A DNA stretch of 64,000 nt, from contig NZ_JAEHFJ010000002.1 in the NCBI RefSeq assembly GCF_016406085.1, positions 186,001-250,000 on the forward strand. The letters run 5' to 3'. The translations under genes and the position numbers were made by a program. Positions 1 to 64,000 of this stretch are shown one piece after another. The stretch's first letter is position 1. Every line of letters starts with the position of its first letter. A model generated the notes under the pieces. The model had not been told where the DNA came from. It ran no database searches and saw only the letters and a list, made by a program, of their open reading frames with translations. Source of the DNA: Aureibaculum flavum. Lineage in GTDB: Bacteria > Bacteroidota > Bacteroidia > Flavobacteriales > Flavobacteriaceae.

Positions 1-105
1 AATCAACTGTTCTTTTTTTGTGAATACTTTATCCAAAAAACCATTTCGTTTCCAATTGCTTTGGCTTTTGGCTATATCTAAATCAACTACATCATTACCA
101 ATCAT
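1..105 (-). CDS. 4'-phosphopantetheinyl transferase, N-terminal part (cut by window edge)
   Basis: Only the first 35 codons are inside the window. They read MIGNDVVDLDIAKSQSNWKR and continue to the edge. The opening IGNDVVDL block is the N-terminal signature of the 4'-phosphopantetheinyl transferase superfamily, which moves the phosphopantetheine arm of CoA onto a serine of an acyl carrier protein. Its ATG overlaps the TGA of the upstream acyl carrier protein gene by 4 bp (ATGA), so the two are translationally coupled. The natural substrate is probably that carrier protein. The catalytic region lies outside the window, so the family call rests on the N-terminus and context. Confidence 0.75.
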   Translation of the reverse strand, partial: MIGNDVVDLDIAKSQSNWKRNGFLDKVFTKKEQLI

Positions 106-356
106 TTTTCCGATAATTTAGTTTCTATAATTGCCATAGCTGCTTTTACAGAGAGCATTTTCTCCATGGCTTCATTGTCAATTTCTATATCAAATTCATC
201 CTCTACATCTAAAATAACATCTACCAAATTGGCAGAATTAATTTTTAAATCATTTATAAAATCGGTATCCTCATTTAAATTTTCAAAAGCAACTTCATCT
301 TGAATATAAGGTTTTACAATTTTTTTTAAAGATTCTATAAGTTCGTTTTTTTTCAT
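102..356 (-). CDS. acyl carrier protein of the lipid/polyketide locus
   Basis: This is an 84-residue acidic four-helix carrier protein. Ser41, in the segment KINSANLVDVILDVEDEF, sits where the phosphopantetheine-bearing serine of ACPs is found, followed by the usual acidic helix II. The DSL motif of primary-metabolism AcpP is replaced by NSA, which suggests a specialised carrier. The reading frame is open further upstream to 407, but that extension would overlap the ketosynthase gene. The ATG at 354-356, 16 bp after the ketosynthase stop, gives a normal ACP length. It is followed by a coupled phosphopantetheinyl transferase. It most likely shuttles acyl intermediates among the neighbouring ketosynthase, dehydratase and enoyl reductase and hands a starter to the type III PKS. 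Confidence 0.85.
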   Translation of the reverse strand: MKKNELIESLKKIVKPYIQDEVAFENLNEDTDFINDLKINSANLVDVILDVEDEFDIEIDNEAMEKMLSVKAAMAIIETKLSEK

Positions 357-372
357 TTTATTATCGTTAAAT

Positions 373-1644
373 TTAAATTTCAAATTTCTTAAAAATGACA
401 CACGCATTTACATCTCCAAATCCGAAACTGGCTTTCGCTATCAAATTTAATTCTTTTTGAATGCATTTCTTTGGAATTTTATCCACATCAATAATTTTTA
501 CAATTTCAGGATGCACATCATCACAATTGATCGTTGGGACAATAAAACCTTCTTTCAATTGAATTATAGATGCCACACTTTCTATAGCTCCCGCTGCTGC
601 TAAACAATGGCCAATCATCGATTTAGTGGATTGGATATATGGAAAATTAGTACCCGCTCTATTTAATGCCGTAACCCAATTCTCAATTTCATCTGGATCT
701 TTAATGGTTGCGGTTAAATGTCCGTTAATTAAATCGATGTCATTAGCGTCTATATTTGCGTCGTCAATAGCATCTTTAATACATCGTTGGACTGCCTCTG
801 CATTTGGAGCCGTCATTGTACCGCCATTACGCTGTCCGCCAGAATTTACGGCTCCACCTAAAACTTCGCCATATATTATAGCATTCCGTTCTAAGGCACT
901 TTCCAAAGATTCTAACATCAAAGCTCCTGCCCCACTACCTGGCACAAAACCTGAAGCTGCTGCACTCATAGGTCGAGAACCTTGTTCCGGACTATCATTA
1001 TGCTTATAAGTCATAACACGCATTGCGTCAAAGCCACCCCAAAGGTATGGACCATGGTCACTACAACTGCCAACTAACATTCGTTTCGCTTTTCCATTTT
1101 TTATCCGTTCAAACCCCATCAAAATGGCTTCTGTACCTGTTGAACATGCTGATGAATTGGTACTCACTTGATTACCTAGCCCTAACATACCACCAAGATA
1201 CGCACTAACACCACTCGCCATGGTTTGAGCAACCACTGTACTGCCTAAACGCCGTACCTGTTTATCATCTAGTTTGTAAATAGCTTCTCTAAATTTTTCT
1301 ACTCCCGAAGTGCCTGTTCCGAAAATGGTTCCACTATCAAAATCCACATTTTCATCGTCCATTGATAACCCGGCATCTTTCCAAGCATCAATTCCTGCTA
1401 TGCATCCATATAAAATCCCGGAACTATTAAAATTTCGCAATTGCAACTCGGAAAAATATTCTGATTTTTTTTCTTCCGAAATAGTAGGAATTCCACCAAT
1501 ACAACAAGAAAAATTCAAGGCGGATAATTCTTGACGAAACCTAATTCCAGATACCCCATTTTTGATGGCATTGGTAAAATCACTAAGACCTACTCCATTA
1601 GGAGCAACAACACCAAGACCAGTTATAACAACACGTTTTTTCAT
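373..1644 (-). CDS. beta-ketoacyl-ACP synthase, FabF/KAS II-like
   Basis: This 423-residue protein is a decarboxylating condensing enzyme that extends an acyl chain with malonyl-ACP. The thiolase-fold triad is visible: Cys167 in NSSACSTGTEAI, His309 in INGHLTATIKDP, and His346 in KSMIGHCLAAAGA with Lys341. The C-terminal FGFGDVNA matches the FGFGGTNA block of the family. The usual NAHGTST around the first histidine is altered to NGHLTAT, so it belongs to a divergent, probably specialised branch rather than housekeeping FabF. Its ATG overlaps the stop of the upstream dehydratase gene by 4 bp, and the ACP gene follows 16 bp after it. Together they form the FAS-II half of the locus. Confidence 0.88.
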   Translation of the reverse strand: MKKRVVITGLGVVAPNGVGLSDFTNAIKNGVSGIRFRQELSALNFSCCIGGIPTISEEKKSEYFSELQLRNFNSSGILYGCIAGIDAWKDAGLSMDDENVDFDSGTIFGTGTSGVEKFREAIYKLDDKQVRRLGSTVVAQTMASGVSAYLGGMLGLGNQVSTNSSACSTGTEAILMGFERIKNGKAKRMLVGSCSDHGPYLWGGFDAMRVMTYKHNDSPEQGSRPMSAAASGFVPGSGAGALMLESLESALERNAIIYGEVLGGAVNSGGQRNGGTMTAPNAEAVQRCIKDAIDDANIDANDIDLINGHLTATIKDPDEIENWVTALNRAGTNFPYIQSTKSMIGHCLAAAGAIESVASIIQLKEGFIVPTINCDDVHPEIVKIIDVDKIPKKCIQKELNLIAKASFGFGDVNACVIFKKFEI

Positions 1645-2075
1645 TTTATCATGCCTGAAATAGAGCCTCTACATACCAATTCATTAGAAGCATTTAACAT
1701 TTTTACTTTACATTTCAATTTATTAAATCTAAAATATTCTTTCTCTGATATCACGGTAACTTTTTCATTAGGATACACGGGAAGGTAAAAATCAACAACC
1801 TGAGATGTCAACGCAATTTTAGGTCTATTATCTTCAGAAATATTGTTAGCCATCAAGTGAATTCCTAAACAAACTACACCAATCTGAGCCATAACTTCTG
1901 TTAAAATAACACCTGGCGTTATCGGGTTGTCTTTAAAATGACCTTTATAAAAATATTCGTCGCTTTTAAAGGTATAGCTCCCTTCAATTCCATTTTCAGA
2001 AACAGCAACGAGCTCTTCAACAAACAAAAAAGGATGCTGGTATGGCAAGTTCGATATAATTTCTTCTGGAGTCAT
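1641..2075 (-). CDS. 3-hydroxyacyl-ACP dehydratase, FabZ-like hotdog fold
   Basis: This 144-residue hotdog-fold protein should dehydrate beta-hydroxyacyl-ACP to trans-2-enoyl-ACP. The family landmarks are present: YQHPFLFVEEL near the N-terminus and GHFKDNPITPGVILTEVMAQ, which supplies catalytic His46 and Glu60. The 14-residue spacing is the same as in E. coli FabZ. The gene overlaps the ketosynthase start by 4 bp and begins 3 bp after the MepB-family gene stops. The paired enoyl reductase lies about 1.1 kb upstream in the same direction. It is shorter than some FabZ proteins only at the termini, and no key residue is missing. Confidence 0.85.
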   Translation of the reverse strand: MTPEEIISNLPYQHPFLFVEELVAVSENGIEGSYTFKSDEYFYKGHFKDNPITPGVILTEVMAQIGVVCLGIHLMANNISEDNRPKIALTSQVVDFYLPVYPNEKVTVISEKEYFRFNKLKCKVKMLNASNELVCRGSISGMIK

Positions 2076-2078
2076 ATT

Positions 2079-2588
2079 TTAGTTTTCATTTAGCATAAAA
2101 AGCTCCTGTGCTTTAGCTACATCTATTGTACCATCCGTTATCTTTAAAAAATAGTTCAGTTGCCATTTTTGTGTTCGTATGGCTTGCTTGTTTAGAGCCT
2201 CATCCCACGGTGGATAAACTCTAAATCCTCTTTTACCTTCTTTAACTTTAGTAGACACTATTCCTTTTGAAACAAGTACTGACTTCGGAAAAACAAACTG
2301 TCCTATTTCATTTTCTTTTACCGTCGAAATAATCACCAAATCAAAATCATCATCAACATGAAACGGAGCTATTGGACCATTAAATACTCTTTTCCACAAT
2401 GTAACAAATTGCCCCACTTTTGTTGGTGTAATTTTCGCCTTTCTATATAGAACTATTTTTTCATTAATTGTAAATCGGCATGCCCAATACTCCTTACTTT
2501 CTTCTTCAAATTCAGGGTTACTAAAATCGAATTTCATAGAAACCAGTTCTTGAATTAAAGAAAGTTGGTTTATTATATTTTTATTCAT
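2079..2588 (-). CDS. MepB-family protein
   Basis: This 169-residue soluble protein has no signal peptide. The central stretch AKITPTKVGQFVTLWKR, the later acidic DDDFDLVIIST, FVFPKSVLVSKGI and GKRGFRVYPPWDEA are the conserved blocks of the MepB family, named after a gene in the Staphylococcus aureus mepRAB multidrug operon. The biochemical role of MepB is unknown to me. Here it sits inside the FAS-II/type III PKS operon, 3 bp before the dehydratase start and 17 bp after a small lipoprotein gene. It may be a passenger inserted into the operon or a protective factor. No MepA transporter or MepR regulator is nearby. Confidence 0.75.
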   Translation of the reverse strand: MNKNIINQLSLIQELVSMKFDFSNPEFEEESKEYWACRFTINEKIVLYRKAKITPTKVGQFVTLWKRVFNGPIAPFHVDDDFDLVIISTVKENEIGQFVFPKSVLVSKGIVSTKVKEGKRGFRVYPPWDEALNKQAIRTQKWQLNYFLKITDGTIDVAKAQELFMLNEN

Positions 2589-2605
2589 GAACTCAACTTA
2601 AATCT

Positions 2606-2911
2606 TTATTTACTAGAGAATCTACCATTAAACTTATTTTCAATAAAAATCAAATAATGGGACATATTTAAAATATCATTGTTTCCTTTAATTTCCAAAA
2701 CAGCATATCTTACCTCATCATTCTCAGATTCAATTCCATTAGCCCAATCAACAATTACATAATCAGGTTGATTTTCTTTTACGGTCTGAATGCTAGTTCC
2801 GCTATCTAACGAATCCATCCATTTAATTGTATCATTATAGTAGTTATGACAACTAGTGTTTAATACCATGATAAATAGAAAAATTGAATAACACTTTGAT
2901 ACTCTTTTCAT
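2606..2911 (-). CDS. small lipoprotein, function unknown
   Basis: This 101-residue protein starts MKRVSKCYSIFLFIMVLNTSC. A basic N-terminus, a hydrophobic stretch and a lipobox ending in Cys21 mark it as a lipoprotein. The mature part has no motif I recognise and is rich in acidic and aromatic residues. It lies 17 bp before the MepB-family gene and could be co-transcribed with it. The 232-bp gap upstream of it, between the enoyl reductase gene and this one, contains a GC-rich hairpin and AT-rich sequence. The two genes therefore look like a cassette placed between the halves of the lipid operon. Confidence 0.55.
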   Translation of the reverse strand: MKRVSKCYSIFLFIMVLNTSCHNYYNDTIKWMDSLDSGTSIQTVKENQPDYVIVDWANGIESENDEVRYAVLEIKGNNDILNMSHYLIFIENKFNGRFSSK

Positions 2912-3006
2912 TTTATTTTATTTGATTAAACATTAATCAGACAAACTTTAAAAATAACCACCCCGCCCAAAATATTATTTGTTAAATTTGAACTATCAAT
3001 TGGGCA

Positions 3007-3029
3007 CCCCTCCTTGAAAAAAGGAGGGG
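3007..3029. repeat. short GC-rich intergenic palindrome (copy 1)
   Basis: A perfect 9-bp inverted repeat, CCCCTCCTT / AAGGAGGGG, with a GAAAA loop, stands out in an otherwise AT-rich gap (2912-3143) with no gene. The same CCCCTT-GAAAA-AAGGGG core recurs at 8523-8539, and a related hairpin is at 58566-58581. It has no T-tract on either side, so it looks like a dispersed palindromic element rather than a terminator. The rest of the gap is AT-rich with runs of TAATAA. Confidence 0.6.
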
Positions 3030-3143
3030 AATTATTACGTTTCTATAATAATAATAGTAATATAATAATAATTTTCAAAAATTTAGAGCTATCCATAGTA
3101 CACATCCACCTCCTTCGAAGAGTTCTTTCCTTTAAATACTCCA

Positions 3144-3938
3144 TCAACTTAAACGCTCACCACCATCTACCGGAATGATACAACCGTTAATCCACCTTGC
3201 TTCGTCTTTACATAATAAGTATACTACGTTAGCGACATCTTCTGGCGTAGTTAAACGCTTAAATGGGCTTCGCAATAAGGTATGCTCTTTTATCTTTTCA
3301 CTTCCTGGTATTGCTCTTAATGATGCTGTATCTGTAACTCCAGCTTGTATACAATTTGCTTTAATACCAAATGGAGCGAATTCCAATGCTATATTTCTGG
3401 TTATGGCTTCTAAAGCCGTTTTCGCTGCAGAAACCGCCGCATAATTTGGCCATGGTTTCGAATTCCCTTCACTGGTAAAACTTATTATTCTACTATCTTC
3501 GGCAAATAAATCAACATCAAATAGAGCTTTTGTCCAATCAAATAAACTAAAGGCCATCGCATCTAAGGTTAAGTGAAAATCGTCATTTTTTAAGGTAGGT
3601 TTATCATAAGCAACCATTGGTTTTAAATTTCCTTTGGCAACACTATGTACCATCACTTTCAACTTTCCTTTATCACCTAATTTATCGATAATCTTTTCAA
3701 TAATATCAGTTCTTGATGCTGGTTTAAAAGCATCTTCATTAAAAGAAAGTAACGCTATCCCCTCTTGTTGAATTACCAAAAATTCCTTTTCAATTTGAGG
3801 CATTTCTGAACGTCTGTTTCTATGGACAATTATAATATTAAGTCCATGTTTTGCTAATTTTTTAGCCGTTGCTAAGCCTAGGCCACTAGAACCTCCTAAA
3901 ATCAATGCCCATTCGTTATGTTGAAATTCTTTTACCAT
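3144..3938 (-). CDS. enoyl-ACP reductase, FabL/FabI-like SDR
   Basis: This 264-residue short-chain dehydrogenase has a glycine-rich NAD(P) motif, GGSSGLGLATA, at residues 15-25. The active-site pair is Tyr166 and Lys173. The six-residue spacing between them is the hallmark of enoyl-ACP reductases of the FabI/FabL/FabV-like SDR branch; ordinary ketoreductases have three. The C-terminal half, with LEAITRNIALEF, GVTDTASLRAIPG and the final PVDGG, resembles Bacillus FabL. It would reduce trans-2-enoyl-ACP in the cytoplasm. Its start overlaps the type III PKS stop by 7 bp, so the two are made together. It could supply the saturated acyl chain used as starter. Confidence 0.8.
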   Translation of the reverse strand: MVKEFQHNEWALILGGSSGLGLATAKKLAKHGLNIIIVHRNRRSEMPQIEKEFLVIQQEGIALLSFNEDAFKPASRTDIIEKIIDKLGDKGKLKVMVHSVAKGNLKPMVAYDKPTLKNDDFHLTLDAMAFSLFDWTKALFDVDLFAEDSRIISFTSEGNSKPWPNYAAVSAAKTALEAITRNIALEFAPFGIKANCIQAGVTDTASLRAIPGSEKIKEHTLLRSPFKRLTTPEDVANVVYLLCKDEARWINGCIIPVDGGERLS

Positions 3939-4984
3939 TTTAATAAAACTCTTTGTGCTGAAAAACCCGGACCAAAACTCAACATTAATCCAATATCGCC
4001 TTTTGGTAATTTTTTATTCATAAACCGTTCTAATACATATAAAACGGTTGCACTAGACATATTTCCATATTGTTTCAATACATCTTTTGTATCATCTATG
4101 TTTTTACCTAATGTGCCAAATAACTCTTCAACGGTTTGTACTATTTTTTTTCCTCCAGGGTGAAAAATAAGATGATCTACATCTTCTATCTTTAATTTAT
4201 TTCTTTCTAAAAACGGATGTACAATAGCAGGAAAATGATTGGCAATTGTTTCCGGCACCGACTTATCTAAAATCATTTGCAGACCTGAATTCCGCAATTT
4301 AAAACCCATCATTTTTTCGGCGTCATAAAAATGATACATGGCATCATCTAAAATTTCTGGACCTTCTTCATTTTCATAAGAAGATAAGATAACAGAAGCT
4401 GCTCCGTCTCCAAAAATAGCAGCACTCACAATATTAACCATAGAATAATCGTCTAGCTGAAAAGTAGCTGTAGGCGATTCAACTGCAATTACTGCGGCCC
4501 GCTTATTTGGATTCGCTTTTAAAAAGTTCTTCGCATAAATAATACCTGAAACTCCTGCGGCACATCCCATTTCGGTTACTGGTAACCGAACAATATCTTG
4601 ACGCATTTTTAAACGATTAATTAAATAGGCATCTAAAGAAGGAATCATTATGCCCGTGCAACTGACGGTAATTATAAAATCTATATCCTCAGCATTTAAT
4701 TTCGCTTTATTCAATGATTTTTGCAATGCAGACTCTGCCAATTTGATAGACTCTCTGCTATAAATATCATTCTTTTCTTCAAAGGATGAATTTAAAAAAA
4801 CTTCATGAGCATCCATAATGGAATAGCGTTTATCTACGCCTGCATTTTCAAACAACTTTATTACTTTTCTTTGAAAACGTTCCTCTTGACCTGTTAACCA
4901 AGTTTTTATATATGGTAAAATCTCCTTGGTAGTTCTCGTATATTGTGGTAGTTGTTTTGCAACTGCTGTTATTTTTACACTCAT
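3932..4984 (-). CDS. type III polyketide synthase (chalcone/stilbene synthase superfamily)
   Basis: This 350-residue homodimeric-type condensing enzyme accepts an acyl starter and extends it with malonyl-CoA before cyclisation. All three catalytic residues of the type III PKS family are present: Cys141 in TEMGCAAGVSG, His275 in LIFHPGGKK and Asn308 in QYGNMSSATV. The C-terminal SFGPGFSAQ matches the family's GFGPG loop. The Asn rather than FabH-like context, together with GCAAG, separates it from KAS III. Its neighbours are a methyltransferase overlapping its start by 4 bp and an enoyl reductase overlapping its stop. Alkylresorcinol, alkylpyrone or alkylquinone-type products are likely by analogy with bacterial type III PKS operons; the real product is not visible from sequence. 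Confidence 0.92.
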   Translation of the reverse strand: MSVKITAVAKQLPQYTRTTKEILPYIKTWLTGQEERFQRKVIKLFENAGVDKRYSIMDAHEVFLNSSFEEKNDIYSRESIKLAESALQKSLNKAKLNAEDIDFIITVSCTGIMIPSLDAYLINRLKMRQDIVRLPVTEMGCAAGVSGIIYAKNFLKANPNKRAAVIAVESPTATFQLDDYSMVNIVSAAIFGDGAASVILSSYENEEGPEILDDAMYHFYDAEKMMGFKLRNSGLQMILDKSVPETIANHFPAIVHPFLERNKLKIEDVDHLIFHPGGKKIVQTVEELFGTLGKNIDDTKDVLKQYGNMSSATVLYVLERFMNKKLPKGDIGLMLSFGPGFSAQRVLLKW

Positions 4985-5694
4985 TTATTTTGAATTATCC
5001 ACTGAAAACGAAAAGCCCATTTCCAACTAATTTCACTTTTAACATTCAATTCATTAGACATTTCCTCCAACTCTTTTCTTTTAAACCCACGTAAAACAGA
5101 AGTGAGTCCATCCTGTTTCACCATATGGTTTTTTATAAACAAACCCAATCCTTTAAATAAATAATAGGCCATTTTATGACGGTGCAAATCATTTACAAGA
5201 ATTCCTAATTTTGCCGTTTTTAGCAGATCTGAAAGCAATGTTATTAATTGCTCTTTTTTAAAATGATGCAAAAACAACGTTGCCAACACTAAATCATATT
5301 TTAACAACTTGAATTCTTCAGAAAAAATATCTTGTTGAAGATACATAATTTCAGGATAATCTACAGATAATTTCTGAGCATACTCAATTGCACATGCATT
5401 GGCATCGACGCCAATAAGTTTAAAATTAAAATGATTCTTTTTTAGATATCGTGCAACAATTCGTAACATATCACCATTACCACAACCTAAATCAATTATA
5501 GTTAGTGGTTTGTGTTTTGGATACTTTTTAAGTACCTTTTTTAAACCATTTAACGTAACACTATTTCCCCCCAACCATTTGTTGATATTGGCTAACTGAT
5601 CTAAGGTGTTTTCAAGAATAGCACCATCAATAGAAAAATCATCCATAATTTCTATGGCATCAGTTCTGTATTTTGTATTTATAAAAAAGCTCAT
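4981..5694 (-). CDS. SAM-dependent methyltransferase (class I)
   Basis: This 237-residue cytoplasmic protein has the Rossmann motif I IIDLGCGNGDMLRI at about residues 71-84 and motif II/III features VDANACAIEYA and LVLATLFLHHF. It should transfer a methyl group from S-adenosylmethionine to a small acceptor. It is coupled on both sides by 4-bp ATGA overlaps, to a flavin oxidoreductase upstream and to the type III PKS downstream. That makes a polyketide-derived ring the most plausible acceptor (O- or C-methylation). The trio of type III PKS, methyltransferase and flavin hydroxylase parallels the Streptomyces srsA-srsB-srsC phenolic-lipid operon. Methylation position cannot be predicted. Confidence 0.82.
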   Translation of the reverse strand: MSFFINTKYRTDAIEIMDDFSIDGAILENTLDQLANINKWLGGNSVTLNGLKKVLKKYPKHKPLTIIDLGCGNGDMLRIVARYLKKNHFNFKLIGVDANACAIEYAQKLSVDYPEIMYLQQDIFSEEFKLLKYDLVLATLFLHHFKKEQLITLLSDLLKTAKLGILVNDLHRHKMAYYLFKGLGLFIKNHMVKQDGLTSVLRGFKRKELEEMSNELNVKSEISWKWAFRFQWIIQNK

Positions 5695-6818
5695 TCTACG
5701 TTAAGGGGTTTACCATGCGTTTGTTTTATAATTTTAGGTAATAAACTTGGAAAGCTTTGCAGACCATATAACATCAATTCAGAAAATGCTTGCATCCTGA
5801 ATAATTTAGCAATGAAGTGCCCCGTTTTTAATCGTGACTTAAATTCTTCATTCCATTTTTTTTCATAATTTTTTTCTAATACTTGTCTAGACATTTTATT
5901 ATCCAAAAAATCAATGATCAATTCAGATGCGACCTTAGCTCCATGAATAGCCATACTCATACCATTTCCGCACAATGGGTGAATCATACCCGCTGTATCA
6001 CCACACATAATGATATGGTTATCAACTGGATTTTTTGATGAAAATGAAACTTGACTTATTGTTAAAGGCTTTTCAAAAACGGAAATAGAATTTTCAAAAA
6101 TCTCCTTCAAGTGTGTATTTTTATTAAGTACTTTTTGTTGAAAATCATCAATGTTTTTATACTTTTTAAAGGCTTTATAATTCGTAATATAACACAAATT
6201 AACGTGATCATTTTCTACTTTTGACACACCGCAATACCCTCCTTTAAAATTGTGAAGTGCTACCAAATCGTCTGGGAAATCACCTTTTACATGTGTTTTT
6301 ACCGCCAAATAAGGCGAATCATTTTTTATAAAATCTCTTTTTAATTGCACATCAATAGCTGAGCGTTTCCCATAAGCACCGATAACCACTTTAGAAATAT
6401 ATTTCTTTTGAGTCTTTGTGAAAACAGAGAATTCATCGTTTTGAAAGGAAATATCAACAACAGCATCTTTACTAATTGTTACGCCATTTTCAATAGCTTT
6501 TTCTGCCAACAACTGATCCAAGGTATATCTACTAATTCCGAAGCCACCTAACGGTAATCTAGTTTCTATTAATTTACTATCTACGGTGCTAATTGCAAAC
6601 TTTGTAATTTTCTTAGCTCCATACTCATGTGGATTAACTTCCAAAAAACTCAAATAAGGCAAGACCTCATTTGATATGTACTCACCACAGACTTTATGTT
6701 TAGGATACTCATTTTTTTCAATGACTGTTACATGAACTCCCTGCTTTGAAAGGTGTATGGCACTAACCAACCCCGCCAATCCTCCACCAACAATGATTAC
6801 CTCTTTTTTGTGACCCAT
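5691..6818 (-). CDS. FAD-dependent oxidoreductase, geranylgeranyl-reductase/hydroxylase type
   Basis: This 375-residue flavoprotein of the p-hydroxybenzoate hydroxylase fold has an N-terminal FAD motif, VIIVGGGLAGLVSAIHLSKQ. The CGEYIS segment follows, typical of geranylgeranyl-reductase-like members. The second FAD motif near residue 280 reads CGDTAGMIHPLCGNGMSMA. It may hydroxylate an aromatic ring or reduce double bonds of a lipid. It starts 2 bp after the YceI-like gene and overlaps the methyltransferase gene by 4 bp. In this context ring hydroxylation of a type III PKS product (towards a quinone) is the leading idea; double-bond reduction of an isoprenoid side chain is the alternative. 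Confidence 0.8.
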   Translation of the reverse strand: MGHKKEVIIVGGGLAGLVSAIHLSKQGVHVTVIEKNEYPKHKVCGEYISNEVLPYLSFLEVNPHEYGAKKITKFAISTVDSKLIETRLPLGGFGISRYTLDQLLAEKAIENGVTISKDAVVDISFQNDEFSVFTKTQKKYISKVVIGAYGKRSAIDVQLKRDFIKNDSPYLAVKTHVKGDFPDDLVALHNFKGGYCGVSKVENDHVNLCYITNYKAFKKYKNIDDFQQKVLNKNTHLKEIFENSISVFEKPLTISQVSFSSKNPVDNHIIMCGDTAGMIHPLCGNGMSMAIHGAKVASELIIDFLDNKMSRQVLEKNYEKKWNEEFKSRLKTGHFIAKLFRMQAFSELMLYGLQSFPSLLPKIIKQTHGKPLNVE

Positions 6819-6820
6819 AC

Positions 6821-7348
6821 CTATTTTTTACCCGTGTAATCTACTTGAATTTTAACGGTATCTGATAGTACCCAACTGCTCGTTCCAACACCATAATCTA
6901 ATCGGTTTATGGAAAAATTTGATTTTATAGCAATGGAATTTGCTGATTCCGTTATTTCTAATGGAACTACAATTATTTTTGTTGTTTTCCTAATCGTTAA
7001 ACTTGCAGTTAATAGATATTTATTAGATGCGTTTTTTTCTATTTTTTTTGAACTTAACTTTATGAAAGGAAAATTTTCAGCTTCAAAATAATCCGCTGTG
7101 AGCAGGTGTTTATCTCTTTTTATTATATCTGTATCTATTGAAGTCACATTAATTGTTCCTTTGATATAACTATTTTCTAAATCATTTGATTTAAAATTAG
7201 TCGCAATTTTCACATCACTAAAAAATCCATCAACATTAAACCCCATGTTTTTTATCTTAAAATCTACCGAAGCTGAATTTTGAGTTAGTTCTTGTGATGA
7301 TATACTAAACACTGACAAACAAAAAACAATAATTAATTTAAGTTTCAT
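6821..7348 (-). CDS. YceI-family secreted lipid-binding protein
   Basis: This 175-residue protein has a Sec signal peptide (MKLKLIIVFCLSVFSISSQ). The mature domain has the YceI lipocalin-like pattern: VDFKIKNMGFNVDGFFSDVK early, a central strand block with KRDKHLLTADYFEAENFPFI, and a terminal VQVDYTG-like strand (KIQVDYTGKK). YceI proteins bind long amphiphilic chains such as polyprenyl compounds in the periplasm. Sitting in a lipid-biosynthesis operon, 10 bp after a flavoprotein gene and 2 bp before another, it may carry or store the pathway product outside the inner membrane. That transport role is inference. Confidence 0.85.
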   Translation of the reverse strand: MKLKLIIVFCLSVFSISSQELTQNSASVDFKIKNMGFNVDGFFSDVKIATNFKSNDLENSYIKGTINVTSIDTDIIKRDKHLLTADYFEAENFPFIKLSSKKIEKNASNKYLLTASLTIRKTTKIIVVPLEITESANSIAIKSNFSINRLDYGVGTSSWVLSDTVKIQVDYTGKK

Positions 7349-7358
7349 AATTCATAAT

Positions 7359-8468
7359 TTATTCCATTAGTGATGCTAATTCCTTACCTACCAAAAAACC
7401 GATAGCAATACCCATTCCGCCGAGTCGAACACCGCAAACCACATGATTACTAATTGGTTTTACTATTGTTTTTTTCTGATTTCCAACCCCCATAATTCCA
7501 CTCCATCTGTGATCAATTTCTACTTTTTTATTAGGTAAAATTATAGTCGATAAAATTTCTTCCAGCTTATTCTGTATCATTTCAGTTTGTCCGAACGTGG
7601 TGGTTTCTTCAGTTTTAAAGTCTAAGTTTCTTCCTCCACCAAGTAAAATTCTATTATTAATGTTTCTAAAGTAAAAATAGCCCTTATCCAGGTGAAAAGT
7701 ACCTCTAATAGATAAATCTTTAATCGGTTTGGTAATTAGCACTTGTGCTCTTGCGGGCTTAACTTCTAAGTTTAGCAATTGGTTGGCAAAACCGTTTGTA
7801 GCAATCAATAATTTATGAGTCGAAAACTCTCCAATATTTGTTTTTACGGTAACACAATTTGCTGCTTCTATGTAACTTTCAACGTTGCAACTATTCAGTA
7901 TTTTAATTCCCTTCATTTGAATTTTCCGAAGTAGTTCTGACATCATCTTACCCGTATCAATTTGCCCCTCAAACGGATTGAAAGCAAGCTTTTTATTTAC
8001 TTTTAAAAAATGAAACGCATCATCATTAAAGGAAAAAACCGCTTTTTTAAAAATATCCTGCAAAAGACCATTTACTTTATCTTTATTTGAATAACATTCA
8101 TCAAAGACATTATTATCATTAAATAATTCATATCCCCCTAATTGCTGATAATCGAGTGCTTTATCACCCACTATTTTTCTCAGTAAGTTTAATCCTTCCC
8201 ATCGTTTTTGAACCAAATCATAAACTTCTTGTTCTGTATGCGATTTTAAATCGTCAATAATTTCAGACAAACTTCCAAAACAAGTAAAGCCCGCATTTTT
8301 CGTACTTGCCCCATAAGGCAACATGCCCCTTTCCAAAATAAGAATAGTTGCTTTTGGATATTTTTCATTCAAAAACAAGGCCGTACTTAAACCGACAATA
8401 CCACTACCTACAATGGTAAAATCAATATTTGTAAACCATGATTTTATTTCCCAATAACTTAAGTTCAT
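7359..8468 (-). CDS. FAD-dependent amino-acid-oxidase-type oxidoreductase (DAO family)
   Basis: This 369-residue protein has the FAD-binding motif VGSGIVGLSTALFLNEKYPK near residue 20 and a C-terminal MGVGNQ...GVRLGGMGIAIGF block typical of DAO/glycine-oxidase-like enzymes. These oxidise secondary or primary amines, or act as related dehydrogenases, with FAD. It is the first gene of the minus-strand run and ends 10 bp before the YceI-like gene. It may be part of the lipid operon, or an independent gene that shares its promoter region. The gap to the divergent tag gene (8469-8597) carries a GC-rich palindrome but no clear promoter motif. The substrate is unknown. Confidence 0.75.
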   Translation of the reverse strand: MNLSYWEIKSWFTNIDFTIVGSGIVGLSTALFLNEKYPKATILILERGMLPYGASTKNAGFTCFGSLSEIIDDLKSHTEQEVYDLVQKRWEGLNLLRKIVGDKALDYQQLGGYELFNDNNVFDECYSNKDKVNGLLQDIFKKAVFSFNDDAFHFLKVNKKLAFNPFEGQIDTGKMMSELLRKIQMKGIKILNSCNVESYIEAANCVTVKTNIGEFSTHKLLIATNGFANQLLNLEVKPARAQVLITKPIKDLSIRGTFHLDKGYFYFRNINNRILLGGGRNLDFKTEETTTFGQTEMIQNKLEEILSTIILPNKKVEIDHRWSGIMGVGNQKKTIVKPISNHVVCGVRLGGMGIAIGFLVGKELASLME

Positions 8469-8522
8469 TTTTTAAAGATAAGGTAATTATTAGAATTCCA
8501 ACCCCCTCCGCCTTCGGCAACT

Positions 8523-8539
8523 CCCCTTGAAAAAAGGGG
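8523..8539. repeat. short GC-rich intergenic palindrome (copy 2)
   Basis: CCCCTT / AAGGGG with a GAAAA loop repeats the core seen at 3007-3029. A second small inverted repeat (GCCTTCGGC) lies just before it. The element sits between the divergent flavoprotein and tag genes. No T-tract follows, so termination is not its obvious role. Confidence 0.55.
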
Positions 8540-8597
8540 TGGAACCAACGGAGCATTACCAATTAAAATTTCTATTTTAGTAAAAATTTTAGATTAA

Positions 8598-9161
8598 ATG
8601 GATAAAAACAGATGTGCTTGGTGCGGCAATGACCCCTTATATATGGCATACCATGATGAAGAATGGGGTGTCCCCGTTTATGATGATGCAAAATTATTTG
8701 AATTTCTAGTATTGGAAACTTTTCAAGCGGGATTGAGTTGGATCACAATTCTTAAAAAGCGAGAAAATTTCAGAGTAGCATTTGACAATTTTGATTATAA
8801 AAAAATAGCCAACTATGGTGAAGATAAATATGAATCTTTACTTCAAGATGCTGGAATTATTAGAAACAAATTAAAAATAAGAGCCACCATTGCTAATGCA
8901 CAAGCCTATATGGAAATTCAGAAAGAGTTCGGTTCTTTTTCAGATTATATTTGGGAATTTACCAATGGGAAACCCATAAAAAACAAACACAAAAGTATGT
9001 CTGATGTCCCTGCAACAACAGAATTATCTGATAAACTATCTAAAGATCTAAAAAAACGCGGATTCAAATTTGTTGGCAGCACCGTTATCTATGCAAACAT
9101 GCAAGCCACAGGTATGGTGAACGATCATGTTGCAGATTGTTTTAGATATAACGAAGTATAG
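8598..9161 (+). CDS. tag: DNA-3-methyladenine glycosylase I
   Basis: This 187-residue monofunctional base-excision repair enzyme removes 3-methyladenine from alkylated DNA. The N-terminal RCAWCGNDPLYMAYHDEEWG and the C-terminal GMVNDHVADCFRY are diagnostic. Cys6, His19, His177 and Cys181 match the four zinc ligands of E. coli Tag, shifted by two residues. The conserved LETFQAGLSWITILKKRENF substrate-pocket block is intact. It is a single gene, divergent from the flavoprotein gene on its left. A heptamer minisatellite begins 4 bp after its stop codon. Confidence 0.96.
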   Translation: MDKNRCAWCGNDPLYMAYHDEEWGVPVYDDAKLFEFLVLETFQAGLSWITILKKRENFRVAFDNFDYKKIANYGEDKYESLLQDAGIIRNKLKIRATIANAQAYMEIQKEFGSFSDYIWEFTNGKPIKNKHKSMSDVPATTELSDKLSKDLKKRGFKFVGSTVIYANMQATGMVNDHVADCFRYNEV

Positions 9162-9164
9162 TTT

Positions 9165-9303
9165 AGAGAATAGAGAATAGAGAATAGAGAATAGAGAATA
9201 GAGAATAGAGAATAGAGAATAGAGAATAGAGAATAGAGAATAGAGAATAGAGAATAGAGAATAGAGAATAGAGAATAGAGAATAGAGAATAGAGAATAGA
9301 GAA
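9165..9303. repeat. heptanucleotide tandem repeat (AGAGAAT)n, about 20 copies
   Basis: Nineteen complete, identical copies of AGAGAAT run without interruption from 9165 to 9297, followed by a partial copy to 9303. Seven is not a multiple of three in phase terms, but 7-bp units keep three different frames open on the minus strand, where the repeat reads as a low-complexity FSILYSL peptide with no credible gene. Perfect identity of all units suggests recent expansion by slippage. The rest of the gap to 9441 shows no gene. Confidence 0.95.
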
Positions 9304-9441
9304 ATTTAAAAAATCTCAAATTAAACGATTCTCTTATAGTAATATTATTAAGATTGCAATCGTATATATTTTAGACTTTCACTTCAATCTCAGTTAAGTC
9401 ACAGGTTAAAAAACCCATATTAATTCATACAACTTAAGTCC

Positions 9442-10482
9442 TTATTCAACCTCCAGCACTTCCTTAATTGGAACAAAAATTTCAGTGACTAAATCTGCTG
9501 GGTTTGGTGTATTTAAAGGATCATTTATGTACACTTCTAACGAAGGCATTTCTTCTAAAGGAATAAGAGCTTTATCGGTTATGTATTTGTACGTTGCATC
9601 CCATGCCTTTTTTGAGTTTTTATAATCTCCTTTCAACACCGTCTTTACCGCACTAAAAGGCTTTAACATTCCTGTTAATATATCACTCCCTTTATCAGTA
9701 ATTACTTTTTCAGTTACCGGCACTGCACTTGAAAACATAACGGCATCATTTTCTTCGTCAAACTTATGATATAAAGTAAAAGGTGGCCCTGCCATGGTTA
9801 TATTATTCTTTTTAGCATATTCAGCCACTTTTGGCATCATCATTTCCTTCTTTTGAGTCAATTCCTCAATTTTACACGAAGTCGTATTATACAAGTAATA
9901 TCCACCACCATGTGTAGTGGTTCCTTTTACCGAAACACTATATTTTTGCATATCTGCATTTACCACACTGTCTAATTTTGAAAGACCAAGTTCATAATCA
10001 GGACCAATTTGCTTGTCCATGCCGCCCATAAATGCCATATAGGCCTTAGACATAAAATCTAAATCGCCTTTCATACCCCAAGTGACCTCTGTTCCATTAT
10101 CAACTTTATTAAATTTCCAATACACATTTGAAGTAGACTCCCAAGGTGTAATAAAAGTAATTTTCTGGCTAATACTATCTTTTTGCACTGACAAGGTTTC
10201 CATACTACCTTCTCCAGTAATGTCTCCCTTCCATGAATAAGAAGCTCCAACACCACTTGTTTTATCTCCATAAGTCAATTTTGCTTCTGGATCTTTCCCT
10301 AACCAAGGTGACCAGCTAGTCCATGTTTTATATTCATTTACCACATTAAAAACCACTACATCGGGTGCTTGAATAACTTTGGTTCGCTCAACGCTATAAC
10401 TATTTTCGAGTGTGGCTATATAAATTGATCCTGCTACTACTAATAAAAGTAACAATAAAAATACATACTTTAGAGCTTTCAT
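9442..10482 (-). CDS. SRPBCC plus GyrI-like small-molecule-binding protein, membrane-anchored
   Basis: This 346-residue protein has an N-terminal hydrophobic segment, KYVFLLLLLLVVAGSIYIA, that probably anchors it facing the periplasm. Residues about 30-180 resemble an SRPBCC/polyketide-cyclase-like helix-grip domain (FNVVNEYKTWTSWSPW is the usual opening). Residues about 190-340 resemble a GyrI-like/AraC effector-binding domain (MAGPPFTLYHKFDEEN, and a C-terminal EIFVPIKE). Both domains bind small hydrophobic ligands. No DNA-binding part is present. Despite the word cyclase in the family name there is no evidence that it serves the polyketide locus, which is 1 kb away and separated by tag. 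Confidence 0.72.
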   Translation of the reverse strand: MKALKYVFLLLLLLVVAGSIYIATLENSYSVERTKVIQAPDVVVFNVVNEYKTWTSWSPWLGKDPEAKLTYGDKTSGVGASYSWKGDITGEGSMETLSVQKDSISQKITFITPWESTSNVYWKFNKVDNGTEVTWGMKGDLDFMSKAYMAFMGGMDKQIGPDYELGLSKLDSVVNADMQKYSVSVKGTTTHGGGYYLYNTTSCKIEELTQKKEMMMPKVAEYAKKNNITMAGPPFTLYHKFDEENDAVMFSSAVPVTEKVITDKGSDILTGMLKPFSAVKTVLKGDYKNSKKAWDATYKYITDKALIPLEEMPSLEVYINDPLNTPNPADLVTEIFVPIKEVLEVE

Positions 10483-10581
10483 TCTTTACTATTTGGAGTT
10501 AATGACTGATTTAAACGGATTCTTTTCTATAAAAATAGGCCTTTTTAATATAAATGCAAAACAGTCCAATCTCGTTCTATA

Positions 10582-10589
10582 CAAATGTA
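10582..10589 (-). promoter_or_regulatory. Bacteroidota -7 element for the GyrI-like gene
   Basis: On the minus strand the site reads TACATTTG, matching TAnnTTTG. It lies about 100 bp upstream of the start codon at 10482 and back-to-back with a plus-strand element at 10611-10618. No clear -33 TTG was seen. Confidence 0.45.
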
Positions 10590-10610
10590 AGGTTTTATGG
10601 CTATTTTGCC

Positions 10611-10618
10611 TATTTTTG
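10611..10618 (+). promoter_or_regulatory. Bacteroidota -7 element for dipeptidyl peptidase III
   Basis: TATTTTTG fits the TAnnTTTG consensus and lies 26 bp before the ATG at 10645, a typical spacing for a short leader. Confidence 0.5.
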
Positions 10619-10644
10619 TATAAATATATAAATCTATAGCTGAA

Positions 10645-12669
10645 ATGAAAATCAAATATTTTTTAAACCTACTTTTACTTACTGCTTTTTTCTGGTCATG
10701 TGATAAAAAAGACGAAAACAAGAGTGAAGATAATGCTGTTACTGTAGCGAAAGAATTTAAAACTGAAGTTGAACAATTTGCTGATATTAAGATTTTAAGG
10801 TATGAAATTCCTGGTTTTGAAGCCCTGACTTTAAAAGAGAAGAAATTGGTGTATTATTTAAGTCAAGCGGGATTGGCAGGTCGTGATATTATGTGGGATC
10901 AAAACTATCGCTACAACTTACCAATCAGAAATGCTTTAGAAAACATTTACACGGCATATAAAGGAGATAAATCTACTGAAGATTGGAAAAATTTTGAAGT
11001 TTATTTAAAACGGGTCTGGTTTGCTAATGGTATTCATCATCATTATTCAACAACGAAAATGAAGCCTAGTTTTTCAAAAACCTATCTTGAAGGATTATTA
11101 AAGGAAACCAACACTGCACTTGACGCTGAAATAATCGATGTATTATTTAATGATAAAGATTCTAAAAAAGTCAATCTATCTAAGGATGCTGATATCGTTT
11201 TAGAATCTGCCGTTAATTTTTACGGACCAGATGTAACCACACAAGATGTAGAAAATTATTATGGAGCTATAAAAGTTGATGAAACAAAACCTATCGAAAA
11301 AGGATTAAACACTAGATTGGTAAAAGAAAATGGAAAATTAGTTGAACACGTATATAAATCAGGTGGATTATACGGTGCTGCTATTGACGAAATTATTAAA
11401 TGGTTAACAAAAGCTCAAGAGGTTGCCGAAAATGAAAATCAAGGAAAAGCCTTAGGACTTTTAATTGATTTTTATAAAACAGGTGATATCCATACTTGGG
11501 ATGAATATGCTATTGCTTGGGTAACATCTACCGAAGGTAATATTGATTGGATTAATGGGTTTATAGAAGTATATAACGACCCTAAAGGTTATAAAGGTTC
11601 TTACGAAAGTATTGTACAATTGAAGGATTTTGAAATGTCTAAAAAAATGTCAGTATTATCTAAAAACGCTCAATGGTTTGAGGATAATTCTCCATTAATG
11701 GATCAACATAAAAAGAAAAATGTAGTTGGTGTTTCGTATAAAACAGTGAATGTTGCTGCTGAAGCAGGTGACGCTTCACCGAGTACGCCAATAGGTGTTA
11801 ACTTACCTAATAACAATTGGATTAGACAAGACCATGGTAGTAAATCCGTTTCTTTAGGAAATATTATTGCGGCTTATAACAGTGCTGGTGGTACTGACAG
11901 ACTTAAAGAATTTGCAAACGATGAAGAAGAAGTTGAATTAGAAGAAAAATATGGTAAACAAGCAGATAAATTACATACTGCATTGCACGAGGTTGTTGGG
12001 CATGCTTCTGGGCAAATCAATAAAGGAGTAGGCACTCCAAAAGAAACCTTGAAATCTTATAAATCTACCATTGAAGAGGGCCGTGCAGATTTAGTGGGGC
12101 TTTATTATTTATATAATTCTAAAATACAGGAAATAGGCCTTGTTGATAACTGGGAAAATATAGGCAAAGCGGCTTATGATGGTTATATAAGAAACGGATT
12201 GCTTACCCAATTGGTAAGACTTAATTTAGGTGATGATGTTGAAGAAGCACATATGAGAAACAGACAATGGGTTTCGGCTTGGGCTTTTGAACAAGGAAAA
12301 AAGGACAACATTATTGAAAAAATAGAAAGAGATGGTAAGACCTACTATAACATTAATGATTACGCCAAGTTAAGAGAAATTTTTGGTAAATTATTAAGAG
12401 AAACACAACGTATTACTTCTGAAGGCGATTATGAGGCTGCTAAAAACTTAGTAGAAGATTATGGTGTAAAAGTTGACCAAGATATTCATAAAGAAATTTT
12501 AGAACGTAATAGCCAGTTTAAATCTGCTCCATATAGTGGCTTTGTAAATCCTATTTTAGTGCCTGTAACCGATAAAGAGGGTGAAATTACAGATGTAAAA
12601 GTTACACAGCCTGAAACTTTTGCAGGACAAATGTTAGACTATGCAAAATCTTATGAATTTTTAAAATAA
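10645..12669 (+). CDS. dipeptidyl peptidase III (M49 metallopeptidase), lipoprotein
   Basis: This 674-residue zinc peptidase cleaves dipeptides from peptide N-termini. The M49 zinc motif HEVVGH is at residues 448-453, and the second part, EEGRADLVGLYYL, starts at 477 and supplies the glutamate ligand, as in eukaryotic DPP III (HELLGH and EECRAE). The N-terminus MKIKYFLNLLLLTAFFWSC has a lipobox ending in Cys19, so the bacterial enzyme is lipid-anchored in the envelope rather than cytosolic. It is probably a nutrient-peptide scavenger. It appears monocistronic, with its own promoter-like site, and rsgA follows 46 bp later. Confidence 0.92.
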   Translation: MKIKYFLNLLLLTAFFWSCDKKDENKSEDNAVTVAKEFKTEVEQFADIKILRYEIPGFEALTLKEKKLVYYLSQAGLAGRDIMWDQNYRYNLPIRNALENIYTAYKGDKSTEDWKNFEVYLKRVWFANGIHHHYSTTKMKPSFSKTYLEGLLKETNTALDAEIIDVLFNDKDSKKVNLSKDADIVLESAVNFYGPDVTTQDVENYYGAIKVDETKPIEKGLNTRLVKENGKLVEHVYKSGGLYGAAIDEIIKWLTKAQEVAENENQGKALGLLIDFYKTGDIHTWDEYAIAWVTSTEGNIDWINGFIEVYNDPKGYKGSYESIVQLKDFEMSKKMSVLSKNAQWFEDNSPLMDQHKKKNVVGVSYKTVNVAAEAGDASPSTPIGVNLPNNNWIRQDHGSKSVSLGNIIAAYNSAGGTDRLKEFANDEEEVELEEKYGKQADKLHTALHEVVGHASGQINKGVGTPKETLKSYKSTIEEGRADLVGLYYLYNSKIQEIGLVDNWENIGKAAYDGYIRNGLLTQLVRLNLGDDVEEAHMRNRQWVSAWAFEQGKKDNIIEKIERDGKTYYNINDYAKLREIFGKLLRETQRITSEGDYEAAKNLVEDYGVKVDQDIHKEILERNSQFKSAPYSGFVNPILVPVTDKEGEITDVKVTQPETFAGQMLDYAKSYEFLK

Positions 12670-12715
12670 CAGAATAAAGATCAAAAAAAATTACTTTATG
12701 ATTAAAGCTTTATAA

Positions 12716-13654
12716 ATGACAGGTGTTGTAACAAAATCAACGGGGAGTTGGTATTCAGTAAGGGTTGATAATGACACAGTTATTGATTGCCGGATTAAAG
12801 GAAAATTCCGTTTAAGCGGTATAAAAAGTACAAATCCCGTTACAGTAGGAGATGTGGTTGATTTCGATATGGAAGCTGATAATGAAAATGGTATTATCAA
12901 TAAAATTCATAAACGAAAGAATTATATCATAAGAAAATCGGTTAATCTGTCGAAGCAAACACATATTATTGCTGCAAATATTGATCAAGTTTTTTTATTA
13001 GTAACCATAGATAATCCACCAACATCTACCTCATTTATAGATCGCTTTTTAGCTACTGCTGAAGCCTACTCAATACCAGCGGTAATTTTATTTAATAAAA
13101 TTGATTTATACAGTAAAGAGTTGTTGGCTAAAAAACAAGCCATTGAAAAAACGTATAGAGATATTGGTTATGAATGTCTAGATGTATCTGCCACTGAAAA
13201 AATAAATATTGATAAGTTAAAAATATTTATGAAAGATAAAGTGAGTATGTTCTCAGGACATTCAGGTGTTGGTAAATCAACCTTAATCAATGCTGTTTTT
13301 CCTGAGTTAGATTTAAAAACGGCTAAAATATCATCACAGCATAAACAAGGACAACACACTACTACTTTTGCAGAAATGTTTGTACTTCCTTTTGGTGGAT
13401 ACATTATTGACACTCCTGGAATTAAAGGTTTTGGAGTAGTCGACTTTGAGAAACATGAAATTGGAGATTATTTTCCTGAATTTTTTGCCATAAAACAACA
13501 TTGTAAATTTAACAACTGCTTGCATCTAAACGAACCTGATTGTGCTATTAAAAAGGCAGTTGAAAATGAAAAAATTGCCGAATCTAGATATGTAAGCTAT
13601 CTGCAATTATTAGAAGGCGAAAATGAAAATTATCGCATCGACGACTGGAGTTAA
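12716..13654 (+). CDS. rsgA: ribosome small subunit-dependent GTPase A
   Basis: This 312-residue circularly permuted GTPase acts in late maturation of the 30S subunit. The order of motifs confirms the permutation: OB-fold (residues 1-75), then G4 NKID near 126, then the P-loop GHSGVGKST near 181, then G3 DTPG near 232. The C-terminal zinc site is C-x4-C-x-H-x5-C (CKFNNCLHLNEPDC). The length is normal. It starts 46 bp after the peptidase gene and could share its transcript. Confidence 0.96.
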   Translation: MTGVVTKSTGSWYSVRVDNDTVIDCRIKGKFRLSGIKSTNPVTVGDVVDFDMEADNENGIINKIHKRKNYIIRKSVNLSKQTHIIAANIDQVFLLVTIDNPPTSTSFIDRFLATAEAYSIPAVILFNKIDLYSKELLAKKQAIEKTYRDIGYECLDVSATEKINIDKLKIFMKDKVSMFSGHSGVGKSTLINAVFPELDLKTAKISSQHKQGQHTTTFAEMFVLPFGGYIIDTPGIKGFGVVDFEKHEIGDYFPEFFAIKQHCKFNNCLHLNEPDCAIKKAVENEKIAESRYVSYLQLLEGENENYRIDDWS

Positions 13655-13724
13655 AAATTAGTTGATAGTCTTCAGCAACAGTTGGCAGGTTGCTAAATAA
13701 TAGTGTGCACAATACCATTCAATA

Positions 13725-13790
13725 GATTGCCACGTAGTGTATAAAATTACCACTAATTGATGGAAATTCGTTTACACTCCTCGCAATGAC
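13725..13790. repeat. dispersed intergenic repeat, family B (copy 1)
   Basis: A 66-bp stretch bounded by GATTGCCACG and CTCCTCGCAATGAC has its counterpart at 21797-21859 (GGTTGCCATG and CCCTCGCAATGAC). The ends contain complementary ATTGC and GCAAT. The surrounding gap 13655-13884 has no gene. The element looks like a short non-coding dispersed repeat of the kind common in Bacteroidota intergenic DNA. Confidence 0.55.
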
Positions 13791-13884
13791 ACTGACTATA
13801 AACTAATTATGTTTCACTTCTATTTACCTTTCTACATTTTCCATCTTCCATATTATAAAAAATTTGTGAAAACTTGTGTTATGT

Positions 13885-14868
13885 CTAGTCTTGCGGATAA
13901 ATCAATCCTACGTCACATCTAACTTCGTCTAAGATAGAAATCAAATCCATACTGTTTTTATGTGACCAATGTTTACTTTCTATTTGATTGTTATTCAAAC
14001 AATTATGGCATTCCATAATTTCATACGAAAATCCAATACCTTTTGTGGGCAACTCAAACACTTCTTCTTTCCCGTTTTTAACTAAGGTATAACCTTGAGC
14101 CATATGCCATTGGTTATGGATATAAATTTCACCTTCAGAACCACTAATACGAGCAATCATTTTGGCGTTTGACATAAAACCACTGTACAATATGGCTTGT
14201 GCATTTTCATAATGAAATATCATTGAAGATTGAACATCGCACTTTGTAGCCTCATTAAAAATAGATTTTGCCAAAATTTCTTTTGGTTTACCCAATAAAG
14301 CATAGGTTAAAAAGGCTGGGTATATACCTATATCTAATAATGCTCCACCTCCTAATTTCAAATCAAAAACTCTACTATCTAATGCATGGTTTGATTTAAA
14401 AGAAAAATCAGCATTTATGAATTTTATATCGCCAATTTCACCACTATCAATTATTTTTTTTATGGCAACAAATGTTGGGTTAAACCGGGTCCATAAACCT
14501 TCCATAAAGAAAAGTCCTTTTTCTTTGGACATGGCTATCATTTTCGCAGCTTCCACCTTATTAATCGCTAAGGGTTTTTCACTTAACACATGTTTGTTAT
14601 TTTGCATCGCTTTTAAGCTCAATTCACAATGTGAACTGTGCGGCGTGGCTATATAAACAATATCCACCTCTGTATCTGAAAACAATTCTTCGTAATTGTC
14701 ATAACAATTTTTCGAATGATGCTTTTTTCCGAAATGTTGTGATTTTTCCATACTGCGAGAAGCTACAGCTTGTAGCTCAGCATCCTCAATTAGAGCTAAA
14801 TCACTAGCAAATTTATTAGCTATGTTTCCGCAACCTATAATGCCCCATTTTATTTTTACTTTATCCAT
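13885..14868 (-). CDS. Gfo/Idh/MocA-family oxidoreductase
   Basis: This 327-residue NAD(P)-dependent dehydrogenase has a Rossmann motif, WGIIGCGNIANKFASDL, at residues 8-24. The family's EKPLAINKVEA motif (Lys97 region) and a C-terminal sheet domain beginning GGGALLDIGIYPAFL follow. The closest pattern is the trans-1,2-dihydrobenzene-1,2-diol dehydrogenase/D-xylose dehydrogenase branch. The substrate is probably a sugar or polyol but cannot be fixed by sequence. It is divergent from the NhaC gene with a 71-bp spacer holding a promoter-like site. Confidence 0.85.
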   Translation of the reverse strand: MDKVKIKWGIIGCGNIANKFASDLALIEDAELQAVASRSMEKSQHFGKKHHSKNCYDNYEELFSDTEVDIVYIATPHSSHCELSLKAMQNNKHVLSEKPLAINKVEAAKMIAMSKEKGLFFMEGLWTRFNPTFVAIKKIIDSGEIGDIKFINADFSFKSNHALDSRVFDLKLGGGALLDIGIYPAFLTYALLGKPKEILAKSIFNEATKCDVQSSMIFHYENAQAILYSGFMSNAKMIARISGSEGEIYIHNQWHMAQGYTLVKNGKEEVFELPTKGIGFSYEIMECHNCLNNNQIESKHWSHKNSMDLISILDEVRCDVGLIYPQD

Positions 14869-14928
14869 AATCTTTATAAAAGAACAATATTACGAAAAGT
14901 ATTATTATATTTAAAATTTTAAACCACC

Positions 14929-14936
14929 CAAAACTA
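14929..14936 (-). promoter_or_regulatory. Bacteroidota -7 element for the Gfo/Idh/MocA gene
   Basis: The minus-strand sequence TAGTTTTG matches TAnnTTTG, 60 bp upstream of the start at 14868. It lies only 3 bp before the ATG of the divergent nhaC-like gene, so the two genes may interfere in transcription. Confidence 0.4.
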
Positions 14937-14939
14937 CTT

Positions 14940-16418
14940 ATGACAGATTACGGTTTCCTATCCATTTTACCCCCAGTATTAGCCATAATTTTAGCCTTAA
15001 AAACCAAACAGGTATATGTATCCTTGGTGTTAGGTATTTGGTTATCATGGCTTATCATGAGCGATTGGAACTTTTTAGAAGGTACTTTGGCTACATTAGA
15101 AGGTTTTGTAAATGTTTTTAAATCGGAAGGAAATACCAGAACTATAATGTTTAGTGCCTTAGTCGGTGCTTTATTGCTTTTTATTCAATACTCTCGTGGT
15201 GTTGAAGGTTTTGTAAATCAGTTAAATAAACTCATTGTTTATTTTGAAAATAAACAAAGTGGGTATAGCCGCGTAGTAGTTCAATTATTAGCTTTCCTTA
15301 CGGGAATGGCTCTTTTTGTTGAAACCAGTATTAGTTCGTTAACCGTAGGTACTATTTATCGTCCCGTTTTTGATAAACTTAAAATTCCCCGTGAAAAATT
15401 AGCCTATATAGCAGATTCTAGTTCCGCTCCATCCTCAATTTTAATACCCTTTAATGCTTGGGGAGCCTTTATCATGGGCTTATTATTAACTCAAGGAATA
15501 GATAACCCCTTCGGCGTATTAATGTCTTCTATAAAGTATAATTTTTACCCAATTATAGCCTTGCTTTTAGTTGTTGTTGTTATAGTCTCAAAGAAAGATT
15601 TTGGACCTATGGCTAAAGCTGAAAAACGAACTCGTGATACTGGAAAATTATTGAATGATGGATCTAAACCCATGATATCTGAGGCCGTAACATCATATGA
15701 GCCTAAAGAAGGTATCCCTGCTAGAGCTTTTAATATGATTGTTCCTCTGGTTACAATGGTCATTATGATGCCTGTTTGGTTGGCATATACGGGATGGAAT
15801 AATGTTACAGACGCTACCTCTTGGTGGAATCATTTTGTAACGTCATTAGGTGAAGGCTCAGGGTCTTCCTCTGTACTTTACGCGGTAACTACTTCTATTG
15901 TTGTGGGTATGATTTTATACCGCTCGCAAGGCATAATGCGAAGTAGAGAAATGGTAGACCTCATTTTAAAAGGAATTAGTGAATTAATGCCTTTAGCGTT
16001 GCTAATGTTATTGGCCTTTGCCATTGGAGATGCCTGTAAGGCACTAGGCACAGGACAGTTTGTTGCCAATTGGTCTAAAGACTGGTTGTCACCTGAATTT
16101 TTACCTGCCATTGTTTTTATAATAAGTTCTTTTATAGCTTTTTCCACAGGAACCTCTTGGGGTACCTTTGCCATAATGTTAGCCATTTCAATACCCATGG
16201 CAAATTTACACGGGTCGGATGTTACCTTAGTCGTTGCTGCAACATTAGGTGGCGGTATTTTTGGTGATCACTGCTCCCCTATTTCAGACACCTCCATAAT
16301 TTCCTCCATGGCATCGGCCAGTGACCATATTGACCACGTTCGGACACAATTACCATACGCATTAGTTGGCGGTATAATTACGGTGATTTTATATTTGATT
16401 TTAGGATTTACAATGTAA
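14940..16418 (+). CDS. NhaC-family Na+/H+ antiporter
   Basis: This 492-residue integral membrane protein has about 11-12 hydrophobic segments. The opening FLSILPPVLAIILALKTKQV, the SSSAPSSILIPFNAWGAF block and the C-terminal GGGIFGDHCSPISDTSIISS are characteristic of the NhaC superfamily. Members swap protons for sodium, or exchange organic ions, across the inner membrane. In a probably marine bacterium sodium extrusion fits, but some relatives carry amino acids or malate/lactate. The gene stands alone between a divergent oxidoreductase and a convergent acetyltransferase. Confidence 0.88.
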   Translation: MTDYGFLSILPPVLAIILALKTKQVYVSLVLGIWLSWLIMSDWNFLEGTLATLEGFVNVFKSEGNTRTIMFSALVGALLLFIQYSRGVEGFVNQLNKLIVYFENKQSGYSRVVVQLLAFLTGMALFVETSISSLTVGTIYRPVFDKLKIPREKLAYIADSSSAPSSILIPFNAWGAFIMGLLLTQGIDNPFGVLMSSIKYNFYPIIALLLVVVVIVSKKDFGPMAKAEKRTRDTGKLLNDGSKPMISEAVTSYEPKEGIPARAFNMIVPLVTMVIMMPVWLAYTGWNNVTDATSWWNHFVTSLGEGSGSSSVLYAVTTSIVVGMILYRSQGIMRSREMVDLILKGISELMPLALLMLLAFAIGDACKALGTGQFVANWSKDWLSPEFLPAIVFIISSFIAFSTGTSWGTFAIMLAISIPMANLHGSDVTLVVAATLGGGIFGDHCSPISDTSIISSMASASDHIDHVRTQLPYALVGGIITVILYLILGFTM

Positions 16419-16481
16419 AAAAGGTAAGCGGTACAAGGTTGGAAATCCGAGATGAAAAAAGATGGTAGAACGAAGTCCCTT

Positions 16482-16985
16482 TTAGCCTATCACCTTTTGA
16501 TATAAATTATAAATACCCAACGGTAGTTGTTTTTCCCCAACCAATATAAACCCAAGGTTTTCGTAGTATGTACATAGCTTTGTATTTGTGGCATCGCAAT
16601 CTAATCTTAAATACTCAAAATTGTTCTTTTTCGCATTTTCTTCAATCAATAGAATGACTTGTTTCCCCAAATTATTACCAGAAAAGGCCTTATCAATAAC
16701 CAATGAGTGTATATATTTTGACTTATCATTCATTGCACCCCAATAGCTCAAATCTTCTTCTAAAATCCGCACCATTCCCATAACTGCATTATTCTCATTT
16801 TTAATAAAGTAGCATTCCTTGTTTAAAAAACCCTCCTTCACCCATTTAATTTTCTCAACAGGAGGATCTTGCCAATACTTCCATTGGTTTATTTTTTTAG
16901 CTTCCAATGTTTTAGATGCCAATTTCAATAAATCGAAGGCTGTTTGTATGTCATCTGGATGGGCTTGCTTGAGCTTAAAGGTCAT
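16482..16985 (-). CDS. GNAT-family N-acetyltransferase
   Basis: This 167-residue protein has the GNAT fold pattern. Motif A is IHSLVIDKAFSGNNLGKQVILLIE, whose core (Q/R-x-x-G-x-G/A variant, GNNLGKQ) would bind acetyl-CoA. A C-terminal LCTYYENLGFILVGE supplies motif B with the tyrosine. The acceptor substrate is unknown. It faces the antiporter gene across 63 bp and is followed upstream by a lipoprotein gene in the same direction. Confidence 0.8.
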   Translation of the reverse strand: MTFKLKQAHPDDIQTAFDLLKLASKTLEAKKINQWKYWQDPPVEKIKWVKEGFLNKECYFIKNENNAVMGMVRILEEDLSYWGAMNDKSKYIHSLVIDKAFSGNNLGKQVILLIEENAKKNNFEYLRLDCDATNTKLCTYYENLGFILVGEKQLPLGIYNLYQKVIG

Positions 16986-17039
16986 ATTTCATTATTGATT
17001 TTAATACTACATGATATCTACGTGTTGTATTTTTTTAAT

Positions 17040-17699
17040 TTAAATCATTCTAATTTCAACAATCTTAGTCTCTTTTTTTAAACTTTCCTTTTTTACGGAA
17101 ACCCACTCATCAGATATCTTAGGTTTCTCAATACGTTCATCATTATCTAGAATACATTGAATTGCCAATTCATTAGTTTTAACATAATACAAATCACTAA
17201 AATTATTATACAAAATTTCATAATCTGGATATACTTCTGAAAAAGCTTCAATAGTGGCACCAACGCCTATCCCTTCTTTTGTTTTATATTTTTCAGAAAT
17301 CACAATAATCTCACCAATAATTTTTGTGTACTCTCCTTTTTCATCTTCATATTTTGGTTTTAAGTGTACTAAAATAGGTCCTTTTCCATTAACAATATAA
17401 GTAATGTCTTCTGACATAGTTGAACCATCTTCGTTCATTTTTGACATCGTTTTTTTGTTAATCATATAATAATCATATCCACCTACATCTGGAATTCTAT
17501 CACCAATTTTGAACTCTCCAACTGCGTTATTCGAAATCAAATAGATTTTGTCTTTTGGCGTTACCGCATCAACTTCACTGATTTCTTTTGAGATTTCATT
17601 TTTCTCACCTGCTGCCTTGTTTTTCTTGGTATTGCTATTCGAATTACACCCTACTATTAAAAAAGTGAGTACCCCTACTATTAAAAAATAGAACTTCAT
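17040..17699 (-). CDS. lipoprotein, function unknown
   Basis: This 219-residue protein begins MKFYFLIVGVLTFLIVGC, a clear lipoprotein signal with Cys18. A Lys/Asn/Glu-rich linker follows to about residue 45. The mature domain has the pattern NNAVGEFKIGDRIPDV followed by GIGVGATIEAFSEVYPDYEI. This two-part layout is seen in flavobacterial lipoproteins of unknown role, where the two pieces resemble repeats of one fold. No enzymatic motif is visible. A promoter-like element lies 30 bp upstream. Confidence 0.6.
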   Translation of the reverse strand: MKFYFLIVGVLTFLIVGCNSNSNTKKNKAAGEKNEISKEISEVDAVTPKDKIYLISNNAVGEFKIGDRIPDVGGYDYYMINKKTMSKMNEDGSTMSEDITYIVNGKGPILVHLKPKYEDEKGEYTKIIGEIIVISEKYKTKEGIGVGATIEAFSEVYPDYEILYNNFSDLYYVKTNELAIQCILDNDERIEKPKISDEWVSVKKESLKKETKIVEIRMI

Positions 17700-17728
17700 G
17701 TTGCTTTATTTATTTTTAAATTAAGCTA

Positions 17729-17736
17729 CAAAAATA
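17729..17736 (-). promoter_or_regulatory. Bacteroidota -7 element for the 17040-17699 lipoprotein
   Basis: Minus-strand TATTTTTG matches TAnnTTTG, 30 bp upstream of the start codon. Confidence 0.45.
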
Positions 17737-17822
17737 GAATTAGTTGCGAATAACAATACAAATATTCTACAAAATGATGACTTTAAGAAGCTACGATACG
17801 CTATCTTTTTATAATTAAAACC

Positions 17823-17830
17823 TACCTTTG
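17823..17830 (+). promoter_or_regulatory. Bacteroidota -7 element for era
   Basis: TACCTTTG matches TAnnTTTG, 22 bp upstream of the era ATG at 17853. A T-rich stretch lies where the -33 element would be. Confidence 0.6.
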
Positions 17831-17852
17831 CAGGATTAAAACTAAGAAGACA

Positions 17853-18731
17853 ATGCATAAAGCAGGATTTGTAAATATAATCGGTAACCCAAACGTAGGT
17901 AAATCTACACTAATGAACGCCTTTGTAGGTGAACGTTTATCTATCATTACCTCAAAAGCTCAAACTACACGACATCGTATTTTGGGTATCGTTAATGGTG
18001 AAGATTTTCAGATACTATTTTCTGATACACCAGGTATTATAAAACCTGCCTATGAACTACAAGCATCAATGATGGACTTTGTCAAATCTGCTTTTGAAGA
18101 TGCAGATGTGCTTATCTATATGGTTGAAATTGGTGAAAAAGATTTAAAAGACGAAGCCTTTTTCGAAAAGATTACCAATGCCAAAATTCCCGTTTTGTTA
18201 TTGATTAATAAAATTGATACATCAAAACAGGAAATCTTGGAAGATCAAATGGTGTATTGGCAAGAAAAAGTACCTAATGCCAGAGTTGTTCCTATTTCGG
18301 CATTACAGAATTTTAATATTAAGAGCGTGCTCGAAAATATTATAGAACTGTTACCTGAATCTCCAGCATTTTATCCTAAAGATCAGTTAACGGACAAGCC
18401 TGAACGCTTTTTTGTAAATGAAGCCATTAGAGAAAAAATATTAGTGCATTACAAAAAGGAGATTCCTTATGCTGTAGAAATTGATACAGAAGAATTTGTT
18501 GAAGAACCTAATATTATTAAAATCCGTTCTATTATTATGGTTGAGCGTGAGTCTCAAAAAGGAATTATTATAGGCCATAAAGGTGCTGGATTAAAACGTG
18601 TAGGCACGGAAGCCCGTCGTGATTTAGAAAAATTCTTTGATAAAAAAGTATATTTAGAACTCTATGTTAAGGTAAACAAAGACTGGCGTTCCAATAAAAA
18701 TCAGTTGAAAAGGTTTGGATATAAGGAGTAG
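17853..18731 (+). CDS. era: GTPase Era
   Basis: This 292-residue essential GTPase binds the 3' end of 16S rRNA during 30S assembly. The G1 motif GNPNVGKST is at residues 11-19, the G2 region AQTTRHRI follows, G3 is DTPG near 59 and G4 is NKID near 121. The C-terminal KH domain carries the RNA-binding IIIGHKGAGLKRVG loop near 233. The length is normal. It has its own promoter-like site and no obvious operon partner; the next gene is 185 bp away. Confidence 0.97.
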   Translation: MHKAGFVNIIGNPNVGKSTLMNAFVGERLSIITSKAQTTRHRILGIVNGEDFQILFSDTPGIIKPAYELQASMMDFVKSAFEDADVLIYMVEIGEKDLKDEAFFEKITNAKIPVLLLINKIDTSKQEILEDQMVYWQEKVPNARVVPISALQNFNIKSVLENIIELLPESPAFYPKDQLTDKPERFFVNEAIREKILVHYKKEIPYAVEIDTEEFVEEPNIIKIRSIIMVERESQKGIIIGHKGAGLKRVGTEARRDLEKFFDKKVYLELYVKVNKDWRSNKNQLKRFGYKE

Positions 18732-18916
18732 GTTAAAACGTCCTGTTATAAAAAAATAAATGAAAATTCGAACTAAAAAAATAATTATTAGTTCCAATCT
18801 CCTTAAGATTTAAAAAAGTATTGACTCCCAAATTTTCAATTTGGCAGAAATTAAATAATAACTTTAATGTTAACCTTTTAAAAAACAAATCATAAAAGAA
18901 GTACTTAAAACCTTTT

Positions 18917-19489
18917 ATGATGAAAAATTTAAATTATGTATGGGTAGCACTCGTTACTTTTTTACTCTTTAGTTGTGATACCGAATTAGCGGAAATAGAT
19001 AATGATGCACCAGAAGTATCAATACACATTTCAGGGCCAGGTGTTGATCTAACCTTAGACAATGACATGGTTACGGCTGATGTAGAAATTAACTTATTAC
19101 ACAATTCGGTATATACGTTTACCATTTCGGCAAATGATGGTGGCACAGGCGGTTTAGAACGGTTTCTTTACCAAACCGATTATCGCAATTTTGAAAGAAT
19201 TTCTGACATACCAAACAACTTCACCGCCACAACTGTTGATAACCCTGGGAATGATCTAGATTTTATACAATACGATTGGTTAGGAGATAGGTCAAATCCA
19301 AAAAGTGGAATGATTGGAGGTGGAACGTATAAAACACTTCCATTACCACCAACACATGGGTTACCATCAAGTTCTTTTATTGTAGGTGAAGCAATGGATT
19401 TTAGAAATAGCGGTGGGGTAAACAACCAAACTAGAAAGTATTTTAACCTTACCATTGTTAGAGAAAACCCCGGTGTTGTTCAATTATAA
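18917..19489 (+). CDS. lipoprotein, function unknown
   Basis: This 190-residue protein starts MMKNLNYVWVALVTFLLFSC, a lipoprotein signal with Cys20. The mature part looks beta-rich (VSIHISGPGVDLTLDNDMV, VYTFTISANDGGTG), which suggests an Ig-like or cadherin-like extracellular sandwich. It ends with YFNLTIVRENPG. No catalytic motif is seen. Era is 185 bp upstream. A 20-bp-stem hairpin follows 116 bp after the stop. Confidence 0.6.
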   Translation: MMKNLNYVWVALVTFLLFSCDTELAEIDNDAPEVSIHISGPGVDLTLDNDMVTADVEINLLHNSVYTFTISANDGGTGGLERFLYQTDYRNFERISDIPNNFTATTVDNPGNDLDFIQYDWLGDRSNPKSGMIGGGTYKTLPLPPTHGLPSSSFIVGEAMDFRNSGGVNNQTRKYFNLTIVRENPGVVQL

Positions 19490-19605
19490 AACCAGTAAAA
19501 ACCACTGTCTATTTAAGACAACTGTGAAATCATTTTAATAGGCTTCCCATTGTATATTTCTTTGGAGCAACACCTAAATAGTTATCCCCATAATTTCTGA
19601 CATAC

Positions 19606-19649
19606 AAGTGAAATTGTTAAATCTTAGTAAAGATTTAACAATTTCACTT
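19606..19649 (+). terminator. long perfect A/T-rich hairpin, probable terminator
   Basis: The 20-nt arm at 19606-19625, which begins AAGTGAAATTG, is perfectly complementary to 19630-19649, with an AGTA tetraloop. A TTTATAT tract follows. It lies in the 214-bp gap between two plus-strand lipoprotein genes. A stem this long without a mismatch is unusual; terminator is the simplest reading, but a small palindromic element is possible. Confidence 0.6.
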
Positions 19650-19703
19650 TATATAAAATGCTCAAATACAATACCTTGCACTCATTATTTTTATTAAAAA
19701 TTA

Positions 19704-20240
19704 ATGATCAAGAACAGCATACCACTTTTTATTGTAACACTTTTGCTGAGTATAAGCGTCAGTTGTAACAAGCAGAAAATAACAAATACCACAGAAAAGG
19801 TAGCTGTAGACGTACTTCAAACTGAAATACCTGTCTACGACTTTAACCAATTAGAACCACTACTCTATACCGAGAGTGATAAAATTTATATCGTAAACTT
19901 TTGGGCCATGTGGTGTGCTCCGTGTGTTAAAGAATTGCCTTATTTACAAGAGTTTGCTACTCAAAACCCAGAAATAGAATTGATTTTGGTAAGTCTCGAT
20001 TTTACAAAAGATATAGAAACGAAACTGAAACCCTTTTTAAAGAAAAATAATATTACTGAAAAGGTGGTTTTATTAGATGATCCTGATGCCAATGCATGGA
20101 TAGATAAAATAGACCCCAATTGGTCAGGTGCCATTCCATTTACCATAATTTTTAACAATAAAAAACGTCTATTTTTTGAACGTGCTTTCGAAGATTTGAA
20201 AGATTTAGAAAATGAAATTAATAAAATACGTAACCACTAA
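19704..20240 (+). CDS. thioredoxin-fold lipoprotein, TlpA/ResA-like
   Basis: This 178-residue envelope protein has the signal MIKNSIPLFIVTLLLSISVSC (Cys21 lipobox) and an active-site motif WCAPC at residues 70-74. The thioredoxin fold continues with FATQNPEIELILVSLDF, and the conserved cis-proline region is SGAIPFTIIFNN. It should reduce or exchange disulfides of exported proteins or cytochromes. It is followed 15 bp later by a second thioredoxin-fold lipoprotein, so the two probably form one operon and may work as a relay. Confidence 0.88.
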   Translation: MIKNSIPLFIVTLLLSISVSCNKQKITNTTEKVAVDVLQTEIPVYDFNQLEPLLYTESDKIYIVNFWAMWCAPCVKELPYLQEFATQNPEIELILVSLDFTKDIETKLKPFLKKNNITEKVVLLDDPDANAWIDKIDPNWSGAIPFTIIFNNKKRLFFERAFEDLKDLENEINKIRNH

Positions 20241-20255
20241 TAATAAATTTTAAAA

Positions 20256-21017
20256 ATGAAAAAAATCAATTTACTAATAGCATTTGTCTTTATAACGGCA
20301 AGTATCATTTCATGTAAAGATAAACCTGCAAACGATAAAGACGTTGCAACCACAGAGCAACATGAAGGCCCTGGTGATCACCCTCCAAAAGGAGAAGGTC
20401 ATCCACCAAGAGGAGACGGTGATAGAAAGGGACCTCCAAAAGGCGGACTTCCTGAGCAAACAAAAACCCTTGAAGAAATTGGAGGCTATAAAATAGGTGA
20501 TGTAGCTACTGATTTTAATCTCAAAAATGTGGATGGCAATATGGTTTCTTTAGCGGGTATAAAAGATGCGAAAGGCTACATTGTGACGTTTACGTGCAAT
20601 GGATGTCCTTTTTCTGTACTTTATGAAGATCGTTTAATTGAATTACATAACAAGTACGCGAGTCAAGGCTATTCAGTCATTGCTATTAATCCGAATACGG
20701 CATCAGGTGGTGAAAACGAAAGTTACGAAGCCATGCAAAAACGTGCGAAGGAAAAAGGATTCCCTTTTGCATATCTCGTTGACGAAGGTCAAAAAGTAGC
20801 ACCTCAATATGGTGCGGTAAGAACACCTCATGTATTTTTACTAGATAAAGATAGAAAAGTACAATATATTGGTACCATTGATGACAATTCAAGAGCTCCA
20901 GAAAACGTAAAAGTAAAATACGTTGAAGATGCTATTAAAGCATTAGAAAATGGAGAAAAACCAAACCCTAATTTTACAAAGGCGATTGGTTGTCCTGTTA
21001 AACCTCATAAAGCTTAA
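20256..21017 (+). CDS. thioredoxin-like (redoxin/AhpC-TSA) lipoprotein with His/Pro/Gly-rich linker
   Basis: This 253-residue protein begins with a lipoprotein signal ending ITASIISC (Cys20). A 50-residue linker rich in Gly, Pro, His, Lys and Glu (GDHPPKGEGHPPRGDGDR) follows. The redoxin domain starts near residue 75 (GDVATDFNLKNVDG). The redox motif is CNGCPF near 114-119, with the conserved TPHVFLLDKD later and a C-terminal GCPVK. It is close to the peroxiredoxin-like family often found with TlpA-type proteins. The linker could bind metal ions; that is inference. It is 15 bp downstream of its TlpA-like partner, and a bidirectional hairpin follows its stop. Confidence 0.82.
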   Translation: MKKINLLIAFVFITASIISCKDKPANDKDVATTEQHEGPGDHPPKGEGHPPRGDGDRKGPPKGGLPEQTKTLEEIGGYKIGDVATDFNLKNVDGNMVSLAGIKDAKGYIVTFTCNGCPFSVLYEDRLIELHNKYASQGYSVIAINPNTASGGENESYEAMQKRAKEKGFPFAYLVDEGQKVAPQYGAVRTPHVFLLDKDRKVQYIGTIDDNSRAPENVKVKYVEDAIKALENGEKPNPNFTKAIGCPVKPHKA

Positions 21018-21047
21018 TTTAATATTCAGATTCTTTCTGACTATAAC

Positions 21048-21092
21048 AAAAAAGAGATAAAAAATAGACAATTATTTTTTACCTCTTTTTTT
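21048..21092. terminator. A/T-rich bidirectional terminator between convergent genes
   Basis: The arm around 21048-21065 (AAAAAAGAGATAAAAAAT) pairs, with a minor mismatch, to 21074-21092 (ATTTTTTACCTCTTTTTT). This leaves a short loop and T-runs on both strands. It lies exactly between the convergent redoxin gene and the 21110-21670 gene. Confidence 0.65.
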
Positions 21093-21109
21093 ATGTTAAC
21101 ACCTTAAGT

Positions 21110-21670
21110 TTAAGCTCTAAATTCTCCAACGGCTTCGTAAAAATCATCTTCGTCTACACCCATATGTTGGCAGATCCACTTTGCACCCAACAGGTGTTTA
21201 ATGTCATTTTCATTCGTTATTTCTAAGGGTAATTTGCCTTCATTGGTATCTATAAAGTAGACCTCATTTTCGAATGAATAATCTGGAGCTTTATAAGGAT
21301 ATTTTTTAATGGTATTTGTACTCGACTCTACTATTAGTTTAACAGCTGCAACTTCTTCATAATAGACTAACATCCCTCCATTAGTAATAGAATTTACAAA
21401 ACCTGCAGTGTGTATCTCAGGATTCACATCAATTACAAGTGCTATATTCCCTTTTAAGGCATCGGCATTTTTAGCTGCTTCAATTACAATAAATTCGTTG
21501 CTTTCATCAATAGATTGTTTGCCATTAGCTAAAACAAAATCAACTTGTTTATCATAATAATTTAAAACATGAAGTAACATAGCTGTGATGTTATTTTCAT
21601 CTTTAGAAGCTAAGATAACAACTCTCGTTTTGCCTTGAACTTGTTGGTATAATTGTTGTTCTGAAATCAT
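21110..21670 (-). CDS. conserved flavobacterial protein of unknown function
   Basis: This 186-residue cytoplasmic protein starts at the ATG 21668-21670 (MISEQQLYQQVQGKTRVVIL). The frame is open further upstream but encodes an unlikely hydrophobic leader. A central Rossmann-like alternation (RVVILASKDENN, KGNIALVIDVNPEI) and TNGGMLVYYEE hint at a nucleotide-binding or Mur-ligase-like N-terminal fold, without the ATP motif. I do not recognise a function. It is convergent with the redoxin gene. The 303-bp gap upstream (21671-21973) holds a family-B dispersed repeat and the leader of the macroglobulin gene. Confidence 0.6.
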   Translation of the reverse strand: MISEQQLYQQVQGKTRVVILASKDENNITAMLLHVLNYYDKQVDFVLANGKQSIDESNEFIVIEAAKNADALKGNIALVIDVNPEIHTAGFVNSITNGGMLVYYEEVAAVKLIVESSTNTIKKYPYKAPDYSFENEVYFIDTNEGKLPLEITNENDIKHLLGAKWICQHMGVDEDDFYEAVGEFRA

Positions 21671-21796
21671 TGTGTAAAAATAAATAAAATACAAATTACA
21701 AGCACTAAAAAATAAATAACAAATAAATTCTAAAAATGAAAGTCCAAATAACAATTGTGACCATCTAACAATAAAAATTTCGAGTAAGATTCATAA

Positions 21797-21859
21797 GGTT
21801 GCCATGGGTATTTTAAATAGTTCTTTTATGACACTATTATATGAATCCCTCGCAATGAC
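21797..21859. repeat. dispersed intergenic repeat, family B (copy 2)
   Basis: A 63-bp stretch bounded by GGTTGCCATG and CCTCGCAATGAC. The same end sequences and nearly the same length are found at 13725-13790. It fills part of the 303-bp gap before the macroglobulin gene, in which I see no other gene. Confidence 0.55.
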
Positions 21860-21973
21860 AGGTTTGTGAAAATTAGTGAAATTCGTGTCTTACTCATCAA
21901 AACGACCACTTTACTCAATATAAATTGTAATTTTAGGTTATACTATCGTTATTTGTTTTCAAATAAAAGAATT

Positions 21974-24900
21974 ATGCAAAAGTCAATCACCATATTAACA
22001 ATGATACTCTTATTTTCTACAACTATAGAAGCACAACCTACTGACAATTACTCAGAGGCTTGGTATAAAGTAGAATCTCATGAACTAGAAGGTTTACCAA
22101 AATCTGCCTTGGCTGAAGTTGAAAAAATATATAAAAAAGCCAAAAAGGATAAGAACGATCCTCAATTGGTAAAGGCCTTGCTTTATATTTCAAAATTCGC
22201 ATTGACTTTAGAGGAAGATGCTCAACTAAATACAATCATAAATTTAAAAAAAGAAGCTACAAAAAGTAAATTCCCAACAAAAAACATCTTGGAAAGCATA
22301 ATTGCAGATATCTATTGGCAATATTTTCAACAAAACCGATATAAATTTTACAATCGTACAAATACTTCAGAGAAGGTAGATACTCTTGATTTTAGAACGT
22401 GGGACTTACAAACTATTTTTGAAGAAACGCATCATCATTTTCAGGCATCATTAATCAATTCAATATCTTTACAAGAAACTGATTTAACTGCTTATAATGC
22501 CATTTTACATCTGCAAGGAAACTCTAAAGTTTACAGACCCACTTTATATGATTTTTTAGCTCATAGAGCCATTGATTTTTACAAAACCGACGAACGTAAT
22601 TTAAAACGACCTGCTTATAAATTTGAAATAGATAATGCAGCTTTATTGGCTCCCAATAGTGATTTTACTAAAACTCAACTATTTGCAAAAGATAGTTTAT
22701 CACAACAATTACATGCCTTACGTTTATATAAAAACTTAACATTATCTCATGCAAAAGACAAAGACCCAACGGCTTTAGTTACGTTAACCTTAGAGCGTTT
22801 AGATTTTGTGCGTACAAACGCTGTATTCAGCAATAAAGATGCTGTTTATTTTCATACACTGAACGCTCTTAAAAAACAGCATAATAAACACGAAATAGTT
22901 ACAGAAATTGATTATAAAATTGCTGTTTATCTAGACAGTCAAGCAAATGCATATGATCCCATAACGAACAACAATCAATGGAAACGTAAAGAGGCTTTAA
23001 AAGTTTGTGAAGATGCCATGGCTCTTTTTCCAAAATCTACAGGAGCCGAAAAATGCAAGAGTTTACAAAGTCAAATACTAAACCCTAGTTTACAAATTAC
23101 AGCAGAAAAATTTACACCTATACATAAACCTGCTAAGCTATTGGTTACTTATAAAAACACAGATCAACTATACTTTATAGCATTAAAAATCTCCAAAAGT
23201 CAACAAAAAATGTTTTCTGAAATTTATCAGGATGATAAAAAAATAGCCTTTATCAAAAAATTAAAGGTTATTAAAACATGGAACAGTACATTAAAAAATG
23301 AAAGTGATTATCTTCAGCATACTACAGAGGTTTTATTACCTGAGTTAGAAGGTGGAAATTATATGATCTTCACTTCTGTAAATGAGACTATTTCAGATCA
23401 ATTTACTTTTGGGCATACCTTTACACAAGTAACAGATATTGCTTTAGTTGAAAACACATTAGAGGGTAACAAAATCTATCAAATCGTAGACAGAAACACT
23501 GGTAAACCTATCAAGGATGCCCGAGTAAATATTAAAAATTACAATACAGGCAGGTATAATAAAGCAATAAACAGAACGCTAACTACTAATAAAAACGGAC
23601 AGGTCTTTTTCAAAAACAATGTGTATAGAAATAACGTTGTAATCACAGTAAACTATAAAAATGATGAAGCAACATTTGGCGACTATTATTTATATGAAAC
23701 TCACAAACCTGTAATAAACGAAAATAAATCGGCTCGTATCTTTTTATTTACGGATAGGAGTATTTACAGACCAGGGCAAACCGTTTATTTCAAAGGTATT
23801 GCAGTAGCCTCTGAAGACAATAAATCGCATGCTATTGATGGAAAAGAAGTAACCGTGAAGCTAAACGATGTTAATTATCAAGAAGTGAAATCATTCACTT
23901 TTAAAACCAACGAATTTGGATCTTTTAGTGGCGAATTTATCTTGCCAAATACGGGATTAACAGGAAATTTTAATATCTATGCATCTTCCAGTTATCATTT
24001 TGGAAATTCACTCAATGGTAATTCACACTTTTCAGTAGAAGAATATAAACGTCCCAAATTTGAGACTGAATTTAAGCCCGTAACAGAAACCTACAGAGTT
24101 AATGATACCGTAACTATTAATGGTACTGCAAATGCATTTGCTGGAAGTACCATAACCGACGCTAAAGTCACTTATCGCGTATTTAGAACCGCACAATTTC
24201 CTAGGTGGTGTTGGTGGTATTATAATGATTATAGTAACAATTCAGAATCGCAAGAAATAACACATGGCGAAACAACAACAGATGCCAGTGGTAATTATAA
24301 AATTGCTTTTAAATCTATTCCAGATATTAAAATAGACCCTAGTAATCAGCCTACTTTTAATTATAAAGTATTGGCAGATGTTACAGATATTAACGGTGAA
24401 ACACGAAGTACAGAAACTACTGTAAATGTCGGCTACCATGCGTTAACTTTGGCAATATCTATGCCTGACAAACTTGAAAAGTCTGACAAAAACCATACTA
24501 TTAATTTACAATCTAACAATTTAAATGGAGAATTTGTTGCCGCAAAAGGCAACTTGAAAATTTACAAGTTAGTGGCTCCAAAATTTGTTTTGAGAGCACG
24601 ACCATGGGAAGCCCCAGATTATCAATCATTTTCAGAGGCAGCGTTTAAAAAATTATTCCCTCATGAAGCTTATCAAAAGGAAAATGATTCGAATACATGG
24701 AAACAAGGAAAACTAGTTTTTGAAACCACTTTTAATACTGAAAAAGAAAAAGACTTAAAATTGAAAAACATCAGTAAATGGGTTTCAGGCTTGTATATCG
24801 TTATTGCAGAAAGTGAAGACAAATTTAAACAGGCGGTAAAAGATGAGTTCCGTTTTGAGGTTTTTAACACCAATGACAAGGTAGTTTCTGACAAGCAATT

Positions 24901-27900
24901 ACTTTTTATTAAAACAAATAAAAATGAATACCAACCTAACGAATTTGTAAAATTACAATTAGGGTCGGCATCAGAAGATATTTCTGTAACGGTTACCGTT
25001 GTTAAAAAATATAATATCGTCGAGACTAAAATTGTAAAACTCTCTAATGAGATAAAAACCATATCTATACCTGTTAAACCTGAAGATCTTGGTGGTTTTA
25101 CCATACAATACCAGCTCGTAAATAACAATGCATTTAGCAATGGAAATTTAAATATTAATGTGCCCTATCCTAAAAAGGAATTGTTTATTGAGACTACTAC
25201 GTTCAGAGATAAATTACAACCAGGGCAAAACGAAACATGGAGTTTTAAAATAAAAGGAAACAAAAAAGACAAGGTGGCCGCAGAAGTATTGGCTTCTATG
25301 TATGATGCTTCTTTAGATGAATTTAGACCTCACAATTGGTATTTTAGTCCGTTAAACCAACGCTATTATTACAGTTACAACCAAAGTGCAGCAAGTCATA
25401 GTTTTGGGAATATTAATTTTAATATTGATCAAAAGAATTATAAGTATCACGGTTTTTCTAACCAAAATTACGACCAACTCAATTGGTTCGGATTTAGTTT
25501 AACGAATAGCTGGTTTAATAATAATTATTTAAACTCAATAAGAAGAAATCACGCACCAGATAGAGTTTCCTCATCTATAGATACAAATAAAGAGAAAGGC
25601 TACATCTATGGTAATGTTTCTGATGAGACTGGAGTATTGCCAGGTGTAACCGTATTAATTAAAGGAACTACTAATGGTGTTATAACCGATTTTGACGGTA
25701 ACTATAAAATAAAAGCTTCTCAGGGTGCAGTACTTGTTTTTATCTACATAGGATTTTACACTTCAGAAATTACGATTAAAGGTGATAACATATATAACAT
25801 ACGATTGAAAGCAGATGAACAAGCATTAGATGAAGTGGTTGTTACTGGTTATGGCAGTCAAAGACGAGAAAAAAAATCTGCAAGCAAAGCTTTAAGGGGA
25901 AGTGTTTCTGGTATTCAAGTAGTAGAAGACCAATTGGAGGTAGAAGAAACTGTAATGTATAATAGTGAAATACAACCACTGATGAGTCCTAAATTAGAAA
26001 GCGACAAGGATGGAGAAAAAAACAAAGAAAATAATCCTGTAGGTGGAGAACAATCACCTTTAAAAGGCATTGTTGCTCGTAAAAATCTGCAAGAAACCGC
26101 TTTTTTCTATCCACATTTAAAAACGGATAAAGATGGTAATGTAAGTTTTAATTTTACCATTCCTGAAAGTTTAACACGTTGGAATTTAAATCTTTTGGCA
26201 CACACCAAAGATATGGCAACGGCACAATCACGTTTGTCAACCGTTACTCAAAAAGAACTGATGGTAATGCCAAATCCACCTCGTTTTTTACGGGAAGGTG
26301 ATGAAATTGTTTTTGCTTCTAAAATTTCTAATTTAACGGAGAATACATTGGACGGAATTAGCGAATTACAATTGTTTGATGCCTTAACAGACAAACCCAT
26401 TGATGCCAAATTAGGGAATGCTGATAATCGTAAAACTTTTAGGGTAGACGCAAAAGGAAATGTCAATGTAAGTTGGACCTTAAAAATTCCATTTGACGTA
26501 CAAGCGGTAAAGTATAAAATTGTTGCTAAAGCGGGTGACTTTTCAGATGGTGAAGAAAATGCCTTACCTGTATTGTCAAACCGAATGTTAGTAACTGAAT
26601 CTTTACCTATGTGGTTACGTTCTAACGAAACCAGAACGTTTACCCTTGATAAGTTAAAGAACAATACCTCAACCAGCTTAAAACATCACAATTTAACCTT
26701 AGAAATAACTTCAAACCCAGCTTGGTATGCTGTTCAGGCCTTGCCGTATTTGATGGAATATCCTTATGAATGTGCAGAGCAAACTTTTTCTCGATACTAT
26801 TCAAATGCATTGGCTAGTCATATTGCCAATTCGAATCCACGGATTCAAGAGGTATTTAATCAATGGGCGTCAGCTGACGCATTAGTTTCTAATTTAGAGA
26901 AAAACCAAGAATTAAAATCGTTGATTATTCAAGAAACCCCTTGGTTACGAGATGCTCAATCGGAAACTGAACAGAAAAAACGTATCGCCTTATTATTCGA
27001 TTTGAATAAAATGAAAAACGAATTGGCCTCTGCCCTACGTAAATTAGAACAAGCTCAAATGAGCAATGGTGGTTTCCCTTGGTTTAAAGGAGCACGATAT
27101 CCTAATCGATATATTACACAACACATTGCGTCAGGCTTTGGTCATTTAAACAAATTAGGTGTTGCTAACCCTGAATCTAAACAAATGCTTAACAAAGCAG
27201 TAAAGTTTTTAGATGATGAAATTTTATCTGATTTCAATGAGCTTATAAAACAAGCTAGAAAAATTAAAGCCAGAGCCAAAACAAAAGCCGAAGGTGAACG
27301 CTTGGAAAAAGAGTTTTGGGCAAGTAATCATACCTATCATTTTCAAATTCAATATTTGTATATGCGTAGTTTTTATAAAGATATTACTATTCGTAACAAC
27401 GTTCAAACAGCTGTTGATTATTTTACCAATCAAGCTTATGAGTTTTGGAAAGACAACAACTTATACACGAAAGGAATGATTTCATTGGTTGCAAAAAGAA
27501 ATGATAAAACGGCAGTTGCTAATAAAATAATAACTTCACTAAAAGAAAATTCAATATCAAGTCAAGAGCTGGGAATGTATTGGAAAGAGAACACCGCTAG
27601 TTGGTATTGGTATCAAGCTCCAATCGAAACACAAGCATTATTGATAGAAGCTTTTACAGAAGTTGAAGGGGATACAAAAACCATTGACGAACTTAAGGTT
27701 TGGTTGTTAAAGAATAAACAAACCAACCGTTGGAAAACAACAAAAGCGACTACAGAAGCTGTTTATGCTTTACTACTGCAAGGTACAAATTGGTTGGAAG
27801 TAACCGAATTTGTAGACATCACTATTGGTGATCAAAAAATTGACCCTTTACAATTGGAAGATACGAAAGTAGAAGCAGGAACAGGTTATTTTAAAACGTC

Positions 27901-28450
27901 ATGGAAAGGTGAAGAGATAAAAGAAAGTATGGCAACTGTAACTTTGAGTAAAAAAACAGAAGGTGTTGCTTGGGGAGCATTGTATTGGCAGTATTTTGAG
28001 GATTTAGATAAAATAACTTCAGCCAAAACACCATTGCAATTGTCTAAAAAACTATTCCTAAAAAAGAATAGCGATAAAGGTGAAGAGCTTACAATAATTA
28101 CTGAAGCAACCGATTTAAAATTGGGTGATTTAGTTCGTGTTCGAATAGAATTAAAAGTGGATAGAACCATGGAGTTTGTGCATATGAAAGATATGCGTGC
28201 TGCAGGGTTTGAACCAATAAATGTACTATCACAATACAAATGGCAAGACAATTTAGGCTATTACGAAAGCACCAAAGATGCAGCCACTAATTTCTTTTTT
28301 GACTATTTACCAAAAGGTGTTTACGTTTTTGAATACAACTTACGTGTAAATAATAAAGGTGATTTCTCTAATGGTATAACAACCATTCAAAGTATGTACG
28401 CACCCGAGTTTAGTAGTCATAGTGAAGGTGTACGGGTAAATGTTAAGTAA
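21974..28450 (+). CDS. alpha-2-macroglobulin-like protein with embedded carboxypeptidase-regulatory/TonB-box module
   Basis: This 2158-residue secreted or lipid-free periplasmic protein has signal peptide MQKSITILTMILLFSTTIEA. The ATG at 21974 is preferred because the longer frame puts this signal 36 residues inside. The N-terminal part (to about 180) looks helical/TPR-like. The macroglobulin MG2 block SIYRPGQTVYFKGIA begins near 596. A thioester-type CAEQ is at residues 1600-1603 (YECAEQTFSRYYSNAL), followed by the alpha-alpha barrel region. Residues about 1209-1320 hold a CarboxypepD_reg-like beta-sandwich (GVLPGVTVLIKGTTNGVITD) and LDEVVVTGYG, the TonB-box of SusC-type receptors, starting at 1285, but no beta-barrel follows. 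Macroglobulins trap proteases by large conformational change, so it may protect the cell envelope. The module arrangement is unusual but the frame is intact. Confidence 0.88.
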   Translation: MQKSITILTMILLFSTTIEAQPTDNYSEAWYKVESHELEGLPKSALAEVEKIYKKAKKDKNDPQLVKALLYISKFALTLEEDAQLNTIINLKKEATKSKFPTKNILESIIADIYWQYFQQNRYKFYNRTNTSEKVDTLDFRTWDLQTIFEETHHHFQASLINSISLQETDLTAYNAILHLQGNSKVYRPTLYDFLAHRAIDFYKTDERNLKRPAYKFEIDNAALLAPNSDFTKTQLFAKDSLSQQLHALRLYKNLTLSHAKDKDPTALVTLTLERLDFVRTNAVFSNKDAVYFHTLNALKKQHNKHEIVTEIDYKIAVYLDSQANAYDPITNNNQWKRKEALKVCEDAMALFPKSTGAEKCKSLQSQILNPSLQITAEKFTPIHKPAKLLVTYKNTDQLYFIALKISKSQQKMFSEIYQDDKKIAFIKKLKVIKTWNSTLKNESDYLQHTTEVLLPELEGGNYMIFTSVNETISDQFTFGHTFTQVTDIALVENTLEGNKIYQIVDRNTGKPIKDARVNIKNYNTGRYNKAINRTLTTNKNGQVFFKNNVYRNNVVITVNYKNDEATFGDYYLYETHKPVINENKSARIFLFTDRSIYRPGQTVYFKGIAVASEDNKSHAIDGKEVTVKLNDVNYQEVKSFTFKTNEFGSFSGEFILPNTGLTGNFNIYASSSYHFGNSLNGNSHFSVEEYKRPKFETEFKPVTETYRVNDTVTINGTANAFAGSTITDAKVTYRVFRTAQFPRWCWWYYNDYSNNSESQEITHGETTTDASGNYKIAFKSIPDIKIDPSNQPTFNYKVLADVTDINGETRSTETTVNVGYHALTLAISMPDKLEKSDKNHTINLQSNNLNGEFVAAKGNLKIYKLVAPKFVLRARPWEAPDYQSFSEAAFKKLFPHEAYQKENDSNTWKQGKLVFETTFNTEKEKDLKLKNISKWVSGLYIVIAESEDKFKQAVKDEFRFEVFNTNDKVVSDKQLLFIKTNKNEYQPNEFVKLQLGSASEDISVTVTVVKKYNIVETKIVKLSNEIKTISIPVKPEDLGGFTIQYQLVNNNAFSNGNLNINVPYPKKELFIETTTFRDKLQPGQNETWSFKIKGNKKDKVAAEVLASMYDASLDEFRPHNWYFSPLNQRYYYSYNQSAASHSFGNINFNIDQKNYKYHGFSNQNYDQLNWFGFSLTNSWFNNNYLNSIRRNHAPDRVSSSIDTNKEKGYIYGNVSDETGVLPGVTVLIKGTTNGVITDFDGNYKIKASQGAVLVFIYIGFYTSEITIKGDNIYNIRLKADEQALDEVVVTGYGSQRREKKSASKALRGSVSGIQVVEDQLEVEETVMYNSEIQPLMSPKLESDKDGEKNKENNPVGGEQSPLKGIVARKNLQETAFFYPHLKTDKDGNVSFNFTIPESLTRWNLNLLAHTKDMATAQSRLSTVTQKELMVMPNPPRFLREGDEIVFASKISNLTENTLDGISELQLFDALTDKPIDAKLGNADNRKTFRVDAKGNVNVSWTLKIPFDVQAVKYKIVAKAGDFSDGEENALPVLSNRMLVTESLPMWLRSNETRTFTLDKLKNNTSTSLKHHNLTLEITSNPAWYAVQALPYLMEYPYECAEQTFSRYYSNALASHIANSNPRIQEVFNQWASADALVSNLEKNQELKSLIIQETPWLRDAQSETEQKKRIALLFDLNKMKNELASALRKLEQAQMSNGGFPWFKGARYPNRYITQHIASGFGHLNKLGVANPESKQMLNKAVKFLDDEILSDFNELIKQARKIKARAKTKAEGERLEKEFWASNHTYHFQIQYLYMRSFYKDITIRNNVQTAVDYFTNQAYEFWKDNNLYTKGMISLVAKRNDKTAVANKIITSLKENSISSQELGMYWKENTASWYWYQAPIETQALLIEAFTEVEGDTKTIDELKVWLLKNKQTNRWKTTKATTEAVYALLLQGTNWLEVTEFVDITIGDQKIDPLQLEDTKVEAGTGYFKTSWKGEEIKESMATVTLSKKTEGVAWGALYWQYFEDLDKITSAKTPLQLSKKLFLKKNSDKGEELTIITEATDLKLGDLVRVRIELKVDRTMEFVHMKDMRAAGFEPINVLSQYKWQDNLGYYESTKDAATNFFFDYLPKGVYVFEYNLRVNNKGDFSNGITTIQSMYAPEFSSHSEGVRVNVK

Positions 28451-28456
28451 AACCCC

Positions 28457-28504
28457 CTCAAGGGGACAGTAGTTACCTAATTACTTTAGTATTGTCCCCT
28501 TGAG
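28457..28504. repeat. 11-bp inverted repeat (CTCAAGGGGAC ... GTCCCCTTGAG)
   Basis: CTCAAGGGGAC at 28457-28467 is perfectly matched by GTCCCCTTGAG at 28494-28504, with a 26-nt A/T-rich loop. It starts just after the macroglobulin stop and runs into the family-A dispersed repeat at 28493. No T-tract follows, so a terminator role is weak. Confidence 0.55.
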
Positions 28505-28569
28505 CCTGATGAGAAACAAAATATATTTTGTTTAGAAATTATCGAGCGAAGCTCTTAGGGATGTTTATA
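28493..28569. repeat. dispersed intergenic repeat, family A (copy 1)
   Basis: This 77-bp sequence (TGTCCCCTTGAG, then ATATATTTTGTTT, then GAGCGAAGCTCTTAGGGATGTTTA) aligns over its length with 61100-61175. It lies in the gap between the macroglobulin gene and the nuclease-like gene. The ACAAAATATATTTTGT core is a perfect palindrome. Confidence 0.7.
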
Positions 28570-28579
28570 AATTATATTA

Positions 28580-29521
28580 ATGATAAAAAAAATAATTAAT
28601 TTTTCACTAAAGCTAGGAATAGTAGTTGCACTCTTGACATCAATATTGCCAAACATCTTTCCCAATTATTGGCTTATTGATATTATGTCAAACTTTAAGC
28701 TGCAAATAGGAATCTTTCTAATCGTAGTGCTGGTACTTAACTTAAGTACCAAAAAAAGTAAGGTTATTACGATTATTTCCATTCTACTGATAACTTGGAA
28801 CCTGTCTTTTTTATACACGCTTTATTTCCCAAGTAAACTTGGAGTTATACACAAGCAAAGAGGTACAACAATTGTGAGTATCAATTTACTTTCTAGTAAC
28901 AATGATTCTGAAAAAGTCATAAACTTTATAAAAGATAAAAATCCCGACATCTTAATTTTACTTGAATATAATTCAAAGTGGGAAGCTTTTTTAAGTGACA
29001 TAACGGAGCAGTATACTTTTAAAAAACGGGTACTTCGTAACGACAATTTCGGAATTGGATACTTTAGTAAGATAGCCTCAGAAACATCCGTTTTGAGCTT
29101 TGATTCATCAAAAGTTCCATCTATTGTGGCTCGCCTAAAAATTGATAACAATCCCATAGATATAATTGCAACGCACCCTTTTCCTCCAATGGGTAAAAGA
29201 AACTTTGATATTCGAAATGCCCATTTTAAGAACCTAGAAAAAAAGACGAAGGAGCTTTCTGAAAATTTAATTATCATAGGCGATTTAAACACCTCTTCTT
29301 ATTCAAAACACTTTAAAGATTTATTATTAAACACGAATTTAAGAGATTCGCGAAATGGATTAGGGATACTACCCACTTGGCCAACAATGTTTACTACCTT
29401 AAATACCACTCTAGATCATGCTTTGATAAGTAAGGCTATTGGCGTAATAGATCGTGGTACTGGGCCTAATATTGGTTCAGATCATTTACCTATCTTTATG
29501 GAGTTCAGAATTAAGGAATAA
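28580..29521 (+). CDS. endonuclease/exonuclease/phosphatase-family protein, membrane-anchored
   Basis: This 313-residue protein has two or three hydrophobic segments in its first 90 residues (LGIVVALLTSILPNIF, IGIFLIVVLVLNLS, and a third near 75). An exo-endo-phos domain follows. The landmarks are ILLEYNSKWEAF, ATHPFPPMG, IIGDLNTSSYS and a C-terminal LDHALISK with IGSDHLPIF. The GDLN and SDHLPI motifs supply metal-binding and catalytic Asp/His. The membrane anchor places the catalytic part probably outside the inner membrane, so the substrate could be extracellular DNA or a phospholipid/phosphate ester. It stands alone upstream of the cold-shock gene. Confidence 0.8.
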   Translation: MIKKIINFSLKLGIVVALLTSILPNIFPNYWLIDIMSNFKLQIGIFLIVVLVLNLSTKKSKVITIISILLITWNLSFLYTLYFPSKLGVIHKQRGTTIVSINLLSSNNDSEKVINFIKDKNPDILILLEYNSKWEAFLSDITEQYTFKKRVLRNDNFGIGYFSKIASETSVLSFDSSKVPSIVARLKIDNNPIDIIATHPFPPMGKRNFDIRNAHFKNLEKKTKELSENLIIIGDLNTSSYSKHFKDLLLNTNLRDSRNGLGILPTWPTMFTTLNTTLDHALISKAIGVIDRGTGPNIGSDHLPIFMEFRIKE

Positions 29522-29593
29522 AAAGAATGCATTTAATTCTTTGGCACCATATTTGCATACTACTAAGTAATTAATAATAAATTATAAATAATT

Positions 29594-29785
29594 ATGAGTA
29601 AAGGAACAGTAAAGTTCTTCAACGACGCCAAAGGATTTGGCTTTGTAACTGAAGAAGGTTCAAACAAAGAACATTTCGTTCACATTTCTGGATTAATCGA
29701 TGAAATTCGCGAAGGCGATGAAGTTGAGTTCGATTTAGAAGAAGGAAGAAAAGGTTTAAACGCAGTAAATGTAAAAGTTATATAA
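29594..29785 (+). CDS. cold-shock protein, CspA family
   Basis: This 63-residue single cold-shock domain has RNP1 KGFGFVTEE and RNP2 EHFVHISGL, both intact, preceded by the family start SKGTVKFFNDA. It binds single-stranded RNA or DNA and acts as an RNA chaperone. A compact hairpin with T-tract follows 34 bp after the stop. A leader of about 70 nt separates it from the nuclease-like gene. Confidence 0.95.
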   Translation: MSKGTVKFFNDAKGFGFVTEEGSNKEHFVHISGLIDEIREGDEVEFDLEEGRKGLNAVNVKVI

Positions 29786-29818
29786 CATATATATATTACT
29801 AGTTAAAATTAAAGAAAA

Positions 29819-29856
29819 GTCCATCATCCCGAAACTTCGGGAGATGGGCTTTTTTA
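29819..29856 (+). terminator. rho-independent terminator after the cold-shock gene
   Basis: A stem with core CCCGAA / TTCGGG, extended by CCATC and GATGG, is followed by GGGCTTTTTTA. It is correctly placed for the cold-shock gene. The remainder of the 208-bp gap to 29993 is AT-rich with no other signal. Confidence 0.85.
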
Positions 29857-29993
29857 TTGTAAAAAATTGTATGTTATAACAATTTTAAAGCTAACCCCAT
29901 TGATATCAATACTATAAAAACAATTAACATTTAACCAATACTACGTTACTATTCTTATCGTTTATAATAGGACAATACAAAATAAGTGGAAAT

Positions 29994-30521
29994 ATGTTTG
30001 AAGACGACGATGATGACTATAAGTCTCACGAGGAAATAGAAAAAATGCCCATCTATAAAAAAGCGTGGGAAATTATGTTACTAGGTAGAAAAATTGGAAG
30101 TTTAGTTTCAAAGGATGATGTTGAAACTGCTGATGAAGCCGAAGGTGAAATGTTAGAAAACTACGCTACTTACATCATCGAAAATGCTTTAATGATACCT
30201 GCAAAAATTGCTGGAGCAGAAGGAGCTAACATCTATGATATTAGAATGGAAAATGCAGCTATTATAAGAAAATCAGCTCGTGAAATTTTAACCAGTTGTT
30301 CTGGTATGCAGCTATGTGGTTACCAAGACAATGACTATATAGAATTATTAAGAAACGAAATTGAAGAATTCCGCGTCATCTTTGCTGAATGGGTCACTAG
30401 TTTTGATCCAAATAACTATATGATTGACCGTTGGGGATTGTTTAATCCTCCCGGCGTAAATTATAATGACTATGACCCAGATGACGATATGTCATTTGAC
30501 CCAGATGACTTTTTTGAATAA
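29994..30521 (+). CDS. acidic conserved protein, function unknown
   Basis: This 175-residue protein has acidic ends (MFEDDDDDYKSHEEIE and a C-terminal DYDPDDDMSFDPDDFFE). The helical middle includes IPAKIAGAEGANIYDIRMENA and a CSGMQLCGY pair of cysteines. It has no signal peptide or membrane segment. I do not recognise a family with known function. Its stop lies 3 bp from the stop of the convergent dnaE gene, with no terminator between. Confidence 0.6.
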   Translation: MFEDDDDDYKSHEEIEKMPIYKKAWEIMLLGRKIGSLVSKDDVETADEAEGEMLENYATYIIENALMIPAKIAGAEGANIYDIRMENAAIIRKSAREILTSCSGMQLCGYQDNDYIELLRNEIEEFRVIFAEWVTSFDPNNYMIDRWGLFNPPGVNYNDYDPDDDMSFDPDDFFE

Positions 30522-30524
30522 ATC

Positions 30525-33500
30525 TTAGTTTAATTTATACCGTAAATTACGCGTATCTAATTCATTCAATAAATCTTGAGATATTTTGACTTTGGCAGAT
30601 CTACTAGGCATTTGAAGCTTCAATTTTTCTTCACGATCAAATACTAAAAAGTTCAATACATCTTTACCTTTATGGTCTTCTAAAATTTCTTCCAAGGTAT
30701 TTATCCTTTGGTCAGTAAGCTCTAATATATCCAATTGTAACGTCAGCTTATTGGCCAAAAGATCTAACACATCTTGTAACATTTGTATGTTATTGAATTG
30801 TATACGAACATCACCTTCTCTCCATCCTTTACGGACAGAAATTTTGACATGCAAAAAAGAATTGGGTATTAAAAAATGCTTATACCTTAAATATTCCTCG
30901 CCAAACATTCTAAACTCATAGGCTTCTGAATAATCTTCTATTGTAAATAATGCCCAGCCTTTACCATTTTTTGAAACTCTATGTTGTACGTCAGTAACAA
31001 TACCCGCAATAGTTAAATCTTTATTTACTAAACTTGGTAAATCATTAAAGGAACTGATAGGAGCATTGCAAAAATATTTTATTTCTGTTTTAAAATCGTC
31101 TAATGGGTGACCTGAAATATAGATACCAATCATCTCTTTTTCTTTTGCTAATTTCTCCATAACTCCCCAAGGTTCACAATCTGGAATTATAGGTTCTTCA
31201 AATTGAATTTCTGAAGTTTCACCAAACATAGAAATCTGTGCTGAGTTTTTATTTTCTTGGTATTTATGTCCAAAACGAATGGCTCTTTCAATAAAGGTTT
31301 GTCCACGTTCATCATGTTCAAAATATTGAGCCCTGTGGGTTTCTATAAATGAATCAAATGCACCCGCTAACACTAATCCGTCAAAGGCTTTTTTATTGGT
31401 AGACCGTAAATCTACACGTTTGGCCATATCAAAAATTGAAGTATAAGGACCATTCTCTTTACGTTCAGAAACAATGGCTTCTACAGCATTAGCCCCAACC
31501 CCTCTAACGGCTCCCATTCCGAACCGGATGGCACCTTCATTATTTACGGCAAACTTGTAAAAAGATTCGTTAACATCTGGACTTAACACCTCAATACCCG
31601 CACGTCTACATTCATCCATAAAGAACGTAACCTGCTTAATATCATTCATATTATTTGACAATACCGCCGCCATATATTCCGCAGGATAATGTGCTTTTAA
31701 ATACGCCGTTTGATATGCTATATAAGCATAACATGTTGAGTGAGATTTGTTAAAGGCATAGGCAGCAAAAGCTTCCCAATCTTTCCAAATTTTTTCTAAT
31801 GCATCTTCTGGATGTCCATTTTTAGTACCTCCAGCTATAAATTTTGGTTTTAATTTTTCAAGTAAAGCAAATATTTTTTTACCCATCGCCTTACGCAAAC
31901 CATCGGCTTCACCTTTGGTAAACCCAGCTAATTTTTGAGACAGTAACATTACTTGCTCTTGGTATACCGTTACCCCATACGTTTCCTTAAGGTATTCTTC
32001 CATTTCTGGAAGATCATATTCAATAGCTTCCGTACCGTGTTTACGATTAATAAACAAAGGTATATACTCCATTGGCCCTGGTCTATACAAGGCATTCATC
32101 GCAATTAAATCAGCAAACTCCGTCGGTCGTAAAGACTTCATATGCTTCTGCATTCCAGGTGATTCATACTGAAAAATACCTACCGTTTCTCCACGTTGAA
32201 AGAGCTCATACGTCTTCACATCATCTAATGGAAATTCATCAGGATCTAAATCAACACCATGAATCGCTTTAATTATTTTTACCGCATCTTTAATTAAGGT
32301 TAATGTTTTTAACCCTAAAAAATCCATTTTTAGTAGGCCGGCATCTTCAACAACATTATTATCAAACTGAGTTACATAAAGATCAGAACCTTTAGCTGTT
32401 GCTACGGGTATTAAATTGGTAATATCTTCAGGAGTAATAATGACACCACAAGCGTGTGTACCTGTATTACGAACGGATCCTTCTAAAGCAACGGCTTGCG
32501 TAATAGTCTCTGCGACAATACCATGACCCTCTGCCAAATTCCGTAGTTCATTTACATTGACAACCTCTTCACTTCGTAACGCTTTTATTTTGGCAATACT
32601 TTTTGGATCTTCTCCAAAAATGTGAGCCAACTTTGTATTTGGTATTAATTTAGCAATTCTATCAGCATCTTGTAAAGGCAAGTCTAATACACGAGCTGTA
32701 TCTCGTATAGAAGATTTGGCCGCCATTGTACCATAGGTGATAATTTGAGCCACTTGACTGGCTCCATATTTTTCAATTACAAAATCTATTACTTTCTGTC
32801 TACCTTCATCATCAAAATCAATATCAATATCGGGTAATGAAACACGATCGGGATTTAAAAAACGCTCAAAAAGTAAGTCATACTTAATAGGGTCAATATT
32901 TGTAATCCACAAACAATAAGCCACTGCCGAACCTGCCGCAGAACCACGACCTGGACCCACAGACACTCCCATCTTTCGAGCCTCCAGAATAAAATCCCAT
33001 ACAATTAAGAAATATCCAGGATATCCAGTTTTTTCAATAATTTCTAATTCAAAATCAAGACGTTCTTGCTTTTCTTTATCTAATTTTCCATATCGTTTTT
33101 CGGCACCTTCAAAAGTTAAATGCTTTAAAAATGCATTTTCTCCTCTTACACCACCATCTTCAGCATCTTTTGGATCTACAAACTGTTCAGGAATGTCAAA
33201 TTTAGGAAGTAACACATCGCGTTGCAACGTATACACCTCAATTTTATCGACAATTTCTTCAATATTAACAATAGCTTCAGGCGTATGACGAAACAATTGT
33301 TTCATCTCTTCTTGACTCTTAAAATAATATTCTTCATTCGGCAAACCATAACGGAAGCCTCTTCCCCTACCCTTTGGTGTAGCTACTTTTTCACCATCTT
33401 TTACACACAGTAAAATATCATGCGAATCAGCATCGGACTTATTAATGTAATAGGTGTTGTTAGCAGCTATTAATTTTATATCATGTTTTTTTGAGAAATC

Positions 33501-34844
33501 AATCAACACATTATTTACATGCTGCTCATTTTCTTGATTATGGTTATTTAATTCTATATAAAAATCATCTCCAAAGGTATCTTTCCACCAAACCAGTGCT
33601 TCCTCGGCTTGATTTTCACCCATATTAAGAATCTTTGAGGCAATTTCCCCATAAATATTACCACTCAATACAATGATATCTTCTTTGTATTTTTCAACAA
33701 TGGTTTTATCTATTCTAGGTACATAATAAAAGCCATCAACATAAGCTGTGGATGCCATTTTCGCTAAATTATGATATCCATTTTTATTTTTGGCCAACAA
33801 GACCATTTGGTAACCATTATCCTTTACCGATTTGTTTTTGTGATCTTCACAAACAAAAAATTCACAACCTACAATCGGTTTAATTTGATGCTCATTATTT
33901 TTATTACTACTTAAAGCTTCCTTTACAAAGTAAAAAGCACCCATCATATTACCTGTATCCGTCAAACCTACGGCTGGCATTTTGTTTTTTACTGCTGTTT
34001 CTACAAGTTTTTTTATACTCGCTGTTGATTGTAAAATGGAAAATTGAGAATGATTGTGTAAATGAGAAAACGCAAAATCATCTAAGTTTATATCTGAATT
34101 AGATGCTGTACTTCCAGATTGTCCCTCTGCTTTTTCACTCTTTTTTCTTAGTTTTTTACTCTCTTTTTTAAGGTTTGTATGTTTAAGACCTATCAGCTCT
34201 ATTTCTTTAGGATTTTCTCTCGAAAATTCTTCAAAATACTTGGCATCAACATCTAATTCTTCTTTGGTATATAAACGTCTTCTAATCAGCTCAAAAAAGC
34301 ATCGTGTGGTGGCTTCAACATCCGCGGTAGCATTGTGAGCTTCAGCAAAAGGAGCATTAAATAAATGTTGGTGTAATTCTGTTAATGTTGGTAATTTAAA
34401 CTTACCTCCTCTACCTCCAGGTATTTGACATAACGTAGCGGTTTTCTCAGTACAGGTATCTAACAGCGGTAAATCATTCAACGGCGTCTCAATGCCTTGA
34501 CGATAATATTCACTCCCCATAATATTCAAGTCAAAACCAACATTCTGACCAACCACAAAAGTTGTTTTTGAAAGAGCCTCATTAAATAACTTTAATACGG
34601 TATCTAACTCTTCCCCTTTTGATGCTGCTAACTCTGTAGAAATACCATGAATTTGTTCCGCATCATAAGGAATATTAAATCCTTCTGGTTTAATTAAATA
34701 CTCATGACTTTCTATCAATTTACCGCACTTATCATGTGTTTGCCACGCTATCTGAACACACCTTGGCCAATTATCGGTATCGGTAATTGGGGCATTCCAT
34801 TTTTTAGGCAATCCGGTAGTTTCGGTGTCAAAAATTAAGTACAT
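30525..34844 (-). CDS. dnaE: DNA polymerase III subunit alpha with N-terminal 3'-5' exonuclease domain
   Basis: This 1439-residue replicative polymerase is extended at the N-terminus compared with the roughly 1160 of E. coli DnaE. Residues 1-190 form a DEDDh exonuclease (FDTETTGLP, and EAHNATADVEAT with the His/Asp pair), so proofreading is built in. A Ser/Lys-rich linker leads to the PHP domain (HLHNHSQFS near 258). The polymerase catalytic PDIDIDF motif sits near 668-674, followed by the finger and tau-binding regions. An OB-fold (LTIAGIVTDVQHRVSKNGKGW) lies near the C-terminus. The fusion is usual in Bacteroidota. The gene is single and convergent with the acidic protein gene. Confidence 0.97.
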   Translation of the reverse strand: MYLIFDTETTGLPKKWNAPITDTDNWPRCVQIAWQTHDKCGKLIESHEYLIKPEGFNIPYDAEQIHGISTELAASKGEELDTVLKLFNEALSKTTFVVGQNVGFDLNIMGSEYYRQGIETPLNDLPLLDTCTEKTATLCQIPGGRGGKFKLPTLTELHQHLFNAPFAEAHNATADVEATTRCFFELIRRRLYTKEELDVDAKYFEEFSRENPKEIELIGLKHTNLKKESKKLRKKSEKAEGQSGSTASNSDINLDDFAFSHLHNHSQFSILQSTASIKKLVETAVKNKMPAVGLTDTGNMMGAFYFVKEALSSNKNNEHQIKPIVGCEFFVCEDHKNKSVKDNGYQMVLLAKNKNGYHNLAKMASTAYVDGFYYVPRIDKTIVEKYKEDIIVLSGNIYGEIASKILNMGENQAEEALVWWKDTFGDDFYIELNNHNQENEQHVNNVLIDFSKKHDIKLIAANNTYYINKSDADSHDILLCVKDGEKVATPKGRGRGFRYGLPNEEYYFKSQEEMKQLFRHTPEAIVNIEEIVDKIEVYTLQRDVLLPKFDIPEQFVDPKDAEDGGVRGENAFLKHLTFEGAEKRYGKLDKEKQERLDFELEIIEKTGYPGYFLIVWDFILEARKMGVSVGPGRGSAAGSAVAYCLWITNIDPIKYDLLFERFLNPDRVSLPDIDIDFDDEGRQKVIDFVIEKYGASQVAQIITYGTMAAKSSIRDTARVLDLPLQDADRIAKLIPNTKLAHIFGEDPKSIAKIKALRSEEVVNVNELRNLAEGHGIVAETITQAVALEGSVRNTGTHACGVIITPEDITNLIPVATAKGSDLYVTQFDNNVVEDAGLLKMDFLGLKTLTLIKDAVKIIKAIHGVDLDPDEFPLDDVKTYELFQRGETVGIFQYESPGMQKHMKSLRPTEFADLIAMNALYRPGPMEYIPLFINRKHGTEAIEYDLPEMEEYLKETYGVTVYQEQVMLLSQKLAGFTKGEADGLRKAMGKKIFALLEKLKPKFIAGGTKNGHPEDALEKIWKDWEAFAAYAFNKSHSTCYAYIAYQTAYLKAHYPAEYMAAVLSNNMNDIKQVTFFMDECRRAGIEVLSPDVNESFYKFAVNNEGAIRFGMGAVRGVGANAVEAIVSERKENGPYTSIFDMAKRVDLRSTNKKAFDGLVLAGAFDSFIETHRAQYFEHDERGQTFIERAIRFGHKYQENKNSAQISMFGETSEIQFEEPIIPDCEPWGVMEKLAKEKEMIGIYISGHPLDDFKTEIKYFCNAPISSFNDLPSLVNKDLTIAGIVTDVQHRVSKNGKGWALFTIEDYSEAYEFRMFGEEYLRYKHFLIPNSFLHVKISVRKGWREGDVRIQFNNIQMLQDVLDLLANKLTLQLDILELTDQRINTLEEILEDHKGKDVLNFLVFDREEKLKLQMPSRSAKVKISQDLLNELDTRNLRYKLN

Positions 34845-35120
34845 AAATAGAAGTGATTTTTATTGCGAGAACGGGTTTAAAACTACCCTTATTTCGAATG
34901 TTTAAAATTAGTGTTTTAATTGTTTTTTTTGATCAGATTTTTAAGGATTTTATTAACAGGGAATTTTAACGTCAATTGCATGAGAGAATAGCTCGAATAG
35001 ACTACTGAAACATTTTTTAAACAGGACAGTAAAACCCTCAAACCAAACTCCTTATTCTTCTTAAAATTGAAAACGGAACATTACTTTAGTTTTAGTTCAA
35101 AAATTAAATTTAAAAACCTT

Positions 35121-35128
35121 TATATTTG
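35121..35128 (+). promoter_or_regulatory. Bacteroidota -7 element for the BNR-repeat protein
   Basis: TATATTTG matches TAnnTTTG, 28 bp upstream of the ATG at 35157. It lies in the 312-bp gap 34845-35156, which otherwise shows only A/T-rich sequence and no gene. A dnaE promoter on the other strand could not be picked out. Confidence 0.6.
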
Positions 35129-35156
35129 AACATCGACAAAAAACAAACCTACCAAC

Positions 35157-37934
35157 ATGAAAAACAAGTTCCTTTTTCTATCCTTCTTATTTCTTTCTTT
35201 TAATTTTTTCGGACAATCTATCGTCAAAAACGTACCATTTACTAATATTGGCCCCACGGTGATGAGTGGTCGTGTGGTAGATTTTGATGTAAACCCTGAC
35301 CAGCCTACTGAATTTTATGTAGCCTATGCTTCTGGAGGTTTATGGTATACAAATAATAACGGCACTTCATTTACTGCTGTTACCGAAACGGCTCCAACCC
35401 AAAATATGGGTGATGTTGCTGTTGACTGGAAATCAGGCACAATTTATATTGGAACTGGAGAAAGCAATTCCTCTCGTTCTTCTTATGCGGGCGTTGGAAT
35501 TTTAAAAAGTACCGACAAAGGTAAAACGTGGACAAACGTTGGCTTACCAGATTCGCATCATATTGGTAGAATGATAATCAATAAAAACAATACTGATGAA
35601 GTGGTTGTTGGTGCTATTGGACATCTTTATTCTTCAAATGCTGAACGTGGTATTTTTAAAACTACAGATGGTGGAAAATCGTGGAATAATGTACTATTTA
35701 TTGATAATAATACGGGGGTAATAGACATTTCTGTCTCTCCGACCAATCCTGATGTAATGTATGCAGCTTCTTGGGAAAGAACAAGAAAAGCATGGGACTT
35801 TGATGGTGACGGAGAACATTCAGCAATATATAAAAGTACAGACGCAGGTTCTACTTGGACTAAAATGACCGATACTAAAAGTGGTTTTCCATCAGATGGT
35901 GGCGTTGGCCGAATTGGCTTAGCTGCATTTAGTGATACCGTTATTTATGCTTTATTAGATAATCAAAATAGAAGACCTGCTGAGAAAAAAATTACATCTG
36001 AAGGTTTGAAAAAGGAAGATTTTGAAACCATGAGCACTGTTGATTTTTCAAAACTTGACAATAAAAAACTAGACGCATTTTTAAAAGCCAATCGTTTTGA
36101 TAAAAAATACACGGCCAAAAGTGTGAAAGAAAAAGTAGAAAATGGCAGTATAAAACTGATTGATTTATCAGTTTATTTAACCGATGCTAATTCAGTTATG
36201 TTTGACACTCCAGTCATTGGAGCTGAAGTTTACAAATCAACAGACGGCGGTAAAACGTGGTCAAAAACACACAAAGGTTTTATAGATGGTCTTTATAGTT
36301 CTTATGGTTATTACTTTGGTTTAATTGCCGTAAATACTAAAAATGAAGCTAAAGTTTATATAGGAGGTGTTCCTTTATTAAAATCAGTTGATGGGGGTAA
36401 AACTTTCGAATCAATTGGTAAAGAAAACGTACACTCAGATCATCAAGCCATTTGGGTGAACCCTAACTTAAACGGTCATGTTATTAATGGAAATGATGGA
36501 GGTGTTAACATTACCTATGATGATGGTGAAAACTGGACAAAAAACAACTCACTAGCAGTTGGGCAATATTATTATGTAAATGTTGATAATAAAAAACCAT
36601 ATAATGTTTACGGTGGTTTTCAAGATAATGGTGTTTGGTATGGCCCTAGCACATATAAGGCTTCTAAAAGTTGGGAAGGCACAGGACAATATCCTTATAA
36701 AAGAATTGGAGGTGGTGATGGCATGCAGGTTCAAATTGACAGTCGCGACAACAATCTTGTCTATTCTGGATCTCAGTTTGGTTATTACACCCGTCTTAAT
36801 ATAGAAACTGGCGAGCGTTTAAGCTTTAATCCAAAACACGAATTAGGCGATTCTCCATATCGTTATAATTGGCAAACACCAATTTTATTATCTCCTCACA
36901 ATCAGGATATTTTATATATGGCTGCTAATAAATTGTTACGCTCTATGGATAAAGGTGAAAATTTTGAAGTGATTTCGGGCGACTTAACCACAGGTGGTAA
37001 AAAAGGAAATGTGCCTTTTGGTACCATAGCTACAATTTCAGAAAGTCCTTTTCAATTTGGGATGATTTACACGGGTTCTGATGATGGATTAATTCAGCTA
37101 ACAAAAGATGGTGGTACTACTTGGTCAAAAATCTCTGATGACTTACCTCAAGGATTATGGGTGTCTCGTATCATTGCTTCACAACATGAAAAAAATCGTG
37201 TATACGCTACGTTAAATGGATATAGAAGTGACGATTTTAAAGCGTATGCTTTTATAAGTGAAGACATGGGTAATACATGGAAATCAATTGCAAACAGATT
37301 GCCTGATTATTCTATAAACGTAATTAAAGAAGACCCAACAGATGAAAACATATTGTATTTAGGAACAGACAATGAAGCCTTAGTAAGCTTTAATAAAGGA
37401 CAAAATTGGCACGTGTTTTCTAATGGAATTCCAAAAGTTGCTGTACACGATTTAGTCATCCAAGAACGAGAAAAAGATTTGATTATCGGTACACATGGAC
37501 GTTCACTTTATAAAGCGAATATTGCGACACTTGAACAATACAACACCGTAAAAAACAAAACGGTTGCTGTTTTTAAATTACCTGAAACGAGACACTCTTC
37601 ACGTTGGGGTAATTCTTGGAGTCAGTTTTCAAAACCATATCTACCTAATATTGAGGTTTCCTATTTTACATTAAACGCTGGTAATGTTACATTAGAAATA
37701 TTGGCCGATGAAAAAAATGTATTGTATAGTGAAACTTTAAAAACAGATAGTGGATTCAATTTCACCGATTACGATTTATCGGTTTCTGAAAAAAGTTTAA
37801 AAAGTTATTTTGGCAAAAATAAAATTGAAATCAAAAAAGCAGATAATGGGCAATATTATTTACCAAAAGGAGAATATCTATTGAAAGTTACTAGCGGAAA
37901 GGAAAGTGTGACGGAGAAGTTGGTGGTTAAATAA
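35157..37934 (+). CDS. secreted BNR/Asp-box (sortilin/VPS10-like) beta-propeller protein
   Basis: This 925-residue protein has signal peptide MKNKFLFLSFLFLSFNFFG. At least eight Asp-box motifs of the S-x-D-x-G-x-T-W type are visible (STDKGKTWTNV, TTDGGKSWNNV, STDAGSTWTKM, STDGGKTWSKT, TKDGGTTWSKI, SEDMGNTWKSI and others). Together they form one or two beta-propellers as in sialidases, sortilins and xyloglucanases. No sialidase catalytic set could be identified, so glycosidase activity is uncertain. The tail KGEYLLKVTSG...KLVVK is similar in style to type IX secretion sorting domains but short. It is monocistronic. Confidence 0.82.
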   Translation: MKNKFLFLSFLFLSFNFFGQSIVKNVPFTNIGPTVMSGRVVDFDVNPDQPTEFYVAYASGGLWYTNNNGTSFTAVTETAPTQNMGDVAVDWKSGTIYIGTGESNSSRSSYAGVGILKSTDKGKTWTNVGLPDSHHIGRMIINKNNTDEVVVGAIGHLYSSNAERGIFKTTDGGKSWNNVLFIDNNTGVIDISVSPTNPDVMYAASWERTRKAWDFDGDGEHSAIYKSTDAGSTWTKMTDTKSGFPSDGGVGRIGLAAFSDTVIYALLDNQNRRPAEKKITSEGLKKEDFETMSTVDFSKLDNKKLDAFLKANRFDKKYTAKSVKEKVENGSIKLIDLSVYLTDANSVMFDTPVIGAEVYKSTDGGKTWSKTHKGFIDGLYSSYGYYFGLIAVNTKNEAKVYIGGVPLLKSVDGGKTFESIGKENVHSDHQAIWVNPNLNGHVINGNDGGVNITYDDGENWTKNNSLAVGQYYYVNVDNKKPYNVYGGFQDNGVWYGPSTYKASKSWEGTGQYPYKRIGGGDGMQVQIDSRDNNLVYSGSQFGYYTRLNIETGERLSFNPKHELGDSPYRYNWQTPILLSPHNQDILYMAANKLLRSMDKGENFEVISGDLTTGGKKGNVPFGTIATISESPFQFGMIYTGSDDGLIQLTKDGGTTWSKISDDLPQGLWVSRIIASQHEKNRVYATLNGYRSDDFKAYAFISEDMGNTWKSIANRLPDYSINVIKEDPTDENILYLGTDNEALVSFNKGQNWHVFSNGIPKVAVHDLVIQEREKDLIIGTHGRSLYKANIATLEQYNTVKNKTVAVFKLPETRHSSRWGNSWSQFSKPYLPNIEVSYFTLNAGNVTLEILADEKNVLYSETLKTDSGFNFTDYDLSVSEKSLKSYFGKNKIEIKKADNGQYYLPKGEYLLKVTSGKESVTEKLVVK

Positions 37935-38046
37935 ACTCATTTTTCAAACCCTCAAATAATTGTTAAACTAAATTAAAAAAAAACGCATCATTTGTTATTT
38001 TTAATTAGTCATACTATGGAAGCATTAGAATGTAAAAGTGAAGTGA

Positions 38047-38799
38047 CTAACTTTTTTTTGTAATTATATTTCTCACCTTATTTAAATCTTCCAACGTATC
38101 CACTGCAATGGTTTCAAACTCTGTGGTGGCTACTTTTATCTTATTTCCATTTTCTAACCAGCGGTTTTGCTCTAAAGATTCTGCAATTTCAAGTGATGTC
38201 TGAGATAAATTGGCAAATTCTTCTAAAGCTGCAGGAGTAAACGCATACATACCGACATGTTTGTAAAAAGTATGTTGTTGCTGCCAATTTTTTTTATCAG
38301 CATCACGCACAAAAGGAATTACAGAGCGGCTAAAATACATGGCATTATTATTCTTATCCATCACTACAAAAACACCACCATCAAATACATTTTCCGATGC
38401 TTTTACAGGAATAACTAAAGTTGCCATTTGCGTTGATTTATCATCAAAGCAAGAAAGGATTTGATTGATTTGTTCTGGCTCTAACAAAGGTTCATCTCCT
38501 TGAATATTAATAACAACATCATAATCAACTCCTGAAGTAGATTTAAATATTTCATATGCTTCTAAACACCGGTTTGTACCAGTATTATGCTTGTCGGAAG
38601 TCATGACTACATTGCCTCCAAAAGCCTTTACCGCTTTTTCAATACGCTTATCATCAGTCGCAACTAAAACATCTGTCAATGCTTTTTTTGCCTGTTCGTA
38701 AACACGTTGAATCATGGGTTTTCCACAAATATCTAGTAAAGGTTTGCCTTCTAATCTTGTGGAGCCATATCGGGCAGGTAATATTCCTAAAATGTTCAT
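38047..38799 (-). CDS. kdsB: 3-deoxy-manno-octulosonate cytidylyltransferase
   Basis: This 250-residue enzyme makes CMP-Kdo from CTP and Kdo for lipopolysaccharide core synthesis, in the cytoplasm. The nucleotide-binding N-terminus NILGILPARYGSTRLEGKPL is diagnostic. The VATDDKRIEKAV, NIQGDEPLLEPEQI and KHVGMYAFTPAAL blocks follow. The ATG at 38797-38799 gives this canonical N-terminus; a 14-residue upstream extension in frame is not needed. The gene is single, divergent from rpsP. Confidence 0.95.
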   Translation of the reverse strand: MNILGILPARYGSTRLEGKPLLDICGKPMIQRVYEQAKKALTDVLVATDDKRIEKAVKAFGGNVVMTSDKHNTGTNRCLEAYEIFKSTSGVDYDVVINIQGDEPLLEPEQINQILSCFDDKSTQMATLVIPVKASENVFDGGVFVVMDKNNNAMYFSRSVIPFVRDADKKNWQQQHTFYKHVGMYAFTPAALEEFANLSQTSLEIAESLEQNRWLENGNKIKVATTEFETIAVDTLEDLNKVRNIITKKS

Positions 38800-38960
38800 G
38801 ATATTTTTTATGTATTTACAAATATGCCAATTAAAATTCATTTATAAAATCAAATGATTAGATTTATAACATACTACAGACCAAAGACAACTAAAATTCT
38901 CATCAAGAGCAAGGGAATTAAAAAAACGCTATCAACATACTTTATAACAAAAAAACGTAG

Positions 38961-38968
38961 TATATTTG
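38961..38968 (+). promoter_or_regulatory. Bacteroidota -7 element for rpsP
   Basis: TATATTTG matches TAnnTTTG and lies 69 bp before the rpsP ATG at 39038. The leader of about 60 nt contains two tiny hairpins (CACTT...AAGTG and AAGGT...ACCTT). Confidence 0.6.
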
Positions 38969-39037
38969 CAGCCCACTTCGAGAAAGTGAATAAATCATTA
39001 ATAATCAAGGTCGTGTACCTTAAATAATTAACAACAA

Positions 39038-39631
39038 ATGCCAGTAAAAATTAGATTACAAAGACACGGTAAAAAAGGAAAACCATTCTATTGGATCGTT
39101 GCAGCAGATGCTCGTTCAAAAAGAGATGGTAAGTCTTTAGAAAAATTAGGAACGTACAACCCAAATACTAATCCTGCAACAATCAATTTAGATATTGATG
39201 GTGCTGTAAAATGGTTACAAAATGGAGCTCAACCTACTGATACTGCAAAAGCAATTTTGTCGTATAAAGGTGCTTTATTAAAAAATCATTTAGCTGGTGG
39301 TGTTAGAAAAGGTGCTTTAACTGAAGAACAAGCTGAAGAAAAATTCCAAGCTTGGTTAGATGATAAAGCAAAAAGAGTTGATGCTAAAGTTGATGGCTTA
39401 TCTAAAGCTGATGCTCAAGTAAAAGCTAAAGCTCTAGAAGCTGAAAAAGAAGCTAACGAAGCTAGAATTGCTAAAAACGCACCTGCTCCTGTAGTAGCTG
39501 AAGTTGAAGCACCTACTGAAGAAGCTGTTGAAGAAGCTCCTCAAACTATTGACGAAGCTGCTGCTGAAGCTCAAGAAGCTCCAGTTGCTGAAAAAGTTGA
39601 AGAAGTAAAAGCTTCTAAAGAAGAAGAATAA
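39038..39631 (+). CDS. rpsP: 30S ribosomal protein S16 with long acidic/Ala-rich C-terminal extension
   Basis: The first about 85 residues are standard S16 (MPVKIRLQRHGKKGKPFYWI, LGTYNPNTNPATINLD). Typical S16 proteins have 80-95 residues; this one has 197. The extra C-terminal half is mostly Ala, Glu, Lys and Val (EVEAPTEEAVEEAPQT, EKVEEVKASKEEE) and is likely disordered. Long S16 tails occur in Bacteroidota, and their role is not known to me. It is the first gene of an rpsP-rimM-trmN6 run and is followed by a terminator-like hairpin. Confidence 0.95.
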   Translation: MPVKIRLQRHGKKGKPFYWIVAADARSKRDGKSLEKLGTYNPNTNPATINLDIDGAVKWLQNGAQPTDTAKAILSYKGALLKNHLAGGVRKGALTEEQAEEKFQAWLDDKAKRVDAKVDGLSKADAQVKAKALEAEKEANEARIAKNAPAPVVAEVEAPTEEAVEEAPQTIDEAAAEAQEAPVAEKVEEVKASKEEE

Positions 39632-39656
39632 ATTTATTTATTATATCTTATATTTA

Positions 39657-39684
39657 AAGCCTGACAAATTTTGTCGGGCTTTTT
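39657..39684 (+). terminator. rho-independent terminator or attenuator between rpsP and rimM
   Basis: AAGCCTGACAA and TTGTCGGGCTT form a stem (one G-U pair) with an ATT loop, followed by TTTTT. It sits in the 63-bp spacer before the rimM ATG, so part of the rpsP transcripts may stop here. This would make more S16 than RimM. Confidence 0.8.
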
Positions 39685-39694
39685 AATTTTTATT

Positions 39695-40225
39695 ATGCAA
39701 AAAAAAGATTGTTTCTATTTAGGAAAAGTAGTTAGAAAACACAGTTTTAAAGGAGAAGTCGTTATTAAGTTAGATACGGATGAGCCAGACTTGTATCAAA
39801 ATATGGATGCCGTATTTTTAGAAGCTGGTAATAACTTTATTCCCTTTTTTATAGAGAAAAGCCTTTTACAAAAAGGTAATCAACTTCGTGTACAGTTCGA
39901 AAACTTTACCACAGAAGAAGATGCAGATTCTATTATGAAATGTGGTGTGTATCTGCCTTTAACCTTATTACCAAAACTAACCGGAAATAAATTTTACTAT
40001 CACGAAGTAATTGGGTTTACTATTGAAGATGTAAATTACGGCAACGTTGGTAGTCTAGTAGGGGTTAATGACAAAACAGCTCAACCTCTTTTTATAATTG
40101 AGAATGGAGACAAAGAAGTTTTGATTCCCATGATAGATGACTTTATAAAAAAAGTAGATAGAGCTAACAAAAAGATTGTTGTGGAAACTCCTGAGGGATT
40201 AATTGAAATGTATTTAGATGAATAA
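39695..40225 (+). CDS. rimM: ribosome maturation factor RimM
   Basis: This 176-residue protein assists 16S rRNA processing and 30S head assembly by contacting S19. The N-terminal beta-barrel begins DCFYLGKVVRKHSFKGEVVIK. The C-terminal PRC-barrel includes EVIGFTIEDVNYGNVGSL and VLIPMIDDFIKKVDRANKKI. The ATG at 39695 lies just after the hairpin T-tract. A TTG-initiated extension into the hairpin was rejected. Its last codons overlap the trmN6 start by 8 bp. Confidence 0.93.
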   Translation: MQKKDCFYLGKVVRKHSFKGEVVIKLDTDEPDLYQNMDAVFLEAGNNFIPFFIEKSLLQKGNQLRVQFENFTTEEDADSIMKCGVYLPLTLLPKLTGNKFYYHEVIGFTIEDVNYGNVGSLVGVNDKTAQPLFIIENGDKEVLIPMIDDFIKKVDRANKKIVVETPEGLIEMYLDE

Positions 40226-40931
40226 ACTCTTTTCATTCAAACAATTCACCGTCAATCAAGACCAATGTGCAATGAAAATTGGCACTGATGGTGTGTTATT
40301 AGGTGCTTGGACTTCTATAAAGCACCATCCTGAATCAATATTAGACATTGGAACAGGAACTGGTATTATTGCATTACAATTGGCTCAACGAAGTGATGCT
40401 GAAATTATTGATGCCATAGAAATTGACGACAGTGCTTTTGAACAAGCCGTTGAAAATTTTGAAAACTCACCTTGGGGTGATCGATTATTTTGCTATCATG
40501 CTTCTTTGGAAGAATTTACAAATGAGATTGATGACAACTATGATTTGATAATTTCAAATCCCCCATTTTATAACGATGCGTTTCAAAGTGACGACAATGC
40601 TAGAAACACAGCTCGTTTCACAGATTCATTACCTTTTGATATACTTCTTAAATCGGTGTCTAAACTCTTAAGTAGCCATGGTGTTTTTACCGTTATTATA
40701 CCCTTTAAAGAAGAAGAAAATTTTATAAACTTAGCAAAAGAACACAACCTTTTCGTCAACACTATCTGTAACGTAAAAGGCACACCAACTTCTGATATTA
40801 AAAGAAGTTTATTAGAATTTTCATTTACAGAAAATGAAGTAATTATTGAAGATCTGGTAATTGAAACAACTAGACATCAATACACGGACACTTATATTGA
40901 ATTGGTAAAGGACTTTTATTTAAAAATGTAA
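40218..40931 (+). CDS. trmN6: tRNA1(Val) adenine-37 N6-methyltransferase
   Basis: This 237-residue SAM-dependent enzyme methylates the base 3' of the anticodon in one valine tRNA. Motif I is ILDIGTGTGIIALQLAQ at residues 41-57. The N6-adenine catalytic motif NPPF is at 114-117 (IISNPPFYND). The opening FSFKQFTVNQDQCAMKIGTD is also typical of the YfiC/TrmN6 family. It overlaps rimM by 8 bp. Its stop abuts the convergent saccharopine-dehydrogenase-like gene with no spacer. Confidence 0.9.
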   Translation: MNKLFSFKQFTVNQDQCAMKIGTDGVLLGAWTSIKHHPESILDIGTGTGIIALQLAQRSDAEIIDAIEIDDSAFEQAVENFENSPWGDRLFCYHASLEEFTNEIDDNYDLIISNPPFYNDAFQSDDNARNTARFTDSLPFDILLKSVSKLLSSHGVFTVIIPFKEEENFINLAKEHNLFVNTICNVKGTPTSDIKRSLLEFSFTENEVIIEDLVIETTRHQYTDTYIELVKDFYLKM

Positions 40932-42302
40932 TTAGCCAATAACGATATCTGGATTGTACCCTAAATAGGGTGTCTTAATTTCGTTAAACACAATTCCATG
41001 ACTTTCCAACTCTTTTAATATGGGATCATATACTTCTTTGGTTATTGGAATTTGAACACCTGGCGTCGTAATCTTTTTATTTAGAATTAATAGAGTCGCT
41101 ATAGCTACCGGTAAGCCTACCGTTTTTGCCATCGCCGTATAGGTTTGATCTTCACCAAGAACAACCATAGTCGATTCTATTTGACGTTTTTCGTTTTGAT
41201 ATTCATAACCAAATTTATGTTGCATTACAATCATGTCTTTGTCCTCTTTTTTCAAAGTCCAACTGTCCATTAGTATTTTCTGTAATACTTGTGCAGGTGT
41301 CGCATTTTTTAACCCAACTTTTTTTGTATGATCAAAAATATTTAACTCTAATAACTTCTCCCACATGATATCATCTTGGTCAATTTTTAAATAAGACCGT
41401 AATTTTAACTCCACAGAATCATGAGGATTATAAGCTAAAAAAGAATTTGTAAACTCGCGATAACTCATATGCTCTGAACCTTCTAACGTATAACTATCAT
41501 CTGTCATACCCAACTGTACAAACAAATTCCAAGCTCTCGAAAAACCAACACGTCTAATGGTACCTCTATACATTGTCAGTATATTTTCTAATCCATAGGT
41601 TTCAATATATTTCAAGGAATCTCTGTTGGCATAGGCTTCAAACTTTCCAACATTTGGCAGATTCAATATTTCTGTTCTCCTAAATAATTTATGATAGGGT
41701 ATGTATTTATAAGTACCTTCTTGTATAAATTTTGCAGCACCGCCTTGTCCAGCCAACACTACATTTCTAGGGTTCCATGTAAATTTGTAATTCCACAAAT
41801 TAGTATCACTCTCTGGAGCTACTAAACCACCAGTAAATGACTCAAACAATAACATTTTAGCGTCATTTTCTCTAATCCTATCAATAACTTTCATCGCACT
41901 CATGTGATCAACTCCTGGATCCAATCCAATCTCATTCATAAAGACCAACCCTTGTGCTTTAACCTCTTCATCTAAGGCCTTCATTTCGTCAGAGACATAA
42001 GAAGCAGTAACCATATTCTTTTTATACGTAATACAATCTTTAGCCACTTCAATATGAAATCTTGCGGGTAACATTGAAACTACAATGTCGGCATTTTTAA
42101 TAGCTGAAACTCGCGATTTTTCATCGAAAATATCAAGTACCATTGCTTTTGCATTTTCATGATTTTTTATGATAGATTCTGCTAAATCAATAGAAATATC
42201 TGCTATGGTAATCTGTAATTTTTCAGTTACAGATTTTTCCAATAAATATTTGATAAGTGAAGCAGATGAGCGACCTGCACCAATAATAAGAATGTTACGC
42301 AT
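40932..42302 (-). CDS. saccharopine dehydrogenase-family oxidoreductase
   Basis: This 456-residue NAD(P)-dependent enzyme is of the lysine-degradation or biosynthesis type (LYS9-like). The Rossmann start is RNILIIGAGRSSASLIKYLL at residues 2-21. The body carries VVSMLPARFHIEVAK, FMNEIGLDPGVDHMSAMKVI and PNVGKFEAYANRDSLKYIETYGL. The ATG at 42300-42302 gives the dinucleotide motif at the N-terminus; the longer frame does not. It may interconvert saccharopine and lysine plus oxoglutarate. A promoter-like element lies 49 bp upstream. Confidence 0.85.
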   Translation of the reverse strand: MRNILIIGAGRSSASLIKYLLEKSVTEKLQITIADISIDLAESIIKNHENAKAMVLDIFDEKSRVSAIKNADIVVSMLPARFHIEVAKDCITYKKNMVTASYVSDEMKALDEEVKAQGLVFMNEIGLDPGVDHMSAMKVIDRIRENDAKMLLFESFTGGLVAPESDTNLWNYKFTWNPRNVVLAGQGGAAKFIQEGTYKYIPYHKLFRRTEILNLPNVGKFEAYANRDSLKYIETYGLENILTMYRGTIRRVGFSRAWNLFVQLGMTDDSYTLEGSEHMSYREFTNSFLAYNPHDSVELKLRSYLKIDQDDIMWEKLLELNIFDHTKKVGLKNATPAQVLQKILMDSWTLKKEDKDMIVMQHKFGYEYQNEKRQIESTMVVLGEDQTYTAMAKTVGLPVAIATLLILNKKITTPGVQIPITKEVYDPILKELESHGIVFNEIKTPYLGYNPDIVIG

Positions 42303-42350
42303 AGATTTAAAAAATTGATTCACGAATGTATAAAATTTACTGACCATAAT

Positions 42351-42358
42351 CAAAAATA
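42351..42358 (-). promoter_or_regulatory. Bacteroidota -7 element for the saccharopine-dehydrogenase-like gene
   Basis: Minus-strand TATTTTTG matches TAnnTTTG, 49 bp upstream of the ATG at 42302. It supports the shorter gene model. Confidence 0.45.
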
Positions 42359-42434
42359 GAGCTTATCATTTTCTCGAATAAAAATAGTAGAAAACGTTAA
42401 AAACATTCACAAGTACGATGTTACAAATATGTAC

Positions 42435-42442
42435 TACTTTTG
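42435..42442 (+). promoter_or_regulatory. Bacteroidota -7 element for the DUF423 gene
   Basis: TACTTTTG matches TAnnTTTG, 21 bp before the ATG at 42464. A GAAAACGTT sequence about 40 bp upstream (42390-42398) resembles half of the pckA palindrome. Confidence 0.5.
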
Positions 42443-42463
42443 TAATAGAACAATCCTTTTAAA

Positions 42464-42832
42464 ATGAAAAAAAATTTATCAATTACTGCCATTTTAGGTA
42501 TGCTTGCCATTGTTTTAGGTGCCTTTGGTGCTCACGCTCTTAAAGAAAAATTAGGAGCTGATGCCCTACTGAGTTATGAAACAGGAGTACGCTATCAAAT
42601 GTACCACGTATTTGCTCTCCTTTTCGTTAACACCTATTCTGGTTTCAGTTCTAAAGGAAGGCAGACAATAAGTTGGCTATTTTTCCTAGGTATTTTATTA
42701 TTCTCTGGCTCTATTTACGCTATAACTGCGGGTGGTGTTGACCCTAAACTTATTTGGTTTATCACTCCATTAGGTGGTTTATTATTTATTATAGGATGGC
42801 TCGTAATGTTTTTTAACTTTCTTAAGAAATAA
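42464..42832 (+). CDS. DUF423 small membrane protein
   Basis: This 122-residue protein has four predicted transmembrane helices. The opening LGMLAIVLGAFGAHALKEKL, then YQMYHVFALLF and LFSGSIYA, are the DUF423 family pattern. The role is unknown. It precedes pckA by 68 bp, but a strong promoter and palindrome in between suggest separate control. Confidence 0.88.
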   Translation: MKKNLSITAILGMLAIVLGAFGAHALKEKLGADALLSYETGVRYQMYHVFALLFVNTYSGFSSKGRQTISWLFFLGILLFSGSIYAITAGGVDPKLIWFITPLGGLLFIIGWLVMFFNFLKK

Positions 42833-42836
42833 AAAA

Positions 42837-42858
42837 TTTACGAAAACGTTTTCGTAAA
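42837..42858. promoter_or_regulatory. perfect 22-bp palindrome, candidate operator of pckA
   Basis: The left half is TTTACGAAAAC, and the right half is its exact reverse complement. The centre has the CG step typical of LacI-family operators (GAAAACGTTTTC). It lies 13 bp before the pckA -7 element, covering the expected -33 region, where a bound regulator would block or recruit polymerase. No LacI-family gene is inside the window. Confidence 0.7.
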
Positions 42859-42871
42859 AAGTAATATTGCT

Positions 42872-42879
42872 TAATTTTG
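42872..42879 (+). promoter_or_regulatory. Bacteroidota -7 element for pckA
   Basis: TAATTTTG matches TAnnTTTG, 21 bp before the pckA ATG at 42901 and just downstream of the 22-bp palindrome. Confidence 0.65.
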
Positions 42880-42900
42880 TAGTTCAAACTAACTTATAAT

Positions 42901-44517
42901 ATGAAAGATTCTACAAAATCAGTAAATGCAGTATTAAAAAAATACGGCATAAAAAATGCCAATGTACATTGGAACTCATCACCCGAAGAACTGACAAAAA
43001 TATGCGTTGATAAAGGTTTGGGTAAAATTGCCGATTCCGGAGCTTTAATGGTAAATACAGGTGAATTTACAGGAAGGTCTCCTCAAGATCGATTTATCGT
43101 AAAAGATGAGATTTCTGAAGATAAAGTTTGGTGGGGTAACATAAATCTACCTTTTGAAGCTGAAAAATTTGACCGCCTTTATGATAAAGTAATTGAGCAT
43201 TTATCAGGTAAAGAACTCTATGCTCGTGATGCCTATGCTTGTGCTGACGACAGATATAGAATGAATATTAGAATAATAACTGAACTTCCTTGGTCTAACT
43301 TATTTGCATATAATATGTTTTTAAGACCTACGGCAAGTGAATTGGAATCGTTCCAACCCGAATGGCTCATATTACAAGCTCCTAGCTTTATGGCTGTTGC
43401 TAAGGAAGATGGTACACGCCAGCATAATTTTGCCATATTAAATTTTAAAAGAAAAGTTATTCTCATTGGAGGTACAGGCTATACTGGTGAAATAAAGAAG
43501 GGAATTTTTTCTGCTTTAAATTTTATTCTTCCTGTTGAAAAAGAAACATTACCAATGCATTGTTCATCAAATGTTGGTGAAAATGGAGAAACTGCAATTT
43601 TCTTCGGATTATCAGGCACAGGTAAAACAACATTGTCCGCAGATCCTAATCGTAAATTAATTGGCGATGATGAACATGGTTGGACAAAAGACAATACCAT
43701 ATTTAATTTTGAAGGCGGTTGTTATGCGAAGGTCATAAATCTTTCTGAAGAAAATGAACCCGATATTTTTAAAGCAATTAAGTCTGGAGCAATCTTAGAA
43801 AACGTGGTATGCAAAGCTGGTACTAATGAAGTTGATTTTGAAAATACTTCAATTACTCAAAACACTAGAGTTAGTTATCCTATCAATCACATAAAAAACA
43901 TAAAAACGCCTTCTTTAGCAGGTAATCCCAAAAATATATTCTTTCTAACGGCCGATGCTTTTGGAGTTTTACCTCCAATTTCACGGTTATTACCAAATCA
44001 AGCTGCGTATCATTTCATATCAGGCTATACGGCAAAAGTTGCAGGAACCGAAGCTGGAGTTACAGAACCTGTTCCTTCTTTTTCTGCCTGTTTTGGTGCT
44101 CCTTTTATGCCGTTACACCCTGCTAAATATGCAGAAATGTTAAGTAAAAAAATGAAAGATTCAAATGTAAATGTTTGGTTGGTAAATACTGGCTGGACAG
44201 GAGGACCCTATGGTGTTGGTACCCGAATGAAATTAAAATACACAAGAGCAATGATCAATGCCGCATTAAACGGTGATTTAGGACCTTACAATTATAAAGA
44301 TTACCATATTCACTCTGTATTTGGTGTTGCCCAGCCTAGAAGTTGCCCAGGTGTACCTACAGATGTTTTAAGTCCGCGAACTACTTGGAACGATGATGAA
44401 GCGTATTATAAAATGGCCTTTAAATTATCAAATGCTTTTAGAGAAAATTTTGACAAATTTGAAGCTATTGCCAACGAAGAAATAAGACGTGGTGGTCCAC
44501 AACGTTTCGCTTTTTAA
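42901..44517 (+). CDS. pckA: phosphoenolpyruvate carboxykinase (ATP)
   Basis: This 538-residue gluconeogenic enzyme converts oxaloacetate and ATP to PEP, CO2 and ADP. The kinase-1a loop GLSGTGKT occupies residues 236-243, followed by LSADPNRKLIGDDEHGW with the metal-binding aspartates. The N-terminal GEFTGRSPQDRFIV binds the substrate. The length matches bacterial ATP-type PEPCK. Expression is probably controlled by carbon supply through the palindrome upstream. Its stop overlaps, by 4 bp, the end of a convergent small lipoprotein gene. Confidence 0.97.
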   Translation: MKDSTKSVNAVLKKYGIKNANVHWNSSPEELTKICVDKGLGKIADSGALMVNTGEFTGRSPQDRFIVKDEISEDKVWWGNINLPFEAEKFDRLYDKVIEHLSGKELYARDAYACADDRYRMNIRIITELPWSNLFAYNMFLRPTASELESFQPEWLILQAPSFMAVAKEDGTRQHNFAILNFKRKVILIGGTGYTGEIKKGIFSALNFILPVEKETLPMHCSSNVGENGETAIFFGLSGTGKTTLSADPNRKLIGDDEHGWTKDNTIFNFEGGCYAKVINLSEENEPDIFKAIKSGAILENVVCKAGTNEVDFENTSITQNTRVSYPINHIKNIKTPSLAGNPKNIFFLTADAFGVLPPISRLLPNQAAYHFISGYTAKVAGTEAGVTEPVPSFSACFGAPFMPLHPAKYAEMLSKKMKDSNVNVWLVNTGWTGGPYGVGTRMKLKYTRAMINAALNGDLGPYNYKDYHIHSVFGVAQPRSCPGVPTDVLSPRTTWNDDEAYYKMAFKLSNAFRENFDKFEAIANEEIRRGGPQRFAF

Positions 44518-44927
44518 TCAATCCGAAAAGAACTTAAACGCATATTGTATTTTCTCTGTGCAAACTGAAAATACTGATAAAGCTTGTAATTGACTTCCAT
44601 TCCATAATCTATATTGGACTGGTAGTCAATTTCATTTTCATATATATTAGTATTATATCTAGTTGGGCTCCTAAACCTACTATTCCACTCCATAACATAA
44701 ATCCAATTTTTTGATTCTAATGTACTAAGGCTATAGTAACTTTCTGGTTTTGCAGTAGCCAAATAACTTGTAAATCCTGGATCAATAATTGTAATTTCAT
44801 ACTCCAAACTATCATTTGCAATTCTTACAGGTTCTTCTTTATCTTCATTTAAAGTAGTTGTTTGTTGTGTACCACAACCCACAATTAAAAAACCAAGTAT
44901 TCCAAAAACGTAAATAAAATTTTTCAT
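44514..44927 (-). CDS. small lipoprotein, possibly DUF6146
   Basis: This 137-residue protein has lipoprotein signal MKNFIYVFGILGFLIVGC, with the lipid cysteine at 18. The ATG at 44925-44927 is chosen because it places a short basic n-region before the hydrophobic core. The mature domain has IIDPGFTSYLATAKPESYY, YVMEWNSRFRSP and IDYGMEVNYKLYQYF, a pattern I associate with DUF6146 from memory. Function is unknown. It ends inside the pckA stop codon region (4-bp convergent overlap). Confidence 0.65.
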   Translation of the reverse strand: MKNFIYVFGILGFLIVGCGTQQTTTLNEDKEEPVRIANDSLEYEITIIDPGFTSYLATAKPESYYSLSTLESKNWIYVMEWNSRFRSPTRYNTNIYENEIDYQSNIDYGMEVNYKLYQYFQFAQRKYNMRLSSFRID

Positions 44928-44983
44928 TATTTTGTAATTTATTGACAACCATTAATATACAAAAACTATTCCAATTGAAGATT

Positions 44984-46075
44984 TTAAAACTCTAGTTTTA
45001 ACTGAAATTCAACAGGCTCTTCCTTTTCTACTGTATTTGTATTTAAATTAGACAGTGAAATACCCAACAGCCTAACAGATTCATGCATTTCTTCTTGGTA
45101 TAATAAATCTTTAGCCTGCTCTAATAAAACACTCTTATCCTTAACAAAATAAGGTAATGTTTTACTTCTAGTTTGTATTGTAAAGTCGCTATACTTTATT
45201 TTTAAGGTAATGGTTTTTCCTGAAATATTTGGTTTTAAAAGTCTACCAGATAATTCTTCAGCTATTATTTCCAATTTCTCGAGCATGTAAATTTCCGAAG
45301 TCAAATTGGTATTAAAAGTATGTTCAGCCGCAACAGATTTTCTGGTTCGGTCAGGTTTAACTTCACCATTGTGAATTCCTCTAACAATATCAAAATAGTG
45401 TTTCCCTGATTTTTTAAAATGCTCCGTCAAAAATTCAGATGATTTTTCTTTTAAATCCTTCCCCGTAAATATACCTAAGTTGTACATTTTTGATGCCGTG
45501 ACTTTACCAACCCCATAAAATTTTTTAATATCTAAAGCTTCTAAAAATGGAAGTACTTCTTCAGGAGGAACCGTTTTTTGACCGTTTGGCTTATTTACAT
45601 CTGAGGCAATTTTTGCCACAAACTTATTAATTGAAATACCCGCCGAAGCATGCAGTCCTACTTCATTATAAATTTGTTGTCTAATTTCTTGAGCCAAGAT
45701 CGTTGCCGAAGGAAAGTTCTTTTTATTCTGTGTCACATCCAAATAGGCCTCATCTAAGGATAATGGCTCTACCAAATCTGTATATTGATTAAAGATCGCT
45801 CTAATTTGAGTAGAGATCTCCTTGTATCGTGCAAAGCGAGGCTTTACAAATGTTAAATGTGGACAATTTTTTCGAGCCAACACACCACTCATCGCCGAAC
45901 GTACCCCAAATTTACGTGCCTCATAACTAGCTGCTGCAACAACGCCTCTTTCTCCACCTCCACCAACAGCCAAAGGTATTCCTTGTAACTCAGGATTATC
46001 CATTTGCTCTACAGAAGCATAAAATGCATCCATATCAACATGAATTATCTTACGGTATGGAGGTAATAAAGACAT
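44984..46075 (-). CDS. dinB: DNA polymerase IV (Y family)
   Basis: This 363-residue translesion polymerase carries the catalytic acids Asp14 (HVDMDAFYASVEQ) and Asp108-Glu109 (LSLDEAYLDV). A helix-hairpin-helix segment (FYGVGKVTASKMYNLGI) and the C-terminal little-finger domain follow. The ATG at 46073-46075 is preferred over a TTG two codons upstream. A -7-like element only 4 bp upstream suggests a leaderless mRNA. No clamp-binding pentapeptide is obvious beyond the C-terminal QLKLEF, which fits a beta-clamp motif. Confidence 0.93.
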   Translation of the reverse strand: MSLLPPYRKIIHVDMDAFYASVEQMDNPELQGIPLAVGGGGERGVVAAASYEARKFGVRSAMSGVLARKNCPHLTFVKPRFARYKEISTQIRAIFNQYTDLVEPLSLDEAYLDVTQNKKNFPSATILAQEIRQQIYNEVGLHASAGISINKFVAKIASDVNKPNGQKTVPPEEVLPFLEALDIKKFYGVGKVTASKMYNLGIFTGKDLKEKSSEFLTEHFKKSGKHYFDIVRGIHNGEVKPDRTRKSVAAEHTFNTNLTSEIYMLEKLEIIAEELSGRLLKPNISGKTITLKIKYSDFTIQTRSKTLPYFVKDKSVLLEQAKDLLYQEEMHESVRLLGISLSNLNTNTVEKEEPVEFQLKLEF

Positions 46076-46078
46076 CTT

Positions 46079-46086
46079 CAAAAATA
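46079..46086 (-). promoter_or_regulatory. Bacteroidota -7 element directly at the dinB start
   Basis: Minus-strand TATTTTTG matches TAnnTTTG, with 3 bp between it and the ATG. If used, transcription would begin at or inside the start codon. No LexA-like palindrome was seen. Confidence 0.4.
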
Positions 46087-46125
46087 ATGAAAAAAGCCAA
46101 CCCCGCCCTTTCTTAAGTACGGGAA

Positions 46126-46158
46126 TAAAAAAACTCGCCTATAGGCGAGTTTTTTTTA
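46126..46158. terminator. bidirectional rho-independent terminator
   Basis: The perfect 18-bp palindrome ACTCGCCTATAGGCGAGT (46133-46150) is flanked by an A-run on the left and a T-run on the right. It can therefore act in either direction. It ends the minus-strand gdhA transcript coming from 46190. Confidence 0.9.
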
Positions 46159-46189
46159 TCTTTTATATAAAATTCCAATTTATGTATTT

Positions 46190-47527
46190 TTACACTACGC
46201 CTTGATCCATCATGGCATCAGCAACTTTTATAAACCCAGCAATATTTGCTCCTTTTACATAATTTACATATCCATCAGGTTCTGTTCCATATTTTATACA
46301 CGCCGTATGTATAGAAGTCATTATTTGATGTAATTTCGAATCAACTTCTTCCATTGGCCAATTTAATTTCATAGCATTCTGAGACATTTCTAAACCAGAA
46401 ACGGCAACACCACCAGCATTTACTGCTTTTCCAGGTGCAAATAATATTTTGTTTTTATGGAAGACCTCAATTGCATCAGGTGTACAGCCCATATTAGAAA
46501 CTTCTGACACATATTTTACGCCATTATCCACTAATTTCTGAGCATCTTCACCATTCAATTCATTTTGCGTTGCACATGGCATAGCGATATCACATTTTAC
46601 ACTCCAAGGTTTTTCACCTGGATAAAATTTAGCTTCAGGAAACTCTTGAACATATGGAGAAACGATATCATTATTTGAAGCTCTTAAGGCTAATAAATAA
46701 TCTATTTTATCAGCATCCAACCCTTTTTCATCGTATACATAACCATCAGGACCAGAAATGGTAACTACTTTACCTCCCAATTCTGTAACTTTTAAAGCAA
46801 CTCCCCATGTTACGTTCCCAAATCCTGAAAGAGTAACTGTTTTCCCTTTAAAATTGTCATTTTGTGTATCTAACATTTCTTTGGTAAAATAAGTACCTCC
46901 AAAGCCAGTAGCTTCTGGTCTAATTAAGCTTCCGCCCCAATTTAAACCTTTACCTGTAAATACGCCTGTATTTTCTTGTTGTAATTTTTTGTACATACCA
47001 TACATGAACCCAATTTCACGTCCACCAGTTCCTATATCACCAGCAGGCACATCTGTATTCGGTCCAATGACCCTCCATAATTCAAGCATAAAAGCTTGAC
47101 AAAAACGCATTATTTCAGCATCTGATTTCCCTTTAGGGTTAAAATCAGATCCTCCTTTAGCACCTCCCATTGGAAGCGTTGTCAATGCATTTTTGAAGAT
47201 TTGTTCAAAACCTAAAAATTTAAGAATACTTAAGTTTACACTTGGGTGCAAACGAATACCGCCTTTATATGGACCAATAGCGTTATTAAACTGAATTCTA
47301 TGACCTAAATTAACTTGAACTTCGCCATTATCATCAACCCATGAAATTCTGAAAGTAAAAACACGATCTGGTTCTACTAGCCTTTCAATAATTTTTGCTG
47401 ACGCGTATTGTGGATTTTCATTATAAATGTTCTCTATAGATTCTAGTACCTCATGCACCGCCTGTAAATATTCTTTTTCTCCGGGGTGTTTTGTTTCTAG
47501 ATTGTTTAAGATTTCTTTTACATTCAT
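46190..47527 (-). CDS. gdhA: glutamate dehydrogenase, copy 1
   Basis: This 445-residue hexameric-type enzyme interconverts 2-oxoglutarate plus ammonium and glutamate. The substrate-binding LPMGGAKGGSDFNPKGKSD, TDVPAGDIGTGGREIGFMYG and the coenzyme motif SGFGNVTWGVA are intact. A variant segment SEVSNMGCTPDAIEVF replaces the usual EGANMPTTIEA, as also seen in Bacteroides-type enzymes from memory. Coenzyme preference (NADP or both) is not safely read. A second, more canonical GDH lies 3.4 kb upstream at 50974. It has its own promoter-like site and terminator. Confidence 0.93.
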   Translation of the reverse strand: MNVKEILNNLETKHPGEKEYLQAVHEVLESIENIYNENPQYASAKIIERLVEPDRVFTFRISWVDDNGEVQVNLGHRIQFNNAIGPYKGGIRLHPSVNLSILKFLGFEQIFKNALTTLPMGGAKGGSDFNPKGKSDAEIMRFCQAFMLELWRVIGPNTDVPAGDIGTGGREIGFMYGMYKKLQQENTGVFTGKGLNWGGSLIRPEATGFGGTYFTKEMLDTQNDNFKGKTVTLSGFGNVTWGVALKVTELGGKVVTISGPDGYVYDEKGLDADKIDYLLALRASNNDIVSPYVQEFPEAKFYPGEKPWSVKCDIAMPCATQNELNGEDAQKLVDNGVKYVSEVSNMGCTPDAIEVFHKNKILFAPGKAVNAGGVAVSGLEMSQNAMKLNWPMEEVDSKLHQIMTSIHTACIKYGTEPDGYVNYVKGANIAGFIKVADAMMDQGVV

Positions 47528-47567
47528 GTTTGTATATTTTATTTATTTTAAAACGTAAAACTCATAA

Positions 47568-47575
47568 CAAAATTA
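47568..47575 (-). promoter_or_regulatory. Bacteroidota -7 element for GDH copy 1
   Basis: Minus-strand TAATTTTG matches TAnnTTTG, 40 bp upstream of the ATG at 47527. The neighbouring sequence CATAACAAAA is shared with the promoter of GDH copy 2. Confidence 0.55.
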
Positions 47576-47678
47576 CAATTATTAAATTCTATTTTCAGCA
47601 AATTATAACTAATTATTTATGCAATTTGATAATTTCAACTTACATAAGTTATGACATTATATTAAATCCTCAAAAAAA

Positions 47679-50600
47679 CTACATAAAACCTTCAGGGGGT
47701 AAATCATCTATAGAAATATCTAATTCAGATGCATCATTATCAATCTGATATCCAGATTTAAAAATTGCCGCTTTATTATTTTTACCTTCAATAATTACCG
47801 AAAGTGGAGAATCAAACTGAATATGTCGTAAAAAATCATCTTCATATACCGCTTCTTGACTATTCAAATAATCTACATCAAAAAAGCCATCATTTAAAAA
47901 CGGATTAATTGTTAAATAGCCCACATTAAACGAAGTTAAATTTTGAAAAAAGTGAGTGCCTTGACTCGGGTCAATTCTAAAATCATTCAGCCCTGCTTCT
48001 ACAATTACTTTTGCTGCAGAAATTTGAGGCCATATGACAGGAATACCCAACCATGAATCACTAGATCCCCATCTGCCAGGTCCGACTAAAATATACTTTT
48101 TATGCTCTTCTGTAAATTTTTTATTTATCAATTCAACAGCTTTTGCAATTTGCCTTGTGCTCGCTGAATTGAATGTTTCTGGTTTTACATATACAAAATC
48201 ACAGATATCATCATATTTTCCATTTCCTAATGCCGATTCTGAATAAATAATAGTGTCTGCTACATCAAAATTATTTGGCAACATGCTCAATGTTTCGTTA
48301 CTCTCGACAATAGGTCGAATTTGTAAAAAACTAAATTGTCTCGGTTTCCCTTGAGGTACATCTAACTTAACGGCAAATTCAATTTCTATGGGATTTCTCA
48401 TTTCACGTTGCCCAACACGCAATAATTCCTGAAGTATTTCTGGCAAAGGAAAAGTACCATACTTTAAAATGTTATCAAATGTAATAACACGAATTCCGTC
48501 ATGCATTACACCGGGTCTTATCATGTTATTTTGCAAATCATAGGTAGATGCCACAAATTTTAACGAACCGTGCTTCTCCGCTTGTCTAATGGTAATTTTC
48601 TTTTTATTGATTGTTTGACTTGTAGAAGCAACATAACTATTAGGATTCATATCTAACGCATAAAAATATTGCTGTGTTTCTCGCTGAGTAGATCCTGGCG
48701 TTGACAATTGTATTATTTTCTTGGGATGATACGGAGAAAATCGTAACGTTTGTCCACCACCCACAATTATTTCTCCTAATCCTAAGGCGATATTGGCGAT
48801 ACCTTCATTAGGTTTTTCGTTTCCAATTGGATAGAAGTTAATGGAACGAGCAACACCAGAAATATTAGGATAAAAGACATCATCATATTGTGTACCTGTA
48901 ATTTCTTGTAAAATTACCGCCATTCTATTTTCTTCGACGGTATGAGAAGTGGCTTTTAAATACAATTTACTATTCTGAAAAAAGGCAGAAGCCATTACAG
49001 ATTTTACAGCATTAGAAACCATCTCTAACATTTGCTTCGGTTTGGTTTTAGGAAGCATATAGGTCGCAAAAACACCTGCAAACGGCTGATAATGTGAATC
49101 TTCTAAAACACTAGAAGATCGAATTGCTACAGGATGTTTGGTAACTTTTAAGAATGCTTTTATATCTTCCATTACCCATCCTGGTAAAGGTTTTGAAACA
49201 AATTCATCTAAAATCTCATTCTCATCATCACAATGTGCAGCAAATTTAAAGAGCTTATGCTCTTCCATAAATTCGTCAAAAACTTCCGTACTTAAAACTA
49301 CTGTTCGTGGTATAGATATAAGCACATCATCAAACTTTTTAAATAAGCGATTGCGTTTTAAAAAAGAATCTATAAATGCCAGACCTCTTCCTTTTCCACC
49401 TAAAGCTCCATCCCCAATTCTAGCAAATCCTAAATATTTGTCGTATTTATTTTTATTAAATTTAGAAATTACACCTCTAGATCTATAGATTCGATACGCT
49501 TTTATAGCTTCAATTAAAAAGGTTCTAATTTCTTCAGCATCTTCAAAATCTGCATATTCTACATTTTTAAACAAATTTGCTAGTGGAAAAAGTGCTCTTG
49601 ACCGCAACCACTTAGAATACTCACTTCTTATGGCATGATAGGTCATTGATTCTTTTGTAACAATAGCCAAAGCATTTTGAAATGCATTTAAATCTTTTAC
49701 GGTCATTAAAACTAAATGTTGTTCTGGATCCCAAAATTCAAAGTCGCCAAAAGAAAAATATTTTGTAATGTAATTTTTTAATTCTAACTCAATGGTTTCA
49801 GAGTGTTTCCACAAAAATTTACCTTTTAATTCTAATGCTATTTTTTCATTTTCGATATCTGAAGATTCTATCAGAAAAGGAAAATACCGTTCTATACTTC
49901 TTACATATTTTAAAAATTGAAAACCCGCTGTAGGGTCACGTTTACCATCTTTAAAATAGTTTACATCTGAAATTACACCCAATAAATTGTCTTTATATTT
50001 TTCAAACAAAGCCAATCCCTCTTCGTAATGCGTAGCCAATAAAATTTTTGGCCGTCCACGCATCAAATTCATTGCACGGTGCTCATTTAAGCCTTCTGAC
50101 ATAAATGACCGTGTTTGCTTTAAAATAATCTTATAAATAACGGGTAAATATCTAGAATAAAACCGCAACGAATCTTCTACCAATAAAATAGCTTTAACAC
50201 CAATTTCATTGATATCTTTATCAGCATTCAGCCTATCTTCTGCCAATTTTATAATCGCTAAAAAAATATCTACATTACCATTCCAATGAAAAACATAGTC
50301 AATGATACCTGTATTCTCTCTTAAAATTTTCCTCCTTAATTCAGATGAGTAATGACTCAATGCGGCTATTGGCACATTAGGAAAGAATTTTTTTAACTGC
50401 ATAGACGTTTCAAACGCCTTATAACTACCAATATCTAGCCAAGTAATTACAAGATCTATATGATCGGAACCTAATATTTTCAATGCCTTTTTAGCAGAAT
50501 TGGCATGTAAAAAAGTAGGAGGGTATCTTAAATTTAAAGCTGTGTATTCATTAAAAATTCGTTCATCAATTCTACCATCCTCTTCCAACATATAATAATC

Positions 50601-50711
50601 GTAATTAGAACAAACAATAAGCACTTTGTTTATTCTATTTTGCATCAATTGTTCAAATGCAAAATGTTCAAAAACGTATGTTTTTAAATCTGGAAGTGTC
50701 TTTTTAGGCAT
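47679..50711 (-). CDS. PEP-synthase-like (PPDK_N ATP-grasp) protein with two N-terminal receiver-like domains
   Basis: This is a 1010-residue cytoplasmic protein. Residues about 28-140 (NKVLIVCSNYDYYMLEE ... PNVPIAALSHYSS) look like a degenerate receiver domain. Residues about 175-290 (ILLVEDSLRFYSRYLPVIYK, then LLGVISDVNYFKDG) look like a second, better-kept one with an acidic ED pair and a candidate phospho-acceptor Asp. The rest resembles the ATP-binding part of PEP synthase/pyruvate phosphate dikinase (GGKGRGLAFIDSFL, VAIRSSSVLEDSHYQPFAGVF, PGRWGSSDSWLGIPV). The phosphohistidine and PEP-binding domains are absent, so it cannot be a complete PEP synthase. It lies between two GDH genes with its own promoter-like site. 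Confidence 0.72.
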   Translation of the reverse strand: MPKKTLPDLKTYVFEHFAFEQLMQNRINKVLIVCSNYDYYMLEEDGRIDERIFNEYTALNLRYPPTFLHANSAKKALKILGSDHIDLVITWLDIGSYKAFETSMQLKKFFPNVPIAALSHYSSELRRKILRENTGIIDYVFHWNGNVDIFLAIIKLAEDRLNADKDINEIGVKAILLVEDSLRFYSRYLPVIYKIILKQTRSFMSEGLNEHRAMNLMRGRPKILLATHYEEGLALFEKYKDNLLGVISDVNYFKDGKRDPTAGFQFLKYVRSIERYFPFLIESSDIENEKIALELKGKFLWKHSETIELELKNYITKYFSFGDFEFWDPEQHLVLMTVKDLNAFQNALAIVTKESMTYHAIRSEYSKWLRSRALFPLANLFKNVEYADFEDAEEIRTFLIEAIKAYRIYRSRGVISKFNKNKYDKYLGFARIGDGALGGKGRGLAFIDSFLKRNRLFKKFDDVLISIPRTVVLSTEVFDEFMEEHKLFKFAAHCDDENEILDEFVSKPLPGWVMEDIKAFLKVTKHPVAIRSSSVLEDSHYQPFAGVFATYMLPKTKPKQMLEMVSNAVKSVMASAFFQNSKLYLKATSHTVEENRMAVILQEITGTQYDDVFYPNISGVARSINFYPIGNEKPNEGIANIALGLGEIIVGGGQTLRFSPYHPKKIIQLSTPGSTQRETQQYFYALDMNPNSYVASTSQTINKKKITIRQAEKHGSLKFVASTYDLQNNMIRPGVMHDGIRVITFDNILKYGTFPLPEILQELLRVGQREMRNPIEIEFAVKLDVPQGKPRQFSFLQIRPIVESNETLSMLPNNFDVADTIIYSESALGNGKYDDICDFVYVKPETFNSASTRQIAKAVELINKKFTEEHKKYILVGPGRWGSSDSWLGIPVIWPQISAAKVIVEAGLNDFRIDPSQGTHFFQNLTSFNVGYLTINPFLNDGFFDVDYLNSQEAVYEDDFLRHIQFDSPLSVIIEGKNNKAAIFKSGYQIDNDASELDISIDDLPPEGFM

Positions 50712-50729
50712 TGATGAATGTGTTTATAA

Positions 50730-50737
50730 CAAAGATA
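50730..50737 (-). promoter_or_regulatory. Bacteroidota -7 element for the receiver/ATP-grasp gene
   Basis: Minus-strand TATCTTTG matches TAnnTTTG, 18 bp upstream of the ATG at 50711. It implies a very short leader. Confidence 0.5.
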
Positions 50738-50973
50738 GGAATTATTTGATGGGTAATTTCAGTGTCGTTAATTTTGGTTCTAATTTTAAAACATAGGGAA
50801 GGTACAAGCATTAACAATTGCAAAAGTTATCTTTATTTAAAAAAATGACCTGAACATTATACTTAAATAAAACAGGTACAATCAGGTTATAAATTAACAG
50901 TTATCAACTACTGATAGTCAATCACTATTTCATTCCATAATTATATCATACTCCATAAAATCTTACACCACTA

Positions 50974-52317
50974 TTAAACTACTCCTTGCCCTAACATGGC
51001 GTCGGCTACTTTTACAAAGCCTGCAATATTTGCACCTTTAACATAGTCTACATAACCATCTTCATCCTTACCATAGGTTACACAAACATCATGAATATCA
51101 TTCATAATTTCATGCAATTTAGTATCTACTTTGTCATTTGTCCAATTATAACGTAAAGAGTTTTGACTCATTTCTAATCCGGAAACAGAAACGCCTCCCG
51201 CATTTGAAGCCTTACCAGGTGAAAATAATATTTTAGCAGCTTGAAAAACTCGAATAGCTTCGGCTGTACTTGGCATATTAGCACCTTCACAAACACAAAA
51301 ACAACCATTTTTTATCAAGGTTTTTGCATTCTCTTCATTTAACTCGTTTTGCGTAGCACATGGCATAGCAATATCACATTTTATAGTCCATGGTTTTTCA
51401 TCTTTATAAAATTTCGCAGTTGGGTATTTTTTTAAATACTCGTCTATTCTTCCACGTTTTACATTTTTTAATTCCATAATAAAGGCCAACTTATGAGCAT
51501 CTATTCCATCTTCATCATAAATATATCCAGAAGAATCTGACATCGTAACCACTTTTGCCCCTAATTGCGTTGCTTTTTCACAAGCATATTGTGCCACATT
51601 ACCAGAACCAGAAACCAAAACTATTTTTCCTTTTATACTTTTATTCTGTGTCTTTAGCATGTTTTCGGCAAAATATACGGTACCATAACCTGTAGCTTCA
51701 GGTCTAATTAATGAACCTCCAAATGACATTCCTTTACCAGTTAAAACACCTGTAAACTCATTTCTTAATTTTTTATACTGCCCAAATAAAAATCCAATTT
51801 CTCTACCTCCTACTCCAATATCACCCGCAGGCACGTCTGTATTCTCACCAATATGACGGAATAATTCTGACATAAATGCTTGGCAAAATTTCATGACTTC
51901 ATTATCTGATTTTCCTTTTGGGTTAAAATCAGAACCTCCTTTACCACCCCCCATTGGCAATGTGGTTAGCGAATTTTTAAAAACTTGCTCAAAACCTAAA
52001 AATTTAAGAATACTAATATTTACTGATGGATGAAATCGCAATCCTCCTTTATACGGACCAATAGCAGAATTAAACTCTATGCGATACCCTCTATTTACCT
52101 GTATCTTTCCTTTATCATCAAGCCAAGGCACTCTAAACATCAGTGTACGCTCAGGTTCAACCATTCGTTCTAACAACATCTTGTCTTTATACTTATGGTT
52201 ATCTTCTATAAATGGAATAACAGTCTCTGCAACTTCATGCACTGCTTGTAAAAACTCAGGCTCGTTGGTATTACGTAGTTTAACGTAACCCATAAAATCT
52301 TTAATTTTCGATTTCAT
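50974..52317 (-). CDS. NADP-type glutamate dehydrogenase, copy 2
   Basis: This 447-residue paralogue of the 46190 gene has the same LPMGGGKGGSDFNPKGKSD and TDVPAGDIGVGGREIGFLFG blocks. Here the canonical CEGANMPSTAEAIRVF and FSPGKASNAGGVSVSGLEMSQ are kept, and the nucleotide motif is VSGSGNVAQYACEKA. It is probably the biosynthetic NADPH enzyme. The two copies share clear similarity along their length but differ in the GANMP loop, so they likely have different coenzyme use or regulation. The 262-bp gap downstream to 50712 shows no gene and no convincing terminator. Confidence 0.93.
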   Translation of the reverse strand: MKSKIKDFMGYVKLRNTNEPEFLQAVHEVAETVIPFIEDNHKYKDKMLLERMVEPERTLMFRVPWLDDKGKIQVNRGYRIEFNSAIGPYKGGLRFHPSVNISILKFLGFEQVFKNSLTTLPMGGGKGGSDFNPKGKSDNEVMKFCQAFMSELFRHIGENTDVPAGDIGVGGREIGFLFGQYKKLRNEFTGVLTGKGMSFGGSLIRPEATGYGTVYFAENMLKTQNKSIKGKIVLVSGSGNVAQYACEKATQLGAKVVTMSDSSGYIYDEDGIDAHKLAFIMELKNVKRGRIDEYLKKYPTAKFYKDEKPWTIKCDIAMPCATQNELNEENAKTLIKNGCFCVCEGANMPSTAEAIRVFQAAKILFSPGKASNAGGVSVSGLEMSQNSLRYNWTNDKVDTKLHEIMNDIHDVCVTYGKDEDGYVDYVKGANIAGFVKVADAMLGQGVV

Positions 52318-52360
52318 AATTTAGGAAGTAAATTTTAAGGTTTCATCAATAAATTCATAA

Positions 52361-52368
52361 CAAAAGTA
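52361..52368 (-). promoter_or_regulatory. Bacteroidota -7 element for GDH copy 2
   Basis: Minus-strand TACTTTTG matches TAnnTTTG, 43 bp upstream of the start at 52317, nearly the same spacing as for GDH copy 1. Confidence 0.55.
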
Positions 52369-52522
52369 ATTAAAATGCAGTTTTCTTTCTTTGAAAACCT
52401 TAATTATTTGCAAATCTTTTAACCACTAAAATCATCTTCTTTACTTTGGGAATAGATTAATAAAAAACTATTCTGCTTAATTGATGAAAAACCTTAAATT
52501 TGCAAACCAAGTTAAACAATCA

Positions 52523-53554
52523 ATGTTAGACAAAGTAAAAGAATTCATTAACGAAGTCAGTGCTTTTAATTCAAATTCAAAAGAAGAAATTGAAGCATTT
52601 CGTATAAAATATTTAGGCAGTAAAGGTTTATTAAAAGGCTTATTTGCTGAATTTAAAAACGTAGACCCAAAGCAAAAAAAGGAATTTGGTCAAGCTCTAA
52701 ACACTTTAAAGACTACAGCTGAAAATAAGGTTGAAACGCTGAATAGTGCTCTTGAAGGCCATGGCGAACAAAAAAGTTTCTATGGAGACTTATCAAGGCC
52801 GGCTGAACCTATTGAATTGGGTGCAAGACATCCTATTTCTATTGTTAAAAATCAGATTATCGATGTTTTTTCTCGCATTGGGTTCACCATTTCTGAGGGC
52901 CCTGAGATAGAAAATGATTGGCATAATTTCACTGCGTTAAACTTACCAGAATACCATCCCGCAAGAGATATGCAGGATACATTTTTTGTTGAAAAGCATA
53001 AAAATGTAGAGAAAGATATGCTGTTAAGAACACATACCTCTTCTGTGCAGATACGGTATATGGAGAATAATAAACCTCCAATTAGAACTATTTCTCCAGG
53101 TAGAGTTTTTAGAAATGAAGACATTTCTGCCCGTTCGCATTGTATTTTTCATCAAGTGGAAGGATTGTATATAGATACAGATGTTTCCTTTGCTGATTTA
53201 AAACAAACCTTGATTTATTTTACAAAAGAAATGTTTGGCAAATCTAAAATCAGATTACGTCCTTCTTATTTTCCTTTTACAGAACCAAGTGCGGAAGTTG
53301 ATATTTACTGGGGGTTAAAAACAGAAACAGATTATAAAATAACAAAAGGAACTGGCTGGTTAGAAATTATGGGTTGCGGTATGGTTGACCCTAATGTCTT
53401 GAAAAACACTAAAATTGATCCTGAAAAATATAGTGGATTTGCATTTGGAATGGGTATTGAACGTATTGCAATGTTGTTATACCAAATTCCAGATATTAGA
53501 ATGCTTTTTGAAAATGACATCCGATTTTTAGAACAATTTAAATCTGTGATTTAA
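52523..53554 (+). CDS. pheS: phenylalanine--tRNA ligase alpha subunit
   Basis: This 343-residue class II synthetase subunit charges tRNA-Phe with PheT (not in the window). The N-terminal coiled coil starts [20 protein letters not shown]. The ATG at 52523 is chosen over one 14 codons upstream because it matches the usual start of the family. Motif 2 is [20 protein letters not shown] with FHQVEG, and motif 3 is [15 protein letters not shown]. The length is normal. A retropepsin-like gene follows after 2 bp. Confidence 0.95.
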
Positions 53555-53556
53555 AT

Positions 53557-53994
53557 ATGAGTCTGAAAGCCTTTTTATTAAACAAAAAGTACATTAGCAT
53601 CAAATTAAAAAAAATTGCCACCAATCATTTTGAAATAAAAGCCAAAATTAATGGTGTAAAAGGACGATTTATTTTAGATACTGGTGCTTCAAACTCATGT
53701 GTTGGTTTTGATGAGATAGAAACTTTTGGTTTAAAAACTGAAGATTCAGAACATAAAGCTGCAGGTGCAGGTTCAGCAGAAATTGATACTCAAATTTCTA
53801 AAAAAAATAAAATTGAAATAAGCGATTTCAAAATAAAAAAAATACCCCTTGTATTAATTGATTTAGCACATATTAATAACGCCCTAACAAAACAAGAAGC
53901 CAAACCAGTTAACGGAATTATTGGTGCTGATGTTTTAGAGAAAGGCAATGCTATTATAGATTACAAAAAGCGTAAATTATACCTTTCAAAATAA
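53557..53994 (+). CDS. retropepsin-like aspartic protease
   Basis: This 145-residue protein carries a single aspartic-protease lobe: FILDTGASNSCVGFDEI with the catalytic Asp-Thr-Gly, and later NGIIGADVLEKGNAIIDY for the psi-loop. Such one-lobe proteases act as dimers. No signal peptide is seen, so it is probably cytoplasmic. It is wedged between pheS (2 bp) and the purM-like gene (13 bp) and is likely co-transcribed with both. The target is unknown. Confidence 0.85.
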   Translation: MSLKAFLLNKKYISIKLKKIATNHFEIKAKINGVKGRFILDTGASNSCVGFDEIETFGLKTEDSEHKAAGAGSAEIDTQISKKNKIEISDFKIKKIPLVLIDLAHINNALTKQEAKPVNGIIGADVLEKGNAIIDYKKRKLYLSK

Positions 53995-54007
53995 AACCAA
54001 TAAAAAA

Positions 54008-55183
54008 ATGAGCTCATCTTCAGACCAACGATATAACCTCAGAGGCGTTTCTGCATCAAAAGAAGATGTACATAAAGCCATAAGCAATATAGACAAAGGA
54101 CTTTTTCCAAAAGCCTTCTGTAAGATAGTTCCTGATTATTTAACTAATGATGATGACTATTGCCTGATTATGCATGCAGATGGTGCGGGTACAAAATCTT
54201 CATTGGCTTATATGTATTGGAAAGAAACTGGCGACATTTCAGTTTGGAAAGGTATTGCTCAAGATGCATTAATTATGAACGTTGATGATTTATTATGTGT
54301 TGGAGCAACGGATAATATTATACTTTCATCAACCATTGGGCGAAACAAAAACTTAATTCCCGGAGATGTAATCTCTGCCATAATAAACGGTACAGAAGAA
54401 CTAATTACCGACTTAGAAAAACATGGGGTTACTATAAAATCAACTGGAGGAGAAACTGCCGATGTTGGCGATTTAGTAAGAACCATAATTGTAGATTCTA
54501 CCGTAACAGCAAGGTTAAAACGTAGTGATGTTATTGATAATGCGAATATAAAAGCGGGTGATGTAATTGTTGGATTGTCTTCTTTTGGACAAGCAACTTA
54601 CGAAACTGAATATAATGGCGGAATGGGTAGTAACGGTTTAACCTCTGCCAGACATGATGTTTTTGGAAAGTACTTAGCAGAAAAATATCCGGAAAGTTAT
54701 GATCACGCTGTACCTGAAGATTTAGTATATTCTGGAAAGGTAAAACTTACGGATGCTATTGAAAATTCACCTATAAATGCTGGTAAATTGGTACTTTCAC
54801 CAACCAGAACTTACGCTCCTATAATCAGCGAAATTTTGAAGCAATATAGATCTGAAATTAACGGAATGGTGCATTGTAGTGGTGGGGCACAAACCAAAAT
54901 TCTTCATTTTATAGACAATTTACACATCATCAAAGATAATTTATTTGATGTACCTCCTTTGTTTCAATTGATTCAAGAACAGTCTAATACCGATTGGAGA
55001 GAAATGTATCAAGTATTTAATTGTGGTCATAGAATGGAATTGTATGTTCCTGAAGCCATTGCTAATGACATCATTGAAATTTCTAATTCATTTAATGTCG
55101 ATGCTCAAATTATCGGAAAAGTTGAAGTGTCTCCAATAAAAAAACTTACTATTAAAAGTGAATTTGGTACATTTGTGTACTAA
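54008..55183 (+). CDS. purM: AIR synthase (phosphoribosylformylglycinamidine cyclo-ligase) family protein
   Basis: This 391-residue PurM-type ATP-dependent enzyme carries an N-terminal ATP-binding loop, LIMHADGAGTKSSLAYMYWK, and the metal-binding IAQDALIMNVDDLLCVGA. The central STGGETADVGDLVRT and the C-terminal CSGGAQTKILHF complete the fold. It is longer than E. coli PurM (about 345) and somewhat divergent, as in many Bacteroidota. It should close the imidazole ring in purine synthesis, provided it is the only PurM in the genome. The ThuA-fusion gene follows 12 bp after it. Confidence 0.85.
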   Translation: MSSSSDQRYNLRGVSASKEDVHKAISNIDKGLFPKAFCKIVPDYLTNDDDYCLIMHADGAGTKSSLAYMYWKETGDISVWKGIAQDALIMNVDDLLCVGATDNIILSSTIGRNKNLIPGDVISAIINGTEELITDLEKHGVTIKSTGGETADVGDLVRTIIVDSTVTARLKRSDVIDNANIKAGDVIVGLSSFGQATYETEYNGGMGSNGLTSARHDVFGKYLAEKYPESYDHAVPEDLVYSGKVKLTDAIENSPINAGKLVLSPTRTYAPIISEILKQYRSEINGMVHCSGGAQTKILHFIDNLHIIKDNLFDVPPLFQLIQEQSNTDWREMYQVFNCGHRMELYVPEAIANDIIEISNSFNVDAQIIGKVEVSPIKKLTIKSEFGTFVY

Positions 55184-55195
55184 CCCAATCCATAA

Positions 55196-58100
55196 ATGAA
55201 ATCAATTTTAAAGCTTACCACCATTATTATCTTAATGTTGGCTATTTCGTGTACCACAAAATCAAAAGAGAAAAAAATCCTTGTTTTTACCAAAACAGCA
55301 GGATTTAAACATAAATCTATACCCGCTGGTGCAGCCGCTATTCTAAAAATGGGAGCTGAAAATGGTTTTTTAGTTGATACTACTGATAATGCCAATTGGT
55401 TTACTGAAGAAAAATTAAAAACATATGCAACAGTTGTATTCTTAAATACGACTGGTGATGTTTTAAATCAAAGTCAACAATCAAATTTTGAACGTTATAT
55501 TCAAGCAGGTGGTGGTTATGTAGGTATACACGCTGCAACCGATACGGAATATGATTGGCCTTGGTATGGTAAATTAGCCGGTGCCTATTTCGAAAACCAT
55601 CCTAAAATTCAAGAAGCTACCTTAACTATAGTTGATCATAAACATCTTTCAACGCAACATCTGGACAGTACTTGGATAAAAACTGACGAATGGTATAATT
55701 TCAAAAATATCAATCCTGATATTAATGTACTGATTAAAGTAGATGAAAATAGTTATAAAGGAGGAAAAAACCGTGAAAACCACCCGATTAGCTGGTACCA
55801 CGATTTTGATGGGGGTAAAGCTTTTTACACCGAACTTGGACATACAGATGAAACCTATAAAAACCCTAAATTTATTGATCATTTATTGGGAGGTATAAAT
55901 TATACTATTGGTGATAATGTTTTAGATTACGGAAAAGCAACCACCGAAAAAATTCCTGAAGAAAATAGATTTGTAAAAACGGTATTAGATTTTAACCTTG
56001 ATGAACCCATGGAGTTGGATGAGTTACCTGGAAAAGGTATCTTATTTATTGAAAGAAGAGGTACTTTAAAATTATTTGACTTTAAAGAGAACAAAACAAA
56101 GGAAATTGCCAAACTAGATGTGTTTTATGGAAATGAAGATGGTTTATTAGGCTTAGCAGTTGACCCTAACTATGAAAAAAATAACTGGATTTACCTCTTT
56201 TATTCTAAACCTGGAGATGAACCTCTACAGCATATTTCTCGTTTTGATTTGGTTGACAACAAACTCCTACTTGAGTCTGAAAAATTATTACTTGAAATAC
56301 CTGTTATAAGAAAATGCTGCCATAGTGGTGGTGCATTAGAATTTGGCCCAAAAGGCAATTTATTTATAACGATTGGCGACAATACCAATCCGTTTCAATC
56401 TGACGGATACGCTCCTATTGATGAGCGAGAAGGTAGAGCACTTTGGGATGCTCAAAAATCAGCTTCAAACACCAATGATTTACGCGGAAAAATTCTTAGA
56501 ATTAAACCTGAAGATAATGGCACTTATTCTATCCCAAAAGGAAATTTATTCCCAGAAGGCACTGATAAAACACGTCCAGAAATTTATATAATGGGTAATA
56601 GAAATCCATTTCGACTTTCTATTGATAGTAAAACAGGTTTTGTATATTGGGGAGATATAGGCCCTGATGCGGGGAAAGATAATCCTAACAGAGGGCCTAA
56701 AGGTATGGGTGAATTTGACCAAGCTAGAGAAGCCGGATACTATGGTTGGCCATACACTCGAGGAAACAACCAACCCTATAATGATTTTGATTTTACCACA
56801 AACACATCAGGTCCAAAATTTGACCCAAATAATATCATCAACAACTCACCAAACAATACAGGTCTTCAAAAATTACCGCCTGTAAAAGAATCACAAATTT
56901 GGTTTTCTTATGATGCCTCTGAAGAATTTCCATGGTTGGGAATTGGAGGTGTAAACCCAATGTCGGGTCCCGTTTTCCACAAAGATGATTCACCAAATGC
57001 AAAGGAAACTTTTCCTGAGTATTTTGAAAATAAATTATTCGTTTATGAGTGGATGCGTGACTGGATTTATGTGGTTACTTTAGATAATAATTACGACTAT
57101 GTTAAAGCGGATGCTTTTATGCCAAATTCTGAATTTTCTCATCCTATGGATATGATTTTTGGTTCTGATGGTAATATGTATGTTTTAGAATATGGTCAAT
57201 CTTGGAATTCAAGAAATATGGATGCACGTTTAGACCGTATTGAATATATTAAAGGGAATAGAAAACCTATCGCTACGATTAAAAATGACCATACGATTGG
57301 AGGTGAGCCACTCACTATTAATTTTAAAGGTGATTTGTCTGAAGATTACGACAATGATGAACTAACTTATGAGTGGTCTTATAATGGCGAAGTTCAATCT
57401 ACAGAAATAAACCCAACGCTTACTTTTGACAAAATTGGCAGCTATACTGTTGAACTAAAAGTTACTGATAAGTTAGGCGAAAGTGCAACAGCTAGTCAAA
57501 AAATACTTGTAGGTAATGACATCCCTGAAATTACCATTACAACTGATGAATCCAATCCTTTTTACTGGAAAGGAAAAACTGTTGCTTATGAAATTTCAGT
57601 AACAGATAAACAAGATGGTACCACTATAAATAATGGTATAGACCAAAAAGATGTTAAAGTATCTTTAAACTACATTCCGCAAGGTAGAGATATGGTAAAG
57701 GCTACCATAGGCCATCAACAAATCATAGACCCTGAAGGTAAAACAATCATTGACAATGCTGATTGTAAGGCTTGCCATGCTATTGATAAAAAAGTGAATG
57801 GCCCCAGTTATAAGGATATTGCTAATAAATATAGTAAAAAAGACATCGGATATCTGATTAACAAAATTATAAATGGAGGTTCAGGAGTTTGGGGAGAAAC
57901 CATGATGGTAGCACACCCCACATTAAGTACAAGTGATGCCAACAAAATTGTTGATTATGTTATATCATTAAAATTAGAAAGTGATAACACCAAATTATTG
58001 CCGCTAAAAGGAACCTTAGTTTTTAATGAACATGATACAAATGATAAAAATGGTGCTTACATTCTAACTGCTTCTTATACCGATAAAGGAAAAGAAGGTT

Positions 58101-58543
58101 TAGAAAGTGCTGAATTAACCGGACGTAAGCAACTCATTTTCAAACCACCTTATCTACGAGCTCAAAAAGCGAATAAAAAAAGTGAAGGACTAAACAACTG
58201 GAAGGCAAAAGGTTATTCTTTGGTGGGCTCCATTAAGGATAAATCCTTTCTAAAATTCAACAAAATAGATTTGAACGGATTGAAAAGTATCGATTTTACT
58301 GCATATTTTGGCGAAAATTATAATTACAAAGGAATATTAGAAATAAGAATTGGTTCAAAAACTGGTAAAATAATTGGTACAACTAAATTGGATTATTTCA
58401 ACAAAGACAAGGGCGAATTAAAAGTATCTAACATAAAAATTACTCCTACAAATGAAGTTACAGACTTATTTCTAGTCTTTAAAAATGAAGCAGACACTAA
58501 ACAATTCATCTGTAATGCAAATGCAATGCAGTTAAATTATTAG
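55196..58543 (+). CDS. ThuA - sugar dehydrogenase - PKD - cytochrome c fusion lipoprotein
   Basis: This 1115-residue lipoprotein (signal ends LMLAISC, Cys19) has these domains in order. A ThuA-like glutamine-amidotransferase fold spans about 28-240 (VLVFTKTAGFKHKSIP-type start, YVGIHAATDTEYDWPWYG). A PQQ/glucose-sorbosone dehydrogenase-like six-bladed propeller spans about 265-670 (GLLGLAVDPNYEKNNWIYLF, IMGNRNPFRLSID). A PKD domain lies near 700-770. A cytochrome c domain has CKACH at residues 857-861 and a Met ligand in GETMMVAHP. A C-terminal carbohydrate-binding-like domain ends the protein. It probably oxidises a sugar or sugar alcohol at the cell surface. It closes the pheS operon. Confidence 0.87.
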   Translation: MKSILKLTTIIILMLAISCTTKSKEKKILVFTKTAGFKHKSIPAGAAAILKMGAENGFLVDTTDNANWFTEEKLKTYATVVFLNTTGDVLNQSQQSNFERYIQAGGGYVGIHAATDTEYDWPWYGKLAGAYFENHPKIQEATLTIVDHKHLSTQHLDSTWIKTDEWYNFKNINPDINVLIKVDENSYKGGKNRENHPISWYHDFDGGKAFYTELGHTDETYKNPKFIDHLLGGINYTIGDNVLDYGKATTEKIPEENRFVKTVLDFNLDEPMELDELPGKGILFIERRGTLKLFDFKENKTKEIAKLDVFYGNEDGLLGLAVDPNYEKNNWIYLFYSKPGDEPLQHISRFDLVDNKLLLESEKLLLEIPVIRKCCHSGGALEFGPKGNLFITIGDNTNPFQSDGYAPIDEREGRALWDAQKSASNTNDLRGKILRIKPEDNGTYSIPKGNLFPEGTDKTRPEIYIMGNRNPFRLSIDSKTGFVYWGDIGPDAGKDNPNRGPKGMGEFDQAREAGYYGWPYTRGNNQPYNDFDFTTNTSGPKFDPNNIINNSPNNTGLQKLPPVKESQIWFSYDASEEFPWLGIGGVNPMSGPVFHKDDSPNAKETFPEYFENKLFVYEWMRDWIYVVTLDNNYDYVKADAFMPNSEFSHPMDMIFGSDGNMYVLEYGQSWNSRNMDARLDRIEYIKGNRKPIATIKNDHTIGGEPLTINFKGDLSEDYDNDELTYEWSYNGEVQSTEINPTLTFDKIGSYTVELKVTDKLGESATASQKILVGNDIPEITITTDESNPFYWKGKTVAYEISVTDKQDGTTINNGIDQKDVKVSLNYIPQGRDMVKATIGHQQIIDPEGKTIIDNADCKACHAIDKKVNGPSYKDIANKYSKKDIGYLINKIINGGSGVWGETMMVAHPTLSTSDANKIVDYVISLKLESDNTKLLPLKGTLVFNEHDTNDKNGAYILTASYTDKGKEGLESAELTGRKQLIFKPPYLRAQKANKKSEGLNNWKAKGYSLVGSIKDKSFLKFNKIDLNGLKSIDFTAYFGENYNYKGILEIRIGSKTGKIIGTTKLDYFNKDKGELKVSNIKITPTNEVTDLFLVFKNEADTKQFICNANAMQLNY

Positions 58544-58565
58544 ATGTAGAGATATAAACCTAGCT

Positions 58566-58581
58566 CCCCTCTTAGGAGGGG
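58566..58581. repeat. short GC-rich intergenic palindrome (copy 3)
   Basis: CCCCTC / GAGGGG with a TTAG loop, in the 247-bp gap 58544-58790 after the fusion gene. It is related to the elements at 3007 and 8523. No other feature is seen in this gap. Confidence 0.45.
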
Positions 58582-58790
58582 AAACTAAAGTCAAAACCTC
58601 CTTAAAAGTTGCGTTTTATTATATTTGATTGATACTATACTACAAAGCTATTGAAACCTTATTTAATTTAAAGATGTTGCGTTTTAATTTACCCTTAAAC
58701 GGCCCCTCTTTTCAATAGTTAAATGACATATAAATATTCTATCTTGTAACAAAAATAAAGTTGTTACTACTAATATTTCAAATCAACAAC

Positions 58791-60269
58791 ATGATCACAA
58801 GATTTTTCAGCTTACAATGGAAACAGTTTTTCCGCTCTTCGTATTGGCAGAAAAGCATGGCATTAAATATTGTTATGGTATTTTTTGCACTTTACTTTAT
58901 TCTAATGTTTTTAGGACTTGGCTTTGGACTTTATCCCTTGTTGAAGGATAAATTCCCAACTCAAGACCCATTACTCATTGTAAATGGTTATTTGTTCTAT
59001 TGGTTATTAGGTGATTTATTAATGCGATTTTTCTTTCAAAAATTACCGGTAATGAACATAAAACCATTACTAACTTTACCCATAAAACGGAGTAGTATTT
59101 TACATTATGTTTTAGGAAAATCAGCCATTTCATTTTTTAATTTTTTACCCTTATTTACAGTAATTCCTTTTGGTGTTATTTTACTTATTAATGGTTATGG
59201 AGCCGCTGTAGTTCTTACTTGGATGTTTTTGATAATTACACTAACACTAATTACTAATTTTTTAAATTTTATTATAGAAAGCAAATCTGCCGAAACAGAA
59301 TTGTCATTTTTACCCATTTTAGCTTTTTCGGGAATCTTATTTGGGCTCAACTATTTTAATATTATTTCATTTAATGACCTGGTTGGTAGTGCGGTAAATT
59401 CCATTACCGCAAATTCGTTATTACTAATTATCCCAATAGGAATGTTAATCTTATTGTATTATGCCAACTTCACATTATTAAAACAGAAATTATATATAGA
59501 CCGATCGCTAAAAGCGAAAACCGAAATTGCCACTACAACAGATATGGCATGGACACGCAGGTTCGGTTCGGTAGCTCATTTTTTACAACTCGATTTAAAA
59601 TTATTGTGGCGTAATAAAAGACCACGTTCTTCCGTGTTTATTGTTGCTATTGGTTTGCTGTATGGGCTCATTTTTTATCCGAACCCTGTATATCAAAATA
59701 TGGTTAGTTTTTATGTATTTGTAGGCATTTTTGTAACCGGAATCTTTATGATCAATTTTGGTCAATTTATTCCCGCTTGGGATAGTGGCTATTATAAATT
59801 ATTGATGAGCCAAAATATTAAATACAAAGAATACCTCAATTCAAAATATACGTTAATGATGATGAGTGCCATATTAATGTTTGTGATCAGCATACCTTAT
59901 GTTTATTTTGGTTGGAAAGTTTTAGTGGTTCATTTTGCAGCTATGATCTATAACATTGGAGTTAATACGCATGTGCTTTTATATGGCGGTTCTTTTAATC
60001 GTAAAAAAATTGATTTAACCCAACGAGCTGCATTTAATTATCAAGGTACCGGAGCCGTGCAATGGATTATCGGATTTCCATTAATGTTTATACCAATGAT
60101 TTTCTTTTATATTCCTTATAAGTTTATCAATTTTGAAGCAGGTATTGCAACCCTCATCATTTTAGGAATTGTAGGAATTGTTTTTCATGAAAAAATCATG
60201 AAAGGTATTACCAAAAGTTATATAAATACAAAATATAAAATGATTAATGCCTTTGATCAGGACAGCTAA
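58791..60269 (+). CDS. ABC exporter permease-like membrane protein (DUF5687-type)
   Basis: This 492-residue protein starts at ATG 58791 (MITRFFSLQWKQFFRSSYWQ). A TTG ten codons upstream is not needed. About ten to twelve hydrophobic segments are seen. The layout of a cytoplasmic N-terminus, LLTLPIKRSSILHYV near 100 and a middle soluble loop with WTRRFGSVAHFLQLDLKLLW matches the flavobacterial family I recall as DUF5687. It is followed by an ABC ATPase gene after 50 bp, so the pair probably forms one transporter. The cargo is unknown. Confidence 0.78.
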   Translation: MITRFFSLQWKQFFRSSYWQKSMALNIVMVFFALYFILMFLGLGFGLYPLLKDKFPTQDPLLIVNGYLFYWLLGDLLMRFFFQKLPVMNIKPLLTLPIKRSSILHYVLGKSAISFFNFLPLFTVIPFGVILLINGYGAAVVLTWMFLIITLTLITNFLNFIIESKSAETELSFLPILAFSGILFGLNYFNIISFNDLVGSAVNSITANSLLLIIPIGMLILLYYANFTLLKQKLYIDRSLKAKTEIATTTDMAWTRRFGSVAHFLQLDLKLLWRNKRPRSSVFIVAIGLLYGLIFYPNPVYQNMVSFYVFVGIFVTGIFMINFGQFIPAWDSGYYKLLMSQNIKYKEYLNSKYTLMMMSAILMFVISIPYVYFGWKVLVVHFAAMIYNIGVNTHVLLYGGSFNRKKIDLTQRAAFNYQGTGAVQWIIGFPLMFIPMIFFYIPYKFINFEAGIATLIILGIVGIVFHEKIMKGITKSYINTKYKMINAFDQDS

Positions 60270-60319
60270 ATTGTTTTATTTAGTTCTGATTCAGTAATAA
60301 CAAACAAAACATCTCAATA

Positions 60320-61015
60320 ATGATAAAAGTAGCAAATATTTCAAAAAAATACGGACAAACCACGGTTTTACATTTAGAGAATTTAGAAATTCCGAAGGGG
60401 CAATCCTTTGGATTGGTTGGAAATAATGGTGCTGGAAAAACTACTTTTTTCAATCTATTGTTAGACTTAATACAACCTACTACAGGTGCTATTACAAATA
60501 ATGAAATTCAAGTAGATAAAAGTGAAGATTGGAAACCATTTACAGCCGCTTTTATTGATGAGAGTTTTTTAATTGGCTACCTAACCCCTGAAGAATATTT
60601 CTATTTTATTGGTGAATTACGTGGCATGAATAAAGCCGATGTTGATACTTTTTTAGAACCTTTTGAAGAATTATTTAATGGTGAAATTATAGGAAAACGT
60701 AAATATTTACGTGACTTATCTAAGGGTAATCAGAAAAAAGCGGGTATTGTAGCTGCTTTAATCGGTAACCCTGAAGTTATTATTTTAGATGAGCCTTTTG
60801 CCAATTTAGACCCAACCACACAAATTCGCCTTAAAAAATTATTAAAGTCTTTAACAGAAGAAAATAAAACCACGGTCTTAATTTCTAGTCACGACCTTGG
60901 TCATGTTACTGAAGTTTGTGAACGTATTGTTGTTTTAGAAAAAGGAGAATTGATTAAAGATATTGAAACTTCAGAAGCTACCTTAAAAGAATTAGAAGGT
61001 CATTTTTCAGTGTAA
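60320..61015 (+). CDS. ABC transporter ATP-binding protein
   Basis: This 231-residue ATPase has Walker A GNNGAGKTT near residues 34-42, a signature loop RDLSKGNQKKAGIVAAL near 134, Walker B VIILDEPFANLDP near 155, and a switch His in SSHDLGHV. It drives the membrane protein encoded 50 bp upstream. A 266-bp gap follows, holding a family-A repeat and the PadR promoter. Confidence 0.95.
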   Translation: MIKVANISKKYGQTTVLHLENLEIPKGQSFGLVGNNGAGKTTFFNLLLDLIQPTTGAITNNEIQVDKSEDWKPFTAAFIDESFLIGYLTPEEYFYFIGELRGMNKADVDTFLEPFEELFNGEIIGKRKYLRDLSKGNQKKAGIVAALIGNPEVIILDEPFANLDPTTQIRLKKLLKSLTEENKTTVLISSHDLGHVTEVCERIVVLEKGELIKDIETSEATLKELEGHFSV

Positions 61016-61099
61016 AATCCTATCCCCAGCCCTCTCCGAAGGAAACGGAGCTTATTCTAGAAACTAATTTAGTCCCTCATCTAATATTAAACATATAAT

Positions 61100-61175
61100 T
61101 GTCCCTTGAGGATTAGTGAAAAATAAAATATATTTTGTTTTGAAGCTACCGAGTCGAGCTCATAGGGGTGTTTAC
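61100..61175. repeat. dispersed intergenic repeat, family A (copy 2)
   Basis: This 76-bp stretch shares with 28493-28569 the order TGTCCC-TTGAG, AAATATATTTTGTTT, and GAGCTCATAGGGGTGTTTA. Divergence is spread over the element. It sits in the gap between the ABC ATPase and PadR genes; just upstream is a small CTCCG/CGGAG hairpin at about 61038-61054. Confidence 0.7.
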
Positions 61176-61247
61176 ATTACAAAAGACATTCAAATAGGTT
61201 TCCTGTTTTTAAATAAAAATTAATCTTTATTTTAATACCTAATTTTC

Positions 61248-61277
61248 TTATGTATATAAAATAATTATGTATATTTG
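61248..61277 (+). promoter_or_regulatory. padR promoter with duplicated TTATGTATAT box
   Basis: TTATGTATAT occurs at 61248-61257 and again at 61265-61274, 17 bp apart. The second copy overlaps a -7 element, TATATTTG (61270-61277), only 4 bp before the PadR ATG at 61282. A bound PadR could therefore repress its own operon. The layout also implies a leaderless transcript. Confidence 0.55.
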
Positions 61278-61281
61278 GTAT

Positions 61282-61614
61282 ATGGGAAATCAGAAATTAT
61301 ATAAAGGCACACTGCAAACCATTATCCTGCAACTGTTAGAGCAACAGGATAAGATGTATGGTTATGAAATTACCCAGAAGGTAAAAGAACTCACCAAAGG
61401 TGAGTTAAAAATTACCGAAGGTGCCCTCTACCCTGCCCTACACAAATTAGAGGCTGAAGGATTGCTAGATGTTGAAATCATTAACATTGGCAATCGCCTT
61501 CGTAAATACTACAAACTTACCGAACAAGGAACTAAAGAAACAGTAAATCGTTTGGCCGAATTAGAGACTTTTTTAAAGACCATGCAAACCATTATTAACC
61601 CTAAATTGGCTTAA
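61282..61614 (+). CDS. PadR-family transcriptional regulator
   Basis: This 110-residue winged-helix protein (MGNQKLYKGTLQTIILQLLE) has the family motif MYGYEITQKVKEL followed by ITEGALYPALHKLEAEGLL. It ends with a dimerisation helix. The ATG at 61282 is used because the promoter -7 box overlaps the upstream in-frame ATG (61267). PadR proteins usually repress until a ligand binds. It is 1 bp from the first of three membrane-protein genes, so it most likely controls and is co-expressed with them. Confidence 0.92.
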   Translation: MGNQKLYKGTLQTIILQLLEQQDKMYGYEITQKVKELTKGELKITEGALYPALHKLEAEGLLDVEIINIGNRLRKYYKLTEQGTKETVNRLAELETFLKTMQTIINPKLA

Positions 61615-61615
61615 T

Positions 61616-62281
61616 ATGGAGTTAACAAAACAACAAATCGCTTTTATTGATAACTACTTAAAAGATAAAGGCGTTAAGTATTGGGATATCAAATTGGAAT
61701 TGATTGATCATATAGTCAGTGATGTTGAACATGAAATAAATTTTGAGAATAAGAATTTTGATGATGCTTTTAGGTATAGTATTGAAAAGTGGAAAAGTCA
61801 GCTTAGGTTATCAACCAATTGGATGACTGGATTAGCCAATTCTAGGCCAAAAATTATAATTCAAAAAGCAAAAAAAATATTTTCAAAATGGTTCATTTTA
61901 TATTTATTATTTGGGCTTTTACCTTTAATCTTAAATAAAAACACATTTAATGGTTTAAATGAACTCATAATCGATTCCCAATTTATTATAACTTTTGTGA
62001 TATCGAGTATACTCCTTATATCTAACACATTGCTCATATTCTGGTTTTTAAAAATAGATATAAATAGAATAAAAAGCACCTATCGCTTTTTGTTTAATTC
62101 GCAAGCTTTTTCATATTTAATCTTAACACCATTTATTGTCGGTGAGTTTTTTTATCAAGGAGGAGCTCTATTTTTAGAACCATGGATTGTTAGTTTTATT
62201 GGACTGCAAGCTGTATCCGTATTTTTTGGTTATCAAATGTTTAAGAAGCATCACGGTTTGTTTAAAAATAAGGTATCATGA
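61616..62281 (+). CDS. PadR-linked membrane protein, paralogue 1 of 3
   Basis: This 221-residue protein opens MELTKQQIAFIDNYLKDKG, followed by YWDIKLELIDHIVSDVEHE. A soluble helical N-domain of about 85 residues leads into four or more transmembrane segments (FILYLLFGLLPLIL, FIITFVISSILLIS and others). The N-domain is shared, with clear sequence identity, with the two following genes. It recalls in layout the HAAS-type domains next to PadR regulators in Firmicutes, but that link is inference. The ATG is 1 bp after the PadR stop, and the stop overlaps the next gene by 4 bp. Confidence 0.75.
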   Translation: MELTKQQIAFIDNYLKDKGVKYWDIKLELIDHIVSDVEHEINFENKNFDDAFRYSIEKWKSQLRLSTNWMTGLANSRPKIIIQKAKKIFSKWFILYLLFGLLPLILNKNTFNGLNELIIDSQFIITFVISSILLISNTLLIFWFLKIDINRIKSTYRFLFNSQAFSYLILTPFIVGEFFYQGGALFLEPWIVSFIGLQAVSVFFGYQMFKKHHGLFKNKVS

Positions 62282-62910
62282 AACTAACAAAACAACAAAT
62301 CGCTTTTATTGATATTTTTCTCATGGAGAAAAATATAAAATATTTAGACGTAAGGTTTGAACTATTAGATCATTTAGTAAGTGATTTTGAAAACTATGAT
62401 AATATTGACTTAAATAAGTATCTTAACTCAAAGATAAATTTTATAAATAATTTCACAGAGAAAAGGAAGAGTTCTATTCATTGGTCCTATCAAAAACAAT
62501 TGTGGTTACGTTTTTTCGATTTTTTTATAAAAATAAAATATGTATACATTTCAATTTTATCATTTATGTACACTTATATTTTAGTCTTTAAATTTGAAAC
62601 TAAAACGGCATTATTACTGGCATTTATTCCAATTTGTATAATGCAAGTTATCAGTTGGTTCTTTGCTTACAACTTTAAAAACAAAGAAAACAAAAAACTA
62701 ATCTCAGCTCTTTATATCGCTAATATCATGTCTCTACCTTCTTTATTCTTATATGTAGTAACTCCGATAAAAGATATTCTAAATCAAAACAAAATACTAT
62801 TCTTTATTTATTGTTTTGTTGGTATTTGTCTAAATATAGCTGGTTTAATTGAAGTTAGTTTAAAAAGAAAAGCAACTTTAAAAAAATATAAAATCTTGTT
62901 GAGTAACTGA
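62278..62910 (+). CDS. PadR-linked membrane protein, paralogue 2 of 3
   Basis: This 210-residue protein opens MKLTKQQIAFIDIFLMEKN, then YLDVRFELLDHLVSDFENY. The ELxDHxVSD box is identical in shape to that of paralogue 1. About five hydrophobic segments follow. It overlaps paralogue 1 by 4 bp (ATGA) and paralogue 3 by 1 bp (TGATG), so all three are coupled. Beyond the shared N-domain the membrane part is divergent. Confidence 0.72.
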   Translation: MKLTKQQIAFIDIFLMEKNIKYLDVRFELLDHLVSDFENYDNIDLNKYLNSKINFINNFTEKRKSSIHWSYQKQLWLRFFDFFIKIKYVYISILSFMYTYILVFKFETKTALLLAFIPICIMQVISWFFAYNFKNKENKKLISALYIANIMSLPSLFLYVVTPIKDILNQNKILFFIYCFVGICLNIAGLIEVSLKRKATLKKYKILLSN

Positions 62911-63605
62911 TGCAACTAACAAAACAACACATAGCATCACTCTTTACTTTCACAGAAAAACATTATGTGGAATGGTACGACCTACAAACAGAATTGGTAG
63001 ATCATCTTGCAAATGATATAGAACAAATTTGGAAAGAAGAACCAAACTTAACTTTTACAGAAGCTCGAAACAAATCTTTTAAAAAGTTTGGGGTTTTCGG
63101 CTTTTCAGAATTAGTTAAAAAAAGACAAAATGCACTTAATAAAAAATATTGGAAGTTAATTTTAAAAGAGTTTAAATTATTTTTTAGTCTCCCTAAAATA
63201 CTCTTGACTGCTTTTTTAATAGCCTCTTACTTTTCTATTCTTAATTATTTAGAAAACATAAACGCTTTAATTATAGTATCACTTGGCCTATTTGTAATTA
63301 TTGAATTTATTTTTCTCTTTGTTCTAACAAAAAAAATAAAAAGAAAACACAAAACAACAGGTAAAAAATGGCTTGTTGAAAATACTTTTGCCTCACTTGG
63401 CGGATTTGCATTTTTAGGAATAACTCCAATTCAAATTTTCCAATTAATAAACTATACTCTCATAATAAATTATTGGGGCAAGTGGTTCATAGCAACCATC
63501 ATTGTATGTTTTGGTATATTTTTATTTATTGGTATTAGAATTATTCCAAAAAAAATAACGTCTTATATGGTTAAAAACTATCCAGAATATCAGCCCATCC
63601 TATAA
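62910..63605 (+). CDS. PadR-linked membrane protein, paralogue 3 of 3
   Basis: This 231-residue protein opens MQLTKQHIASLFTFTEKH, then WYDLQTELVDHLANDIEQI. It keeps the ELxDHxxxD box but is the most divergent in the first helix. Four or five hydrophobic segments follow (ILLTAFLIASYFSIL, IVSLGLFVIIEFIFLFVL and others). It ends 83 bp before the sprE-like gene. Function is unknown, and no catalytic motif is seen. Confidence 0.72.
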   Translation: MQLTKQHIASLFTFTEKHYVEWYDLQTELVDHLANDIEQIWKEEPNLTFTEARNKSFKKFGVFGFSELVKKRQNALNKKYWKLILKEFKLFFSLPKILLTAFLIASYFSILNYLENINALIIVSLGLFVIIEFIFLFVLTKKIKRKHKTTGKKWLVENTFASLGGFAFLGITPIQIFQLINYTLIINYWGKWFIATIIVCFGIFLFIGIRIIPKKITSYMVKNYPEYQPIL

Positions 63606-63688
63606 ATTCCATTATATTTGAGTTTTTGTAACAACACCACACAATAATTCCATTTTTTTTTAGTTACACTACTAGACAAACTCAAATT

Positions 63689-64000
63689 TTGATTAAAAAG
63701 TTTCCCCTCTGGCTTTTCATTAGTGCATTTTTACTTATTCTCATTAGTTGCTCAACTAAAAAGAATAATCTGGTAAGTAGAAACATGCATGCTTTATCTA
63801 CCAAGTATAATGTTCTATACAATGGTCAAGTTGCTTATGACCAAGCTAAATTACAATTAGACGACAAATATGCGGACAACTTTTGGGAGTTACTTCCAAT
63901 TGAACCACTAAAAATTGAAGAAGATGATAAGGATATTTTAATTAATCCCTCATCACCTCCTAAAGATAAAAATGGTGATACAGAGAGTACAGCTACCGGT
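63689..64000 (+). CDS. sprE: SprE/PorW-like gliding-motility and type IX secretion lipoprotein, N-terminal part (cut by window edge)
   Basis: An open frame runs from a stop at 63629-63631 to the window end. No ATG precedes a lipoprotein signal, so TTG at 63689 is taken as start: (M)IKKFPLWLFISAFLLIL followed by ISC. After the lipid cysteine the sequence reads STKKNNLVSRNMHALSTKYN, then VLYNGQVAYDQAKLQLDDKY and NFWELLPIEPL. This block resembles my recollection of the start of flavobacterial SprE (PorW), an outer-membrane-linked TPR lipoprotein needed for gliding and type IX secretion. The rest, including the TPRs, is outside the window. The gene was not captured by simple ATG-based reading because of its start codon. 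Confidence 0.75.
   Translation, partial: MIKKFPLWLFISAFLLILISCSTKKNNLVSRNMHALSTKYNVLYNGQVAYDQAKLQLDDKYADNFWELLPIEPLKIEEDDKDILINPSSPPKDKNGDTESTATG

Follow-up and report, generated by a model that had tools for sequence, protein, structure and literature searches.

Does this locus endow a type III polyketide synthase (PKS) with fatty acid synthase (FAS) genes of its own and, if so, what would such a pathway make? Type III PKS clusters are well known in Flavobacteriaceae. Two surveys of the family put them at 10.74% (PMC10734526) and 9% (PMC7440613) of predicted biosynthetic clusters, the share of the present gene set being unstated in the available text of either source. Since such clusters are widely reported in the family, the suggestion in the earlier note of an undescribed pathway holds only for the gene logic and the product, both of which look undescribed within the literature searched; no product of this gene set was found in that search.

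Organization of the Operon

Proteins encoded at the locus were searched against Pfam and NCBIfam. In the window (the whole 64-kb stretch of DNA), one minus-strand run was found to code for a FAD enzyme (FMO), a methyltransferase (MT), the type III PKS, an enoyl reductase (ER), a dehydratase (DH), a ketosynthase (KS), an acyl carrier protein (ACP), and a phosphopantetheinyl transferase (PPTase). The features are as follows:

7359..8468, minus strand: DAO-type FAD oxidoreductase (PF01266, 1e-37), 10 bp upstream of the YceI gene
6821..7348, minus strand: YceI-family secreted lipid-binding-type protein (PF04264), 2 bp upstream of FMO
5691..6818, minus strand: FMO, FAD enzyme with an aromatic hydroxylase/halogenase-like fold (PF01494; Foldseek)
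4981..5694, minus strand: MT, SAM methyltransferase (methyltransferase domains)
3932..4984, minus strand: type III PKS, Cys141-His275-Asn308 (Pfam, alignment, Foldseek)
3144..3938, minus strand: ER, FabL-like enoyl-ACP reductase with Tyr-X6-Lys, absent in 8/80 loci
3003..3029, no strand: hairpin without T-tail in the ER-DH interval (fold -17.1 kcal/mol, z -3.3), no function claimed
2606..2911, minus strand: 101-aa ORF, family unassigned, inserted between ER and DH, matched in 2/80 loci
2079..2588, minus strand: MepB-like ORF (PF08877, 7e-51), inserted between ER and DH, matched in 2/80 loci
1641..2075, minus strand: DH, FabZ-like dehydratase (PF07977), His46 and Glu60 conserved
373..1644, minus strand: KS, FabF-like ketosynthase, Cys167-His309-His346
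102..356, minus strand: ACP, 84 aa from its likely start (PF00550), conserved Ser
1..105, minus strand: PPTase gene, first 105 bases (whole gene C12:185494-186105; PF01648, 1.4e-11)

Every gene named in the earlier note was present, together with the several 4-bp overlaps that it had described (FMO/MT, MT/PKS, DH/KS, and ACP/PPTase; PKS and ER overlap by 7 bp). Its span of 1-8468 also takes in the YceI gene and the DAO-type FAD oxidoreductase, which it left unnamed, and its PPTase gene exists but has just 105 bases within the window, starting at base 105 and continuing beyond the window edge. The ACP probably starts at base 356 rather than 407, since the resulting 84 aa match its relatives. 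The ORF at 2079-2588 was ruled out as a PPTase, being MepB-like by PF08877. The 101-aa ORF had no match in Pfam or NCBIfam, and PADLOC returned nothing for it or for the MepB-like ORF. Scans of positions 1-8700 gave 41 promoters (40.2 expected) and 6 terminators (3.8 expected, sd 2.1).

Distribution and Conservation in Flavobacteriaceae

A genome-wide search identified an orthologue of the PKS in 122 of 299 Flavobacteriaceae species, which ruled out a strain-specific or rare locus. At the E value used (1e-40), which more distant type III PKSs would escape, 123 genomes were matched, 122 of them with this same PKS type. The gene-order comparison across Flavobacteriaceae proposed in the earlier note was carried out on 80 loci, drawn from this strain and 79 of the 121 further carriers of the PKS; the KS and PKS counts cover all 299. 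FMO, MT, and PKS were found together, on the same strand and within 6 kb, in all 80 loci, with KS and ACP beside this trio in 78, so relatives do not commonly carry the trio without the FAS genes. DH was present in 77, ER in 72, and PPTase in 34; the PPTase belongs to a divergent family and may have been missed at the other 46. In one locus (L170), MT and DH were present by tblastn. Gene order was conserved in these loci as well as in 80 organism-named loci (the two sets share some genomes), in which ER was missing from 7 and PPTase was present in 72 of 80 close ones.

The operon-type KS occurred genome-wide in 121 of the 122 PKS carriers and in none of the 177 other genomes, and PKS and KS distances correlated (Mantel r 0.78, 78 loci). 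The exceptions were one PKS carrier without a KS match anywhere in its genome (G121), an organism-named locus with no KS after the PKS despite 9 kb of room (L257), and 5 of the 121 KS matches, each interrupted by a single stop codon. These results indicated that the FAS half, as tested for KS, goes only with the PKS, and they bore out the dedicated character claimed for it. They also fixed the core gene set.

The Dedicated FAS Genes

Catalytic residues were invariant in the alignments: Cys167-His309-His346 of KS (78/78 rows), His46 and Glu60 of DH (each in 76/76), the serine of ACP (72/72), and Tyr-X6-Lys of ER (72/72). The last motif marks enoyl-ACP reductases of the FabL/FabI type, Tyr-X3-Lys being that of ketoreductases. 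The best solved match of ER was likewise an enoyl-ACP reductase (3oic, E 4e-26), and ER scored 149 bits against the NCBIfam FabL model, below the cut-off of 328. The eight loci devoid of ER had no ER orthologue at 1e-30 elsewhere in their genomes; ER is dispensable. Apart from ER itself, tblastn detected nothing resembling a ketoreductase close to the PKS at any of the 80 loci, so a fatty acid cycle cannot run on the operon genes alone. The "mini FAS-II" of the earlier note is consequently dedicated but partial.

The missing ketoreductase and the ER gaps speak for a different role of these genes, namely that KS, DH, and ACP, with ER where it is present, make a short, unsaturated, or otherwise unusual ACP-bound starter, of which ER-less species would produce the unsaturated version. 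KS/DH sets without ER do occur in aryl polyene pathways. We consider this alternative possible though unlikely, since ER is retained with its motif at nine-tenths of the loci (72/80) and a housekeeping enoyl reductase could replace it in the others. Aureibaculum luteum (ER present, L210) and A. marinum (ER absent, L212) offer a natural experiment.

The Type III PKS

The PKS carries N- and C-terminal chalcone/stilbene synthase domains (Pfam) and the Cys-His-Asn triad on a thiolase-fold ketosynthase by which type III PKSs are recognized. Exactly as the earlier note had read it, Cys141-His275-Asn308 was unchanged in 81/81 aligned rows, one of which (L094) is an unrelated PKS of 32% identity. Its best solved relatives by fold were Pks11 and CylI (Foldseek, query TM 0.80-0.85), the identity to the nearest solved folds being 25–28%. 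As described in the sources, both enzymes take acyl chains (Pks11, PMC6274091; CylI, PMC8086630 and PDB titles). In a tree with CylI, Pks11, THNS, and an Ectocarpus PKS as references, 30 operon PKSs formed one clade (100/100) on long branches, the two FabH fragments used as outgroups lying on very long branches and both in implausible places; in that same tree the L094 PKS was placed with THNS, and Pks11, its sole actinobacterial reference, fell outside the operon clade. Low identity and a clade of its own mean that the starter is weakly constrained.

The product named in the earlier note, an alkylresorcinol, alkylquinone, or alkylpyrone, stands as a set from which the sequence does not pick one. 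The same flow of intermediates might end with lactonization by the PKS, giving a methylated, oxidized alkylpyrone and no resorcinol or quinone. The top solved relative, Pks11, is an alkylpyrone synthase, and in Azotobacter a single residue (Trp281 in ArsB, Gly284 in ArsC) is described as turning resorcinol to pyrone formation (PMC6274091), so that whole-sequence comparison leaves room for a pyrone. We nevertheless judge a pyrone improbable, somewhat more so than an unusual starter: CylI, a resorcinol former, had a nearly equal fold score, FMO resembles phenol-ring enzymes, and the combination of PKS, MT, and FAD oxidoreductase is reported to accompany resorcinols in planctomycetes (PMC10896814) and quinones in Streptomyces (PMC9927152).

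A small malonate-derived aromatic of the DpgA or phloroglucinol type, with the FAS genes serving another purpose, is very unlikely. DpgA does head the NCBIfam matches of the PKS, but its 181 bits fall short of the 425-bit cut-off, and both the near-obligate co-occurrence of KS with the PKS and the acyl-primed enzymes among its nearest solved folds argue against such a product. Least probable of all, to the point of being negligible, is that the FAS-like genes, although members of ordinary FAS-II families, are the strain's housekeeping set beside a PKS trio, an explanation refuted for KS in the 299 sampled genomes: KS was absent from all 177 without the PKS, and a separate FabF (G000:C4) scored 602 bits and passed the NCBIfam fabF cut-off of 493.75, whereas the operon KS reached 281 bits and, like DH and ACP, fell below its own cut-off. 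These rivals are partly compatible with the phenolic-lipid pathway that we favor below, so their odds need not sum to one.

FMO and Neighboring Genes

By fold, FMO was nearest to enzymes acting on phenols, at 12–20% identity among the 50 matches listed, and its best NCBIfam match was the geranylgeranyl reductase family, below cut-off; reductase, halogenase, and hydroxylase are all candidate functions. FMO relatives were matched in 22 plasmid records, and two of them (Bernardetia, 41%; Hymenobacter, 35%) had no PKS annotated within 8 kb in an incomplete gene table, which suggests an FMO family extending beyond the PKS pathway.

A YceI gene, a lipocalin plus OmpA lipoprotein, or an MMPL exporter often adjoins the operon. 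YceI lies directly upstream of FMO in 10/80 loci, and its best solved relatives are, by name, polyisoprenoid-binding proteins; 4 of 17 genomes, however, carried lipocalin-OmpA in the absence of the PKS. The DAO-type FAD oxidoreductase, within 6 kb in 18/80 loci, is probably a neighbor and not a core component. An E1 2-oxoacid dehydrogenase gene stands beside 50/80 loci; it resembled a supplier of branched-chain starters but keeps its other neighbors (SUI1 and 2OG genes) in 15/17 PKS-less genomes.

Proposed Pathway

We propose, with a probability of about 0.6, that the operon encodes a dedicated phenolic-lipid pathway in which an acyl-ACP-fed PKS would lead to an envelope compound, either a phenolic lipid or a quinone, that is both methylated and hydroxylated. 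The individual reactions, the direction in which intermediates pass, and the export of the product are all predictions. The operon PPTase, or another one where the locus has none, would arm the ACP, on which KS, DH and, if present, ER would make a fatty acyl chain, or complete one, with a ketoreductase and a malonyl transferase borrowed from housekeeping FAS-II. The acyl-ACP would prime the PKS, which would add malonyl units and close them into a ring bearing an alkyl tail; methylation by MT and hydroxylation by the FAD hydroxylase-like enzyme may then give a methylated phenolic lipid or alkylquinone. This product could be carried to the envelope by YceI or, outside this genus, by an MMPL exporter or a lipocalin together with an OmpA lipoprotein.

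This pathway is favored by the conserved gene order and overlaps, the co-occurrence of KS and PKS and their correlated distances, the separate FabF, the invariant residues, the acyl-taking fold relatives of the PKS, the phenol-type FMO fold, the polyisoprenoid-binding relatives of YceI, and the ars precedents. Against it weigh the missing ketoreductase, the gaps in ER and PPTase, G121, L257, the KS stop codons, the low PKS and FMO identities, the planctomycete FAD gene, whose role had remained unknown (PMC10896814, as far as the source was available), and lipocalin-OmpA without PKS.

These flavobacteria thus probably make a ring-plus-tail lipid of the cell envelope. More tentatively, and with the odds against the full picture, the operon might be a type II FAS/type III PKS hybrid spread over a large share of Flavobacteriaceae species, in which a chain on a private ACP would pass straight to the PKS to yield an outer-envelope lipoquinone or methylated phenolic lipid, one gene would set its saturation, and a dedicated YceI, lipocalin-OmpA, or MMPL system would deliver it to the outer membrane. 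Should the product prove to be an envelope lipid or to serve as an alternative quinone, it would matter for a bacterial group of wide occurrence.

Comparison With Known Systems

The flexirubin/dialkylresorcinol (DarA/DarB) route is also a Bacteroidota aromatic lipid pathway and is present in the same genome, but its DarB gene lies on another contig (C1:607217) and is distributed unlike the operon PKS, which itself scored 30 bits against the DarB model (cut-off 550). The earlier note had rightly set this route apart. Among the 299 species, 34 had both DarB and PKS, 88 the PKS only, 24 DarB only, and 153 neither (Fisher p 0.003, uncorrected for kinship), a mild positive association that gives no sign of one replacing the other.

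Several Bacteroidota PKSs of 30–36% identity adjoin an isoprenylcysteine methyltransferase-family gene (Pfam on one of them), in what we take to be BpsA-BpsB-type loci. They share the type III PKS family with the operon but lacked KS, DH, and ACP matches in 17/17 cases.

Likeness is also found in hierridin hidABC of cyanobacteria and the planctomycete alkylresorcinol operon, which, compared by published description, combine MT, oxidoreductase, and type III PKS, but in the order MT-oxidoreductase-PKS and with FAS genes unmentioned in the available text (PMC10896814, PMC8086630); in 'Saltatorellus ferox', lipoprotein and lipid/isoprenoid-binding genes are reported to adjoin the PKS (PMC10896814). 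In srs of Streptomyces griseus and pkq of mycobacteria and Streptomyces, a type III PKS, a methyltransferase, and a hydroxylase or oxidoreductase from one operon are described as producing alkylquinones, the accessible part of the source mentioning no FAS or ACP genes (PMC9927152). The pairing of PKS with methyltransferase and FAD oxidoreductase typical of srs, pkq, and hid is that of all 80 loci. A Streptomyces plasmid PKS (34% identity) had an FMO-type match nearby and no KS, DH, or ACP match within 6 kb among ORFs >100 aa, a normal ACP being shorter.

The earlier note also invoked Azotobacter, where arsABCD of A. vinelandii is described as making the phenolic lipids of the cyst from one operon with FAS, type III PKS, and PPTase (ArsD) genes (PMC4824345). 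The precedent of a dedicated FAS feeding a PKS holds, but ArsA is a type I FAS (PMC4824345), whereas in the flavobacteria KS, DH, ER, and ACP are separate genes of a partial, dissociated set, and the operon has one PKS plus MT and FMO. What the two share is a dedicated FAS, a type III PKS, and a PPTase together, the last within the operon in the window and in the 34 loci mentioned above. The ArsA ACP is reported to hand its acyl chain directly to ArsB and ArsC (PMC6274091), and by analogy the flavobacterial ACP may do the same with its PKS.

Gene Organization of the Operon

The genes under study lie in a single run on the minus strand of the window and are listed in transcription order. For brevity, the FAD enzyme is called FMO, the methyltransferase MT, the type III polyketide synthase PKS, the enoyl reductase ER, the dehydratase DH, the ketosynthase KS, the acyl carrier protein ACP and the phosphopantetheinyl transferase PPTase.

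Features of the operon in the window
8468-7359, minus: DAO-type FAD oxidoreductase, first in transcription order
7348-6821, minus: YceI-family protein
6818-5691, minus: FMO
5694-4981, minus: MT
4984-3932, minus: type III PKS
3938-3144, minus: ER, FabL-like
3003-3029, ER/DH interval: hairpin without T-tail (-17.1 kcal/mol, z -3.3)
2079-2911, minus, ER/DH interval: 101-aa ORF and MepB-like ORF
2075-1641, minus: DH, FabZ-like
1644-373, minus: KS, FabF-like
about 356-102, minus: ACP
from 105, minus, leaving the window (contig positions C12:186105-185494): PPTase
after the PPTase: 147-aa ORF with a weak GreA/GreB C-terminal match

Alignment confirmed exactly the residue numbers that the earlier note had assigned to the PKS catalytic triad. 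Residue 272 (window 4169-4171) lies three positions N-terminal to the catalytic His; 78 of 81 aligned rows have Leu there, and Pks11 and CylI have Trp at the aligned position. By its PKS, the closest named relative is Aureibaculum luteum SM1352 (99%).

Conservation of the Operon in Flavobacteriaceae

The PKS was searched for in one genome from each of 299 Flavobacteriaceae species, the genome of the window included. Matches with E of 1e-40 or below came from 123 of them; identity was 56-100% in 122, and in the remaining one, G063, the match was at 32% and in an unrelated setting. For 79 of the 121 carriers besides the window's genome, and for G063, about 18 kb around the PKS were fetched; the G063 locus (L094) was dropped and that of the window added, giving a set of 80 loci. 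When only genes sharing a strand and lying within 6 kb are counted, all 80 loci have FMO, MT and PKS, 78 have ACP and KS, 77 DH, 72 ER and 34 PPTase. In the two loci lacking KS and ACP (L057 and L070), the KS is present elsewhere in the genome, this match containing one stop codon in the case of G161. Of the 80 loci, just two gave a match for the MepB gene, that of the window and the same-genus L096. A protein of about 146 aa (L093:5333-5773 and 18 other loci), hydrophobic by eye and without a Pfam match, is encoded on the operon's strand, directly after ACP in 12 of the 19 loci and after PPTase in three.

A second set, made up of the 80 best-matching loci for which an organism is named (all close relatives, their genomes partly shared with the first set), agreed in gene order and contained FMO in 78, MT and DH in 76 each, KS in 74, ER in 73, and ACP and PPTase in 72 each. 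In four of the six loci of this set lacking KS the contig ends less than 1.6 kb past the PKS, and in the other two (L228 and L257) no KS was found despite about 9 kb beyond it; all seven loci lacking ER retain KS. Named carriers include the environmental strain Formosa algae KMM 3553 (L240).

Gaps between neighboring genes had a median of -4 for FMO-MT (gap zero or negative in 72 of 75), MT-PKS (52/74), DH-KS (56/74) and ACP-PPTase (26/30), of 0 for YceI-FMO (6/10) and of 2 for PPTase-MMPL (3/7). Pairwise distances of PKS were correlated with those of KS (Mantel r 0.78, 78 loci), FMO (0.74, 80 loci) and MT (0.68, 75 loci), and more weakly with those of DH (0.57), ER (0.57) and ACP (0.49); for the neighboring 2-oxoacid dehydrogenase gene (E1), r was 0.56 (50 loci).

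The gene immediately preceding FMO encodes an OmpA-type lipoprotein at 47 of the 80 loci and a YceI protein at ten; lipocalin-like genes and OmpA genes were each called in 49. E1 was also found in 17 of 25 PKS-less genomes, being followed in four of these 17 (L188, L191, L197 and L204) by lipocalin-OmpA. Next comes an ER in L197 (genome G028) and a TerC gene in L191 (G029), a TerC gene being also found past the operon in the same-genus locus L065. Given the ER remnant and this operon-flanking TerC gene, L197 and L191 look like loci in which the operon was lost and its flanking genes remained.

Relationship of the Fatty Acid Synthase Genes to the PKS

The earlier note had proposed that KS, DH, ER and ACP form a dissociated FAS-II dedicated to the PKS. 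At E 1e-110, the operon KS was found in 121 of the 299 genomes, every one a PKS carrier; G121 was the sole carrier without it, and 177 genomes had neither (Fisher p 6e-85, uncorrected for kinship and with G063 scored as PKS-negative). Five of the 121 KS matches contain one stop codon within the matched stretch. The genome of the window has a separate ketosynthase on contig C4 that passes the NCBIfam FabF cut-off (602 versus 494 bits) and further ketosynthases near its DarB (C1:570-612 kb), and the operon KS, ACP and DH all fall below the NCBIfam housekeeping cut-offs. Given this co-occurrence, the separate FabF and the cut-offs, the FMO-MT-PKS trio is not commonly found without the FAS genes, nor, judged by the KS, are these the only housekeeping set, and the proposal held on both counts. 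The same genome contains a second DarB-like match (C12:572994-574100), which scores under the curated cut-off and lies in an open frame of 622 aa, and similar long frames occur in several other genomes.

Both same-genus relatives are among the eight loci of the first set lacking ER. Of two named species of the genus, Aureibaculum luteum SM1352 has the ER and A. marinum BH-SD17 does not. No ER orthologue was found at 1e-30 anywhere in those eight genomes or in G374, and all four control genomes with ER at the locus were matched in the same search; overall, 5 of 20 genomes were matched, the fifth being the PKS-less G028 with its leftover ER. This single gene has probably been lost or gained repeatedly in Winogradskyella and relatives. 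Operons lacking ER (L264, L265, L269, L282, L254 and L226) belong to several Winogradskyella species and relatives, and operons with and without ER occur within that one genus. A FabG-like protein of the window's genome (L153) was used as a ketoreductase query. Across the 80 loci it matched the ER in 71 and nothing else resembling a ketoreductase, so keto-group reduction must be supplied from outside the operon.

Occurrence Outside the Family

In a phylum-wide search of 392 genomes, the matches listed from beyond the family included PKSs of more than 65% identity in four genomes (G374, G426, G657 and G533), which belong to two other families of the class; the remaining outside-family PKSs listed were at 36% or less. 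Three outside-family loci were fetched (L168, L169 and L170; PKS 71-74% identical to that of the window), all of them with FMO, MT, PKS, DH, KS, ACP and PPTase, and two with ER. This full complement suggests horizontal transfer of the entire gene set. For 17 further PKSs, at 30-36% identity, no KS, DH or ACP match was found in the 12.6-19 kb fetched; one of these loci (L187) has the arrangement PKS-MT-FMO and another (L181) a distant SDR on the opposite strand. Several adjoin an isoprenylcysteine methyltransferase-family gene (Pfam checked on one), a neighbor also annotated on Stenotrophomonas and Rhizobium plasmid records.

Predicted Product and Comparison with Known Systems

Two surveys report type III PKS clusters as 10.74% (PMC10734526) and 9% (PMC7440613) of the family's clusters, so that the locus type is already known to genome miners. 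In the open-access papers searched, no paper was found giving the product of this gene set or its FAS-II link.

The nearest solved PKSs were Pks11 (1e-50), THNS (1e-44) and CylI (1e-43) by sequence, and Pks11 and CylI by fold (model at pLDDT 80, with two loops under 50). Pks11 is described as using medium to long acyl chains (PMC6274091), and CylI structures, by their PDB titles, have acyl substrate and resorcinol product bound. The closest folds to the FMO model (pLDDT 82) were a flavin brominase and 3-hydroxybenzoate 6-hydroxylase, at 15-19% identity. PKSs of planctomycete MT-oxidoreductase-PKS operons are reported to yield alkylresorcinols, singly methylated once MT and oxidoreductase were added, the role of the latter being left open (PMC10896814); in Streptomyces, this type of operon is reported to accompany polyketide quinones (PMC9927152). 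From these PKS relatives, the FMO fold, the planctomycete and Streptomyces operons and Azotobacter, which provides a precedent for direct feeding of acyl-ACP to a type III PKS, we infer that the operon would produce a methylated and hydroxylated phenolic lipid or quinone.
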